A stretch of DNA of 64,000 nt from Phlebiopsis flavidoalba (lineage: Eukaryota; Basidiomycota; Agaricomycetes; Polyporales; Phanerochaetaceae): the NCBI GenBank assembly GCA_035772785.1, contig JAOCPU010000006.1, forward strand, positions 248,001 to 312,000. Direction: 5' to 3'. The notes below the pieces were generated by a model. That model did not search any database. It was given only the letters and a program-made list of their open reading frames with translations, and had not been told where the DNA came from. The position numbers were made by a program, and so were the translations under genes. Below, piece by piece: positions 1 to 64,000 of the stretch; position 1 is the first letter of the stretch; every line of letters begins with the position of its first letter.

Positions 1-1449
1 GGGGGTCAAACGCCAGTGGGTATTGTAGCCCGAGACTCGCCTGTCTACTGTACCTCAGTTCTGGACAACAGGAGAATCTGTGTCCTAACTAACAAAGCTT
101 GCCTCGTGTGATGGACCCTTCTGAGGGCGCTGGTGGAGTATTCACTTCTCGGGATACAATCATAAGTAATAGCTCGGCCTCGGTCGTCGGGGGTCGACAC
201 TACAGCGCGTAGGTCATGTAGGTCAGCGATGGGGGTGATTGGGGGTTTACAACGGTCACGGCATGAAGTGGACATGGACAAGCTGAGGCTTCAAAGCCCC
301 CAGCGTAGCCTGCCTCGCGAAGGTATCCTTTGCAGCTTGCTTTCTGTGAGAGTGCTGATGGCGCCTCATCTTTACGGTTGACAGAGGACAAGGGTGGCCT
401 TGGTGTCGAGCGACGACAATCGTTTTTTGGCGGTCCTTCGGAAGGCCGAGATGCCTAGTTAGGGTGTCACGGCCTCTAAGTTACAGAGGTGAAAGGGACA
501 AGAGGACGCTTCCCGCTGGAGCCCATAGAACTCACGGCGGCTGGTACGCACTCCGGCCGAGGATTAACTAGTAATCCTACTGTTGAGAGTCGTCACGGGC
601 TCCGGAATGCCATGCGTGCCCCTCATGATGCCCTTACGACACTGTACCGCGCAGTGGACACGTGTTGCATCAGAGTACTCCGCTGGTCCAGCTGCGTGTA
701 AACCGTCTCCACCGAGCGAAGAAGCGTCGTCTTCAGCAAGGAGCAGTCTCCAGCTGAAATGGTGTGGGTCCAGCAGCTTCTGAAACAACAAGTAGCTGGA
801 GGCTGCCCCAGCCATTTACCCTTCGCGCCTGGGATGCTGCATGAACCATTATCACGCAATTTTGGTCTCTCTTGCATACTAATGCCCTCGTCCACAGCGG
901 CCATAGGTAGGTCCTGAGATGACAATCGGTTTCGGCTAGTACCCGAGAAAGCGATTCTTCTTCCGTGCGTCCACAGTCCATCCTCAAGGCTCGTCGAGCG
1001 CCGGAACAGTTCTACGTGTCCTCTTGTTGTCGCTAAGTTTGGTTGCCGAGCTTCTGGCCTCTTGCTCGCAGGACGACGGCATTGCCACGTCTCGCGCGAG
1101 GGTACGAATCGGTGCTGGAACGACCGCAAAGATGCGCGTGCGCGAGCCCGGCTTTACTCCGGCGCCAGTCGTGCTCGGCGCAAGAGCCGGGGGGGCGACG
1201 AAATCCGGGCTGCTCGCGGCGCGATCCGTATTCTTTCCTCAGCTTCCACGTTATACGTCGACGGCCATCGACGCGAGAGCTCGCTCAATCCTGCGCCTCC
1301 ACCCCTCCGCAATCATCTCTCGCCCTCTCCATCTCCATCTTCTCATATATAGCGCTCATATTCATCTGCTCGAGCTCTTCCAGGGACCCCGACTTGTGAG
1401 TCGGGTCTCCGTCTCGACGAGCTCTACAAAACAGTCATTCATTTTTATA
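1..1449. other. No confident gene; downstream flank of the DENN gene
   Basis: Open frames exist on both strands (for example 623-1129 minus and 1024-1917 plus) but none shows a domain, and they overlap each other in different frames. A TATA-like run (tcatatatag) lies at about 1346-1355 on the plus strand with no recognisable gene behind it. A run of 12 G lies at 1774-1785 inside the DENN gene. Confidence 0.3.
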
Positions 1450-4400
1450 AAATCAGGCGCTCATGAACCGCAACAGACAGGACCTAAACGGCTCTGTATG
1501 GGGGTTGTCCTTGGCCTTCTCCGCGGCGGTCAGCACGTAACATGCTCGACAGCCGCTTGCTCTCCTATCTGCTCCTTGTTGATCTTGGAGCGGAGGTCCT
1601 CGCCTCGGACGCTGAGCTTCTCTGGCGTACTGTCTCAACGGCCTATTATCAAACGTGACGAATTTTTGTCGCGCCACAGATCGGACTCCGTCATCAGGAA
1701 GTTGAGGCGGCGAGAGAGGCGACCGATCTTGTGTCTCCAGGGGGGGGTGGTCGTCGCGGCATCGAACGAACGCGGGGGGGGGGGGTGGCACGTTTCCGGA
1801 TGGACAGCTGGATATGCTGCTCGGCGGGGTCAGCCTGGGTGGCGGTCGCACGTGACTGTTCCGAATGATCTGATGCGCTTGAGCAACGAAGGCTTCTTCA
1901 TCTATAGTGGCATATAGTTAGCGTTTGTCCGCGCGCGGTAAGCTGGCATGTGTACCTTGTCTTGAAGGACACTATCGAATGCCTGAATAATCCTAGTTGA
2001 ATGCCACCACTCCGGAGGCTTGATCATATCAGCAACGGCGGTGGACGCCGCTCCCCTCTCTGGGCCTGGATCTTACACACGGGGCGGAAGCGACCAGCGG
2101 GGAAGGCCTCCTTGAACTCACTCGGAACGCAGTGATCGGGGTGTAATGAACATCGAACGCCGGAGAGGGATAAGAGCTTCTGCCGCCGGTATTTGTCACG
2201 CTGCTGCTTCGTGGAGACGCTTCCGGCGGGAGGCGAAGCGCAGTTGAGGTAGTTGATGTCACTATGCTGTCGCGATTTTAGTGGTGAGGCCGGCTACCAC
2301 CACAAAAAAGCACAGCAAAATACAACAGCAAAAAGGCAAACAAGCAAAGCGTAGGGCGGAAAACAAAAACAACACAACACAGCACAGGGGGCCAGCAGAG
2401 CAGCACAAACAAGGGGGGGGCCACAACACAGCAAGCAAGCTAGGGGCGTACTTACAGGTCGACAATACACACCTCGGACGGTGGGCGGATCGCGTAGCGG
2501 GCCTCAGTAGCAAGACCCATGATCCACGGATCCCGGGATCGTCGATGTAGATCCCCTTTGCGTCTCGCGAGTGAACAGTAGTTGAGCGCGGACGAATTCC
2601 ATTCCATCCTCGGAGCTCGACCAGGTACTGTCACTCGTCATGACGGCGATGCCCAGCATGGCTGGGTGTCGCGAAAGGAAAAACAGAATACGGCCGGTAG
2701 GTGATAGTGCAATCTACAAGAAGATGTGGTTGTGTCAGGGCCAACATTACGAGCTTATTGCAGGTGGACAAACTTAGCAAAAAACTTCTATTACCTCGCA
2801 TATAGTCAGGATGTTGTCAATGTTCAGGCACTTGAACAGCGGCCACATCGTAAAGTTGACATCAACCAGTCCCGGCAAAGTCAAGGCCACCTGGGAAGCG
2901 CGATACAACCTCTAGGCTGGTCTCTCTGACGAGTTATTACTTGACGCGGAAGAGGCGTCCAGGCGGACGAGCTCTCCTGGACGGGGCGCAGGGTGCGAGA
3001 GAATCTTGCTGATCTGCAGAGTGTGGGACTGCACGTCCTTGGAGAAGCGTGCCCACGACAAGGTCAAGTAGTCTCGCATTAGGTCGTAGAATAGGGAAGC
3101 GAGAAACCAAAGCTGAGGCAAGGTGCATTAGCCAATAACATAAACTTGGACTGTAAAGACACTTACTCAACGCGTAAGGTAGCCAGAAAACGGTGTCGCC
3201 AGGAAGGAATAGCGTGCTCTCTCGCCAGGTCCATGACCTGCCATACTAGCGACCTAATCATAGTCACTCTCACTAATCCCACCATCAATATCCGCGTCGG
3301 TCTCTCCTCCATCCAAGTCAGTCCTCAGCATCGGTGCCAGCGTTCCAAGGACCCTTTGACCGGGTCTTCTTCCTCGCCTGGTGCGTCGGGTCCATCGACT
3401 TGACACTGTGGCTACTCTTCGCCCGCTTGGACACCAAGCTGTTCGCGAGCTCTCCTTGCGCGCGCGGCTCGCCTCGAGCGTCTTGCGGATCGCCGTGGTG
3501 CGCTCGGCGTCGGCGTGCGACCAGACCCCGTGAGGCAGACACACCGTGGTACGTGACGGTGTTGTTGCTCGTCCCGCCGCCCGCTAACAGGGGGTCTTCA
3601 CGGTCGGGGACCCGCGAGGCCGCCTACTTCGGTGATGTATGCCCGTGGGGGCGAGAGAGGAGACTGGAGGAGGGCCCCAAGTACGCTGAGGAGGGGCGGG
3701 GTGTGGCGCACGGCCGAAGGGGTCGTCTGGAGGTATGAGTATGCGGGAAGGTTACGACGGAGGAGTGGGGGTCGGTCGTTGATGTGAGCACAGATGCACG
3801 CAGCAGGTCGGTTGATGCGGACGGTGCCAGCGGTGGTAGATGGTGCGGGGACGTTGAAAGTGAACGTGTGCACCGTCGAAAGCAGGCTGCAGAGTCGGAC
3901 GCGATGATTTCGACTTCACGAGGGAAGGAGAGCTAGGGTACATGTTAGACCGATGACCTCTGAAGACGGGCAAGTCCTCGGGACGCACCTTGAGCGATTT
4001 GGAGAGCATCTTGCCCACGTCCTGCTTGCTCAAATGCCCAGGACTTGCTAAAGACGGTGCTAGTCTCTTCAACCTTGCCCATTATACGCTTCCTTCTTTG
4101 CCACCACCCGCACGGGGCTCACGAGTACTGCCCAGCATCCTTCGGGTCGCCACATCTGCTTGAACTGAGCGCGCCGTCGCTGTGGTGAAGACCCAACAAC
4201 TGGAATCCGGGTCGGCAAGGGGTCCATGTATGCGGGCTTTTTGGCAAGAGCCAGAGACAACATAGAGAGACGCGAGGGGGGTTCGGCAACCCTTGTCTTC
4301 GTCCACCGAAGTGTGCGAGGTTGTCGAGTCGGGGTGAACGAGGCGCAGAGCGCACAGACGCGACGAGGACGCGCGATTGAGGGCAGGTATGGTGCTCCAT

Positions 4401-4764
4401 GCTCCTGCGGTGCTTGATACCGAGCACGTCTGGATGCCTTTGTCGCGGGGGCTACGATCTGGTTGGACTCTGACTGGGGCGGGTGGCGGTGCTCGACGCG
4501 TCACGTAGTCGGGCTCGTCCGTGCGAACTTAAAACTCGTCGCCGACTGCGCTTGCACTGGAAAATCGCCGCCGTGGTTGGATTCGGAGGTGGAGACCTTG
4601 AGATGGTTGATTGGGTGGAGCAAAATGGTGATGACTCGGCGTCAGGCGCAGGAATAGCTCGGCTGGGCGCTGTGTATCCTGACTGCCAGGACACGGAGGC
4701 TGCTCGGGACGGTTGGCGTGACTGCTGGCATGGGGCGCGTACTTGTGCTGAGACATCGCAGTAG
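1450..4764 (-). CDS. DENN-domain protein (Rab GEF type), frame broken by indels
   Basis: DENN proteins are guanine-nucleotide exchange factors for Rab GTPases at membranes. The core is in 2.45-2.85 kb on the minus strand. It reads CLNIDNILTICE, then across an intron ALSPTGRILFFSRHPAMLG and VELRGWNGI, then PWIMGLATEARYAIRPP and VCIVDL. That is the shape of a central DENN domain, where the 'fast-forward to the next reader' segment SRHPAMLG is typical. After an intron ending near 2267 follow KQQRDKYRRQKLL, EFKEAFPAGRFRPVCKIQA, KPPEWWHSTRIIQAFDSVLQDK and, after another intron, KKPSLLKRI and a charged helical tail. The N-terminal part (3.2-4.76 kb) is proline- and serine-rich with SKQDVGKMLSKSLKVRPEDLPVFRGH and SVKSMDPTHQARKKTRSKG, and I join it by position only. 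Both ends are uncertain: the start is the Met at 4764, and no clean stop is seen near 1450. The DENN assignment itself is from family memory. Confidence 0.6.
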
Positions 4765-6000
4765 GTTGGATTTCTCGGGTGTGCTTGAAGGATAGTGCTT
4801 GTGTGTAGAAGGCCGTCGGCCGTGTTCGCACGTCACTCGTCCGGCGAGGTCGTTCAGAAAGGAAGCGGGAGCGGTCATGCGGTCGGTATGGGCGAAGTGG
4901 GGGGGTTGTGTGGCGCGGACTGCGTCGTCGTAGGACGGGCGCGAGGTTGCCCAACCATGGTAAATTTTGGCGGTAAAAGTCCGCCGGTGAGCAGGAGGAG
5001 GAGCAGATTAATTTTTTTTTTTTTAAAACGCGTTGGATGTCGGGCGAGGAGTATGGAAGAAAAGAGGGTGGGGAGGCCGGCGGCCGTGGAGGAGGGACGA
5101 AAGGGACAGAAAGAAGGAGAGAGGAGGACAAGGTGGGCGTTTGCGTCGAGGGCCTCACGGTGGACGCGCAGGGCCCGCTCGCTTCGACGACGACATTCGA
5201 CACACATTTCTGCAAAACACGTCTCCCGGCATCACTCGCTTCTCGCCCACATCACGCGCGGAAAAATGCTAGTCCACGTCTCCACTTCTGATCTCTCCCT
5301 CCCTCCCACCCACCAGGGACGCTCATTTCCCAGTCTCTTTCCCAGCCTCGAGGCTACTCAACGCGTCCACAAAGCGACGCCCACCGCCCGATCGCCAACC
5401 AAATGTGCCTCCGCAGCGATACCCCGCATTTCCATTTCCGGGAGATTCCCCACAACGCCCCGTGATGCACCCACAACGCCGAGTGCCGTTGTCAAGCGCA
5501 ACGAGGCGCCGACGCGACATGATAGCGACATTCCCTCCCAAACATCGAGCCATCCAGCAACCCCTTTGTTCTGCATGCGGGCAAACCTGCTCACACCATA
5601 TAGCACTTTCTGTTGTTTCTGCTTCGCGGGCATGTGATGCTCGCACTCTTAGTGTGCCTCGAAACTCAAAATTTCTTCTGTATTCAATGATCACCTGGAC
5701 CCTACGCCACGGACGCCCCGGCGATTCCGCCGTGCCATGTTGTGATCGCCGAGCGCTGGTCGGGCAGCTGCTCCTCGTGGAGTACGTACCGCGAACACAG
5801 TCCCAGGATGAAGCATATGATGTGGTATCTCGCGTTTATTCTTTGGCCAGCTGTTGCACTATTAGCAACACCTTCGACGGGATGTTCAAAGTGGTGTACG
5901 CTACAAAGTAGTACCGTTTTGACCGGAGGACTCAGAAGTCGTCGTCCCTGACTGGAGTCAACGGCGAGACGTCACCCTAATATTTTAGTGTTTTAATTAT
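4765..6000. other. Intergenic stretch upstream of the DENN gene, with an unassigned ORF
   Basis: This covers the probable promoter of the DENN gene, including a T run at about 5010-5021 and a purine-rich plus strand at 5030-5130. A 168-codon plus-strand ORF (5405-5911) is open but arginine- and proline-rich, with no domain I know, and a second ORF overlaps it. It may be the 5' part of a divergent gene or chance. Confidence 0.3.
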
Positions 6001-7190
6001 CGACTGGCTGACGAGCGGTTAAACACGCTATAGTGGCGTTTTTGGCTGACGACCAGATCCCTTCCCCGAGCACTCTGTAGGACGTCTGCGTGCTACGAAC
6101 CTTCACCCACTCCTTTGCGACGTGACATTCGGCCAAGCTTCATGCCCTGCTCGCCCTCGTGTCAGCTCGCACCCGCAGCTTCGTCTTGATGAAGATTGAG
6201 CCTTTTTCCAGTCCGACCTTGGACTCGTTGTCGACATCGTTCTCGGCAATTAGGATAAAAGCTACAGGTACTTATAGTACCAATAAGGAATCAGTCGCAG
6301 CAGTTCACCAAGGCAGCCGTTTATCAAAGTGACATACCGATGGAGAATCGCAAGGACCATCATCCGCCCCTAGTTCGATATCAGCGACCTGGCCCACCTT
6401 GTCTCTCTACGCGGTCGTCGATTGTGATGATCTTGCGTTTTTCGAGTGCGCGCGCCACACGACTAAACGCGAGATTGGTTTTTTCGTCGCCCATAATCAG
6501 CCCGTAGGCAAAAATTGTCGGCGCAAACCGCCGAGCCGTACCGCACCGTGTGCAGTGGCGACGTCCCATCGGAACTGGTGAAGAAGCCTCTAGAACGACT
6601 ATGTCAATACCCGTGTATTCTACCGTCTGGTCGTCGTCCATGCTAGAGCTTGCTCTCGGGTCTCCTCCTGTCTGTTCTCTCAAAGTAATTTTGAGGGTAT
6701 TTGCTGTCGGGAGACTTGTTTTGTATAAGGACTGCCCGGAGATGATACGAGTCTGTGGCACTCTGTGGCTAGATTCTAGCATCAAAGATTGGCCAGCAGA
6801 GCTTAGCTCGGGACGTTGAAACCGATTGGACATCAGTCCTTCTTGGCACAAGCTCTTCAAGTTTTTATTCTTGAAGATAACTTCAGAATGTCAGCATATA
6901 GTTTCGTGTGATCAATGAGACTGTATGTCACGATCAGGGCGTCCGAAGCATCCACTCCTCAATAAATATTGGCTCGAGCTGCTGCACTCTGGGCAGTGAG
7001 CGCAGCCTTGACGTAAGTGGGACGAAAGTTGCCACGTGCAGAGACGCCCTTGAGCTGTACCGCGTCCCGAAATGGTAGCACACCCCGCCAACCTGGACAC
7101 GACCACTGACAATGTTCAGGTCGGTTGCAAGCGACCCACACATATCTATTCCCCCTCGGGATCACAGTCGGACTTCTAAGCATCATTTGT
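6000..7190 (-). CDS. Conserved-looking protein of unknown function
   Basis: I do not recognise this gene. The longest clean piece is a 159-codon minus-strand frame (6381-6860). It has protein-like composition and segments such as RVPQTRIISGQSLYKTSLPTANTLK, a short acidic stretch (SSSMDDDQTVEYTGIDIV) and FAYGLIMGDEKTNLAFSRVARALEKRKIITIDDRVE. Downstream, another piece (about 6160-6250) reads ENDVDNESKVGLEKGSIFIK after a plausible intron. Upstream, DALIVTYSLIDHTKLYADILKLSSRIK lies at about 6860-6950. Together they suggest a soluble alpha-helical protein of roughly 250-300 residues with two or three introns. Ends are guesses. No catalytic motif is seen. Confidence 0.4.
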
Positions 7191-7299
7191 CCAATCCCTA
7201 GGCCTCACAATCCCAACGCAAGAGCCATGTACAGAATCAGGCGTTTGCCAGGAGTCTGAGCGGAAAGTAGAGCATCGCCGCCAGCCGTGAGTTACACAG

Positions 7300-8700
7300 C
7301 TGTCTTGTGACGCGTTCATTATTCGCTCACACGCTTCTCGAACCCACAAGCCTCATGTATGGTTGACTAGGCTTTGGTACGTACCATGTCACTCCAAGTC
7401 GCTTCTCTTGTTTCATTGGTGTTCTAGGCATCTTCATATCATACCAACCTCTTCGGGTCTATATTCCGGAATCGCTTCCTTTCCCCGTGCGTGTAGACAT
7501 CCCTCGCACCACGCTCGCGAGCAGTTATCAGTTGCTATGGAACGCCTTCTTTGCTCGTCTCACTTCTGGAGCGACGTCCGTTCTTCTCTCACGTGGGTAG
7601 AGGTCCTTAGCACTCTATGCATTTGCCGGACATTTGGTGCTTTACGTCCTCATCGCCGTGTTTTGGATATCGTCCCTCGAGCCCGACACACATTCACTGG
7701 AGGATCCTACTGGCCTTGTTCAAACCGACCAGCCTCATAGTCTAACTTCTCGCTGCTAGGAGTGTTCACGCTGGTGTCCCTAATCATTGTAAGTTCCAAC
7801 AAATACCATTACCATTCTAACCGCACTAAAAAACGAGAATTCAGGACACACGCAAGTCGAATATTATCTCCTCTGGCCGCCTATTGCTCTGCCCGAAGAC
7901 ACGCCTCCCCTGTCACCCTCTACTAGTCCCTCATGTTGACCCCCACACCCTTTCACAATCCTGACGACGGCAACAATCCCCAACTCTACTGCGGACTTCG
8001 TCCATGACGATCACACGAAGGAGCGGTCACCCTTGATCGACCCGAAGACCTCCCGCGCGTCATCTTTGTCCCCTCCCGCCTCTCTATCGTCATGCCTGTT
8101 CCTCATCAAAACACTCCGCTTTTTCATAGCAATCGTCATATGCCCCTCACCTTTTCCGGGGACAAATCATCTCCGGAATGTGTCTGCTCATAGCTAAGAG
8201 CGGCGCTTCGAGTTACTTGTTCTGACAATTGGTCGGGTGATAACCAATTCTGGAGATGGCAGGGCTTGGATGTTGGTTCATTGGGCTGGGTGTATGCGCG
8301 TTATTACAAACTGTGGTATATGCACAAGAGTCTTGTGTTGGCCGACCCAACCCTCGTATTTGCCCTCGTAAGTTCTCCCTGTCTTCTCTACGGCATTGGT
8401 GAAGTGTCATATAATTAAACTATTTTAACCAGTCGCATTCTGCTTCTATAACCTCTCCTCCATCATCAATGGCTTGGTCTACTTCGATCAATTCTCGATG
8501 CTGTCTACTACACATCTTCTCTGCTGGTAATGTTAGGGATGGCGGTTCTACTCGCGGGCGTATGGGATAGTGTCATTCCCTCCGATGTGGTACACATAGA
8601 ATTGACCTGTCCACATGGGACGAGTCTGCGGAGGGGTCGGGAGTTGTAGAGGACGAGATTCACGAGTCGTATGAAGACGAGCCCTTACCAATGGCAGGTT
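7300..8700 (+). CDS. Probable multi-pass membrane protein, unidentified
   Basis: Several hydrophobic stretches follow one another on the plus strand when frames are joined across small indels. They include FSCFIGVLGIFISYQPLRVYIPESLPFPVRV, then SSYQLLWNAFFARLTSGATSVLLSR and RSLALYAFAGHLVLYVLIAVFWISSLEPD (about 7390-7710). Later come WGWVYARYYKLWYMHKS-like text near 8280 and VMLGMAVLLAGVWDSVIPSD near 8530-8580. This pattern fits an integral membrane protein with at least four segments. I cannot name the family; a nuclear-envelope or Golgi membrane protein is possible. The proline-rich, GC-rich stretch at 8.7-9.3 kb may be its tail. Start and end are not fixed. Confidence 0.35.
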
Positions 8701-9900
8701 CACCTCATCCTCGGGACGAAGAAAAGATAATCGGGCTCGGAAAGAGTCTCAGCCCCTGTCTCACGAGACAGAAGAGACCAGTGTCACAGCCACCACTACT
8801 AGTTGACTTGACCCCTCAACCTTCCGACTACGAGCAGCAGCAGCCCGCCCCACAAAACCAACTCAGTCACCAACAGAAGAGTCCCTGCCTTCACCCACAC
8901 GAAGCGGTCCACATTCACGGCGCCAAAACCGACTCTGCACTTCTTTCTTCACATTACGGCAGACCACCCACCCTCTCATCCACGCACGCACCATATACCC
9001 CCCACAGCGCGACTCGCCGACAAGGTTCCGCTACCGTCCGTCCCACGTCTCAACACACGCGCACCACAGCAACACCCTGGGCCCCCTCGGAAACTCGCCG
9101 CGGCACGGCTTCCCAGGGCACGTCCACCACCCGCTCTCGCCTGGCGCGCCGAGCGGGTTCAGCATCCGGCTCTAGCCCGTGAGCCCGGGCTTCTCGCTCG
9201 TGCCCACCGAGCGGCTCGGCCGCCGGCTGGGCGCGTGACGAGCCTGAGCAGCGTCGACGCTGCGGACGTGTTCGCGCCGACGACACGCATGTGCGCCCAC
9301 CCCCCGGGCGGCGTGAGTCAGGTGATCAGCGATGGGAGCCGAAAGCAGCCTTGCGAGGAGCGTCTCGGAGGGTGCCCGAGGGTGAGGCGGGGATGTTGAG
9401 GCGCAGCCCGAAGGGGGAGCACAGGTGGGGTGAGGAGACGCGCGAGAGCAGCCTGCCGTGGGCGCGAGGGGGCGTAGGGTGGAAGTGGCTTTCTGGAATC
9501 CTCGGCATTCAGGAGGAGATGATACCTCACATACACTGGCATTCGATTTGTTATCTTACGGACATGTACACATCATACCTTACTGCAAGAGCCGTGTCTC
9601 TTGCCAATTGGACTAAGTTATAAGCCTGTTGGCTGCGCCCTCAGGACCCTCCTCGCTGCCCAGCACCCTCGTCACCTTGCACTCAGATGGTGTCTCTAGG
9701 AGATCTTGCCTCGAATGTGGTATTTTGATAGCATTTGATCAAGCACTTGGACAATAATTTGCGAGTAATTGTCTACATTGTGATACTTATACACTTGAGC
9801 AAAAGAGTGCGCTATTATACACGCCTACTATATCATTTGTTGGCGGGTTATGGCCGATTTCCATACCTATATATAATCCAAATTTTTTGTGTTTCAGAAC
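8701..9900. other. GC-rich low-complexity stretch, then AT-richer 3' flank of HSP104
   Basis: From 8691 to 9480 several frames are open on both strands only because the DNA is GC-rich (Pro, Arg, Ser, Ala). No domain is seen. From 9500 to 9900 the sequence is AT-richer and holds no gene; it is the likely 3' flank of HSP104. Confidence 0.3.
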
Positions 9901-12900
9901 TCAGTCCATCTCTTTCAATCTCGATATCGTCGTCACCTCATCGATATCCATGTAGTCGGTCTTACTGCCCTCGTGGTTGGGAACAATGACCAGACGGTTA
10001 TGTGGACCATCGAACGTTCAACCCTAATGGTCTCGCGGGCAGAATCTGCTCCGAGAGCAGCATGACGCTGAGCGGGTTGAGGAGCTCAGTCTGGATAGCG
10101 CTGGTTCAGCGGGCGTGCGCCATATTGCGGAGAGTACCCGCTCAAGAGCAGAGGTACTGCTTTGCCTGGTCGTCTGTGACCGCAAAGCGTCATCTTCTGA
10201 TCGGCGATCGGCGCTGCTGTACTTCGGCGAGACGAATTGTCGACGATCTTGAGGATGTTTCGCTGTGAAAGTGCACGCTAGGAGACCACGAGTCAGTAAG
10301 GCTGTAGAACAGAACTCGGGAGAATGTGATTCTATCACATATATGACGCCCATTTTCGTAGAAGGTGATAAAAAACGGTTGATAAATTCGGGAGGGAAAA
10401 ATGGACCCAACCCGAATTGTATCCATGACAAGTTGAAACCGGGGAGGTGGCAGGCTTGACGAGTGGGGCCCATCGCCCCATGTCGTTGAGATTATACGCC
10501 CGGTCCTTTTCGGCACCGACGAGTTGCTGGACAATCATGATGATGAATAGTTGTGATTGCAGGCTGGAATGTCCCGACGACTCGGTTCTCCTGGCATTTG
10601 ACGATTGCGGGTCAGACGGCTCGTCCGTTCGAGGACACTGCAGGAAGATGCTGTGATTAAACCATGAACTCCCGTCGCCGCCTTCTCAATTCCTCATCGA
10701 TGTAGAGTCACGAATCCCGAAGTAGGGCTTGCGTCGAAATGTACTCGGTGAGCTGACCGCCTTGGTCGTGGCCACAACATTAGCCCGTATGGGGAGCCTA
10801 TGAGAACGGTAAGAGATCGAGTGCTTTTCAGAGTACTCGGAGCCGTCGATGTACGAATCATGGCGTCCGGGCGAATCGAAGAATACCTGGGCGAAGCTGA
10901 TTGAAGAAACAGACGCAGGTCAGCCTCAATGTCAAAAATGAACTACACTAATTGAAACACTTACAGATTTTCGTCATCAGGGTCTTACCCGTACCGGATG
11001 GGCCAGCGAAAAGGAAGCCTTGCAATAGGGCGGTTGGAGTTTGCGCAGGCCACTTGCTGCCTGAGTCGTATTAGCATTGGTCAAAGCACCGCCTTTGACC
11101 GCTTCGGGCTGGAACGACGACACTTGTTCCGCGAGGATCTATTGTTCTCATCTTCAGGAGCTTCTCCTTCTCCGTGCCTCATAAGACGAGTGACGGGAAT
11201 GTTGGTCCAGCGAGCACGCAATCTCGGCGATCTGCCTGCTGTGGTAACGGTGTTCAACTACCTCTCCTGGGCCTGCTACTGACGCCCGTTTTGGCTTCAA
11301 GTTGTTTTCGAGACGGGGACTGAAGGTCGGGCAATGCAATAGTATCGGAGGTCAGAGGCATGTCCGCGAGATCATACCGACGCTCAGCTTCGTCAGCCTT
11401 GGCCTTGAGCTCGTCGATTTTCCTGCGAAACGTTGTTGACTTCCTCGCCACGGGACTTCTCCGCCTCATACGCAGCCATGAGCGGTGAGAGTTGGTCGTC
11501 GACGTCCCGCGATTGGCTTTGCGTGCGAGCTTGAGACCGCTCTTGGTTGGACGCTTCGCTCCTTTCTCGCACGCTCGAGGGCGTGGATCTCGACTTCGAG
11601 CTCGAGCTTGCGCCGCTGGAGCTTGTCGATGGCATTCGTAGGGAGCGGTCTCACGAGTTTTACACGCACGCTATGAGATGCAATCGTTATCGCCACCTTA
11701 CAATGGCAGCAAAAATTCTCCATGGCTTACCTAGCACAAGCCTCATCAACCAAGTCGATGGCAGAATTCGGGAGAGACGTTCTCGACGTGAGATAACGAT
11801 GTGCGAGGGTCGCGGCTTGGATGAGGGTCCACCATCGAGAATGCAGAGACACCATGGTGAGACTTCGTACTTTTTTCACGGATACCACGAAGGATGCTGA
11901 TCGTTTTTCGGTGACGCTGGGCTCGTTGACAAGGACTTGGGCGAACCTCGACGTTCAAGGGCGGCGTCCTTTTTCCGATGTAAGCTCTGTGATTGCGGTA
12001 TTCCGTCGAGAGTCGTTGCGCCGATGCAACGGAGCTCTGAGCACTGCACGGCTATGTAGAGGCTTGAATAGCCGTTGGCTGCATCCACATTGCCGCCCTC
12101 GTTATGGCGCATTAATAGAAACCCTCGGACCGCTAAGCCGGCACATGATGAGGTGCAACTCGTCGATGAAGAGGATGACTTGCCGTTGCCGATCTTTCAG
12201 ACAGCCTTTTTCTCAATCTCGTTGAGAACAGACTTGATACGTCTCCTCGTATTCCACCCTTGTACTTTGGCACCGGCCATGAGCGCGGCCCATGTCCAGG
12301 GAGTACAAACGGCAGATGAGGGAAGCGGGAACGTCGCGGTTTGACGATACGCTGCGCAAGTCCTTCTCCGCGATAGAAGTCAATTTGCCTACACCGGGCT
12401 CACCGATTAGGACCACTGGATTATTCTTTGTCTAAGGAAGTTATGTTTAGCGACGGGGGACGTAGAGTCAGGGACTAAATGCAATCTCACCTTCGGCAGA
12501 GAATACGGGAAATAGCCACGTTTCTAATTTCATTGTCACGGTTTCCAATGACCGGGGTTTTTTTTCGATCTTCCCTGTCCTGCAGCCAGCGCAGTACAGG
12601 TCCGTGGCGTACTTGTAAGGTGCGTCGAAGCCCTGCTCCGCGTTCTTTGCTGTCCCACCGTCGGCTACCCCGACCAAGTTTTTGCATCGATATGCGTCTG
12701 TGAGGGCAGCCTCACGCTTACTTTCCCGCCTCCTTGAGCACGGGCGTACTATGGATGGGTCTTTGAGGACAGCTAGTAGAAGATGATCTTGGGCGATGTA
12801 AGAGTCGTGGGCATCATCTTCTGGAGCGGGACTGGGCTTCCCCGGAAGGACCTTCGTAGCGGCAGAGCTGAGAGAGATATCATCAGGGGGAGGCGATTGG

Positions 12901-13311
12901 GAGGGTAGGCGAGACAATAAATCTTCTGCAATGCGCGTTGCACGAGCACCGTACCGAAAATGTATGAGCAACCCTCAGTGAAAGATTGAATGAAAGTGAG
13001 CACTGTTACCGGGTCACTACCGCTTTTTCTGCAAAAACTACGGACGTACGAAGAGGGAGTTTCCGGCTAACTCTGGCCAAGCAACCCTGTCCAGCACCCT
13101 CATTAAGTGGGCTTGCAGTGCAAAATTTGCAATCGTGTGCTGGTTGGATTCTACTAAAACAAAGCAAGTCAGCACACCTTGGATGATGTATGTATGACCT
13201 CTACGCGAAACGTACCTTGAGAGGTGAGCATAGTCCTTTTGCAATCTGCACTGCAGACCACGTAAGGGTCTCCTGAGTCTTGTCCGTGAAAATCCATTCC
13301 AGAGATGCCAT
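9901..13311 (-). CDS. HSP104: Hsp104/ClpB-type protein disaggregase
   Basis: This AAA+ hexamer unfolds and extracts proteins from aggregates in the cytosol with Hsp70. The start is the ATG at 13,311-13,309 (MASLEWIFTDKTQETL), which matches the usual N-domain opening. Visible in order are NPVVLIGEPGVGK (first Walker A, about 12.39 kb), IEKDAALERR (about 11.97 kb) and then the coiled middle domain DKLQRRKLELEVEIHALER and KIDELKAKADEAERRYDLA (11.4-11.65 kb). These are followed by VTRLMRHGEGEAPED (about 11.18 kb), a second Walker A region near 10.98 kb and GYSPQYGARPLN (sensor-2 motif GARPL, about 10.1 kb). The C-terminus MDIDEVTTISRLKEMD stops at 9901-9903. Introns and many small indels break the frame. 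The expected length, about 900 residues, fits the 3.4 kb span. It is divergent from NDUFS6. Confidence 0.92.
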
Positions 13312-13768
13312 GATGATAGTGATGTGGTGAGTGGTGTAAAGGGGTCAAGAGTAGAAAGGTTAGGAGTCGGGGTGGATCAGGGGGTGTTAGAGCTATAAAA
13401 GTCCGTAAGATGCAGGGGATACTAAAGTGGGTATAATCTGGTTGGGGAGATGGGTCGGGGTTCGGACGAGGCCGGTATAATATGCTTGACCACGCATGAT
13501 TTGACGTCAATTGTGACTATGACTTTCGAGGCGTGTGTACTCCTCCCTTTACAGCAACCTATCGAGGCGGCCCCGCCACATTCCCGCTAACGTCGACCGG
13601 AACCTCCGAGAACCTTTTCACGCGCACGTGAAACTGTCACGTCACACCGAATCGCAGCCTCTCGCAGCGTCTCTATTTCGGTTCCCCACGGACCAGCCCG
13701 CCAGCGCCTGTCAAACCAGCTGCAAACAGGTCGCGCTCGTCCCCGACGGTCGACCACTACGCCACGCC
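13312..13768. promoter_or_regulatory. Divergent HSP104 / NDUFS6 promoter with STRE-like pentamers
   Basis: The 457 bases between the two start codons should hold both promoters. AGGGG pentamers, the core of the yeast stress-response element, occur at 13,340-13,344, 13,379-13,383 and 13,414-13,418, and TATAAAA lies at 13,394-13,400 on the plus strand. I see no clear triple nGAAn heat-shock element. That the pentamers act on HSP104 is inference. Confidence 0.35.
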
Positions 13769-14432
13769 ATGCTCTCCCGCCAATTCGCACTCGCGGGTCG
13801 CTAGAAAGGTCGCTCATTCGGTCTCTTCTTCATCTTCCTCGGTAGGGCGACAACACAAACGCCCAAGCAGGTCGCTTCTCAGCAAGGCACCCAACTATGC
13901 TGCGGACATGGTCGACTAGCCAGGTCCTCCTCGGCCGTGAGGGGCAAGTCGAAATCCCCGCCTTTTGAACAGAACTACCATGGAACTCCAGCCGAACCCC
14001 ATTGAGCGCAATGGAGATGATTGCCAATGAGGAATCCTATCCGTGTCGTACACGGCAGGAAGGCTGTTTGCGACGGAGGTATGCATATATATTACTGCTT
14101 GGGTCAAGTTGATGCTAAATCACTGATATAATAGGTGTTGGACCTTTGGGACACCCAAAGATCTTCATTAACTTGGTGCGCCATTTGTCTCTCAAATCTT
14201 GTACCAGTATCTTACCTTACTACTAGGACAAGCCAGGCCCCACAGCCATGCGGGTAACGTAGTTGCATACTGCATAGTTTTGCTCATTAATTCAATGTAA
14301 TACTCTTCGTTCTCTCTCAGATACTGGTCAGTGACGCTGCTTTGCTAAATCCCGAAACAAATCTGACGAACTTTCTTCACAGTCCGTGGTCTACGATATG
14401 AGCAGGCGCCACACCACGGGCACGAGCACTAG
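13769..14432 (+). CDS. NDUFS6: NADH:ubiquinone oxidoreductase 13 kDa Fe-S/zinc subunit (NDUFS6-like)
   Basis: This is an accessory zinc-binding subunit of mitochondrial complex I. Exon 1 (13,769-14,078) starts MLSRQFALAGR, a basic and hydrophobic presequence expected for mitochondrial import. It later reads LSAMEMIANEEPIRVVHGRKAVCDG (frames joined over indels). Exon 2 (about 14,135-14,175) gives VGPLGHPKIFINL. Exon 3 (from 14,227) gives DKPGP, and exon 4 (14,383-14,432) gives GLRYEQAPHHGHEH and the stop TAG. The GHPKIFINLDKPGP block and the first Cys and His of the zinc motif are diagnostic. The final C-x2-C pair falls on the exon 3/4 junction and is blurred by an indel and the splice site. 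The overall size (about 140 residues) fits. The orientation is divergent from HSP104. Confidence 0.88.
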
Positions 14433-15843
14433 ACGACGCTGCACACTATGTACTCAGCAATTCTAGATTTTTTGGACTACGCACACGAACCACAGCCTGA
14501 TCCGACCTTCGAGGTCGAATACATACACACGACACTGAATGCATGGCTCGGGCAGCACGTAAGATATCAGCCGACCTCCTCTTGCAGCGGACAGTTTACG
14601 GTCGCACCCAACCACCGGGGTCTAGCCTCGTAAACCGGCGACACGCATTTCTGATTCATCCTGAGCACTACACACATCTCCAAACAGCTCCCGCACTCTT
14701 CACTCAACTGTCGAAGGCCAGAACACGGGATCATCCACTCGCGCGTCGAGCTGCCATAATCCAGCACCGACACCCACCGCGTATCTGATTTTCCCCAGTC
14801 TGCCCTCTTGTTCTGTTCGTTCCGACGTGCCAAGAAGAAGCGTTATGGATGGCACCCGCAGATGCGCCCCACGTTCAACGAGGGGCCTCTGGGGGCAGGT
14901 TCATGCGTCGCAGCAGGTGACTGCACGCGAGTCGCGAGTGCGGCTGTGCCCACGACCCCGGCCACAGCGACATCGCAGCGTGATGCCAACCATCTCATGA
15001 GTTTGCCCAGCGGGTGCCGCTAAACCTAAAGCAACCTTGCCTCGACATCAGACTTTGAGGTTTTCGGGCTGCACAGCGTGGGGGATGGGTTGTTTTGTGT
15101 TACTTTTTTTTTGTCCTTTCGCAGCTGTGAAAAACTTGTCCCGAAGTGAGGAGTACAAATACAAATATATCTAGAATAAGTTTGCAGCTCGCTTCCGATC
15201 CAGAGAGTACCACTAGAAGAGAGTAAGGCGTGAATAGTGAGAGAGAAGGGTACAATATGTGGCACAGCGGTCTGGGTGGGTAGGAAAGTTCGTGGAGGGG
15301 TTTGGGAAGAGAGGTTTGTGGAGTGGGAATGAAATAGAGAATAGAGAGGGAGCGAGCGACCACCCGTTCCGTCGAGGCACGCCGGCCAGGTTTGAAGGAC
15401 GAGATGCGTGGGCGGAATAGAATAGGAAAGTACGATGCAACAATGAGGGAAGGATGTGATGCAACAGTCACGAACAGTGCGCGTGCGGAATGACGATGCG
15501 GAAGCGAGCACAGAGTACATGTGGCGGCGTCTAGGCGAGGGGAAGAGACGGGGGAGCGAAAGCTACGCAGGCGTAAGACGTGCCCCCCCACAGAGATGAC
15601 AACACGAGATGGAAGCAAAAAACGACCACGAGCAGACGACCAACCACCGACGAGAAGAGCATAATAGAGAGCTAGTGGGGAGGAGCTTAAATAGAGAAAT
15701 GCAGTAGTTTGAAAGGAGTGGCTGGATGTGCACCGGGAAGTCCGGGAGAAGTTGGCGTTGAGATGCGATGGTGAGAGGATCGAGACGTGAGAGCAAGAGA
15801 TGGCGGCGGGAGCCAGGTGTTTAGCTGTCTTCTCCGGACACTT
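14433..15843. other. Convergent 3' flanks of NDUFS6 and the kinase; no firm gene
   Basis: From 15.0 to 15.8 kb the minus strand is strongly CT-rich, and long minus-strand ORFs there (15,026-15,520; 15,100-15,618) overlap in different frames with Ser/Leu/Pro composition. That looks like the kinase 3' untranslated region. Between 14,448 and 15,022 plus-strand frames are open (for example KKRYGWHPQMRPTFNEGPLG near 14,830) but I find no domain. A small extra gene there cannot be excluded. Confidence 0.4.
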
Positions 15844-18800
15844 CTATCTCTCTTCTTCAGGAATAGTGAACGACATGGGGGATAAGCGGCGGATATTCAC
15901 CACCGTCAGCTACAGCTTCCAGCTGTGAGAAAAGGCGGCAACGACGTCAGACTCAAGGGACGGCCGATCGGGACTGCTCGAAAACGGCGGTGCTGCGGGC
16001 GGAGCGGTCAGTCTTACAGCGGTGGTGGGGCGCGAAACAATAAGAGGAGACATACCACTTTGAAAATCGTCGGTTGATCGCAGACTTGGGTGCCATGCCT
16101 GGGCTCGGAGGGCCGTACACGCCGACTGGACGAGTCGAACGGGCTCTGCGGCCCAGGTGGAACGGTCCTGGCAGCCTCTTGTCTCCGGTTGCGGCGCCGG
16201 GGCGACAGCGGCTGGCGCGACGACCCCACACTCCGGTTATCGACCGTGCTACTCCCCGACAAGTCGGAGTGAGAGTGCTGCCAGGGGGGATCGGGGACGA
16301 TAACGAGAGCATATGCATTGGCTGAGGTGGTGGCTGTGGCGAGCCGCCATCAGAGATGGATGATGAGTCCACCGTAGGCGCGAAGGTGGAAGTCGTTCAC
16401 GAGCTGCTGTTCGAGCGACAGTGAGGGCGGATGAGCGGCCAGAGGCGGAAAAGTCGTCCGTCGAGCTGCGCAGAGAGCTGACCGACGTCATGCGGTTCAT
16501 GCCGAAAGCACCATGTCGGGTGACGCGCCGGCCAGGGCCTGGGTCGCTGTCCACGGGTCGCAAATGAGATGACCGACATGCGCCCCGGGTGGCATGTCCG
16601 ACGTGACATGGAGTGATCGTCGTCAAAGTCTCTTCGCCTCGCCTTCGCCAGCCGGCCGTTGTCGCGCTGCCCAATCTCCACGCATCGACGCACCGTCTTG
16701 AGGACTCGGCACTATGGGTGACGCGGATGACCCCAAGAAGTTTCCACCCGCAGCATTGACCGTTAACGAACTTGTACCATAGGGCTGCGCCTTTCGGATG
16801 GGTCCTGTCGATGCAGGCTGTTTGCCTTTCTGTGAATTGGGGAAGCGTGCCACCGTGAGGACCCGACAGCCATTCCACCTCGTTGTATCGGGGGACGCTT
16901 TGAGCGAGACGGCGGTTGTTCTTCATGACCGCACGAGCCTGTTCTCTCTGCGTTCTTCTCCGCGTGTATACGACGCTGCCTCTCGGCTTCCTTCTGGAAC
17001 TCCTTTGCCAATGCGTTCTTGCTCCTTCTTGCGCTGCTTGGGATCATCCGACAGTGGCTGCTGTGGTGGACGAGGCAGGTCCGCGGCCGGAGAAAGTTCA
17101 GATAGCGAGCGGCTGTCCGTGCTGCTTGATTCTCTCCTCTTGAGTGATGGCGGCGAGCTGGACGCGACAAAACACTTTCCTGAACGGGCGGCAAAGTCTG
17201 GTGGTTGTGTTTTTGTCGCCATGTCCAAACATACCCAAGCCCCACTTGGTAGGCTTTTTGCCGAACAACTTGGGGAACTTGTTGCCCTGACCGTGGGAAG
17301 GCGCGGAAGAGTGGACTCCCGGCTCCGGGTCGACAGGTGGGCAGACGAGATGGATACTCTTGCGCCATTGGCGACGTCTGGATGTCCATGGGATGATGCG
17401 GGGCCGTGAACGTAGGAAGTCTGAGATGGCGCATCGATCTGGGGGGATACATCCATGGCCTCCCAGTCCGGAGGATGCAGCTGACCCTGTTGTAGCCACC
17501 CATTGATGTGGCGGCACGGCTGGCGTCCATGTGTGCCGCGTCCAGCGCGTGCGGCGAGTATGTCACATCACCAGAATACTCGGAGGACAGCTGTCGGGAG
17601 GACTCTGACAGCGATCGGGAGTGTGCGCGGATGCAAACCCAGAATCGTAGAAGGAAGATCGGTGCGTCGACGACGGGCCAGGTATATGCGTCGGAGGTAT
17701 CTGGATCGACGGCGGATGCATCTTGGGGTTCCCATTGGATGCGAGTGCGACGGAGGGATGTTGCGTGGCGCGATCGAGGGAAGCGAGGTGTTGGAGGTCG
17801 AGTTGGAACGAGGACCCATAGATATACCCACGCGTGCTTCCACACTGCAAGGAAAACCATTGGCCCGCGCGGATGAGATAATGCTGTAGGTGGGCGGGAG
17901 GGTTGTTGAGAGGTGCTGTCTCTTGGAGGTAAGGGTGCTCGAGACACTGTAAGCTTGTAAGCCGCTTCTCCGGATCGTACTTGAGAAGGTCAGCGATGCA
18001 GTCGATGAGTTTTCACCGGAACGGTGCGGTCAAACATAGCATACAGGTTCCTCGGGAGGTGACTACACAACAATAAGTCTCAAAACCACCGACGAAAATG
18101 AACCAAATGACACACCTTTTGGAATTGGAAGCCGACCGATCGAGCCATCTTCACGCCTCTTGGCCACTGGCCACCGCCTATAGGCTTTCCTCGCTTGTCC
18201 ATCCCATAATCCTCTACCGGATCGCCCAAAACCTCGCATATACGAGCAACCTGATCAATCTCGCCTTGACCGGGAAACAACGGCCGCAGATTGACCACCT
18301 CCGCCATGATCGTGCCAAGCGCCCACATATCAAACCGGATTCGAGTAGTCCCTACTTTTGAGGAGGACCTCGGGTGCACGGTACCAGCGAGTTGATACGT
18401 ATTCCGTATACGGTGGTGGTGCACTGTTGGTCTCCCTGGCAAGACCGAAGTCGGCGAGTTTGATGATGACGACCACATCCTTCTCAGGAGGTGCATGAGG
18501 GGGTGTATCAAGGTGAGACGGGGGCGATAGTCATAGAGGCCAGTCTTTGGTAACGAGCAGGTGTCTCGGGCTTCATGTCGCGATGGTAAAAGTATCCTGC
18601 CTCGTGGATATGATGTAGCCCTTGCACGACTTGTCGAAAGATGGATGACACCAGGCCTCCCGCCAACGGCTTGCCCTTGCGAGTCTTGATGAGCTGATAG
18701 AGATTACCCTCCATGGACTCGAAGACAAAGTAGAGCTCCTTTGTCTCCGGGAGGAGAAAGAAATCGTACAGAGGAATAATATTAGGGTGATATGGTATTG

Positions 18801-19440
18801 CCCGCAGAGACTGGAGGCAGGCGCCGGTGTGAGCGTGAAGGCGCGTATAGTCAGAAGAATCAAACATGACGCACCTCGAGCTCTTTGAGCCGTTTGCACT
18901 CGTCCCCAAACACCGTCCCCATCGCTTCTTCATCCTCTTTACAGCGACAAGCCTCTTTCCGGCGTATTCTGGGCGCGCGGCCGGGCGCCGCACTGCATGG
19001 CCGACACTGGTGTATCCTTCTTATTTGGGCGGTAGCGTCCCATGCCATCGCACAGCCAGACCGTGCCAAAGGAGCCATCGCCGACGACATTTTGAGGGGT
19101 GTGTAGGAGCGGAGCGAGCCTGCAAAGCGGATCAGTACGCCGTGGCGGCCAAGCCACAGGGGGGGCTTGTGCCAGTGAGAAAAGAGGAGACGCACTGCTC
19201 TGCGAGCCTCCAACCAGGAAGCTGGTCGTTTCTCGACGGTGACCGACGGTATTCCGTATACGTTGACGGTCTCTCGGGGCGGTGCTGGGAGGGGTTGCGA
19301 TGTGCCTGCGACCCGTTCTGTGTGGGGCCGTTTGGCTGGGCGTGAGGAACGTTGTTCGCATAGCCGTTCTGGTGGATGTGTGGGGGAGGGTGGCCCTGCT
19401 GGACATGGTGTTTGTTGCATGATATGGTTCTGCGTCGCAT
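15844..19440 (-). CDS. CMGC protein kinase, RCK family (MAK/ICK/Ime2-like)
   Basis: This is a serine/threonine kinase related to animal MAK/ICK and yeast Ime2, families tied to meiosis, differentiation or cilia. An N-terminal low-complexity leader (from the ATG at 19,440) is joined by an intron near 19.15 kb to [19 protein letters not shown], the glycine loop. Then come VAVKRMKK (catalytic lysine), [42 protein letters not shown] (catalytic loop) and [17 protein letters not shown] (about 18.4 kb). The TEY in the activation loop takes the place of the TDY usual in [24 protein letters not shown] and GDPVEDYG follow. A long basic, serine- and proline-rich tail (15.8-17.9 kb) contains [18 protein letters not shown] place the end at [15 protein letters not shown], which needs a frame change. 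Several indels are present. Confidence 0.85.
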
Positions 19441-21100
19441 CGCCTCCCAGGATTGAAGAATGTATTAGCGGCAGCTTGACACACGAGCATTCGACGGGAG
19501 AGAGAGTAGAGTAATTATTAGGGGGCAGACGTCGGTGTGCTGGGGAGGGTGCGGGCGGGGCGGTGGGGACGGCTGCTCGCTGCCTGGGAGGGTGGGGAAG
19601 GAGAGTGAGAGAGGGGCGAGACGGAGACGGGTGGCGAGGCGAAGACAGAGGAGGAGAAGCGACGAAGGTGGCAGGAGGCCGTGACCCGAGCGCGGAATCC
19701 CTGGGTTTGCTTCGATCAAACAGGCGCGCTGTCACCTACTTGCTCCCGGTCATTCCACAAAATTTCCCGCCAGACTGGTTTCACGCTGCTGGGCTCTGGC
19801 CATTTCTGTCTCCCGAAATTCGAATTCAGCATGGCTTGATTGCGACTACGCCCACTACTGCAGGAAACTAAAAACTACGACTTGCTGGAGCACTTGGACG
19901 GCAGCAGCCCCCACGAAGTCCCATCTACGACTGGTGCGCAAGCGGTGTACGTCTGGAGAGAAAAAGGGGTCAAAGGCTTGGCACACCCGGAGGAATGTCT
20001 CTCTGTCGCGTGAGCTCCTGTGAGGATAAGCGGTCCAACACGACGCTGAAAAGGCATGGACTCGATAGCTTGTCAATTCTGTGAATTGCTGGTCGATTGC
20101 GAGGACCCGGTCGTGGCACACTGCGCGTATTAGCTTGTTATCCCATATCGCGGACACTTTTGTATTTCTCGCCATCCCTGTCGTCGTGCTCTGCGCCGGC
20201 TTCTGTCTAGCAAAGCATGGACGACACGGCCCCGCGCGGGCTGTCTCATGGGATGACCCGCAGGCGATGCAGCCCAATCACATCAGGCTCGCGTCTCCCC
20301 CCGCACATCGTCCCGGTCGCCGGTAGAACAGTTTTGTATTGATAAAGGCGAGTGCTTGTAAGCAACCCGATTCCCACGGCTTCCCCACCGTGACCATGCG
20401 AGCCCCTTCATCAATCTTCTCCTTCTCATTTAACCGCTAAACCGCGAAAAGCTAGTATTCGCCCAACCCCGACCGCGACACGCGCACCCGACGACGCCTG
20501 TCTCGTCTCGACTCTCGGACGGTCTCGGGCTGCGGGGGCCGCCGCACATTACCCCGCCCCGCCCCGTCCCCCGCTCGGAGCGAGCACCACAACAGACATG
20601 GGTAAGGAGCCGACAGTCGAGCTGTGGACCTCCTTGGTGGCGGCTATGCAGCGCCCAGAGGCGGGCTGATCTCCCGTGCGTACGGCCGCCGGCATCTGCA
20701 CGCACCCACGGGCCAGAGCACCGCTCGAGCCGCCTCGTCCAAACAGAACCCACCGCGGTAACACTGCACGTCAGTCGGACCCTGCAGCAACCCCCCAAAC
20801 AAACAGCACGTCGCTAATATATCGCCTTGAGCATCGTGACACACCTATTATGACGCCTGTGCAGGGTCGAGCAGTTGACGCACTTCCTACCACTGGACGT
20901 GCGGCAGGCTGTGTACTCGCGCGCCGATCTCAGCCTCCCTTGGATCGCCGAAATGTGTATCTCTAGATTGTCCAGTAGAAATGTCATTTTCCCGACCGTC
21001 TCCCTGCGGTGTGTACATATCCAAGTACGTCTAGGGGTAGCGCAGAATACACTAGCACATTGTGCTTCATGATACATGTGTGTGTGATGTTTTTTCACCT
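19441..21100. other. No confident gene between the kinase and PRPP synthetase
   Basis: The first part is the kinase promoter (purine-rich plus strand, 19.5-19.7 kb). ORFs at 19,855-20,277 (minus), 20,081-20,326 (plus), 20,430-20,798 (minus) and 20,676-21,140 (both strands) overlap one another and show no domain. The 20.46-20.75 kb stretch is GC-rich and holds ACATGGGTAAGGAG (20,595-20,608), a possible short first exon. I could not trace anything beyond it. Confidence 0.3.
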
Positions 21101-21109
21101 TCCTCCTCA

Positions 21110-22533
21110 ATAGGGCACTTCGTTTGAACAGCTTCGACACGCTTTTCGCCGTTATGGCTACGCCTGATCACTTCGGCTGAGCACGTTGCCAATGTCGATA
21201 ACCTCGACCTTCGGGCACGCCGCGACGTTCTCTTCTTGTGGCAGCGTGTTCGTGACGACGAGCTTCTCCAGGGTGCTCTCGGAGATGGTCTTCAGCGCGT
21301 TGTCCCGCTTAGAATGCCGTGCGTGACGAGGCCAAAGACGCGTGATGCACCTGCCTCCGAGAGGTGCGGACGCCGCGAGGCAGAGGGTTCCACAGTGTGC
21401 GGCCATGTCGTCCACGAGAATCGCAACCTTGTCCTTTACATGGCCGACGAGGATCATCCGCGAGACTTCGTTTGCCTTCTTGCGTTCTTTGTGGAATAGC
21501 GCAAAGTCGACTCCTAACCGGTCCGCGATCGACGTTGCGCTGGAGATCACAAGCAGGGTTAGTATATTAAGCATGCAGCCCATGAACGGGTGAACCGGGC
21601 GCGAGTACACGTCAAATGAAAGACGTACCGTTTTTTGCACCGCCGGCGTCAGGCGAGACGATAACAACGTTTTCGAGAGGAAAGTTGTTACGGATGTATT
21701 GGATGGCAGACGGCCTCCTCGCCGAAAAGCTGCATGGACGTAGCCGCCGCGTGAGAAAACTCCAAAGGACGGGTTGATGAGATGAGAGAACTCACGCTAC
21801 GGAAAGGGGTGTGACGCTGTGAATATTCGCCCCGATGCAGCGTTTGCGCGACAATACTACTCACTTGTCTACTGGAACATCAAAGACCCTTGTATTTGCG
21901 GGACGCATGCAAGTCCATGGTCTGCGCGAGTCGACCTGTGTGGTCAGAGGTAGACGGAACTCGCAACCCTTCTTCATGAGACCACAGTGCAGCACGCACA
22001 GCGATTGCATTGGAACCACGCACGCAGCCGACTTCTGCAACATGTTCGCCACAAGCTTCGCCGTAATGGGGTGCACGGCTTCTTGTCCGTCTCTTGTCCT
22101 GGCGGGCGTAGGGAAAACAGCGGTACGACGGCAGTGATGGCGCTTGTTTGCGCTCGCGATCTTGCATGCATGGGATCATAATGCAGAGCTCCATGAGTGA
22201 AAGTGTTGACCTGCCCGCAGCCCGTGTTGATGATGTACACATCGTCCTCCCGCACCGACTCTATGATGCGCACATGGCTCTCGCCGATCCCGCTCTTCGT
22301 GACTTCGGCGCGGCCGAGAGTGGTACACCAAGCCTGAAACGACAGCAGACGTCAGGGTACAGGAGGGGGGAGGCGAAGCAGAGCAGTCATGTGTTGCACT
22401 GACCTTCGAGCTATGATCTCTGCAAGCTCGGGGGGCTTTGTACCTACATCGCCCGCGCGCACGTTCTTTAGCACCACCATCGATATGTCTGAAAAAATAC
22501 AAGGTACGCACCCGTGAAGATTTTTGATTCCAT
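21110..22533 (-). CDS. PRS: Ribose-phosphate pyrophosphokinase (PRPP synthetase)
   Basis: This enzyme makes PRPP from ribose 5-phosphate and ATP for nucleotide, histidine and tryptophan synthesis in the cytosol. The start is the ATG at 22,533 (MESKIFTG), followed by an intron and then KPPELAEIIARRLGVPLS and SVREDDVYIINTGCGQVN. Further on are KRITAVVPLFPYARQDKK and PITAKLVANMLQKSGC-type text. The 21,158-21,667 frame then gives IADRLGVDFALFHKERKKANEV, LVGHVKDKVAILVDDMA (the PRPP-binding loop DDM) and LKTISESTLEKLVVTNTLPQEENVAACPKVEVIDIGNVL. After a frame slip at 21,170 the reading AEVIRRSHNGE matches the family C-terminus. The exact stop is unclear, near 21.1 kb. At least three introns and several indels are present. 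Confidence 0.9.
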
Positions 22534-23129
22534 TACCAGTAAACATGTTTTGGATATAGTCCATAAAACAAAAATAAGGATAGAGAGAAGAGTAAAAAGA
22601 AAGGAGAAGAGAGGAGAGCGGACTCGACAGGGACCAGGATATTTTCCGCTAGGCGCCAGAAGATGCGAGAGTTTTGCCACCAATTTTGGCGCCGCTTGAT
22701 GTAATGCGAGCGCCCGTGAAAAGCGGAGTCGCCGGCTATTGACGAAATCGCCGAGTGGGGCACAGGCGCATCAAATGATGCGCCTCTGCGCTCGAATCAA
22801 ACCAGCTGGATTGCCCATCAACTTCGTTTGCTTGAGTCGGGCCACAAACCACTGCACGCAGTATGTTTTTCCACGCAGCTTCATCGCGCACAGTAGTAGC
22901 GGGTGTGCTGTCACCAAAAATAACCAAACAACCTCGCTACACGCTCTAACAACGGACTCCATATCGGCTTACAGACTCGGATGGATGCACTGCGGCACCA
23001 TCATGAACGCCCCATATGAATCCTTGAGGCAAACTGGGTCTGAACGGACCGCAGCTAGGACTTCTTTCCAGGATAAATGCTGCCACATTGTGTTGCTTTT
23101 GACAACCCGTGTCCAACTCGCTCCCCAGA
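22534..23129. promoter_or_regulatory. Divergent intergenic region between PRS and the FAD oxidoreductase
   Basis: Six hundred bases separate the two start codons. No gene is seen. Overlapping short frames on both strands have no domain. It should carry both promoters, but I see no specific motif. Confidence 0.35.
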
Positions 23130-25420
23130 ATGAAGAATCTCAACGTGCTATTGTGCTTGGCTTGGCTGGTCTTGTGCCTTCCTGAGCCCGATTCTCAAAG
23201 TAAAGCAGATACATCATAGTCTAGCAGATGCACTCGATAATTTGAACACCACCTATGAATCTAGGTACACGAATTTTCGCTAGCACGACCAGACGGTGCT
23301 GTAAATGCACCACTTGCCGCCTGCCTATCCACAGAGCCCCCTGCTGGCGAACCTTCCTCCACGACGTTCGAGACTTTGGCTGGACAGGTCTCGCAACCAT
23401 TTGGTGCAACCCGACACACCACTCCCCCTGCGGGCTGGTCTGCTATCCGCAAAGCGTACAAAGCGGATAGCTGCGCCACATCGCTTCGCAGTCATGGATG
23501 AATGGATCTCTTTGGAGGGCAGACCATCCCGGCGCAATGCAGAACACGAACTCACGAAGACATTCATACGTCACCAAACCCCCCAAACCGGTGGTAAATA
23601 CGATCGACGCGTGCTATCTCAATGCCACGCTTGGCGCACCTTGTCTTCAAGGCGACTACATTCCTGGTCCATTGGCGTCGACGCCACGGTCTGTTGAAGA
23701 TATCCAAAGCCGCCATTCAGCCGTTTCGCCCGTGGAGACACAACCTACGCACCGTAGTCAAGAACACAGGGTAGGTCAAATCGACGTTTCAGAGACCTTT
23801 GTTCTCAAGTATGACTATAAACGGGACACTGCTACTTGGGCCTGCAGCACAAGCTCGCGGCGCCTTTCAAATATAGGGACTCATCACCTCAAGAACATCA
23901 CGTACCACGAGTCTTTTCCAACCTGCGGGCTCGCCTGCATCGGCTTTGGTATTTTATTAAAACGATGGTATGACGTTTGGGGTTTTTTCCGCTAAGGATT
24001 GTGCTGATGTTTCTGACACAGTTCATAACCTTGGGGTTTGCCAGGGGTACAGTGGCAAGAAGCGTACGTTTCGTATTTGCACGGAATCGCGTTCTCGTAG
24101 GCGGCGCATCGGCTGGCGGCACCGTCGGAGCGGCGGGTGGGGATGGCTGCAGGGTGGCGGACATAGTATCCTCCGCCCATTAAGTATGGTCTAGGTAATG
24201 GTCGGCAACCATCATTTTACGCCACGTAGGTTGACCTAAAACTCAGGCGTGGACAATGTTGTCGAAAATCACCCTTGTCACGGCTGGCGGCGATTACCTC
24301 ACGGCAAACGAGTACCACCACTCGGATCTTTTCTGGGGGCCCTGCGTGGCGGCGGAGGCAGGGACGTTGGGGCGTCATCGTCTCAGTTTCTTACCAAAAC
24401 ACATCCTTCTACCCTCTTATCGCAGCATACTTTGGCTCGACTGTCAACTGGACAGTCGCCCGAAACGCGAGCACGAGTGCTAGCCCTGTGGCTCCGAAAA
24501 CTCGTCACGGAGCCTCATTCGGCGGATGCCAGCCATGGCGGATGCCGGCTGGGCTGGCTACGCCGCAATTGCTCCCAGTGCTACCACCACCCCCGGGGTG
24601 GGTGTGGGGGGGGCAACCTGCGCTCCAGTTCGTTTACATTGCGCCCAATGTGTCATGGGCAGTGGCCAAACGAGACCATCGTCCCGCTGTTCAGCCCTTA
24701 TTCAGGAACTTTTCGGCCAACTCTTCCGCCGAGGACGATGGTAAGATGGATATACCAATATCTCCTCAATCAACCTTTGCCCTCGTTCAGTGCTTGGGAG
24801 ACCCCTATCTTCCATAACATGACGGGCCAAGTTGGATCCAACATTGAGCTAAGCTCGCGTTCTGCTACCCCGAGAACTCATACGTGACAGTCCCGAGAAG
24901 GTGGCTGACACACTTTTGTCGTTGACATTCACGGACTTCTAGTGAGTTTTATCCCCGCCCCGGCCTACGTCGTTTACTAAACATCTACCGGATAGCACGG
25001 TCGCCGGCGGCGCAGTCGCGGAGCGGGACCCTGACAGCACGGGGCTGAACCCCGCGTGGCGCAAGGCTCTCGTCCATGTCGTCTGCGGTTCGACGTGGCC
25101 CGACGGATCGTCCGCGGCGTACATTGATCAGGCTCGAGGAGCGAATCAAGCAGGCGGACGCTTTGCTTAGCGACCTGGCCCCGGATTCTGGTGCATATTT
25201 TAACGAGGTCGGTGTCAGGAAAATCCTTGTGCCAGGCGCCGCTGATTAGTGTGGACCAGGGCTTCCCTGTATGTGGCTGACCCCCAAACGACGTTTTTTC
25301 GGGTCGCATTACGCCAAGTTGCGTGCTATCAAGACGATTTATGATCCGCTGGATTTCTTCCTTGTGCATGCCGGTGTGGGCTCCGACAAATGGGAGGCAG
25401 ATTTACACTGCCGTATCTAG
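23130..25420 (+). CDS. Secreted FAD-linked oxidoreductase (berberine-bridge-enzyme-like)
   Basis: BBE-like enzymes oxidise sugars, alcohols or natural products with a (often bicovalently) bound FAD. The start MKNLNVLLCLAWLVLCLPEPDSQ is a good signal peptide. Pieces in order are RSVEDIQ (about 23.69 kb), LRTVVKNTG, THHLKNITYHESF and FGVFSAKD-like text. Then GAAGGDGC-type glycine text and VDNVVE lead to ITLVTAGGDYLTANEYHHSDLFWG with ALRGGGG (24.27-24.35 kb), the FAD-PCMH domain core. GLNPAWRKALVHVV (about 25.05 kb) and KLRAIKTIYDPLDFFLVHAGVGS end at WEADLHCRI and TAG (25,418-25,420), the BBE C-terminal domain. The usual GHD(F/Y)xGR segment with the flavin-linked histidine is not cleanly readable after KNTG, where an intron and indels fall. 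The substrate is unknown. Confidence 0.85.
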
Positions 25421-25960
25421 GCCCCGGGTTGCCAAACGCTTCTGTATCGGGAAACGAGACTAAGTAGTACTGCGACAATATGATGTATTTCTTTTTGCTA
25501 TGAGATAGGGACACACAACCATGAGAGTTGGAGAGATACTCCGTAAGTACAACATGAGGGGTCGGTGGAGGCGCTACGTGGCTACAAACTAGCACGACTG
25601 AAGATCACAGGAGTATGTGTGTCTGTACAAGGATGAGGCAAATGAGGTACGAGGCGAAGACGTGAATAAAAAAGGTACGAGGAGGAGACCCCGTGAGAGT
25701 CCGTGATCTTCAAAACGCTCGATGGAGAGTGAAGAGAGATGCTTAGTTAAAGGAGTGTGTTTATTGTATCTAGCCCTGTTTGACCGGACGGGAAAACGCG
25801 GGACGTGACGGCGATGTGACACGAGGATACAAACTGGAGAGAGTGTGAGACAGTAAGAGAACCGAGACACAAAAGGATGGTGACATTGACAAGAAATCGG
25901 AAGGAAGAAGATGGGACCATGCTACATTGTGGTCAAGTGTCGGAGAGGTAAAGGAGGCTG
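25421..25960. other. Convergent 3' flanks of the FAD oxidoreductase and DCP2
   Basis: No gene is seen. The minus strand is CT-rich as in other 3' flanks of this window; the minus-strand ORFs at 25,329-25,870 are low-complexity Ser/Leu/Arg and look like DCP2 3' untranslated sequence. Confidence 0.4.
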
Positions 25961-28526
25961 TTAGCGCGGTCCGACGGGGACGAAGGCCGGATCTCCGTTG
26001 AGGGGACGAGGGGCTGCGGGAGCGTTGAGAATAGACAGGAGATGAGCGTTTGTTAGCAGGAGTTGCGCGGGGGGAAGTTGAATCCCGGAGAGACAGCGGG
26101 GGGCTGAAAGGGGAGCGGGTTCATTAAAGGCGGTTGACTGGCATCAACTGCTGAGGCGGGACGAGACGCAAATTTGGCTGAGGCATGGGGCCTCTGTTGG
26201 GAGGGAAAGGTGGCTGCATGGTGGCGGGAAGCTGACCAGGGTGCATTCGCGTTACAGGTAAAGGACCCAAGGATGGGGCAGCGTATTGGCCGTTGGGCGC
26301 ACCTGCCGCATTATTAGGCATGTAAGGTAGCTGTGCTTCGTTGAGACTAGGTCGAGTAGACGGTAGGTGCTGATATGGAGCATGGAACAGTGTTGCTTGT
26401 GTGTGGGCGTACAGTGAAAGGATCAATTAGACGAAGACGACGATACAGAGTTGAAAGAAGGCAGCGTAGGTTGGGCAATGAAACCTGTGGCGTTGCCCGA
26501 GGGTCCTGGACCGGATGAATAGATCACTGGAGACTCCTCGCGAATTCCGTACATGCTGTTGAGGTGGCCAGGTACGCTAAGCTGGGTACGAATGGCGACT
26601 GAAGGGGCGATTGTAGACAGCATTTGGCGTTCGAGTTTAGGCGTCATCCTCTCAGATTCCTTGGCGACGCTCTCAAAGCATGGATATATACTTCATTTGC
26701 TTGGGGATGGCAGGAGCTGCAGCAGCGCGTTGCATGTAAGGTGAGATATCTGCAGTCGAATGCCTTACGATAGGGGGTTGTTTGCTGGGGCTATCCATGC
26801 CGTGAGCAAGAGATCGTAAATAAACTTCTGGGCCCGAAGGTTTCAACGGAGACGGTGAGCCATTAGCGCGCGAGGGCCTGCGCTGGTGTGGAGGGTTTTG
26901 GAGAGACAGCAGGAGGAACTGAGGGGAGCCCAGTGGCCACGACCGTTGTAGAGCGGGGCCGAGAAGGCGAAGAGGACACAGCGGCCTGTGTAGGCTGTAC
27001 GAGTGCTGGAAGGTTAGGATGCGCAACAGGCTCAAGAGGAGGCTGTGAGCCGGTCTTCTCAATAGGCAAGCCCCCTACCGACGACGCAGACGCAGAAAGC
27101 GATAGGGATGTCAAAAGGCGGGCGAAGTGAGGGTCGACCGAATCCAAGTTCAGAGTCTGTTGAATGTTACTCTCATCGGCACCGCTGGCCGTATGCACGA
27201 CCGGTGCACTGTACAATGGTGAAGGGGGTTTTGCGGATCCCCGTGGGTCGCCAGACGACTGCGAACTGGATTCCTGTGCAACGGGCGGATGGGTTCTTGC
27301 GCATCAGGATGTGCGTCCTCTCCACTAGAAAGCTGGGGTCGGTACTCCAGAGGTGCATGGGATCGTCTGCGAGATCGACGACCATTGTCTTTCGGTTTCC
27401 CGTTCGGCGCAAAAAGTTCCTTAACGGGCTGTAGAAATGTGTCAAGTCCGCCAAAACACGCCCAGTTCGTCAAATGCGCGCGAACATACCCTATGAAGGG
27501 GGTAATGAGGTAGAACTTCCCGGGGACAGACTTTGTTGCGTGCTGCCTCCATGTCGGGAGATCGGTGAGCTTGAACCAAGCAATTTTCTATAACACCGCT
27601 CGTCATCAGTCTAGACAAACAACTTGCATGTATGGACTTACGCTGATCTCCTTCCGTGTTCGGGTCTCAAAATGGAAGTCTTCGGGCACGTTTGGTACAA
27701 TGTACAGCGACAGTGACTGATCGCGTATCGACAGCTCTACTACGTCTTCAGGCTTTATTTGGTCACTGAGGTCGTATCCGGTTTCTTCGAGTACCTAGGT
27801 CCCATTTGGGAGCTCAGTGGTTGTAGACTATGAAAAGAGCCACGAGACAATACCTCACCGAACGAGGACGGCGCAGCGAAACCTTGGCTCCTGTTCGTTG
27901 ATCTTGCCCTTGGGAAAGCTCCACGCAGAAGTCGCTTTCCAACCCTTCACCAGCAGACACTGGATATAGGCTCAACACAGCCGTTCTACACACGCATCAC
28001 AACAACTCCACGCACTTTATCCCACGTCTCGTTCAACATGATGGCTCCACAGACTGGGACTCGGGTCTTATAAGCCATGAAACTTTGGAAGGTTTGTTCG
28101 TGGTCATAGTCCCCCCCCCCAATGACTGAGAAGGGGGCAAACGTGAAAAAGGCTGTGAGAGAATTTCTTGAGGGTCATCGTAGGGAGTGAGGGATCTTGT
28201 TCTCGGACAAAGTCTTCATAGTACCAGTGCCTAGAGAGAGGATTAAGATCGGAGCAAGTGCCGGAGGGTGGCGGATGGATCGTACGCTTGTTCCACTTGA
28301 AAGCACACCCGCTCTAGTGAAGCTAGTTCCGGCTCAGGAAGGTTGAGAATAAATCGACTGATGCATTGTCAGCAAATAGCATCGAGTTTTGACAGGATGG
28401 GCTGAACCTGGAGAGATCCTCAAGAACTTCGTGTAGTTTGGCGTCGATCGAGCGCGATGGTTCTCCGCGGTGGGCGGTTGAGCGGGATAGTGGCATCTCT
28501 GGCGATGATGATGACGAGGACGCCAT
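25961..28526 (-). CDS. DCP2: mRNA decapping enzyme subunit 2 (Nudix hydrolase)
   Basis: Dcp2 removes the 5' m7G cap in cytoplasmic mRNA decay. The start is the ATG at 28,526-28,524, which gives M-A followed by a serine run. The Box A helical domain reads LHEVLEDLSRF and, after an intron, YEDFVRE-type text at 28.2 kb. The Nudix domain follows with SFMAYKTRVPVCGAIMLN (28.03-28.09 kb), VKGWKATSAWSFPKGKINEQEP, REVLEETGYD (the REx2EExGx catalytic signature, about 27.8 kb, near an intron), DLSDQIKPEDVVELSIRDQSLSLYIVPNVPEDFHFETRTRKEIS and FIGYVRAHLTNW. A long disordered Pro/Ser tail runs from 27.4 to 26.0 kb. Its final segment, LLLTNAHLLSILNAPAAPRP, holds an LLSILN leucine motif of the type that recruits decapping activators, and it stops at 25,961 after a frame change near 26.1 kb. 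Convergent with the upstream gene. Confidence 0.92.
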
Positions 28527-29339
28527 GCTGGCGACAAAGCGAGAGTGGAAGTCGGGGAGATGGTTGGACAAGAATAGAGAATAATTGCAGAGTCGAGACA
28601 AGGGTAAGTGCAACGCACACCCCGTCGGGCGCCACAGTTGGGCACTCCGCCTAGCACCAAATACGCGCAAACACTGCCTCGTCCGCACTTCCACGGTCAT
28701 TGTCCTTTCCTTCCACCGGCGCGACAGCCTCCTACTACTACTACTGACGCGACAATACATGCCGAATTTCCGTACATAATTAACTCTGGAACCTGCTCGA
28801 GGTTTCCAAGCCTTCAATTTGAAATTCAGATGGTATATGGTACCGACCGCAAGCAAGAATATCAAATTCGCGTATCACGGCTAACGGCGTCCAAATATTG
28901 CGATGATACCTTTACGGCATTGCTCACATAGATTCATTTCCTCTTGGGTACAACAGTCGATCCACTAGCTCAGTTTTGACGATGCGGCGAGGACACATGA
29001 GCGAGCCGTTAGTGGAAGGGGCACATTAGATGCTAACTCGAGATAGCTTGGAACGATCCGGGGAAGACTTGGACCAGCTTGTGGTACAAGAGCATGCTCA
29101 CAACAGTCATACACTCGTCAAGCGCACACAGCCTTTTACCCCTAACGGCTTTCAGTGCGGGTTTGTTTGACGGCCCCATCTCCAGCGAACTTCTTTTGTC
29201 AATCGAGACACGACAAATTGGTACAAACAATCTTCGATCACTATAAAACATAGGCAGTGGAAATCCAGGGGCACTCCCATTCCACTCTCGCTTTCCACTC
29301 TCCGACCACTCGTACACTTGTTTACATTGTGCCAAAAAC
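28527..29339. promoter_or_regulatory. Divergent intergenic region between DCP2 and the MYND gene
   Basis: This stretch holds no recognisable gene; ORFs at 28.5-28.9 kb on both strands overlap in different frames. Minus-strand frames at 29,033-29,449 are shadows of the MYND gene and its leader. It should contain both promoters. Confidence 0.35.
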
Positions 29340-30099
29340 ATGAACGTCTTCACCCAGTTCTTGTCCGGCTCAGGCGCGGATGCGAGCCAGTTTGCGATGT
29401 CACTACAGAGTGGTATCGACGCCAACCATGAAGGCCTTGCCCTCGCCAAACAGGGGGATCACGCTGGAGCGGCGGAGGCTCATAGACGTGCACTTGCACA
29501 CAAGCTCGCCCATGTAGGACCGGGAAACATCACCACCGCTGTCTCTTACAACGCCCTGGGCGAGGCATTGATGCATCTGGGTCAGCTTGACGAAGCCGAG
29601 GAAAATATTAAGAAGGCCTTAGAAATTGCTATCAACGTACACTCGAATTCGGACGAAGGCTTTTACCGAGAGAACCTTGCCATGGTGTACGAAACCAGGG
29701 GCAACCTAAAGTTAGCCGGGGAAACAAGGCATCTGAATGCTCCCAACAAGTATGTGTGCTCGTATTATCAGGTGCGTTTTGTGGCCTTTTATTTCGACCA
29801 TAAAGCATTGTACTAATCTATCAACGCAGTGTCAGCCGCTACGTCTACGAACGTTGAAGGAGCTATCTCAATGCACGACGTGCAAGGTACGTAGAGCCCG
29901 GTCTCTAAGTTCTTCCAGGGATGTGCTAAACCATAACCCCAGAGTATTCTATACTGTTCCGAAGCTTGCCAGGTACGTTGGACCCCAGTCATTACGGCTG
30001 GCCGCAGTGCCGATGCATATAAACTGATACTAAAATCCTTCGGCAATGTAGCACGGTGACTGGAAGCGCCACAAGAAGTATTGTAAGAAGATGGACTAA
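29340..30099 (+). CDS. TPR-repeat protein with C-terminal MYND zinc finger
   Basis: This is the one gene that reads through without an indel. It has four exons, 29,340-29,771, 29,830-29,886, 29,943-29,972 and 30,052-30,099, all with GT..AG junctions, giving 188 residues. Residues about 30-135 hold TPR-like helices (GLALAKQGDHAGAAEAHRRALA, ISYNALGEALMHLGQLDEAEENIKKALEIA-type text, NLAMVYETRGNLKLAGE). The C-terminus carries the zinc ligands C-S-Y-Y-Q-C, then CTTC, YCSEACQ, HGDWKRHKKYC in MYND order. MYND fingers bind proline-rich partners. The three small last exons each carry part of the finger. Many basidiomycetes have such short TPR-MYND proteins; the partner and process are unknown. Confidence 0.88.
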
Positions 30100-30489
30100 G
30101 TGCTATGCCTACCCTGTTTGTAACACCGACATCGCTTGTCTATGCATTCATCCCGCAATACTATCGTTACGGAGCGCTTTGGAATGCTTGACAATCTTTG
30201 TATGACGTCACTTTGCCACGTGGCCAAAGGCTTTTGTGGCGTAGAGACCCTGAGAAAGTCCTGACCAGTTCCGGGTGTGCTGCTCAATTCTCTCATGACG
30301 GAACGACCTACTCTGTTTCCTCCTCCACCCAGCCATCCCTCTCGCTCGCAGAATGTGTCTCCAAGATCCTCTTCCAGTAATCTATTGCGCAGGGTGCCTC
30401 CCCCCACCACCACCTAATAGACGCGTGCCATCCTCCGAACCGATAAATACCGCCGCCACAGCACCTGGCAGAGTGTAACCTTTCAGAGG

Positions 30490-32760
30490 ATGCAGCAGGA
30501 GCTAACGAAAGCGTGGATGAACTTGGGAGGTTTGACGAACAATCACACACCGATATCCAGGGACATTGCGTGAAGAAGAGCTAACTGAGGAACAGCTGCG
30601 ACAGTTGTACGATGAAGAAGAGATTAACCGTTTTCTGTACCTGTTTTCCACTGTACGTTCATTTTGCGACTGATTTAGCAATACTCAACATCCTGATAAG
30701 TATGTAACAGAAGTTAATATTCCGCACAGTCATTCCCCTTCACCGTCGCCGACTCGACCCGACATGGGAGCTATGACCGTGGACACAGACGCCCCAAAGT
30801 GGCGATGAAAGACGGCGACTGGGGTTGACCTGATACAAGGCGAAGAAGGAAACTCTAGCCGAGCCGAAACGTCCACACCAGAACTTGGTGATCGGGGGGC
30901 TTGCGGCGTGGGTAGCGTCGGTAAGCGAAGGTTCGCTTGATGTACCTCCAGTCGCGCATTGACACAGTATAGAACATACTGCCTTACCTTCCGCCACGCA
31001 CCTCTCTGCCGCCCAATCTTTTCTCTCTGTGAAGCGTGCTCGCCTTACGGCAAATCGTCTTTTTCTGGCATTAGAGCCGACATACTTCCCGATATGTCAA
31101 AAGAATCTCTGGGAGCTCGCTACTTGGCAGAGCTATGGCACCAGCCTCGCTTATTTGCATCGTAGGTTCTACCCCAAACCCTCCAATCTATCAGGGTCTC
31201 ACCTAAAAATATAGCTCTATTGGTGGATGTGGTACAATGGCCTACTGCTTGCCGCATGTTGTTCAGATTGCTCTATGCATTGCTACGGAGACGATACCTA
31301 CCGTAACCCCCAACTTGCCGAGTTACGCCAATATCGCAAAGAGCTAGAGCTAGCAGAGAGCTTCAGCCGAAACGTCATCATTCGCGTAGTTGCTTCACCT
31401 GCAATCAACGTGAAAGACGTGTGGTCTACGTTCCAGGAGTATCGGGCGTCTCGCAAGAAGGCGAAGGCCGAGAAAGATACTCATACTGCCACACCGAGTT
31501 CCAGCCGCAGCCGGTCGACGGACCTCAGATCGTAGTGGAAGATGCTGGTGAAGACAAGACCACCAGCTCCGAAGAAGAAGACGTAGTGAAGGCTATACTT
31601 TCTGAGGAGCACATATGGGGTCCTATCCTTCAGATCGCAAATCGGATCGCGGATGTTCACGAGCGTATCAAAAAGTAAGTGTACGGAATTGCAATTCAGT
31701 CGGACGGCTATTGACGCGCACCAGCATATTTCTTTGGCGACGCCCCGCGCGTCTCCGCCGCTTACAGTCTGGTGGGTTATCATGTGGCGGCATGTTCTCC
31801 GTGTAACTCACACACAACGTAGTTGCTATTTATTTGCGCTGTTGTGGTCGCCGCTCTGCCCGCAAAGGTTCTGGCCCGAGCGGTGACCATGGGCCTGGGA
31901 ATATTTTTCTGGCACGTCCGTCCCTGTGTTAGCAGCTCTTCCTCCCTGCAGAGCGATCAAGGTACGCAACCGATCCGAGCTGCGACTTGAGTATAACATC
32001 GCTAATTCAATCACTAGAATCCCTCCTCCACTCAGACATTCCGCGACGGATGCAGAATACGCAATGGAGCTCATATCGCAAAGAGTAGCCTCTGGTCTTC
32101 CCATCGCTCCGAAGCGCAGAAACGTAGCGAGACGCCGTTTGGTAGTCAAACTTGACGTTTCGGTTGCTGGTACTTCACGTGACGGCTCAATCTCTGCAAG
32201 CTCGCAGGGAATACCACAGATGATATCGTCGACTGGGGAAAGTGGGGTGGACGTGTCGCTCGAACGCAGGGCGTGGGCGGGTGACGTGAAGGGCGTACTA
32301 AAGGACGGCAATTGGAAAGATCTTCGTCAATGGGATTCAATCAATCCTTTCAGCTCTAATCGCCCTGGCAATAGTGGAAAGCGTATCGAAAAACGTTTCA
32401 GTATGTTCAGCAGACCTTTCTACATGGATCATCGCTCACCATGTTATTGAAGCCTTCCCTGCCCAAAAGGGCAAGAGTCCCGGTCTCCTAACGCTGGCAG
32501 ACTCAATACTCTATTTTACGCCGCTGACGTCCTCGAAACCTGAGCTTGCTATCAAAACTGTGATGATATGCTCGGGGTAAAGAAGAGTGGTGTAGCGAGA
32601 GGCATCAAAGTCCGCTGGGTCGAGACCAACACCAGCGGTTTGCAAGAAGAGCGATATGAGAGGTTCCTGTTTGTCGGTGACCGGGACAACTTGTTTGCTC
32701 GGTGGTCGGTTGGAACGCTAGCAAGTGGGCGAAAGCTGTGAGGATTATAACACTCCGAAC
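30490..32760 (+). CDS. Membrane protein with possible C-terminal PH/GRAM-like domain
   Basis: Not firmly recognised. From the ATG at 30,490 (MQQELTKAWMNLGG) the text runs to LTEEQLRQLYDEEEINRFLYLFST, then an intron. Later pieces on the plus strand are KLRLTANRLFLALEPTYFPI (31.03-31.1 kb), YGTSLAY, then LAELRQYRKELELAESFSRNVIIRVV (31.31-31.4 kb). VWSTFQEYRASRKKAKAEKD, an acidic linker, and HIWGPILQIANRIADVHERIKK follow. Then DAEYAMELISQRVASGLPIAPKRR appears (32.05-32.12 kb). The end, HHVIEAFPAQKGKSPGLLTLADSILYFTPL and KVRWVETNTSGLQEERYERFLFVGDRDNLFAR, has the strand pattern of a PH/GRAM-fold domain. Hydrophobic stretches occur around 31.2 and 31.8 kb. Name and function are inference only; several indels. 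Confidence 0.45.
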
Positions 32761-33094
32761 GGTGGGTTTCGTGGAATCACGTTTCCAGACTTATAACTGT
32801 GGAGATGGAGCTCAATTTGGCAAGTGTAGTGATCATTCATCATGTCAATGGTGCTTCTACCACAGAGCATTTCAAGTCCTATTCAAATGTAATTTATCAT
32901 CTTTCAAAGCCTCTGATAGTGTGTGTCGACAGCAAGCCTACGCCCCCTCTCTTCTCACCCTCAACCTAGGTTCTCTTCCACCGACCAGAAGAGAGACGAG
33001 CTCGAGCCCGTCATCGCCCCGCTACCAATTTTCTCAAGTTCATGATCAATCGGTTTCTGCTATCTAATAGTTTAAGTTACAAGAATAAGTAGCC

Positions 33095-36000
33095 ATGTTT
33101 TTTCCCGGCAGACGTCCTAGCGCCGGAAGGGATAGCGGAGTGGGGACTTCTATGGTAGGTCGCGATCATCCACCGGTGATGTCTGACTCGTAACTATTGC
33201 TTTGTTGTAGGCTTGCTGCGACGATAGGCCCAAAGTCATTCTTCAAGAAATTATCGCGACGCTCTGTACTAACCGCGGATATATCGGAGCTTTGTCATTT
33301 GATAGCTGAGCCAGCTGAGCCTCTAGCCCTACGACTTTCTAGTAATTTGATGGTCATGGAGCCGTGAGGTGCGCCCGTTATATTAATTGTATGAGGAAGA
33401 GTGTCGCCGATATATCACCATCAGAGTGTATAAGAGTGAATGCGTTTGTCTCCGCTTCGTTGAAGCCGAACTAACGGGTGATTGTTAGTCAAACAAGAGT
33501 TTTTTGCTTAGCAGATGCTACGACGTTGCTTCAATACTCTCTCAAGAGAAAACAGCTCGTGATATGCATGCATTGAAACCTCCGCCTCTGCACAATTTCA
33601 GATGGGGCAGCCAACCGTGCGGTATGCTGTTTATATCTACTGTAAGACGGACTCTAATTACTTTTCACACAAAGGCCAGACGTAGTGACCGCCGTGACGG
33701 ATCCAACAATCGCATTTTGCTTTGGACTTCGATTATTTACGCGATGTATGTGTTATGGAATTTCATCACAGGCCTCGACAATCTAACCAGAGTCTGACAG
33801 GGATGGGACGCACCGAATACACACAAACCCGTTCGAGGTGAGGCGCATATATGCTGTGGGCTTTCAGGTCCCAGGGCCTAACATGAACGCCCGTTACACT
33901 CCAAGGGCAAGAAGAAGAGTCAGATGATGAATATAATCCCAATGGAGTGCGTCCGAAAAAGAAAGGAAGGAAGAAGGCAAGCTCGATATCACACGCCAGA
34001 GATGGGCCGCGCAGACCTGCACACTTTGCAAGAAGATCACAGCTACCTCTTGTCCAGCTCAATGGATGATGTTTTTCAAGACGCTGGTGGCATAGTGCCA
34101 TCATCTTCACAGTTCGGCGGCTTCCAGTTTTGATGATAATTTTTTGGAGGGCATTGACTTGGGGGAAGAGCTTGGGGCAGAACTTGCCAGGGAGTTAGGG
34201 GAAGGATGGCTTGCCTCGCCTGACAGGCGTGCTAGAGATAGGTGGGTCCCGCAGCCGTTCTCATTCTACCCTGTGCCCATATTCAATCGTTTTGAATGTT
34301 AAAATGCGTTCTGTAGTGCTGAAGTCGTGGCGCCCTGATCATGGCGACTTGGACTTCCAGTTCCCGTGACGGAGACCCTGGTCCTCCTGAGACCGATATT
34401 CGTATGGGAAAGGCCACTACCACTCAGATATAGGTGTCTGCTAGGGGGTTCGACGCCGAAGGTAGGCGTAATCTCTCACCTGACCATCTTGCGGCTGAGT
34501 TTTGGCGAAGCAGCGCACTCACCACACTTGCCTGTACAGCTGGACACGCCCCTTGAAGAAGGTCAGCCGCATTGAAACAAAAAGATAGAAGCTTGCTTAT
34601 ACCCTTGCTATTAAGCCCCCCCAGACCCGAGGACTTGTCAATCATACCTTCCCTTGTCGCCCTTAGGTACACAGTATCGGCCGTCGAGGCGATGGCAGTG
34701 AAAAACCCAGGTCAAGGGTAGCAAAAGGCCTAAAACGTGTCAGACTGCTCCTCGACACACACGGACAGAACTTAGTAACGAAGAACTCGAGGTGTGTTTT
34801 GCTCCGTATATCCTGTGATCATTCCGCTTAATCACACCGCTGAAACGTTTGACCCAGAGAGCGCGTGCTAATTATCTAGAGGGGCAAACACAGATCCGCG
34901 CGCGAAATAGACCAGAGAGGTGAGAAACAGAGAAGGAGGAGCGCGAAGATCATGCCCAAGGAAATGATTTGGGGCGCACCAAGGGGAGGTAAGTTTATTT
35001 GATCGATTTTATCCGAGTATGCCAACGAACCGCTATGGGTCCTTGGCAGTCGCGAAAAGCTCCCCGTACTGGTAGATTTCTGGCAAGTGAATTTTCAGAA
35101 TCACCAAGTCGAAAGCGCGGCAAGGAAAGCTACAATCCTCATAAGCGAGGTATGGAGATGTAACTTCCGTCGAGAACGGTAGATATCTCATCTTCCGTGA
35201 TGTATAGGAGAACCTCCTAGAAAGCGACAGAAAACCGACTACTGGACACAGCCAACGTCAGTTTACGCGAGACCCAGCCGAGGCGCATGACTGGGATGAA
35301 AGACATTTGGATCCCGATATTGGGGTGGGCATAGTAACGGAGAAGGCTATGGGTATGTCCCCCCCCCCGGTCTGATCCAGTAAGGTCCCTTTTGCACAGC
35401 TGAGTCGACCCCATACAAGGGCAATACGACACTTAATCTAGATTCACGGATGCGGTTTCCCCCCCCCTCAGAGGTCGCCGCCTCCTGTGTTGTCGTTTTG
35501 CCTGTGGTAAATGCTCATCCAAAAACTTTCAGGAAGCCGGGCCAGGGTCGGCGCGCCTCTAGAGCACCCTTCTCTTACTGGGCAGCCAGTTCGACCTAGA
35601 CATTGCACCTGCTTCATGAATTCCCCTCGGGCTTCACAAAGGCACAGCAACGTGGTTTATTTCTTTAGGGACATATGCTGGAGCTAGTTTCTTTTCGATA
35701 TCTGGGGTCGAGGGCACGTTTCCAAAGCGCCGGTGGTAGCAAATACGACCAAGGCTTTCGGGCGAGTAGCCGACTCTAGATTCCCCGCGAGGTAGCTCTC
35801 CGCTCGGCCGTGACCAGAATTAACGCAGGTGTCCCCCCCCCCCCCCCAGAGTACCCCCAGTATCCTTTGGATTCACGACCCCCTACGCATCACGAGAAAC
35901 GCCTTTTGACTTCGATGGTACGCTTTCTTGCCCCCGATAGCGGTGCTTTATGGGATATTGACCCTTACGGGATAGTGCCGGTTGTGGAAGCTTGCTAAGA

Positions 36001-36474
36001 CTCGCAGCTTTTCTGATTGCGTTTAGTGTCATGACACTGGAAAGCGGAAACAACTCGTTACAATTCCTTAGAGTGACGGTGGACAGATGGCTAAATACAG
36101 TGGCACGAGACTTTACGTTGTAATTGCGCCCCTGTCAAAGATTTTGCTAAGATAAACAAATGAACGGCGTTTCCGTCACCTGATTTCGACGCTCAAATTC
36201 GAGAATGTCGTACCGAGTGGAATCCAGCACACGACATGTGGCAGCAGCTGCGTTCTACACTGCCCTTGGTGAGCATCTTGACATACGACTTCCGTTATTT
36301 AAGGTTTTTAAGTTACATACCCGTCACAGTGCTTGCCACCAAGGACCTTCTGCTGCCCAGTTTCACGCCTAGCATGATCCCTATGGAGCTGTGACTACCG
36401 CAACATCAAATAGGGACCATGACAGGTTAATCGTCGCGGCCCCTGAAAAAAAAACTAGATTGATAGTTTTTTAG
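33095..36474 (+). CDS. REC8: Meiotic cohesin alpha-kleisin, REC8-like
   Basis: Rec8 closes the cohesin ring (Smc1-Smc3) in meiosis. Exon 1 (33,095-33,154) starts MFF and contains RDSGVG. Exon 2 (from 33,211) gives LAATIGPKSFFKKLSRRSVLTADISELCHLIAEPAEPLALRLSSNLM, the N-terminal Smc3-binding domain. It is closer to yeast Rec8 (LAATLG, PLALRLSSNLM) than to Rad21 (VWLAAH, IMALRLSG). The next exon gives KQEFFLADATT. A central disordered region has EEESDDEYNPNGVRPKKKGRKK, then GEELGAELARELGEGW (34.16-34.21 kb), MIWGAPRG, PVLVDFWQVNFQ, and PRKRQKTDYWTQPTSVYA (35.21-35.27 kb). The winged-helix end is seen as STRHVAAAAFYTAL (36.21-36.27 kb), an intron, LATKDLL and DPYGAV. The stop is uncertain (TAG at 36,472-36,474 in the last frame). 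A run of 15 C lies at 35,833-35,847. Frames are broken by indels. Confidence 0.82.
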
Positions 36475-36980
36475 GACTTTGTTCAACCTCCGCTAGGGTG
36501 GCACATTCGCAATTTTACTTGCTTCTTGCTGAGTGTCCGCAATAGATTGTGAAAAAAATCATGTCCGCCATGGCCAATAAGAGATCCTGTGCGACCGGTG
36601 TAGTTACGCTCCGGATCATGTAGAGTTGAAGTGTGTCAATACAGCCTTTCATATACACACCTCAGTGAAGAGGCTGAGAGACAAGGATATGAGGCTGAGC
36701 AGGTTGCGAAGTCGGAGTCGGCAATGAGAATGTCTCCGCGGCTGAGTTTTAAACGACGACTTTGTTATCTTGGTGAACAGACGCCCATTAGACACTACTG
36801 TGGTTGATGATCATAGTTATAGCTATGTCAACAGCGAATAGGATGGCAAATCGCACGATCCTCTCTTGCTTGCATGAGTCCCCACTGTTCTTCCGTCCCC
36901 CCTTTACCCCTTTTCAAGCTCCTTGAACGTTTCTGTCGCTCGTTCGCATCTTCCAGTGCTTTCCTCGATCTTCCCGCAGC
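36475..36980. other. Intergenic region between REC8 and IDI1
   Basis: No gene is seen. CT-rich sequence at 36,890-36,975, directly before the IDI1 ATG, is typical of a fungal transcription start region. Confidence 0.35.
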
Positions 36981-37948
36981 ATGTCCTCGCCAGCTGTTCT
37001 TGCATCGCGCGCGGTGCTCTCCACTATCGACCTGTCCAAGTATGACCCGGAGCAGTCGCGACTCATGGATGAGAAATGTATCTTTGGTCGACGAGGAGGG
37101 ACCGTGCGTTGGGGGCAGCGGACAAAAAAGACTTGTTACGGCATCCAACGTCGTTGCTGCAACGTCCTTGACTGACTGATCTTTGTCTTTCGCGACACAT
37201 GAATAGGCCACTTGATGGAGAACATCAACAAGGGATTACTTTTCACCGTGCATTCTCCGCGTTCGTCTTTTTAAGGCCGTCGGACCGGCAAACTTTTGCT
37301 GCAGCAGCTGCGCGCATCGGAGAAGATTACTTTTCCCGACATGTGGACCAACACGTGCTGCTCTCACCCCCTCGATGACTTTGAAGAAGAGAAGGTGGAG
37401 ACGGAGCAGTTAGGTGTGAGGGTCGCAGTCCAATCACGCAAGCTCGAGCACGAGCTCGGAATCCGAAGGAACAGACTCCCTTGACCGAGTTCCTAATACC
37501 TCACCCGCATACACTATCTGGCACCCCACAACGATGTTGGGGGAGAACACGAAGGTTTGTGCGACTGTTGCCCCCATTGAATATTAGAGTTCTAACAGGA
37601 AATTGTAGTTGACTACATCTTGTTTTTGACGTGGCCGACGTCAGCGTGACGCCGAATCTCAACGAAATTCGGGACCACAAGTTATATATGTGGACAAGGC
37701 GGAGCTCCAGAGTATGTTTGATGACGCATGTGAGTCCATGGTGTGGTTCGTTGACGTCTCGGCGCTGAGTTCAGTCTTCCTGCTCAGCGAACTCTTTCAC
37801 TCCGTGGTTCAAGCTGATTGCTCGTGACTTCTTGTTTGGTTGGTGGGGACGAGTTGTTGAACCGAAGAGACGCGAGAATGGGGAAGCTTCAAGCCAAGAG
37901 TCTGGCAGGTCTTGTTGATGGTAGCAAGGTAGTGGCAAGATGCTGTAA
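36981..37948 (+). CDS. IDI1: Isopentenyl-diphosphate delta-isomerase
   Basis: This Nudix-fold enzyme interconverts IPP and DMAPP in the mevalonate pathway, feeding sterol and prenyl synthesis. The ATG at 36,981 gives MSSPAVLASRAVLSTIDLSKYDPEQSRLMDE. After introns and frame slips follow LMENINKGLL-type text, the block with AFSAFVFLRPSDG-like sequence, and ASEKITFPDMWTNTCCSHPL. The catalytic cysteine lies in TNTCCSHP (about 37.34-37.37 kb). Next are RKLEHELGI, YILFLT-type text and VTPNLNEIRDHKYV. SFTPWFKLIARDFLFGWWDELLNRRD and KSLAGLVDGSKVV follow. The stop at 37,946-37,948 requires removing a two-base slip (KVVKML-stop); otherwise the frame runs to 38,015. The catalytic glutamate region lies between 37.63 and 37.72 kb. 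Length fits the family. Confidence 0.9.
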
Positions 37949-38205
37949 GATATCATTGGACTGGAATACATCTTGCTTTTGTACATACATGCACTGCGTC
38001 TATAGTATACAGTAGTCTTTCAACGTTTCTTGTCAACACTGATAATATACTTTGAAACTCTTCAAGTGTGGAAGGAGCTTCCTGACCGAGAACACTAGTA
38101 ACCTCGTAACATATCCGGTCGGCTCGCTTCCACTTAGCAGCAAGGTAGGACGGCTGGCCAGTCAAGTTGGGAGAAAGCTGTTGACTGGCAAGCTACACCA
38201 TACTA

Positions 38206-40300
38206 CTATGTGTGCGTCCTCGCCTGAACCGTCCTAAGGATTTTGCGGACTTGGGGAACCATGATGCGAAGGCAAAGAAGAAGGACAAGAGTACCAAGGA
38301 CGACGATTAGCGCAATGCGAAGAGGAAGACCAGAAACCTCGACGATCATGCTGAAAACCTCAGTTGCGAGAAGAATGGTAGACCATGTGATCAGAGCCTT
38401 GGGGATGCTGTATTGCCAATGCGATGTGATGGAAGCGGAAGGTGGGGTGTGTTCCATGTTGCTGAGTGCATCAACCTGTGTGACCGATAATGTCCATTAT
38501 ATAAATGCGCAGCAAGGCGGAGTGAATAGCTCGTACGCCTCTGCCGCCGTATACTCTGCCGCGTCATGATACTTGTTTGACAAGCGCAACGCTCGCAACA
38601 AATGCTGCTGCGGACACGGCGATGACAGCAACGCCCAGATATTCTGTGAGCCGGACGATTGGCATGGGCTGTACAAGGAGGACGGCGCTGATGCTGTGAA
38701 TGTCAGACATCGATCAGCTTCAATCGTGGAATGTACAGAAGAACAGAGCGCGTACATCATGAGACCGATGGCCTTTGAGAGGTCCGGAATGTATGTCAGA
38801 ATGTGTCAATAGTTGTTGAGTGGAATGCTTGTTTTTACCAGGAGGCGAGCGTCGCGCCAAGAGTCGATCATCTTGCCCATGAAGCTACGCCAGTGCATTG
38901 TGTACACCATGCCATCCACATAGAGGCTATCCAGAAATTGAGGAAATGTGGTCTGTGTTCATGAGCCGAACGAAGCAGCGTGCGGAGACTAGCTTGCACC
39001 AAAATTTTGTTACATTCTACCGGGACCGGCTGTTCGCGGATACGCTGGCGCCCGGTCAGCTGATTTGTCGGGCGCACTGCTCGCCGTGAAGATTGTCATA
39101 CCGGTATGCTTAGCTATGGCGATGTTAGTGAGAAGTTCGCACAGCGCAGCATTAGTTTACATACCTATCGAGGACCAAATTCGGGCTACAAGACGCAGCA
39201 TGTAAACACAAATTAGGACAATATGAAATGGATATTGCTCACCAATAGAACGGCTGGCCTCTCTCTTGTGTGATTAGGAACTTTCGGGCATCCTCCGCAG
39301 CTACAGTGGAAATTTTGGTGGGGTCACTAGTACGAGAATAGTTGAAATGTGAGCCTTACGGTTTACATCAAGAAGAAGTTTGATGGGAAAACCCTTAACA
39401 TTCCTCGATGGAATAAGGGTTATAATGTGGACCGATTTTGATTCGTCTACCCGCGAAGTCATGTGGTCGACCAAACCGTGGCGAAGAATCCCGGCTCGAG
39501 TAATCGTTCCCGCAGACTCCTTTGTCACCGCGCGGTATGGAAAATATTCGACGTGCGTCCAATAATGCTCCTGCACCGCGCCCAGACCTAAAGGACCGAG
39601 ATTGAGGAAGAGTAAAAATCTACTGAGATGGGCCACATACCGCACGAGAGTGTTCTAGACGAACTGACTTGTTTTCAGGCGCCCGATTTGACTAGTGGTA
39701 ACGTCTTCGAGCCAAAAAATCTCCGTCTGAGTGTTGTGATCGATCAAGTATATATACGCATTCATATACAGCTTCGTCTTCCACTCTAATGTAGAGGGTC
39801 GTGGCGGATGAGAGTTTCCCGAACTTTTCCGCAAGCACGCGGAAGATGATCAGACCCTCGGTGATGATGGCCAATGTTGAATCGTTTTTGAGCCAGCTAT
39901 CAGTGACGACTGAAAATGGCAGGGTGCAGTTGACGAAGTATGAAGCTCCCTCGGGATGTACATGTTCTGTCCAGCCACTCGCAGGATGAAAGAGAGGTCG
40001 CAGACGGCGGATCCACGATAAAGTACCCGCCAAGATTTTGAAATCTTCGGATTTAGCACTGGAACCCGTGAGTTAGTATATACTATACTTTTGATGAGCA
40101 CTCACGTTGCAATCCGCCCGTATCTTATGGAATTTACAGCTGTAGTTGGACGCAGGGTGGCCCTGTAAGAAGATCCATATGCTGGTGGAGGCGGGCTGAA
40201 CTTTTCAGGAGCTTTCTCATTTGTACATGATAGGCGAGTCACACATTGGTCCACAGGATGCGAGCGGAGAGATAGACAGTGGACAGGAGGGCACACAGAG
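38206..40300 (-). CDS. WW-domain membrane protein of an Agaricomycete family
   Basis: From right to left the minus strand gives PPPPAYGSSYRATLRP, then GWTEHVHPEGASYFVN (about 39.95 kb), a WW-like motif with the first Trp, His and Asn of the fold. FSVVTDSWL and YIRVEDEAVYECVYILDRSQH follow, then AVQEHYWTHVEYFPYRA (39.53-39.58 kb). A helical region comes next with HALVDHMTSRVDESKS-type text. The C-terminal part has YTMHWRSFMGKMIDSWRDA (about 38.88 kb), a KYHDAAEYTAAEAYELF segment (38.52-38.58 kb) and two hydrophobic helices: IPKALITWSTILLATEVFSMI and LRIALIVVLGTLVLLLCLRIM (38.26-38.41 kb). I know this arrangement from many uncharacterised Agaricomycete proteins of about 600-800 residues. Function unknown; the WW domain suggests binding of proline-rich partners. 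Indels and introns blur the frame. Confidence 0.68.
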
Positions 40301-41940
40301 CGCGCGAGAGCGGTTGCACTGACTTGTTATATACTCTGTAAGTGTCTAGGTGACCAGCAGGCGCTAGTTACTGCCCCTAGAAGGCAGTGCCACTCACAAG
40401 CATCCAAATACTATATGGGTGGCCCCAGGGTGGCCCGGGGCTTCGTGGTCCCCCTAATAATTGAATCCAGTGCTAGACAAGGGCTTGTGGTCGCTCGCCT
40501 GTGGTCGCGCAAGAAAGCTGCCGTCGACATCTCGGAGGCGGACTTTGAAAGTGGCGCGCTTGAGCGCTGAGCGCTGAGCCCTAACCCTACAACGACCAAG
40601 GATTGGTGGTCTAGAGACGGTATTGTGTCGCTGGTATACCAAGCACTACGTCCCAACAGAACTGGGGAGAAATTGCAGTGACTAGCAGCTCTTGGCGCCC
40701 CCTCTTCTCCTCTTTTGAGCTCTTCCAAACAGGCATTCATGACGGGTGTGTGGGTTTTTTGTTCCTTCGCAACGAGCCCAAGTTGTCTTGAGCTGTCTAC
40801 CTTTTTCACCCAACAACACTTCTCATATTCTCTTAAACTTACCTGTATAGGTACACTGGGGCACCAGTAGTGGTACTGATGGTGAAGAAGTTGACGGAAA
40901 AAACCGTACGCTCCCGTCCCCATTCGTTGCAGTGCCTTGAGACACCGCCCCAGTGTCGGTCACGAATTTTGAGGTTGAAGAGAATACACTCAATACACCG
41001 CCGCAGTGCGAAACTGCAAAGGTCTCCCAACCTTGTTATACTGAGGTAGCTTGCTCTGGTATTGGAGTTCATATGCTCGTTGCTCATGTGCTCTTGATAT
41101 GTGTCCCTAGCGGCGAAGAATCTAGCGAGCCTGCGCTACCTAGTGCTGATCATTCAGATGAAGAAGAGGAAGATTTCGATGCTGTAGCTGGACTCCGGAA
41201 GATGTAAGTGACTTTGAATGCTGGGCGTGATGGGGTCGGCCTATGTTTCGTGCTACAGTGCTACATCCTACCTCCTCGCGGTCAAAAGAACATAGCTACT
41301 GCAGGCAGGTGGTCGATTTCAAAACCATTTGATGATTTCTTAGTCCTTTTATATCAGTAAAATCCCAAAAGCCGAAGCCCAAGTAACCATGAGAGATGTG
41401 CCCATCGCCGCTTCCTGTACCTAATGATCACACAGTACCGTAGTACCACAAGCGATATAGTCGGAGCGATAATCAATGAGGTCAATACTACCCTCTAATT
41501 ACTGTCAATGAAATGTACCGGTCATTCGATCTGAATTATCACCCCGGGGATGCCAGCAACCCGATGAGTCCGCATCTCTCATAGAGCCGGGTTCACCGCA
41601 CGCGTCATGGAAAGTGGATATCCGTATGGTGGATGGCTGTAAATTCCCCAGACAGGTCTTCAATTGGACAGCTACGTCCTGCCCCAGGTCCTGCCTCAGA
41701 GTTTGTCTCAGAGTCAAAACTGTGACAGCCGCCAAGCCCTTATAGTAGTATGCAGTCAAATTCATGTTGAGAATAGATATTCGGTCGGTAAATATCTCAC
41801 GTAGAACCATGCGCGAATGTGTCCGCTCTTTCCGTGTACGTGCTTTGAGGCGATGGGTCATCGATGCAGTGAAGACGTTGACTGAGAATATAAGTGAGCT
41901 TGTCAAACTTATATTAAGTTAGTTGTTATACGACATGATT
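40301..41940. other. Mostly non-coding stretch with an acidic exon-like ORF
   Basis: An open plus-strand frame (40,953-41,207) reads VSVTNFEVEENTLNTPPQCE and, after a possible intron ending CCCTAG at about 41,110, an acidic run (SADHSDEEEEDFDAVAGL) that meets a donor-like gtaagt at 41,204. It could be a fragment of a larger gene, but I cannot trace flanking exons. From 41.2 to 41.9 kb I see no coding signal. Confidence 0.3.
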
Positions 41941-41949
41941 CGCAGTTTA

Positions 41950-42145
41950 TGAAGGATCGTGATCCTTCATGATACACCCACTGCAGTCAGTATGTCCGTC
42001 GCGTTACATATTCTACTCAAAGAGTTTCAGGTGCTGTATAACTTACTAGCACCCACCAGGGGGCCTGCACTAATGCGAGCGCCCATATCACCTTGGTCGG
42101 GGGGGGTAGCGACCCCACGTGACTAGGACCCCAGTCACTTTCTCA
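41950..42145 (+). repeat. Left terminal inverted repeat (degenerate)
   Basis: Contains CCAGGGGGCC (42,056-42,065), an 18-base spacer, CATATCACCTTG (42,084-42,095) and AGGACCCC (42,125-42,132), all matched in inverse orientation near 47.5 kb. A 22-base palindrome (ATGAAGGATC-GT-GATCCTTCAT, 41,949-41,970) lies at the presumed outer end. The limits are by eye. Confidence 0.6.
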
Positions 42146-42239
42146 CCGCGATGTAGCCGCGTGTATCCTCATTAGCACACACTTACTGTTCTCTCGCGCA
42201 CCAAATCCTATACTTCACGACTGTTTTTTTATCGAGACT

Positions 42240-45200
42240 ATGTCTGGATGTCGAAATCCGGTAACTTCCAAGTCTATCTCGGTCAACATTGGTGGTAAGG
42301 TTTTCACAACTACTGTCGACAATTCCGCAACGCCGCCGCAACACTCATTCACCTGCGATCTCTGCGGACGAGTAATCAAGCTCTCATCGCCTACCAATCT
42401 GTCATCATTCCAGTCGCATCGCGGCTCCTTAAGCTGCTTATCCCATGCACGAAGGCAGGGCAGTACCAATACTCAGGCCTTCTGGCAATTGCATGAAATC
42501 AGATCAACGGTAAGCTCACAAGTCTGTGGCTGAGATATTCTAGAGCACTTCATTTGCCTCAGACTTTGGTATCCAAGAAATGGAGTCGCAAGCCAAGCAA
42601 CTCCTTTGCCATCAGCAGCACCAACCCGACCTACTACACCTCCACAAGACAACAATCCGCTCGTGTCGCGCCACAGCTAAGCACCGCGCGGCTGAAATTT
42701 GGTCCATCAGCGGACTCGTACCGTGGAAATCAGCGAAGGACTCGATGAGAGATCTCCAGGCGGCTTGCAGTTCTCACTGGATCCTGAGGACGAAACGACG
42801 CTGCAAGAGGACACGCGTGAGCCGTGTCCATGTGCCCTATCCCTTGCGACGCCAGGGTCCCTGTGGGACACCTATGATGTGGCATCGACGAGAAGACTTG
42901 CCGTGGGACTTTGTAGGACTCTCTGGTCCAGACCGGCTCATTTTTACGGTCCAAAACCTGCTCACTTGAACGCGCCTGGAGCGCCGGGCTTGCATGCCCA
43001 TTACGGTGCCAGTGCCTCCCAGACAATGCAAACTCACTCCGAAAATTCATAGAGATCAACACCGTATGAGGCCAACCCAAGTACTCCTATTTGGAATATC
43101 TTAAACCACCGTCACAGCTCGTAGCGGTGCGCCGGGAAAAAATAAAAAAAGGGACGTCTAAAACCTGGACCGAGAGATTAAGTAAAGCTAGCGGCTTAAA
43201 GGTATGTTGACGGAGCGTCCTGCGGCTTTGGCTGAGTCGGACCTGGCGATCCTACTAAAGTGAACCACACAGATCGTAACACTTCAATGTTTTTTTTTTC
43301 AGTAAAAGGATCCGCTTCCGACGTCCTGGCGCCACCAACGATTCCATCTGCGGTATAATGCAAGTAGTTGCTTGCCGAAAGAACGACATTCCTGGATCTA
43401 CGACGGCCTACTGCGCAGGAGCGGCCCATACGCCGCGGCTACCAGGTGCGAAGACAATTATTTCGAAAACTTGAGCTTGCCTCATGAGGCGGCCTTTACA
43501 GGCCCCGGGCGGGGATTTTTCGAAGCCGTGATTCTTTGAGATCGGCTTTATGGCCCAAGCGTTTGGTGGAGGAGCGGCTCTCGTATGCTTTGAGTCACTC
43601 TCAACGGATTCCATATCCTCTACACGACTATTAGTGTCGTACCAATTCATCTTATCCCCGCGACTTCAGCCCTGTATTGGTAAACCCACAGCAAGAGGAA
43701 ATTGATAGAGATAAACATTGATTCTCTCTTTGGTATGAAGGAGGGAAGCCACCGCCGCCATCACAACCACAACCACCACTATCCGTGCTGCCACAGACAG
43801 ACCACCCAACTGAGGTTCCTCACGACGTGCTCGTAGTCGCGGCTCAACTCTGTCATTGAAATATGCCCGGTCATGTGCTGATGGGTTGATGGTGTGTGTC
43901 GCTCTTGAAGAGCACGTGTTTTGTCCGCTACCACCGAGGAGGAGCAATTGCGGTGGCGCGGACGGGGGTTTGTAGAGAGCATGCTTCGAATGTGGAGCCT
44001 TTCATTGGGAAGGGTCTCTAGCCTTGAGTCGATCGAAAGCCTCGCCCATGCTCTACATGACGAGCCGAAGACATGCTTGTTATGGCAAGGATGCTACCGT
44101 GCGTGTTGGCAATTGCGCCCTATGGCCCGAGATGATCACTACCAATGCGACTCCGTTTCTGGTGTCGCCTTCATGCAAGACAGAGACAGGCGATGATTTG
44201 GCAGGATGGCTTCACCAAGTCACGGAAGCATGGCGTAACAATCCAAATGGTGAACAAAGGCACGGGCCCATCTGGAGCCTGGCTAGTGACGAGAGACATC
44301 CTCGTTTCGATTGGCCAAGTACAAGCTCTGTATGTCCGAAACAAATCGGCGGACAGAAACCAGGCTCGGTCAAAAGCTTTGCAAGGGCTGGATGCGGGCT
44401 CAATCGTTACTCTTGGACCGAACGGGTATTAATCGCAACTTGCGATCCAAAGCATATCATCAAGAGATTTGCTACTCTCATGCGTGAATCCAAAGGGGAT
44501 CTTTGTTTGGGATCTCTGTGTCATGCCGTCAGATATATTCGAGGCTCTCCAAATCGCTTGGGCTGTCCGCAGAGAAGGCAGTCCAGCTTTTGCGATTGCC
44601 TGCGGACAAGCAGAATGTACCAAAGGCAGTTCATCTCATACAAGAGCTTGCAAAGCTTCCATCCCAGCCACAACTGCACTAAACCTCTTCACTCCCATCG
44701 ACGGTGAAAGTTCTCAAATATATTCAATTTCTGGTCCAATTTCTTTGGATATCTTCACCGACACCTTCTCCAACGTGCAGCTGGGTCTCTCACCGAACAG
44801 ACTTTCGCAATCTTGTCATATACTCACACCCTTCTCGCGGTTATGGTGGATGCGCCATGGAACCGAGTTTATCACTGGCGCTCTCTATATGCCGACTCCC
44901 AAACAACTATCAAGAATTTTAACCATTCTTATTTGTCCCGCCTCCGAGCAAATTGACCCTAAAATATCAAGCTACACATAATCCTAGAGGGCACCGATCG
45001 ACTCGAGCTCGTGTTTAGTGACTGTCGTACTCAAGATCACAGCTTCGCAATTTTGATATCATTCAACTCTGCCAGAAGCTCAGCATCGGTGCCTCAATCC
45101 GCTTCGTTTACGAACGGAACCCCGATATTGATCGCGGACATCGTAGGCTTAGTCTTCGAGGTGCGCTGGGAGTTGACCACAGCAATCCAAAGTCATGGGA

Positions 45201-47463
45201 AGGTGAAGTTAGAGTGGGAAGTGTTGATGTGAAGAAAACGTGGACCGAAGCACAAGATGAGGTCAATCGAGTCCTGCGAAAATTCTTCGACCCCACCGTG
45301 ACAATGCGCTGGGATCAAATATTTCACGATGACAACAAAGACCTCCTTCGACCGTCTGGAGAGTATGTTGGGGCTACCTACTCAGAAGACGATGCCCCGA
45401 ACAGAGGCTGAAGAGCCTGCCTCAGTCATTCCAGTTTCTTGGCATTACCACTGCTCTCGTTGCCACAGAAGCTACAGACAACATAGCTGCGGGGGTCGAA
45501 GGCCCTCGTGTCCTCGATGAAGAGGCTCTAGCGCAGGAGCAACCATTCGATGACGTCTCTCAGCTATTTAGTACCTTTGACGGCTCAGACGAATATGATG
45601 ACTTACCTGAAGGACTCGACCTTTATTCAGTTCTTCTACGGCACATCACAAAAACTCACGTTCCACATCCCCCGAACCTGATTGTAACGACACTACTCCT
45701 TGCGATTGTACCCCAAAATCATTCGGGACAATCTTCCGAGGAAAGTCGAGACTTGCAGACTACTCCTGACGGTTATCTGCTGGTTAGAGGGAAAGAAGTA
45801 CATCAAGGACTCTGTAGTGACTGCATACCTCACGAGCGGACGGTCGAAGAAGTCAGTTATGCGGGTTCTTCGTGTGTCCGTGGGATGTTCCTTGGAAGAC
45901 TTCCAGGGCAAAGACAACTCGGAACTCCGCCCTGATCTATCCGATGAGGACCTATCAAGTGTAAGGACCTCGCAGCAACTCTGGTGCGCGTAAAGGGCTC
46001 TGTGTGTCTGGCAGTCATAGAGATTGTTGCCTTCGAGAAGCCCGGAGACAAGACTCACCGGACAACATCTGTGCCTTTCGAGGACTTGGAAAGGCGTGAT
46101 TCGGGCATCACCGTGGTTGCGCAGGTGCTCGATATCATTCCCATACTACAGAAGAGTTAGACTCATCTTCAGATTCCGAGGATGACGTACCAGCTACCGA
46201 GGTCGCTACCAATTCAAAATCCCCGCGAGTATCAAGCTGGGTCTGGAATGGAAAATACCTCGTCGTGAACAAGTCCACCACGTCAACTACGCAGTCAAAA
46301 TTACACAAAAATATCCACTTACATCGAAACATCTCGTCGATTATACCTCATCTCCATCGCAGGACACCTAGTACAGCCTCTTGGACCATCGCGTCTTTTA
46401 TACCAATCGAGGAAGTCCCAAACCATGTCCACAACTTGAATCAGGACACTCCAGAAAGCGACGAAAGCAGCGCACTCACCAGTGACTTGGAAAATACCAA
46501 GCGAGCAGCTGCATGAAGTAATGGATAGCGCATGGGAAGCTCTATCATCCGATGCAGCAGGAAGTCTTAGCGAAAAAATATCGCTGATTTTGCCGCCACC
46601 TCGAAACAGACTCTCTACCCTACACTGGTTTAGACGGTTAAGATCAGAATTGGTCAAGACGTGTGTATTACTCAAACCTACCAAATAGGATCCTCACGTG
46701 CCTTGAAAGTGTCAGGTGTTCCCGAGGATCTAGTGGCGCAATCGAAGTATAATGGGCGAGACAGTGTTCCGTGCTTGCTGTTGCGAGAAACAGATGCAGC
46801 ATGTACCGCATGCGAGACCATGTGAGCCGGCATGTCATGCGAAGTAAATCGTGGGAGTCGCGCAGAGGAAGAGCCACTAATCAGACCAGTTAGTCAAGCA
46901 TTCTTAATCGTGTCTAACGGTGATAGTGCTCACCAGTGATAATGCATTGAACCTCCATAGGTTGGGGTCAATCCTTGCGGATTCTGCGGTCTCGATGGAT
47001 GTATCACGTCACTGCAACGGAAAGGGAAGCATTTGATCGTTAAATCAACATGCAAGTACTTTTTACCTGAAAGGGTATACCGCATCGAATATTGCGCCCC
47101 GAAGTCATCAAACTGCACCAACTTGCCTATTCACTATGTATAGCGTGCAAGCCTCTCGCAAATGGCCAGTATCCAACTATCTGGAAGTACAACACAGCAT
47201 ATCATTTGGCCACTCATCACTCACTCGACAATGACGGCTGTCTATCCCTTCCTCCCCAGCTCCTCGTCGACATGCATATACCATACGACGAAGAGGGAAT
47301 TATGGATGTCGATCCGCCTGCTACAGAGACTTACAGAGAGGAATGGAACCTTCCAGGGAGCGACGACGTGGAGAAGATGAGAGAGTCTTTGACTGCCGCG
47401 AAGCGAGAACGAGCACTCTCCGCAGTGGTGAAGGAGCGCAATCCCAAGGCTCGTCGATTGTAG
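42240..47463 (+). CDS. Large multi-copy-type protein of Agaricomycetes, probable transposase-like; degenerate
   Basis: Begins MSGCRNPVTSKSISVNIGGK, then CDLCGRVIKLSSPTNLSSFQ..HRGSLSC (zinc-finger-like, about 42.35-42.44 kb). Then comes GSLWDTYDV (42.86 kb) with DLPWDFVGLSGPDRL in another frame. Next are CYGKDATVRVGN, GEDLAGWLHQVTEAW-type text, HGPIWSLASD (44.26-44.29 kb), FRLAKYKLCMSE, CDPKHIIKRFATLMRES (44.44-44.49 kb) and DKQNVPKAVHLIQEL. EGTDRLELVFSDCRTQDH (45.0 kb), NPDIDRGHRR, ALGVDHSNPKSWEGEVRVGSVDV and KDSVVTAYLTSGRSKKSVMRVLRVSV (45.8-45.9 kb) follow. The last part has MRDHVSRHVMRS, CTNLPIHY, PTIWKYNTAYHLATHHS, VDMHIPYDEEGIMDVDPPA and MRESLTAAKRERAL, stopping at 47,461-47,463. I recall this order from large (1,000+ residue) multi-copy Agaricomycete proteins. 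The SD(G) and CDPKHIIK blocks recall P-element/THAP9-like RNase H folds. Stops and frame slips are frequent. Confidence 0.6.
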
Positions 47464-47499
47464 ACAGAAGTCGCCGTTATCATTATCATGACGTGCTTT

Positions 47500-47636
47500 A
47501 TCTAATCACAAGTACACGGGGTCCTGGGCGTTTCTCACAGGCGCTACTCACAAGGTGATATGCTCGATATCCCTGGCGCTGGCCCCCTGGCACCCACTGT
47601 AATGGATCAGTTGTACCGGTATCATGTATGTGGCGC
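47500..47636 (-). repeat. Right terminal inverted repeat, inner part (continues at 48,680-48,740)
   Basis: Reverse complement of the left repeat: CATATCACCTTG (47,551-47,562), 18-base spacer, CCAGGGGGCC (47,581-47,590). The matching sequence then continues towards 47,636, is interrupted by the LTR element, and resumes at 48,680. Confidence 0.6.
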
Positions 47637-47842
47637 TGGAAGCCCGCCGTGTCGGGGCGGGCAACACTAAGCGGTCGGCACACCCGTCGCGCAAACAGAA
47701 TTGGTACGAGCTCTGTTTGTGCGACGGTCTCGAGGGCGGTACAGGAAAGAACTAAAGAAAAACGACCGAAAACAAGGTTCGTACAAGATGAAGGTCCGAT
47801 TATGTAAGCGTCCCAATCTGGTTGTGACCCAGTCAGGTTACA
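47637..47842 (-). repeat. 3' LTR of the TRIM-like element
   Basis: 206 bases, same sequence as the 5' LTR apart from indels in short homopolymers and the 8-base gap. I see no clear base substitution between the two copies. Flanked on its outer side by GGCGC. Confidence 0.88.
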
Positions 47843-47851
47843 CTCTCCCAC
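47843..47851 (-). other. Polypurine tract candidate of the LTR element
   Basis: Minus-strand GTGGGAGAG directly abuts TGTAAC of the 3' LTR, the position where plus-strand DNA synthesis is primed. No TGG-starting primer-binding site abuts the 5' LTR; the nearest candidate (TGGTGTCCCCGCCG, minus, 48,427-48,440) lies 26 bases inside. Confidence 0.6.
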
Positions 47852-48466
47852 GCTATGAAGAATAAAGTGCAGAGAGTAAAAGAGAAGCACGGAAAAAAGA
47901 GAGAAACAGAATGCAAACAGGCCATAAATGAAACAAATAAACAAAAGTATAGAAATTACTCATGACCCTCCATCCTAAAACGTCAAGCATCTCCAGGTCT
48001 TGCAGCTTGAGGATGAGGAGGCATCAAGCCTTTGGCGCCGAGAACAGGCGCTCTTCGGGCGCTCGATGCGAACGAGGGTGCACGGGGTACCGGAGACGAC
48101 GACGAGCTCGAAAGGGCGTAAAAAAGAGATGGGGATGACTCGCCGGCTGGTCCTACGCTGGGTACTCCCGGTACAGCTGCGGCAGTGGCAATTGGAGCCC
48201 GTTTCGGATGCCTGTTTGGGTCTGGGTCCCAAGGCTTGGTACGAGGTCTTCGAGACGCGCGTCGAGGGCGGCTGTCGCGACTCGCTTAGAGTCGAGCGAC
48301 TTTAACGGGTAGCGTGCGGGTACCCCGGAGTTCTAGGGCTCGTTGGAGAGCTGGTGATGCGAATGATGCAAGGATGGTGTAGCCGTGTACGGAGGACGGG
48401 CGGATATGCGGCAATGCGACAGAGAGCGGCGGGGACACCAGAGCTCGTAGGAAATTCAAAAAAAAG

Positions 48467-48679
48467 TGGAAGCCCGCCGTGTCGGGGCGGGCAACACTAA
48501 GCGGTCGGCACACCCGTCGCGCAACAGAAATTGGTACGAGCTCTGTTGTGCGACGGTCTCGAGAGCGGGGAGGCGGTACAGGAAAGAACTAAAGAAAAAC
48601 GACCGAAAACAGGTTCGTACAAGATGAAGGTCCCGATTATGTAAGCGTCCCAATCTGGTTGTGACCCAGTCAGGTTACA
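48467..48679 (-). repeat. 5' LTR of the TRIM-like element
   Basis: 213 bases, TGTAAC..TTCCA on the minus strand. Contains a 7-base perfect stem GCCCGCC/GGCGGGC around the spacer GTGTCGG, and a longer hairpin around TTGGTACGAG. It carries an 8-base insertion (agcgggga) relative to the other LTR. Confidence 0.88.
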
Positions 48680-49302
48680 GGCGCGAGGGTCGGGCCCCAG
48701 ATCTTCAGAGCCTGGACCCAGTACAGTTACCTGATCCTCCTTTACGACAGTCACTCAGGGTAACACCACATAACTTTCGCTTTGGATCAAGTTTCGGATC
48801 ATTTTTGAGATTATTTGGATTGCTGCGATGTCGAGTTTGGTGCCCATTGTGGGATAGATTGTTGATCTACTCCAGAGGGCTGTATCTGACGCAGATTACT
48901 GCAACACTTACCAGGAAGGTAAGAAGTTCATCGTGTGAAAATCAATGAAAATTGTCGATGTTTGTGTCACGCACGGTGCAGTTTCTATCCAACATGGTTT
49001 AGAGACTCAGATAGATGTAATAGGAATGATAGATGAGCCCGCAGTCTAGCCTAGTGAAGCTATCAGCTTACTGTTTTATGAAGTTAGAAATCCAGAATAT
49101 AGGAACCGACACGTTGTGATCCATCGCCACAAGATTTAGGAGACAGTCGACAAATACTATGAGTAGAAAACATACCCATCGTGCGAAAACCTGCTTCTCA
49201 TATGTATCGTGCCGCGTGCGAACATCAAAGCGAAAACATGGTCGTACCATGACATGAATCGTCCCATCACGCCACGCTCGTTGACAAGTGCAACCACATC
49301 AA

Positions 49303-51352
49303 ATGGACCCCGTAGATGTGATTCAGCCAGGTATTCGGGGCACGTCTACTCAAGTCATACTGACACCACACCAGTCTCCTGTTGTAGGTATTGCTCCTGC
49401 TGACAACCGTGACCGCACACTGTTGGTGCCCTTGGGAGAGAGGGACAAGACAGCATCACTCCGGGAGCCCCAGGACAAGATGCTCCACCGCAAATAGTTG
49501 ATATTGACTTGTATAGAGCGGACACAGCATTAGTCACCACGCAGGCAGACTTAGAAGGCGAACCCGCACTAGAAGACCAGTAAGTTATGCATTCATCAGG
49601 AGCGTACAGATAAGTACGGCGGAAGGCTAGGGCTGGCCGACGGCTGACCCAAAACCTGATTATTGTCTTCTTAGAGTATCGAGCATCTCTTGTAGCGAGT
49701 CCGATGAGGATGAGGACGATCATGCATTGGAGAGCGTATTGGATTCCATGTACGTCTATGTCGTATTGTCCCCCTCGATTCGATTATTTATAACGGGACT
49801 GTTCTAGTGGATTACAGACACGAGGCTTTAGAAACCTAACCACCGCCGCAGTCAAAACCAACTTTGGGCAGGAGGCGTCGAAGGAGGTAAAGACTTCTAT
49901 CATCTCTACAGTCAAAAAGTACTTCAAGAGGTGAGTATCACATGTTACACATGAGAGGGACTACTTTTGCATCATGCTTCCGACACATATTTAGGGGATC
50001 ATCGATGAGGAAGGGATTCGCTGCCAGGTCTACGACAGCTGTATCTGCACCCGAAGCTGTCACTGTGTCTTCTGAACAAGGAGGTCCGTTGGGAAAAGGC
50101 GTATCGGCGCAGATGGACATCGCAGAAGAAGAGACGAGCAACAGCGCGCAGAGGCCTTCCAGGCCATCTTAACATAGATGGCATCCCATGTATCACGGTC
50201 ACTATATGACCACACTCCCACGCAAGTCGGCGCGCGATCATGGCTAGTGTTAGTGGAGGTTCACGAGTATAAATCGCTTAGCAACCAGCATTTTCCTGGG
50301 GCCCTTGTAGAAAAATTAGTCAGGCAACGATGCTGTGAAACTTGAAACACCATCACCGCCTCTATCACCCGTTAACACCGATGCGGGATCAGCAATGGTG
50401 AGCAGAACCCGTGGGACCCAGGCGCCGTAGGGAATCGGTTAGATCAGGGCACCCTGGATGAAGCAAATGTATATAAGGGCAAGGGGGAGCTGCAGCCATC
50501 AGCAGTTGAACGAACCTACTTCATTGAAGACCCTTCTCCCCCAAACGACCTTACCTGAATCCACCAAGCGGATAACATTCAACTTTGACATGGCTGTAGC
50601 AGTTCAGGAACCCGTCACGGCCCTCATGGACACACCTGTAGACAAAGACGTGGGATCTACGCAAGAAGACCCAGTCGTCGTCGCAGTAGTGCAGAGCACT
50701 GCGCAGGTTGCGTCCATCCACTGAAGTTAGGGAGGCCTTGGATATTCTGGCAAACGTAGTCAAGGACGAACCTGGCAGCTGTGGTGGACAACGATGTCCA
50801 CGCACAGACTGACGACCACCGCGCCGAACCCGTGGTCGAGGGCACTGCTGTACTGGAGACGGACGATGTCAAGACTACTTCGTGAGAGCGATTCGGGGTA
50901 AACGACGAAGAGTTGTCGATTTGCTCACACATGGTTCAGGAGTGCCGCCACGACCATTAGTCAGACGCATGATGGTGTTGACGATGGGAGTGAGGACGAA
51001 GAAGACATCGAAGAGCTACTGCGGAAGGCGTAAGTCAGGAGCCGATTGCCCGTATCCTCCGCTGAACGCAGACGTCTAGAAACTTTCAGCCTCGAGGAAT
51101 AAAGCTTGAAGACGACCGAGGTCAAAAAGGACCCTGCGCTGAAGAAAGTATCACGCACAACCACTACACCGGCAAAATCGACTGATGCGGTCCGCGCGGC
51201 CCGCGTCGGCGCCGCCGTCCAGTAGCCGCACCACCGCCGTCCCAGCTCAGGCAGGTTAAGTCTCAGGGCTCGAAGGAGAAGTCCGACAAGAAGGCTACCA
51301 CAAGTAGCGAGCCTCAGAAGGCTAAGAAGTCAGTGCTAATGTCCTGGTAATA
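49303..51352 (+). CDS. Acidic, low-complexity protein of unknown function
   Basis: I do not recognise it. From MDPVDVIQPGIRGTSTQVIL (49,303) successive open pieces lie in the same direction with plausible GT..AG introns between them. One ends EGEPALEDQ (about 49,578); the next has SCSESDEDEDDHALESVLDS (49.69-49.75 kb) and meets a donor. Then come FRNLTTAAVKTNFGQEASKEVKTSIISTVKKYFKR (49.82-49.93 kb) and RKGFAARSTTAVSAPEAVTVSSEQGG. Further on are VKLETPSPPLSPVNTDAGSAM, a Val/Thr-rich piece (50.59-50.72 kb), VEGTAVLETDDVKTTS, GSEDEEDIEELLRKA, and a lysine-rich end (KTTEVKKDPALKKVSRTT, KKATTSSEPQKAKKSV) stopping near 51,350. The composition suggests a disordered nuclear or chromatin protein, but that is a guess. 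The exon chain is approximate. Confidence 0.38.
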
Positions 51353-51379
51353 CTTGTACGGAGCTCACCTAGTGGCTTT

Positions 51380-52207
51380 GCATGTGTAGGTAGGCCATGG
51401 CATGTCCCTCCATAGTGTCGGAGGACCGATCTAGCGAGGTTACCTGGGCAATGCTTAGTAATATAATCAATGTTGGACATTCTGCAGTGCATTGTCAGAG
51501 GCATATGCCATTAATTGGAGCCAAACGGATCGTCGGTGTGAGCCTCAGAGCTACGGTATTCGAGGCAGTTAGGTACCCGGCTCAGACCACGAACGGGATC
51601 AGACAAATGAGGCCCAACTGGGCTGTTCAAATCCGCGTGCGCCGGATCGAATGAGTGGATGAATGACGAGAAGGCGCAAGGGTCGTGGTAACGAGGCGGG
51701 TTGCTGAAACTTGAAGCTTTGGGGCTCGATGTAACGATGGACAAGTCGGCAGGAACGCGTCTAGTAAACTGAATATATCGATGAACACTGACTGCTACGG
51801 TTGACGTCGTTGTGACAACTTACTGATCTCGCTAATTTTGCAGGACATTTAGACAACAGCATGCAGTGCCAAATACACGTAACCTTGGCTATTACGACCT
51901 TCGGCGTTCGCCTCACAATCGCGTGCTTTTCGAGTCCTCGGGATCTTCTTCCTTGAGAGTGAGCAGCGTCCGAAGAGGATTTCTACAAGCGCGAAGCACG
52001 GACCCACAGGTTTCGTTCGAACGCATACGTGCGGCATAGCATGAATATACATGTGACAATACCGTATGTCATTAATGTGCAATGCTTCGTACGATTGGAC
52101 AGACTGTAAACTGCGAAGCGGTCATCCCTCGTGTCATAATTAGTGTTGGGCTCGAACGAAACAAGGAAAGTAAAAAACCCTGTGAACGTGAGACAACTGT
52201 CCAGAAA
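51380..52207. other. No confident gene
   Basis: Short frames on both strands (51,397-51,654 plus, 51,511-51,744 minus, 51,849-52,082 minus) overlap and show no domain. An open plus-strand piece near 51,845-52,040 (AVPNTRNLGYYDLRRSPHNRV) could be an exon but has no neighbours I can join. Confidence 0.3.
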
Positions 52208-53647
52208 TTAATATTCCCTGTGTCCGTGAGCACTACTGTTCCCATTGACACTGTTGTGCCCACTAGCACTACCAGGCCGCGCTTGTGTAGCTTTGAATAT
52301 CCAAAGCTCTTTCTTTGATCCGAATCCGAGAGGTGTTGCTTTCCCCAAAGGGATGCTGCCGTCAAGCTTGAAACCGACAGAGTTGAAATATCCTAGGATG
52401 AAAGCCGATAAAACGCTCCTATCGACATCGGGAGCTAGATACAATGTCATCAACATACATCTCGTAGGAATTTGATAGAACCGACCTGGGCTGTTTTTTC
52501 GCACTTCGATGACAAAGATACCCTCCTCGGGTACAGGATCCGAGTCAATTCTGTGACGGAACATTCTGCGCAGACTTGCGCTGAGGCCATGAAGCAAAGG
52601 AAGAGGCGCGTCCAGGAAGGAATATTTACTCCCAGATTGAGAGATGGAAACTGTAAAAGAGCATTGTTGTGGTCTCTTCAGGTGTTTTCATAAATATTAG
52701 CTTCGCCGGCTAGAAGAATCAGACATCAGACGGTCATTGTGACAGAGACTACTTAACATACTGGTGCAGCCGTACTGGCTGTGGTGAGGTAGGTGTAGCC
52801 CTAGTCCAATGCTAACTGTTTGAAACGCTATCAAGCCAAAAGATGACAGTCACTGACGTGTTTTGACATAACTCCCCACAGAGTACATATCATGCGACGG
52901 GCCTCTGACCATCTCTTCAGCTTGTAGTGTAAGCCCTGCTACTGTGCACGCACATTATGAGATCTGCTCCCGCGCTAGCCCAAGGGCGCGCCATTGAAAG
53001 TAGCACGCCAAACGTTATCACGATGGAGCTCGCTAGCCACTCCATGCGGCCAGCCGGGTAGCAGGTTCTGGCGAATGTCATCCACCGTATATGCGAACGC
53101 TATATTCTCTATTCGGACTTCACTAGAGCTTGGGAACGTGATGAAAGCGTGATCTTCGTATACACTTATAAGGCTTGCTCCCCTGACCGAGAATCGTAGC
53201 ACTGACCTGGTACGAACGGTTGCGGGTTCGAGTTGGCTCGAGGCCGTGACATGGAGCTGGTGCGCTCACGCTGTTGATTTTCAGAAGGGACTCTACTGGG
53301 GATCCTAGAGATGGGTTCCCCCGCGGACTCCGACCGTACATGGTTGGATCGTTTCAGCGCAGGCTTAAGGGGCTTCGCTTTTGGATTGGGGACAGCCAGA
53401 GATTGTGTTCTTCTTGGCTGATCGTTGCTGGTTCAGGAGGGGGAGGCACATACGTTTCGTAGCGATGTCGCTGGTAGCTGGAGTATGGTATACTCTGTGG
53501 TGGCAGCTGCATAGGCGGGTCAAACTGTGGTGTGTTTCTGTAGTGCGATACATAGGGTATGGAGGCCAGCTGTTGAGCAGTGAGCTGAGGTTTGTGCGAC
53601 AGGCTGGGGCACTGGGTAGTAGCCAGAAGGGCCGTAGTAGCCTTGCA
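52208..53647 (-). CDS. Uncharacterised Agaricomycete-type conserved protein
   Basis: The start is the ATG at 53,647 (MQGYYGPSGYYPVPQP), followed by a Pro/Gln/Tyr-rich leader with YVPPPPEPA. The globular part reads VRIENIAFAYTVDDIRQNLLPGWPHGVASELHRDNVWRATFNGAPL (52.98-53.13 kb). Then comes a poorly readable stretch at 52.6-52.95 kb and RMFRHRIDSDPVPEEGIFVIEVRKN. The last part is VLSAFILGYFNSVGFKLDGSIPLGKATPLGFGSKKELWIFKA (52.29-52.42 kb), followed by a Gly/Ser/His tail ending at 52,208. I recall this layout (two similar alpha/beta modules, WPHG and GSKKELWIFKG signatures) from many unnamed Agaricomycete proteins. No function is known to me. A small indel lies near 53.6 kb, and an intron is likely in the middle. 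Confidence 0.6.
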
Positions 53648-54036
53648 TGATGGTCGGGGGGAAAGCAAAGAGTTAGTCGGGTGAGGGAAGAGTAATGATC
53701 ATCTTGGGTTCTACGTGCGGGATTACGAGGCGTCTAGAGGAGAAGGCCTGCAACGTGCTGAGATCGCAGGCCGATTGGGATGTGATTCAGAACCAGGGCT
53801 GGACCTGGTTACACAACGTCATGAGTTTTATGACGGCGGAGGGCGCGACGCTACAAGCGACGAGCGAGGGTGGATATTCGACGTTGACAATGAACGAAAA
53901 GTTGTGCTGGTCGTCGAGGACGTCGAGCCGGCGCGGTACGTTTGATGAGAGACGCCTGACGCCGTTTGCTTTACGCGAGGTTCAGCTACTCCCGAGTCAC
54001 TCTCTGCTCTCACCATCCTCTTTCAGTCCCTTCCTT

Positions 54037-54611
54037 ATGGCCTCCACATTCTTCACATGGGTCCGCTCACCAGCGGCACGAGAGTATTTCTTCAGTGTGT
54101 AGAGCAGCACATTTTCTTGGGTCGTGTGCGCTGACAAGTTGTGCCAGGCACTCACTTCTGGGGCCCGGTTTGTCCCAGCAGGACTTGTCCCAACGAATAT
54201 TGGCATTGACCCTTTATTACATTAGGTGGCCAATTGGGGCTTGCCGTTGGCTGCTATTGCAGACTTGAAAAGGATGAGGACGTGATCTCGGGAGCCATGA
54301 CCACTGCTCTTGCAAGTTACTCGTGCGTGCTCGTCTTCTGACACTTTACTGCCTCACCTGATGAACGACATTTAGCATGGTGTTCATGCGTTTCGGTACG
54401 TCGATTTAGGTTGTTTAAGCTCCGCTCATTGTTGAAGTGTATCCTTGTAGCATGGCGGGTACAGCCACGAAACTACCTGCTGTTCGCTTGTCACGCAAAC
54501 AAACGCCACGGCGCGCAAAGCATACAAGGGGCACGCTTTGTCAACTACTGGTACATGGGTGGTAAAGAGGCTAAAGACAGTGAGAAGGCAGCGCCCACCG
54601 TCGCAGCTTGA
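54037..54611 (+). CDS. MPC1: Mitochondrial pyruvate carrier subunit 1
   Basis: MPC1 pairs with a second MPC subunit in the inner mitochondrial membrane to import pyruvate. Exon 1 gives MASTFFTWVRSPAAREYF (54,037 onwards). A short exon near 54,150 gives THFWGP. The next (from about 54,226) gives ANWGLPLAAIADLKK-type text, EDVISGAMTTALASYS, then MVFMRFA (about 54,378). The last exon, from 54,453, gives RVQPRNYLLFACHA and QSIQGARFVNYWYMGGKEAK and stops at 54,609-54,611. HFWGP..ANWGLP, FMRF and QPRNYLLFACH are family hallmarks; two or three hydrophobic helices are expected. Small indels occur in exons 3 and 5. Its end is 141 bases from the convergent end of LIG1. Confidence 0.86.
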
Positions 54612-54752
54612 GCTTCGTCCCACACATTGTACCTGCGTAGAGCAGAAAGCCCATCATGGCTTACTTCCAGGCACCCACCGTACACTATCATTTGCAGATT
54701 AATGGATATATTGCTTAGAAGATACGACCCAACAACAAAGATCCTACATGGG

Positions 54753-57700
54753 TCACCAGAATCCGTCATCTGCGTCACCGCCCTTGCCCTTCTTCCCTCC
54801 TTTGCTCTGTGCAAGTACTTGGCGTTCATACATCTCTGCTATCTGCGATGCAGTACTGTGGTCAGTCACAGAAAGCTGTATATGGATTGAGAAGCTCACC
54901 TGTTCCGGCCCTGTCGCGCGTCGTCTGCCGCTTTGTCGTCGCGAAGTCGTAGAAATCGTGGGAAGGCGGAGAGAAACTCCTCGTTCAGTCAGCCTGTCAG
55001 ACAAACATTCGTGTTAGTGGATGACATTAGTTTGTTAACCAAATCGGAAACATACCAAGCCTTGAGCAGCCGTGTATATGGGACTCAAAACTCAAATCGG
55101 CCGTAAGGACCTTCCCAAACTACCTTTGGTTCGAACCAGACGTCTGGTTTTGCACCGCCAACCTTTATGTCCCCTCGCGGCTTCGACAATTCAAGGGGCT
55201 TCAGGGTGTTGTAGTGGGCTTGCAGAGCCTCCTCACTGAATCTGTACCAATCTTGCAAATAGTCTGGTACTCTTCGCCATCCGCATCGTAGCATGCTAGC
55301 AGGAAGGCACCATATACATTTGTGCGTTTGCCTTTCCCGTAGTAGCCTACCGACGACTACAAGATCGAGGCGAGTCGCCTACACCGGCAAGATAGTCCTT
55401 CGTTTGAGCTGATGAAGACCCCTGTCATGAGCTTTCCTTAGTATGAAGAGTACAGCGTTTGCACAAACCTTCAACCAGTTAACGCTACGGCGGGACTCGG
55501 CTCGTAGTGGCTAGCTTCGCTCTCTCGAGCATCTTGACCATGAGACCCTCGCAGCCATCCTTGACGCTCTCTTCCAGGAAAGTCTGGATCTCATCCGTAG
55601 TCTCGCCGTCGGAAGACTTGGCGAACGCAAATTCACCCTTCACCTCCCGGAAAGTGTTCTCGCAGAAGCTCTCTGCGCTCACACGAAGGGCCGATGTAAC
55701 AACGACTGGTAGTCGTTCAGTAAATTGATAAGTGGACTGGCGCATGCTCTCACCTCTCCGTTGATGTAAAGAAGATCGAAGGCGAATAAACACACCCAAA
55801 CTTCAATGTCCTCTCAACTTTGACATCCTTGCGTTTACGCTTACTGAGTTCTTGGAAAGGTTTGAGCTGGCCTGTCTTACGATCCACGGCAACAGCTTCC
55901 GCATCCAAAAACGACATGACTCTAGCCGTATCTTTCATACACTGCGTTCATCGTGAGATATGCCTCGACGACACACGTATGAATAAACACACGCCGCGGG
56001 AGCTGGTCCATGAGGTCAGGGTACTTCTTGCTCATGTCTTCGGAATTGCGATCGGCACTGAAGACATCACTAACCCGAATGGTGCCCCGTCTTCCCAATT
56101 TGTGGACCTAGGACGCTACTTAGTGTGTTGATCTCTGTATTCGCGTGACACCAACCTGAGCTCGTTCACCGTCGTACTTGTATTCACAGGTGAACTTCTT
56201 GCCTTCAAACCTGTCAAGTACCTCGCCGATGGCCTTTGTTGGCTTGGCGAGCATGGGTTTCAGTGGTACGCCTGGAGTGAGTTTACACTCTCCCCTGAGT
56301 TTATCGATGCCAACAGTGAGCAGAGAGGGTATCACACTAAATAATATGACGGCAGTTCACTGCAACGATAGAAAAATGAGGATTTAATGCCCATGAGAGT
56401 TCGCAAATGGGAATGCACTACCTATATACAGATTTAATGATCTCCGCTGCCTCCTCCAGACGCAAAGTCAGCAATTCTCCTTGTTTGAGTCGCTTGCGTG
56501 GCCCTACGTGAGGATTTTAGATGTGAGGGCGGGCTGACGGGCTGAAAGGGAGAGAGAATCGCAACTTTCTCCTGTTCGGCCAGGACGGCGGCGTGAGCTA
56601 TTGCAAAACAACTACTGTACGCTCAGCATTGCCAATGCGAAGCTTTCCTTCTAATGACCGAAATGATATATTTGGCTTCTTCGCCTTGACACGCAGCCAA
56701 CAGTTTTGTGATGATAGAGACCTTTTTAGTTTGGGACTAAAAGCAAGTCAGTGAGACGATCCAAGCATTTGTCTAAGTGTACTCACAGAGTGTCCTGTAC
56801 TAGATGCAATCTCTTTGAGATTCTTTGAAGACGAAAGGTACTGTGAGAGGCTTGGGCTTGAACAACGTCTTCTGCGCGTTCTTGGAATTCTAAAGACGAT
56901 CGTCATCGCTGAGCGAACGGCAATTCAGCCACGTTGATTTATACCTGGCGACAAGACCAAGATCGCCTTCTTTATTGAGGTCCGTCTTAATGGTCGCAAT
57001 ACTTCTCCCCCGTAGATTCCGCTATTCGCCTTCAAGAGTAAAACTTTCTCCAATACCGAGTTCAATGCCGACATAATCTGGGACATAGCGATCTCATGAG
57101 AGTATATGAGAATAGTTCACGATGGCAAGGACGGGTGATGGGCTCACACGGTTGATGCACAAGTACACTGTCTGCAGAAGGGAATCCGTGTCTCCGGGGG
57201 CGCTCCTTTGAATGACAAGCAGGAGGAAATTGATGTCAGAAGAGAGGTCTTCTCTCTAAACCGTTTGGTGGTAGCCTCTATGAGCGCAAACACCTTTGCC
57301 AGTGCAGCATAAGGTACACTGGGTGCAGCTCGGATGAGTAGCTTCATCAGAAACCAAGCTGCCGCCATGACGTACGGGTGTCCGGTTTTCCACCCGCCTG
57401 GTATATCCACCTCTAGTCGTGTCCGAGAAAGAGCTTCCTCGGGCACTATGAGAGATTTGAATGTGTCTAAATCGAAGAATATCCATCAACTCACTTCTGA
57501 GTCCGCCTCTCTTCGTCGATTTCAGATTCCCCTTCATCAGCCTCCTCATCAGGCGCCTCGTCTGCGCTGTGACTTGCTGCGGCCTCTTGCATGCGCGGTC
57601 CTTCAGAATCGCTGTCACTATCGCCATAGCCCTCCCTTTGCCCTTAGCCCGGGGACGTGGCGGCACCAACCTGCTTTCATCCTGTTGTGGCGGGTGCAGT

Positions 57701-58225
57701 CTTCCGCTTCGGGCTTGACGAAGTTCTGCTCATCTTCGTCCTGCTGATGTGTGGCAGAGTGGCGATCTGGGATACCCCGGTTCCGAGGGACAAAGCAGTC
57801 TGGACGTTCACTGAGGCTAAGCTGACGTTGAAAGAAAGCTGCGCTTAGAATGTAAGAGTGACATACAAAGAACATCCATCTTCGTCATCTGAAGGGGACA
57901 CAATACGACGTTCTTTGCTCTTTAGAAGACTGTTCACCAACTAAAAGACTCATACAAAGCATAATGTTAACAGTGCGCCACGCTACCCAGCGCTGGTGCT
58001 CACCTTCTTCCTTTGCTAATGCATAATCTCCTCACGTCATGCCTTGGTCAAAGAGGCATCTAGCTAACGCGTCATTTCGCGTCAAATAGTGTTGAATACC
58101 TGACTCGTCGACAAGCATAGCATCTGACTTCAGTCCCTTATCATATTGTCGCGCTCTTAGGCTTCCACATCACTCCTCTAGGCTGGACTGCCTGTGGCGG
58201 CAGCCGCCTTCATCCTTTTGGCATA
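54753..58225 (-). CDS. LIG1: DNA ligase I (ATP-dependent)
   Basis: This ligase joins Okazaki fragments and completes excision repair in the nucleus. The N-terminal part (57.5-57.95 kb) is acidic ([36 protein letters not shown]) and holds [10 protein letters not shown], which could be part of a PCNA-binding or replication-foci segment. The DNA-binding domain reads [95 protein letters not shown] contains the KYDGER nucleotidyl-lysine motif (about 56.17-56.3 kb). [30 protein letters not shown] and [13 protein letters not shown] follow. Then [43 protein letters not shown] and [12 protein letters not shown] lead to the stop at 54,753 (DADDGFW). The start is uncertain, near 58.2 kb. Many introns and indels. 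Confidence 0.93.
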
Positions 58226-58681
58226 GTGAAGTGTCCGCCTAACAGGGCTAAGGACATGATGTCAAGTATTAAAATAGTGATATACTTACTGAGCGTACTT
58301 TGCCTTTTCATGCGAGGAATGGAGGCGAGTGGAAGAAGTCCCAGGCAGCGAACAGTCGCGACGATCGCGTCTCGCCCCCCCCCCTCGCCCCGCGCCGGCG
58401 ATAATCATGCAACAAGGCTAATTGACAAGCGCGTAAGGGTGTGACGTTGTCCGCGCCTCAGTCACCAGCCGTGGGACGCGGCACGTGTAGGCGCTTGCTC
58501 CCAGCCCGTGCGACAGAGCCTGAAAAGTCCGAAGACCTGTACGGGAAAAACTCCCGGGCTGTACAGTTTTCGCTCCGGTGGCTTGTCCCCCAGTCTCTCA
58601 ACGCTACCAGACTATAGTGAAGCGCAAAGGCGCCCTCGGTCAACTGTCTGCCACCAACACCCGCCGTCCTCAAGATCAAAC
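58226..58681. promoter_or_regulatory. Divergent LIG1 / RPS11 promoter region
   Basis: About 450 bases, GC-rich, with a run of C at about 58,375-58,384 and no gene. It should serve both genes. No specific binding site is claimed. Confidence 0.35.
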
Positions 58682-59529
58682 ATGGCGCGAGCAAGTAAGT
58701 GCTGAAGGTGTATCGCTGTGTGCCTGTACTTATGATTCGAAATTTTGTTTGAATAATAGATCGAGAAGCATACCAGAAGCAACACCTCTTCCAAAACGCG
58801 CGAGATGCATTCGCAGGTGCGTATTATGGCGTATTCAACACATTAGGACAGCGGGGAGACTCATCGGAATTGTGATTGCTTGGGTGCTTTTGTGGGAAAT
58901 AGGTAGGATAAAGAAGGTCTCAACGAAGGACAAAAGCGGTGCGTACAAGTGATGTTGGTCTCGGCTTCAAGACCCCCGCTGAGGCTATTAACGGCAATTA
59001 CAGTGGTACGCCTGTAGCCCCTGCTGATCCATCTAGAATGCCTCTCCTCAATGCTGATGATTACAGCATGCGGCGGTAGACAAGAAGTGCACCCATTCAC
59101 TGCGGTGACCTCGTTCCATCCGTCCAGGCCGCATCCTTACTGGCCGTTGTTGTCCGACCAAGATGACCCCGCACCTCATCATCCGTCGGGATTACCTACC
59201 ACTACATCCCCGAAGTACAGTGACCGTCACAGCCAACCTTAGTAGTGCCTGAGGTGAGTGAGGACTCAGTCATTCGCGTTCGATAGACGTTACGAGAAGC
59301 GCCACAAGAACTTGGCGGCGCCACGGTCTCGCCTGCCTTCCGTGTGGAGGTGGTGATGTTGTCACTGTCCCTCGGTGCGTATCGAAGTGCAACAATACAC
59401 CAGTGCAGCTGAGATAACGTGTCCTCCAGGCCAATGCGGTGCCATTGTCGAGGAGACCGTCCGTTTCAAACGTCCTACCGGGTATCGAAAGAGAACAAGG
59501 CGGCAGCAAGTCCTTTGGTCAAGTTCTGA
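58682..59529 (+). CDS. RPS11: 40S ribosomal protein S11 (uS17)
   Basis: This is a small-subunit ribosomal protein. Exon 1 is only 13 bases (58,682-58,694, ATGGCGCGAGCAA), followed by a GT..AG intron. Exon 2 starts at 58,760 and gives MARA-NREAYQKQHLFQNAR, matching the family N-terminus. DVGLGFKTPAEAING (58.95-59.0 kb) follows after two single-base slips. Then come LIIRRDYL and the HYIPKY region (59.17-59.22 kb). RYEKRHKNLAA (59.29-59.32 kb) and VGDVVTV-type text follow. GQCGAIVE, TVRF, KENKAAASPLVKF and TGA at 59,527-59,529 end the gene. Several introns, and at least four indels in a universally essential gene of about 155 residues, point to sequencing error. Confidence 0.9.
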
Positions 59530-60079
59530 GCGCCCATCGATTGGCGACTTGAGCGAGAGCGGGCGCCTTGGCTACCGACGGACCATGGGTTTTATATTAC
59601 TGGCTTTCCACTTTATCCATGGTTTGTGCATCGCCGCGCTCACACGCCAAAATGAACAATGGACGCCAAATTTGCCGGGAGTGGACAGCGAAGGAATTAG
59701 GCACTGAGATCGAATCGATGCGAGCCTGCTTACGAGTACATTTTCTCCTGTCTCGAGCTCATTTGTGGTTCTAGCGCGGAGCAGGGGCGAGCAGCGGACG
59801 CACATACTGAGCGAGCATGGCAAAATCCGGGCAAACATCAGCAACAAGGGGACAAACGCCCGGACACTACTGCGGTCATCGGTCGCGCCTCGTTCCCGAT
59901 ATTTTTGGTCCAGTGATGCCCACGCTTAGCTCGCAGCCCAACGAAGCCGAGAACCGAAGCCCACGCATGGCGTCCCACACTCGCTCTCCAGTTATTTGCC
60001 CTCCATGCTAATCGAGGTCACGACCGGAGTTATCCATCAGCCAGGCATCATCCGTCTACCTCAGTCTCAGGCCCTCCCA
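59530..60079. other. Intergenic region between RPS11 and the PPZ gene
   Basis: No domain-bearing frame is seen. Overlapping ORFs at 59,375-59,774 run out of the RPS11 frame and are shadows. The last part should hold the PPZ promoter and leader. Confidence 0.35.
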
Positions 60080-61715
60080 ATGGGCCAGCAGCAGTCGAAA
60101 AAGTCGAAGAAGAGCAAGGACAAGGAGAAGGACGTCGACTCAAATACACCTCCTGAGCCGACCGACACCAACGATTCCACACCAGCAGGCAGTCTCTCTA
60201 AGGGCACAACCGCACCGCCCCTCTCTGCCTCGTCGTCACTCACGAACGGTGCACACCACACTCAGACAATGGTGTGCAGGTTAACGTCACTGACCCCGAC
60301 GGCGGCACTGTCGCACCCAACGGAAGTGGTTCAAGACCGCCTGGGACCAACGGCCTCACCCACAAGTAGCCCCCCTAAACCGCCAGTGTCGGAGACATCT
60401 CTCTCTCCCTTTACCCTCAACGTCCCCAATTGCTGTCAATGGCAACAAAAACCTGCCCACTAGACATACCCGTCACCCAGACCATCCTATCCAACTCCCT
60501 GTCTCCTTCGGGCTTGCCGACCCCAGGCTCCACAAACAGTTTCTCTGTCGGTGATGCAAGCTACGCTGGGGGCGGTGGCCTCAAGGACAAGGCTCGAAAT
60601 GCCGCACTGGACATCGACGATATGATCCAACGCCTCCTCGACGTTGGCTACACGGGCAAGGTCAGCAAGTCGCTCTGCCTCAAGAACACAGAGATCACTG
60701 CAATCTGCCAAGCTGCTCGCGAGGTATTTCTTAACCAGCCAACACTCATCGAGCTCTCCCCTCCCGTTAAGATTGTCGGGGACGTCCATGGGCAGTACTC
60801 GGACCTCATCCGTTTATTCGAAATGTGTGGTTTCCCGCCTGCCGCTAACTACCTATTCCTCGGAGATTACGTCGACCGGGGAAAGCAAAGTCTCGAGACC
60901 ATCCTGCTGCTCCTGTGCTATAAGATCAAGTATCCGGAGAACTTCTTTCCTCCTACGAGGAAACCACGAGTGCGCCAACGTGACGAGAGGTGAGCGCTTA
61001 CGAACACATCTCGACGCACTACTCACGCTTCGACTCAGTTTTACGGTTTTTCTATGATGAATGCAAAACGACGGTGTAACATCAAGACATGGAAGACGTT
61101 CATTGACGTCTTCAACTGTCTACCAATCGCAGCCATCGTCGCGTCCAAAATATTCTGCGTACATGGCGGCCTATCGCCGTCTTTACATCACATGGACGAC
61201 ATCAAGCGAATACAACGACCGACGGATGTTCCGGACTACGGCCTGTTGAATGACTTGCTGTGGTCTGACCCCATCGGACACCGCACAGGACTGGGAGGAC
61301 AATGAGAGAGGAGTCAGCTATTGCTTCGGAAAGTCCATCATCAACGACTTCCTCGTGCGATATGACATGGACTTGATATGTCGTGCGCACATGGTGGTCG
61401 AGGATGGTTATGAGTTCTGGAACGACCGCACCCTGGTTACCGTTTTCAGTGCTCCGAATTATTGTGGAGGTAAGTCTTCCCGCATCGTCATCTCAAACTC
61501 TGTCTCATCGCTGTTTCAGAATTTGACAACTACGGAGCTTGCATGAGGTTGGTGAAAAACTAGCTGACACCATATTGACCGCTGACGTATTGTATACAGC
61601 GTATCAGAAGAGCTTCTCTGCGGCGTTTGAATTGCTAAAACCTTTGGACGGACCTGCCCTACGAAAGGAAATGACCAAGGCCAAGCGGAAGAGGTACGGA
61701 GCTAACCTTGATTAA
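60080..61715 (+). CDS. PPZ1: Serine/threonine protein phosphatase, PPZ type
   Basis: PPZ phosphatases are fungal PP1 relatives involved in cation homeostasis and cell integrity. The ATG at 60,080 gives [20 protein letters not shown]: Gly-2 followed by polar residues and Ser-6 suits N-myristoylation, as in Ppz1. About 150 Ser/Thr/Pro-rich residues follow, with frame slips, before [17 protein letters not shown] and [19 protein letters not shown]. The catalytic domain has [40 protein letters not shown] and a GNHE-type block with HECANVTR before an intron (about 60,990-61,039). [20 protein letters not shown] and VFSAPNYCG precede another intron. The family end [23 protein letters not shown] stops at 61,713-61,715. 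GDVHG, GDYVDRG and the GNHE block supply the metal ligands. Confidence 0.9.
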
Positions 61716-62270
61716 GAAGGGCAGTCCTGACATCGCGTTTTAGCATGATGGCCACGACCACTTAGTCCGATCTAACTTATTACGAGGAACTTATACGATT
61801 ATAGTCTGGAGTTGATTGGGTTGGTGCATGATGGTTCGTCTTGCCAATGGGGGGCGCATATGAAAGAGACTGGACGAGATCGGGCCGAGATGCAATACCA
61901 GATGAAGGACAGCATTGCTCGGATCATAACGGATACCTTTTCTATTTCTCCTCATTTTGCGCTGCCAAACGAACTCTCCACACACCCTACCACGCATTCA
62001 TTCTCAGTTTCTTTCTGCCCTCATATTCCCCACTTCTTCTGCTTTTCTCGGTCCATCTCCTGCATCCATCCTGTCCATGGCATCTGTTTCGTGTTTTCCT
62101 ATAGTCATCACTCTCCTTCGCCATTGTGCTATAGCTCCATCTGTTCTAGTACTCATTCTCATGTGGTCCCACCCCATGCACGCATCTTCTTTCGTCGCAC
62201 GTCACATTTCGGGGATCGCGAGCAGACTTCCAACACTCACTCATATAATATACGATAGTTCATTCGGATG
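61716..62270. other. CT-rich 3' flank of the PPZ gene
   Basis: Plus-strand sequence rich in C and T with no domain. Three overlapping plus-strand frames (61,812-62,271) are open only because of composition. Confidence 0.4.
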
Positions 62271-62299
62271 ATACTCGGTGGACGCGGTGAACTGTGCTG

Positions 62300-63600
62300 T
62301 GGGACTAACAATCAAGTTCTTGTACAATTGGAATAGCATACTCCATTAAATAGTATCATCGCTTTTTGAAGCATGTCGTACGCTAGGTACCTAAAGCAAC
62401 CGAATGCTACGATAATCGCTCCCGAGCCAAGCAGGCTTCCATGCACGTAATGCTTTGCACGGCGCCTCCGAAGGCGATGTCGCAGATGAATACTAGGAAC
62501 ATGGTAAGGAGGTTACCAACGGAGGTGACATATAGGGCCCCATAGAGTCCCAAGAAGATCTAGAAAACAGAAGCCGTTCACGCCATCCTGCTTCACTATT
62601 CGGTTTGGATAAAGATCTACCATCATACCAGCGTTGAACACGACACCGCTCAGGCTAATGCCGCAAAGGACAAGAACGTGGTAATGTCCGACGGAAGGCG
62701 GAAGACCTCTAGGCCGAGGTAAGTGTAGGATTGGTATGGGTTATCCAGAGCAAAAGAAGCGTGCACAGGCCGATGGCGCTTGTGAGCGTATTAGCGTACA
62801 GGCCGAAGGGGGGGGGGTAGACCATCTCCGGTTTGTCCAACGCATTAATCTCCGCATCTGTCGTCCTCATTGAGTATGGGTTCATAAGCGGGGTCGATGG
62901 CAACCTCGAACGTAGCATCTGTTTGTGCTGGGAGCAAGGCGGCATACACTTTCTTGTTAGAGGACCTTGATAAATTCCGTATATGATAGACGCGATGAGG
63001 TAAGCATGTCACCCACAAGCGGCGACTTTGACTTCGAGTCCGTCGAGCCTGGTGTGGAGCTGCCTGTCCCTCTCTGGAGTAGTGCTGCCTGCTTATCCAT
63101 ATAGTTAGCCCGGACCGCATGGCAGCAGCCACGGTGGCAAGAACGACTGCGGCAGTTAGGCGACGCGGTAGTTCCCTCACTTCAGTCCGAAGAGTTTTTG
63201 ACCGTCAACAAATAAGCCAAGAACGCGTTCGTATTCCATAGTGCAGTGACATCGGACAGACCTGGCTATTTATCAGCCTCGTCCACGGAATCCGTTTCAA
63301 GATGTACGCACGGTGCTAGTGTGACGGCAATAAACCACACAGTGCTGGAAAAGCAACGGAGATAGCAATGATAGTCGACAGGCGAATGAAGCCCCATAGA
63401 GGGAAGGACAAGCGGCTTGTCGAAGCGGGTAGAAGATATATGCTCCGACATAGGCGGTAAAAAAATGGTGAACCCCTTAAATGAAACGCGGGGAATCGGG
63501 AGGAGGTGAGTGTAAGATATATAGCCAATGTATGGGGAATATTATCGCAAAGGCGGAGTGCACAGATGTAGCTGTCGAAGCAATATCTTAGCGAGGCGCA
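62300..63600 (-). CDS. Probable multi-pass membrane protein, unidentified
   Basis: Not recognised. From right to left the minus strand gives LYGASF and a hydrophobic stretch ending VWFIAVTLAP (63.27-63.45 kb). NAFLAYLLTV (63.2 kb) and LRTEVRELPRRLTAAVVLATVAAA (63.11-63.18 kb) follow. A linker rich in Ser, Lys and Thr comes next, then FEVAIDPAYEPILNEDDR (62.86-62.91 kb). DAEINALDKPEMVYPPPFGLYANTLTSAIGLCTLLLLWITHTNP follows (62.72-62.88 kb). The last pieces are VGHYHVLVLCGISLSGVVFNAG (62.62-62.69 kb) and LLGTLWGP. At least five hydrophobic segments separated by short loops are visible, so an integral membrane protein is likely. Frame changes and short introns prevent a full model. No transporter signature is seen. 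Confidence 0.42.
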
Positions 63601-64000
63601 TATCTACGCGAGTGGGGAAGAATTGGACTTACAATACAAAGTAAGGCTGTCGAAATCCGAGATCTGTTTGTACATACTGCGAATTGTGTCATCTAAATGA
63701 CGGAGATTGAATAATGAATGGATTGTTGCCATACTTGGGTCAATTCACTCTCGAGAACGAAGGCCCGACGAGGGCAAGGGCACAAAGAGCAAATCCGGCC
63801 CACTTTCCCCCCCTCCGATGGAGGTGTCGCTCGGTGTTGGATTTCCATGCTGAGATTGATTACGCGGCTGCTTGTAGGGGCTATGATGACGAGTCGTTCA
63901 TCTAGGAAGGTGGCGAACGGGGGGCTGTGTTCGTGTGCAGGACTGTGGACGCTGTGGGCGCCGTTCGCGAGAGAGGGAGGACTAGGCGTGCATGTACCGG
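63601..64000. other. No recognisable gene at the right edge
   Basis: A 63-codon plus-strand frame (63,714-63,905) shows no domain. The stretch may be the leader of the neighbouring minus-strand membrane-protein gene. Confidence 0.3.

Follow-up and report, generated by a model that had tools for sequence, protein, structure and literature searches.

A decayed DNA transposon in Phlebiopsis flavidoalba with a gene for a predicted P-element-like transposase

A locus of Phlebiopsis flavidoalba, found in a window of 64,000 nucleotides (the whole stretch of DNA analyzed), is with high confidence a decayed DNA transposon of the cut-and-paste type, 5,533 bp long, the gene of which encoded a predicted P-element-like DDE transposase. 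The initial annotation had described an unnamed multi-copy fungal protein as the apparent cargo of a DNA transposon bounded by terminal inverted repeats (TIRs), adding that the protein family would be a transposase rather than a host gene family if the repeats held up. The TIR-bounded transposon stands; for the protein, transposase is a better reading than mere cargo. Assignment of the family to a DNA element and not to host genes, which the initial annotation had envisaged, is supported by a predicted fold and by catalytic residues like those of P-type DDE enzymes.

Terminal repeats and short elements with related ends

The transposon spans 42057-47589, with CAGGGGGCC at its start and GGCCCCCTG at its finish, and GCACCCAC lies on either flank as a target site duplication (TSD) identical at 8/8 bases. 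Its ends are built as follows:

42049..42056, no strand: left copy of the TSD, GCACCCAC, same as 47590-47597
42057..42065, + strand: left terminal box, CAGGGGGCC, outer portion of the TIR
42087..42094, + strand: left inner box, ATCACCTT, element base 31-38; candidate transposase-binding site
47552..47559, - strand: right inner box, ATCACCTT, base 31-38 counted from the right end
47581..47589, - strand: right terminal box, CAGGGGGCC
47590..47597, no strand: right copy of the TSD, GCACCCAC

The end architecture is bipartite, with a CAGGGGG tip and ATCACCTT around base 31. The two words on which the initial annotation was based, CCAGGGGGCC at 42056-42065 and CATATCACCTTG at 42084-42095, are present there and recur in mirror orientation at 47581-47590 and 47551-47562, with an 18-base gap at each end; only their extent needed correction, as the outermost base (C 42056, G 47590) belongs to the target duplication and not to the repeat. 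The TIR measures about 38 bp, and 29 of the initial 40 positions match between the two ends. The best ungapped inverted match of the two 200-base ends scored 19, while dinucleotide shuffles reached at most 14 (n = 300). This comparison had been set beforehand as one that could refute the repeats, and all 300 shuffles were beaten; chance is a poor explanation for the inverted words, as had been claimed. An origin of the words by chance, for which their shortness is the sole point, has a practically negligible probability and is refuted by the shuffles (0/300 reach the score) and by further copies that share these ends and carry duplications. The weaker similarity proposed to extend to about 190 bases was not recovered: past base 40 the top score was 9, equalled in 72 of 200 shuffles, which is not above chance.

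The proposed end coordinate of 48,740 proved too distal. The LTR element at 47637-48679 lies outside the transposon and needs no removal. This small element (window 47632-48684, approximately 1.04 kb) starts 39 bp past the right target duplication of the transposon. Its repeats, 47637-47842 and 48467-48679, start with TG, end with CA, and are 94% identical, with gaps as the sole differences; GGCGC flanks it on both sides as a 5-bp duplication.

Searching the genome with the ends of the transposon retrieved six other places with the left end and nine with the right. Other copies ending at these repeats, on which the initial annotation had made its reading depend, were found with 8-bp duplications in three families of short elements (MITEs) with the same or related ends. 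For two families, searches with one short element from each yielded, apart from end-only matches, 9 copies of ~479 bp and 10 of ~310-350 bp that were examined. With strict ends, the TSD of these 19 copies was 8/8 in 10, 7/8 in two, and 6/8 in one; L068 and L070 display 8/8 given an end shift of 1 or 6 bases (judged by eye on the printed flanks), and no TSD was found at L035, L040, L041, and L069 (4/19). The third family (L045-L048, on contigs C64, C3, C15, and C36; 436-491 bp) has a TSD of 8/8 in all four copies, against a background, without an end condition, of 1 to 4 matches per 4,000 position pairs at each locus. Its two tips differ, CAAGGGG versus CAGGGGG, with an extra tip C in one copy. 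Close to one end, this family has a GTGGGGT..CGACCCCACGTGAC segment in common with the other families.

The inner box was tabulated for the long element together with 13 short copies, picked from the 19 for readable ends. Allowing one mismatch, ATCACCTT starts at base 31-35 in 26 of 28 ends; of the remaining two, the box lies at base 63 in one and is missing from the other. Among 15 insertions (the long element, the 10 strict copies, the two with 7/8, and the two with shifted ends), the first TSD base is a purine in 15/15 and the last a pyrimidine in 11/15, counted without a base-composition control. The short elements have the ends alone in common with the long copy.

The decayed gene and its protein family

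A collinear match to relatives runs across 42276-47460 in several frames with internal stops, and the following motifs are still readable in the decayed gene:

42240..47463, + strand: decayed transposase gene, in several frames with internal stops and frameshifts
42354..42437, + strand: CCHC zinc finger motif at the N-terminus (CDLCG...HRGSLSC)
42852..42875, + strand: GSxWxTY, conserved motif of the N-terminal region
44261..44290, + strand: SLASD, containing the second catalytic Asp (D256 in P0002, D303 in the P element)
44441..44485, + strand: CDPKH motif, corresponding to D339xxH342 of the P element
44599..44643, + strand: PADKQNVPKAV in the helical insertion, aligned to AKQKVKLA of the P element
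44990..45028, + strand: GTDRLE, containing the catalytic Glu (E482 in P0002, E531 in the P element)
46973..47002, + strand: C-terminal cysteine motif PCGFCGLDGC

The assembly yielded no further full-length copy. A DNA search with the gene returned itself alone, and protein queries from three relatives matched only the window locus, two of them also matching a fragment on contig C72; as the search scores only the best candidates, these copy counts are lower bounds. With the sole long copy broken, the ends and an intact gene have never been observed together, which weighs against the favored reading. The fragment, C72:126384-126614, derives from the C-terminal part of the same protein family. 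Within the 3.2 kb read around it, no tip match was found at ≤2 mismatches, and its three two-mismatch inner-box matches are chance-like. Pieces of the window gave no Pfam match over cut-off, and the one piece compared with PDB sequences gave none.

A query joined from frame pieces of the gene retrieved 77 proteins. A profile of 76 of them, leaving out P0016, in which an oxidoreductase is joined in the gene model, gave 331 matches, of which the best 120 were shown. The named members listed are annotated as "hypothetical" or "uncharacterized" proteins and, going by the genera we recognized, presumably all come from basidiomycetes; the four species looked up are Agaricomycetes from four different orders. 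In Daedaleopsis nitida, two family proteins (P0002 and P0003) are 97% identical and encoded on separate contigs. Of 141 relatives, 39 display a CCHC pattern, and short or partial proteins account for many of those without it; the family possesses a long C-terminal part with Cys/His motifs. P0009 (Ganoderma sinense), with N in place of the first catalytic D in an otherwise conserved DG motif, is possibly an inactive copy, judging from its sequence. P0016 (Antrodiella citrinella, 1835 aa) combines a family member and a GMC oxidoreductase in one gene model; the join is probably a gene-model fusion and possibly a real one.

Seven members gave no Pfam match over cut-off, and NCBIfam matched none of 5 relatives. 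With no cut-offs shown, 37 members gave 21 weak Pfam families (best E 0.0033), the commonest being a C2HC finger in 8 of the 37. The THAP domain (PF05485), the TNP-like domains (PF21787-PF21789), and the hATC dimerization domain (PF05699) were unlisted for these 37 at E up to 5. Against PDB sequences, the family profile retrieved two unrelated chains at E about 0.3, with the P element transposase structure 6p5a unlisted at E up to 10. PF21787 had zero matches in the P. flavidoalba genome, as did the controls, so this zero carries no information.

Could the protein be cargo, or a host gene family trapped between the ends of an unrelated element? There is one long copy here, and the short elements share its ends only, which would suit such a reading. 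We nevertheless consider it highly unlikely: the family carries catalytic residues and a predicted transposase fold, 97%-identical copies lie on different D. nitida contigs, and the open frames within the 5.5 kb, those on the minus strand being listed only, brought up no competing candidate gene.

Comparison with the P element transposase and other DDE enzymes

Structural models of relatives predict an RNase H fold in which an all-helical insertion separates strand 5 from helix 4, and the best structural match of these models is the P element transposase (6p5a/6pe2). The probable order of parts in the models is finger, long helix, helix-turn-helix (HTH), and RNase H domain with helical insertion. 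Drosophila P resembles the family in its RNase H fold, all-helical insertion, catalytic D-D-E, DxxH after strand 5, D528xxE531, N-terminal zinc finger, and HTH preceded by a long helix, maybe a coiled coil; it resembles the present element in its 8-bp TSD and in a conserved inner site apart from the tip.

For sequence comparison, a Drosophila P transposase sequence was verified against 6p5a over residues 188-567, and its numbered residues agree with the published numbering (PMC7776569, PMC8230255). A search with the Drosophila protein gave 123 proteins, 120 of them listed, the named ones among those listed being from arthropods. A profile of 44 of these P-type proteins (A3) matched the fungal family profile with probability 94.9 and E 4.1e-8 over 423 columns. 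The core regions alone gave probability 64.1 and score 44.8, compared with scores of 13.5-18.1 for one reversed and eight shuffled control profiles; under a third column rule, the A3 probability drops to 21.3. Sequence similarity between the profiles is weak and depends on the set-up; this weighs against a P-like assignment, as do the unlisted P-type and THAP domains, the unlisted 6p5a, and the GTP-pocket positions described below.

Residues were mapped between P and the family by hhalign, which places D230/D303/E531 of P on D138/D256/E482 of the family. D339, H342, K345, R348, V401, A404, D528, F534, and R538 of P are kept in nearly all family members, and N349 in a bare majority (40/74). No conservation was found for N308, Q527, K400, S409, F443, D444, and N447; K385 is not kept or unaligned (unaligned in one of two alignments), and G541 and P547 are unaligned. 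In all, 10 of 13 aligned positions that are either invariant in A3 or catalytic are shared, N349 included. The P signature has been described as DDE, a [C/D]xxH motif following strand 5, and an Asp three positions ahead of the Glu (PMC8230255, PMC7776569), and all three features are present in the family.

The positions of the animal GTP pocket fared differently, with six of eight lacking conservation and only V401 and D528 kept. K400 is replaced by N in 75/76 and S409 by Q in 64/76, while F443, D444, N447, and K385 lie in an uncertain stretch of the alignment. An equation of family D447 with P D444 was rejected, as neither the spacing nor the hhalign mapping supports it. Because most pocket residues are not conserved, the fungal transposase probably works without the animal pocket and probably does not use GTP as the animal enzymes do.

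Further differences separate the family from Drosophila P. Its finger is of CCHC rather than THAP type, most intact-looking relatives have 1,100-1,500 aa compared to 751, with a long Cys/His-containing C-terminal part, and the TIR of the fungal element is ~38 bp versus 31 bp. The P-type proteins from the Drosophila-query search bear precomputed Pfam TNP-like domains, which were unlisted for the 37 fungal members scanned. THAP9 and zebrafish P share the catalytic signature with the family and differ from it in their THAP finger and animal hosts. Zebrafish P is flanked by 8-bp duplications and occurs as one full-length copy accompanied by short ones (PMC7776569, PMC8230255).

Such differences raise the alternative of a separate DDE superfamily that is sister to P, has a DNA-binding finger of its own, and uses no GTP cofactor. 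It draws on the lack of conservation at K385, K400, S409, F443, D444, and N447, the unlisted THAP domain, the additional C-terminal part with Cys/His motifs, and the weak sequence similarity, whereas the predicted fold and probable part order are those of P and 10 of 13 key aligned positions are shared with it (N349 by 40/74). We regard this alternative as rather unlikely, and the choice between superfamily and branch is partly a question of naming. More broadly, we tentatively entertain, as somewhat short of probable, an Agaricomycete-wide superfamily, sister to P, with a P catalytic core, a CCHC finger, no need for GTP, hundreds of unannotated mushroom proteins, and several MITE families.

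hAT elements likewise show 8-bp duplications and CAGGG-type tips, and Hermes shares with the family an insertion within the RNase H fold. That the element is a hAT with a strongly diverged hAT transposase is nonetheless scarcely credible to us; hATC was unlisted for the 37 members as noted above. Among BFVD viral structures, no convincing match was found, the top one being a Pandoravirus hAT-type protein at E 1.1e-3. KDZ transposons, like the present one, are fungal DDE elements of Agaricomycetes. Kyakuja (KDZ) elements have 7-bp duplications and no TIR (PMC12730594); the present element differs from that branch in its 8-bp duplication and TIR. By eye, no KDZ sequence motif stood out in the family.

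P elements are known from animals. In fungi, the P superfamily elements P-1_PSt, P-1_MLP, and P-2_MLP of rusts have 8-bp duplications and non-autonomous partners, and were presented in 2011 as previously unknown in any Dikarya (PMC3164196). These belong to Pucciniomycotina, in contrast to the Agaricomycetes here, and were compared by description only. In the literature searched, fungal P elements are reported only in rusts (PMC3164196), and no report of one in Agaricomycetes was found, although an entry may exist in Repbase or subscription papers.

Proposed mechanism and significance

Under the preferred reading of a P-like transposon, the CCHC finger at the N-terminus, assisted by a probable coiled coil and HTH, would bind ATCACCTT, the inner box located around base 31 at either end, and the RNase H domain would cut both ends at the tip. 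Integration would then link the excised element to two target phosphates separated by 8 bp, possibly favoring targets that begin with a purine. The MITEs would be mobilized by transposases of this P-like kind; those in the present genome are probably stranded, because no intact family transposase was found in it.

As the predicted structure and catalytic residues of the family match the P transposase, many "hypothetical proteins" of mushroom genomes are probably transposases. A function is thereby assigned to a large unannotated family (331 matches, the best 120 seen) so far catalogued as hypothetical, the P-type catalytic core is extended to Agaricomycetes, and the bipartite ends make MITE annotation possible. 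The family also offers a natural comparison for asking why GTP is required by the animal P element: should a pocket-less relative that shares the core prove able to transpose in the absence of GTP, the cofactor's role would become directly testable.
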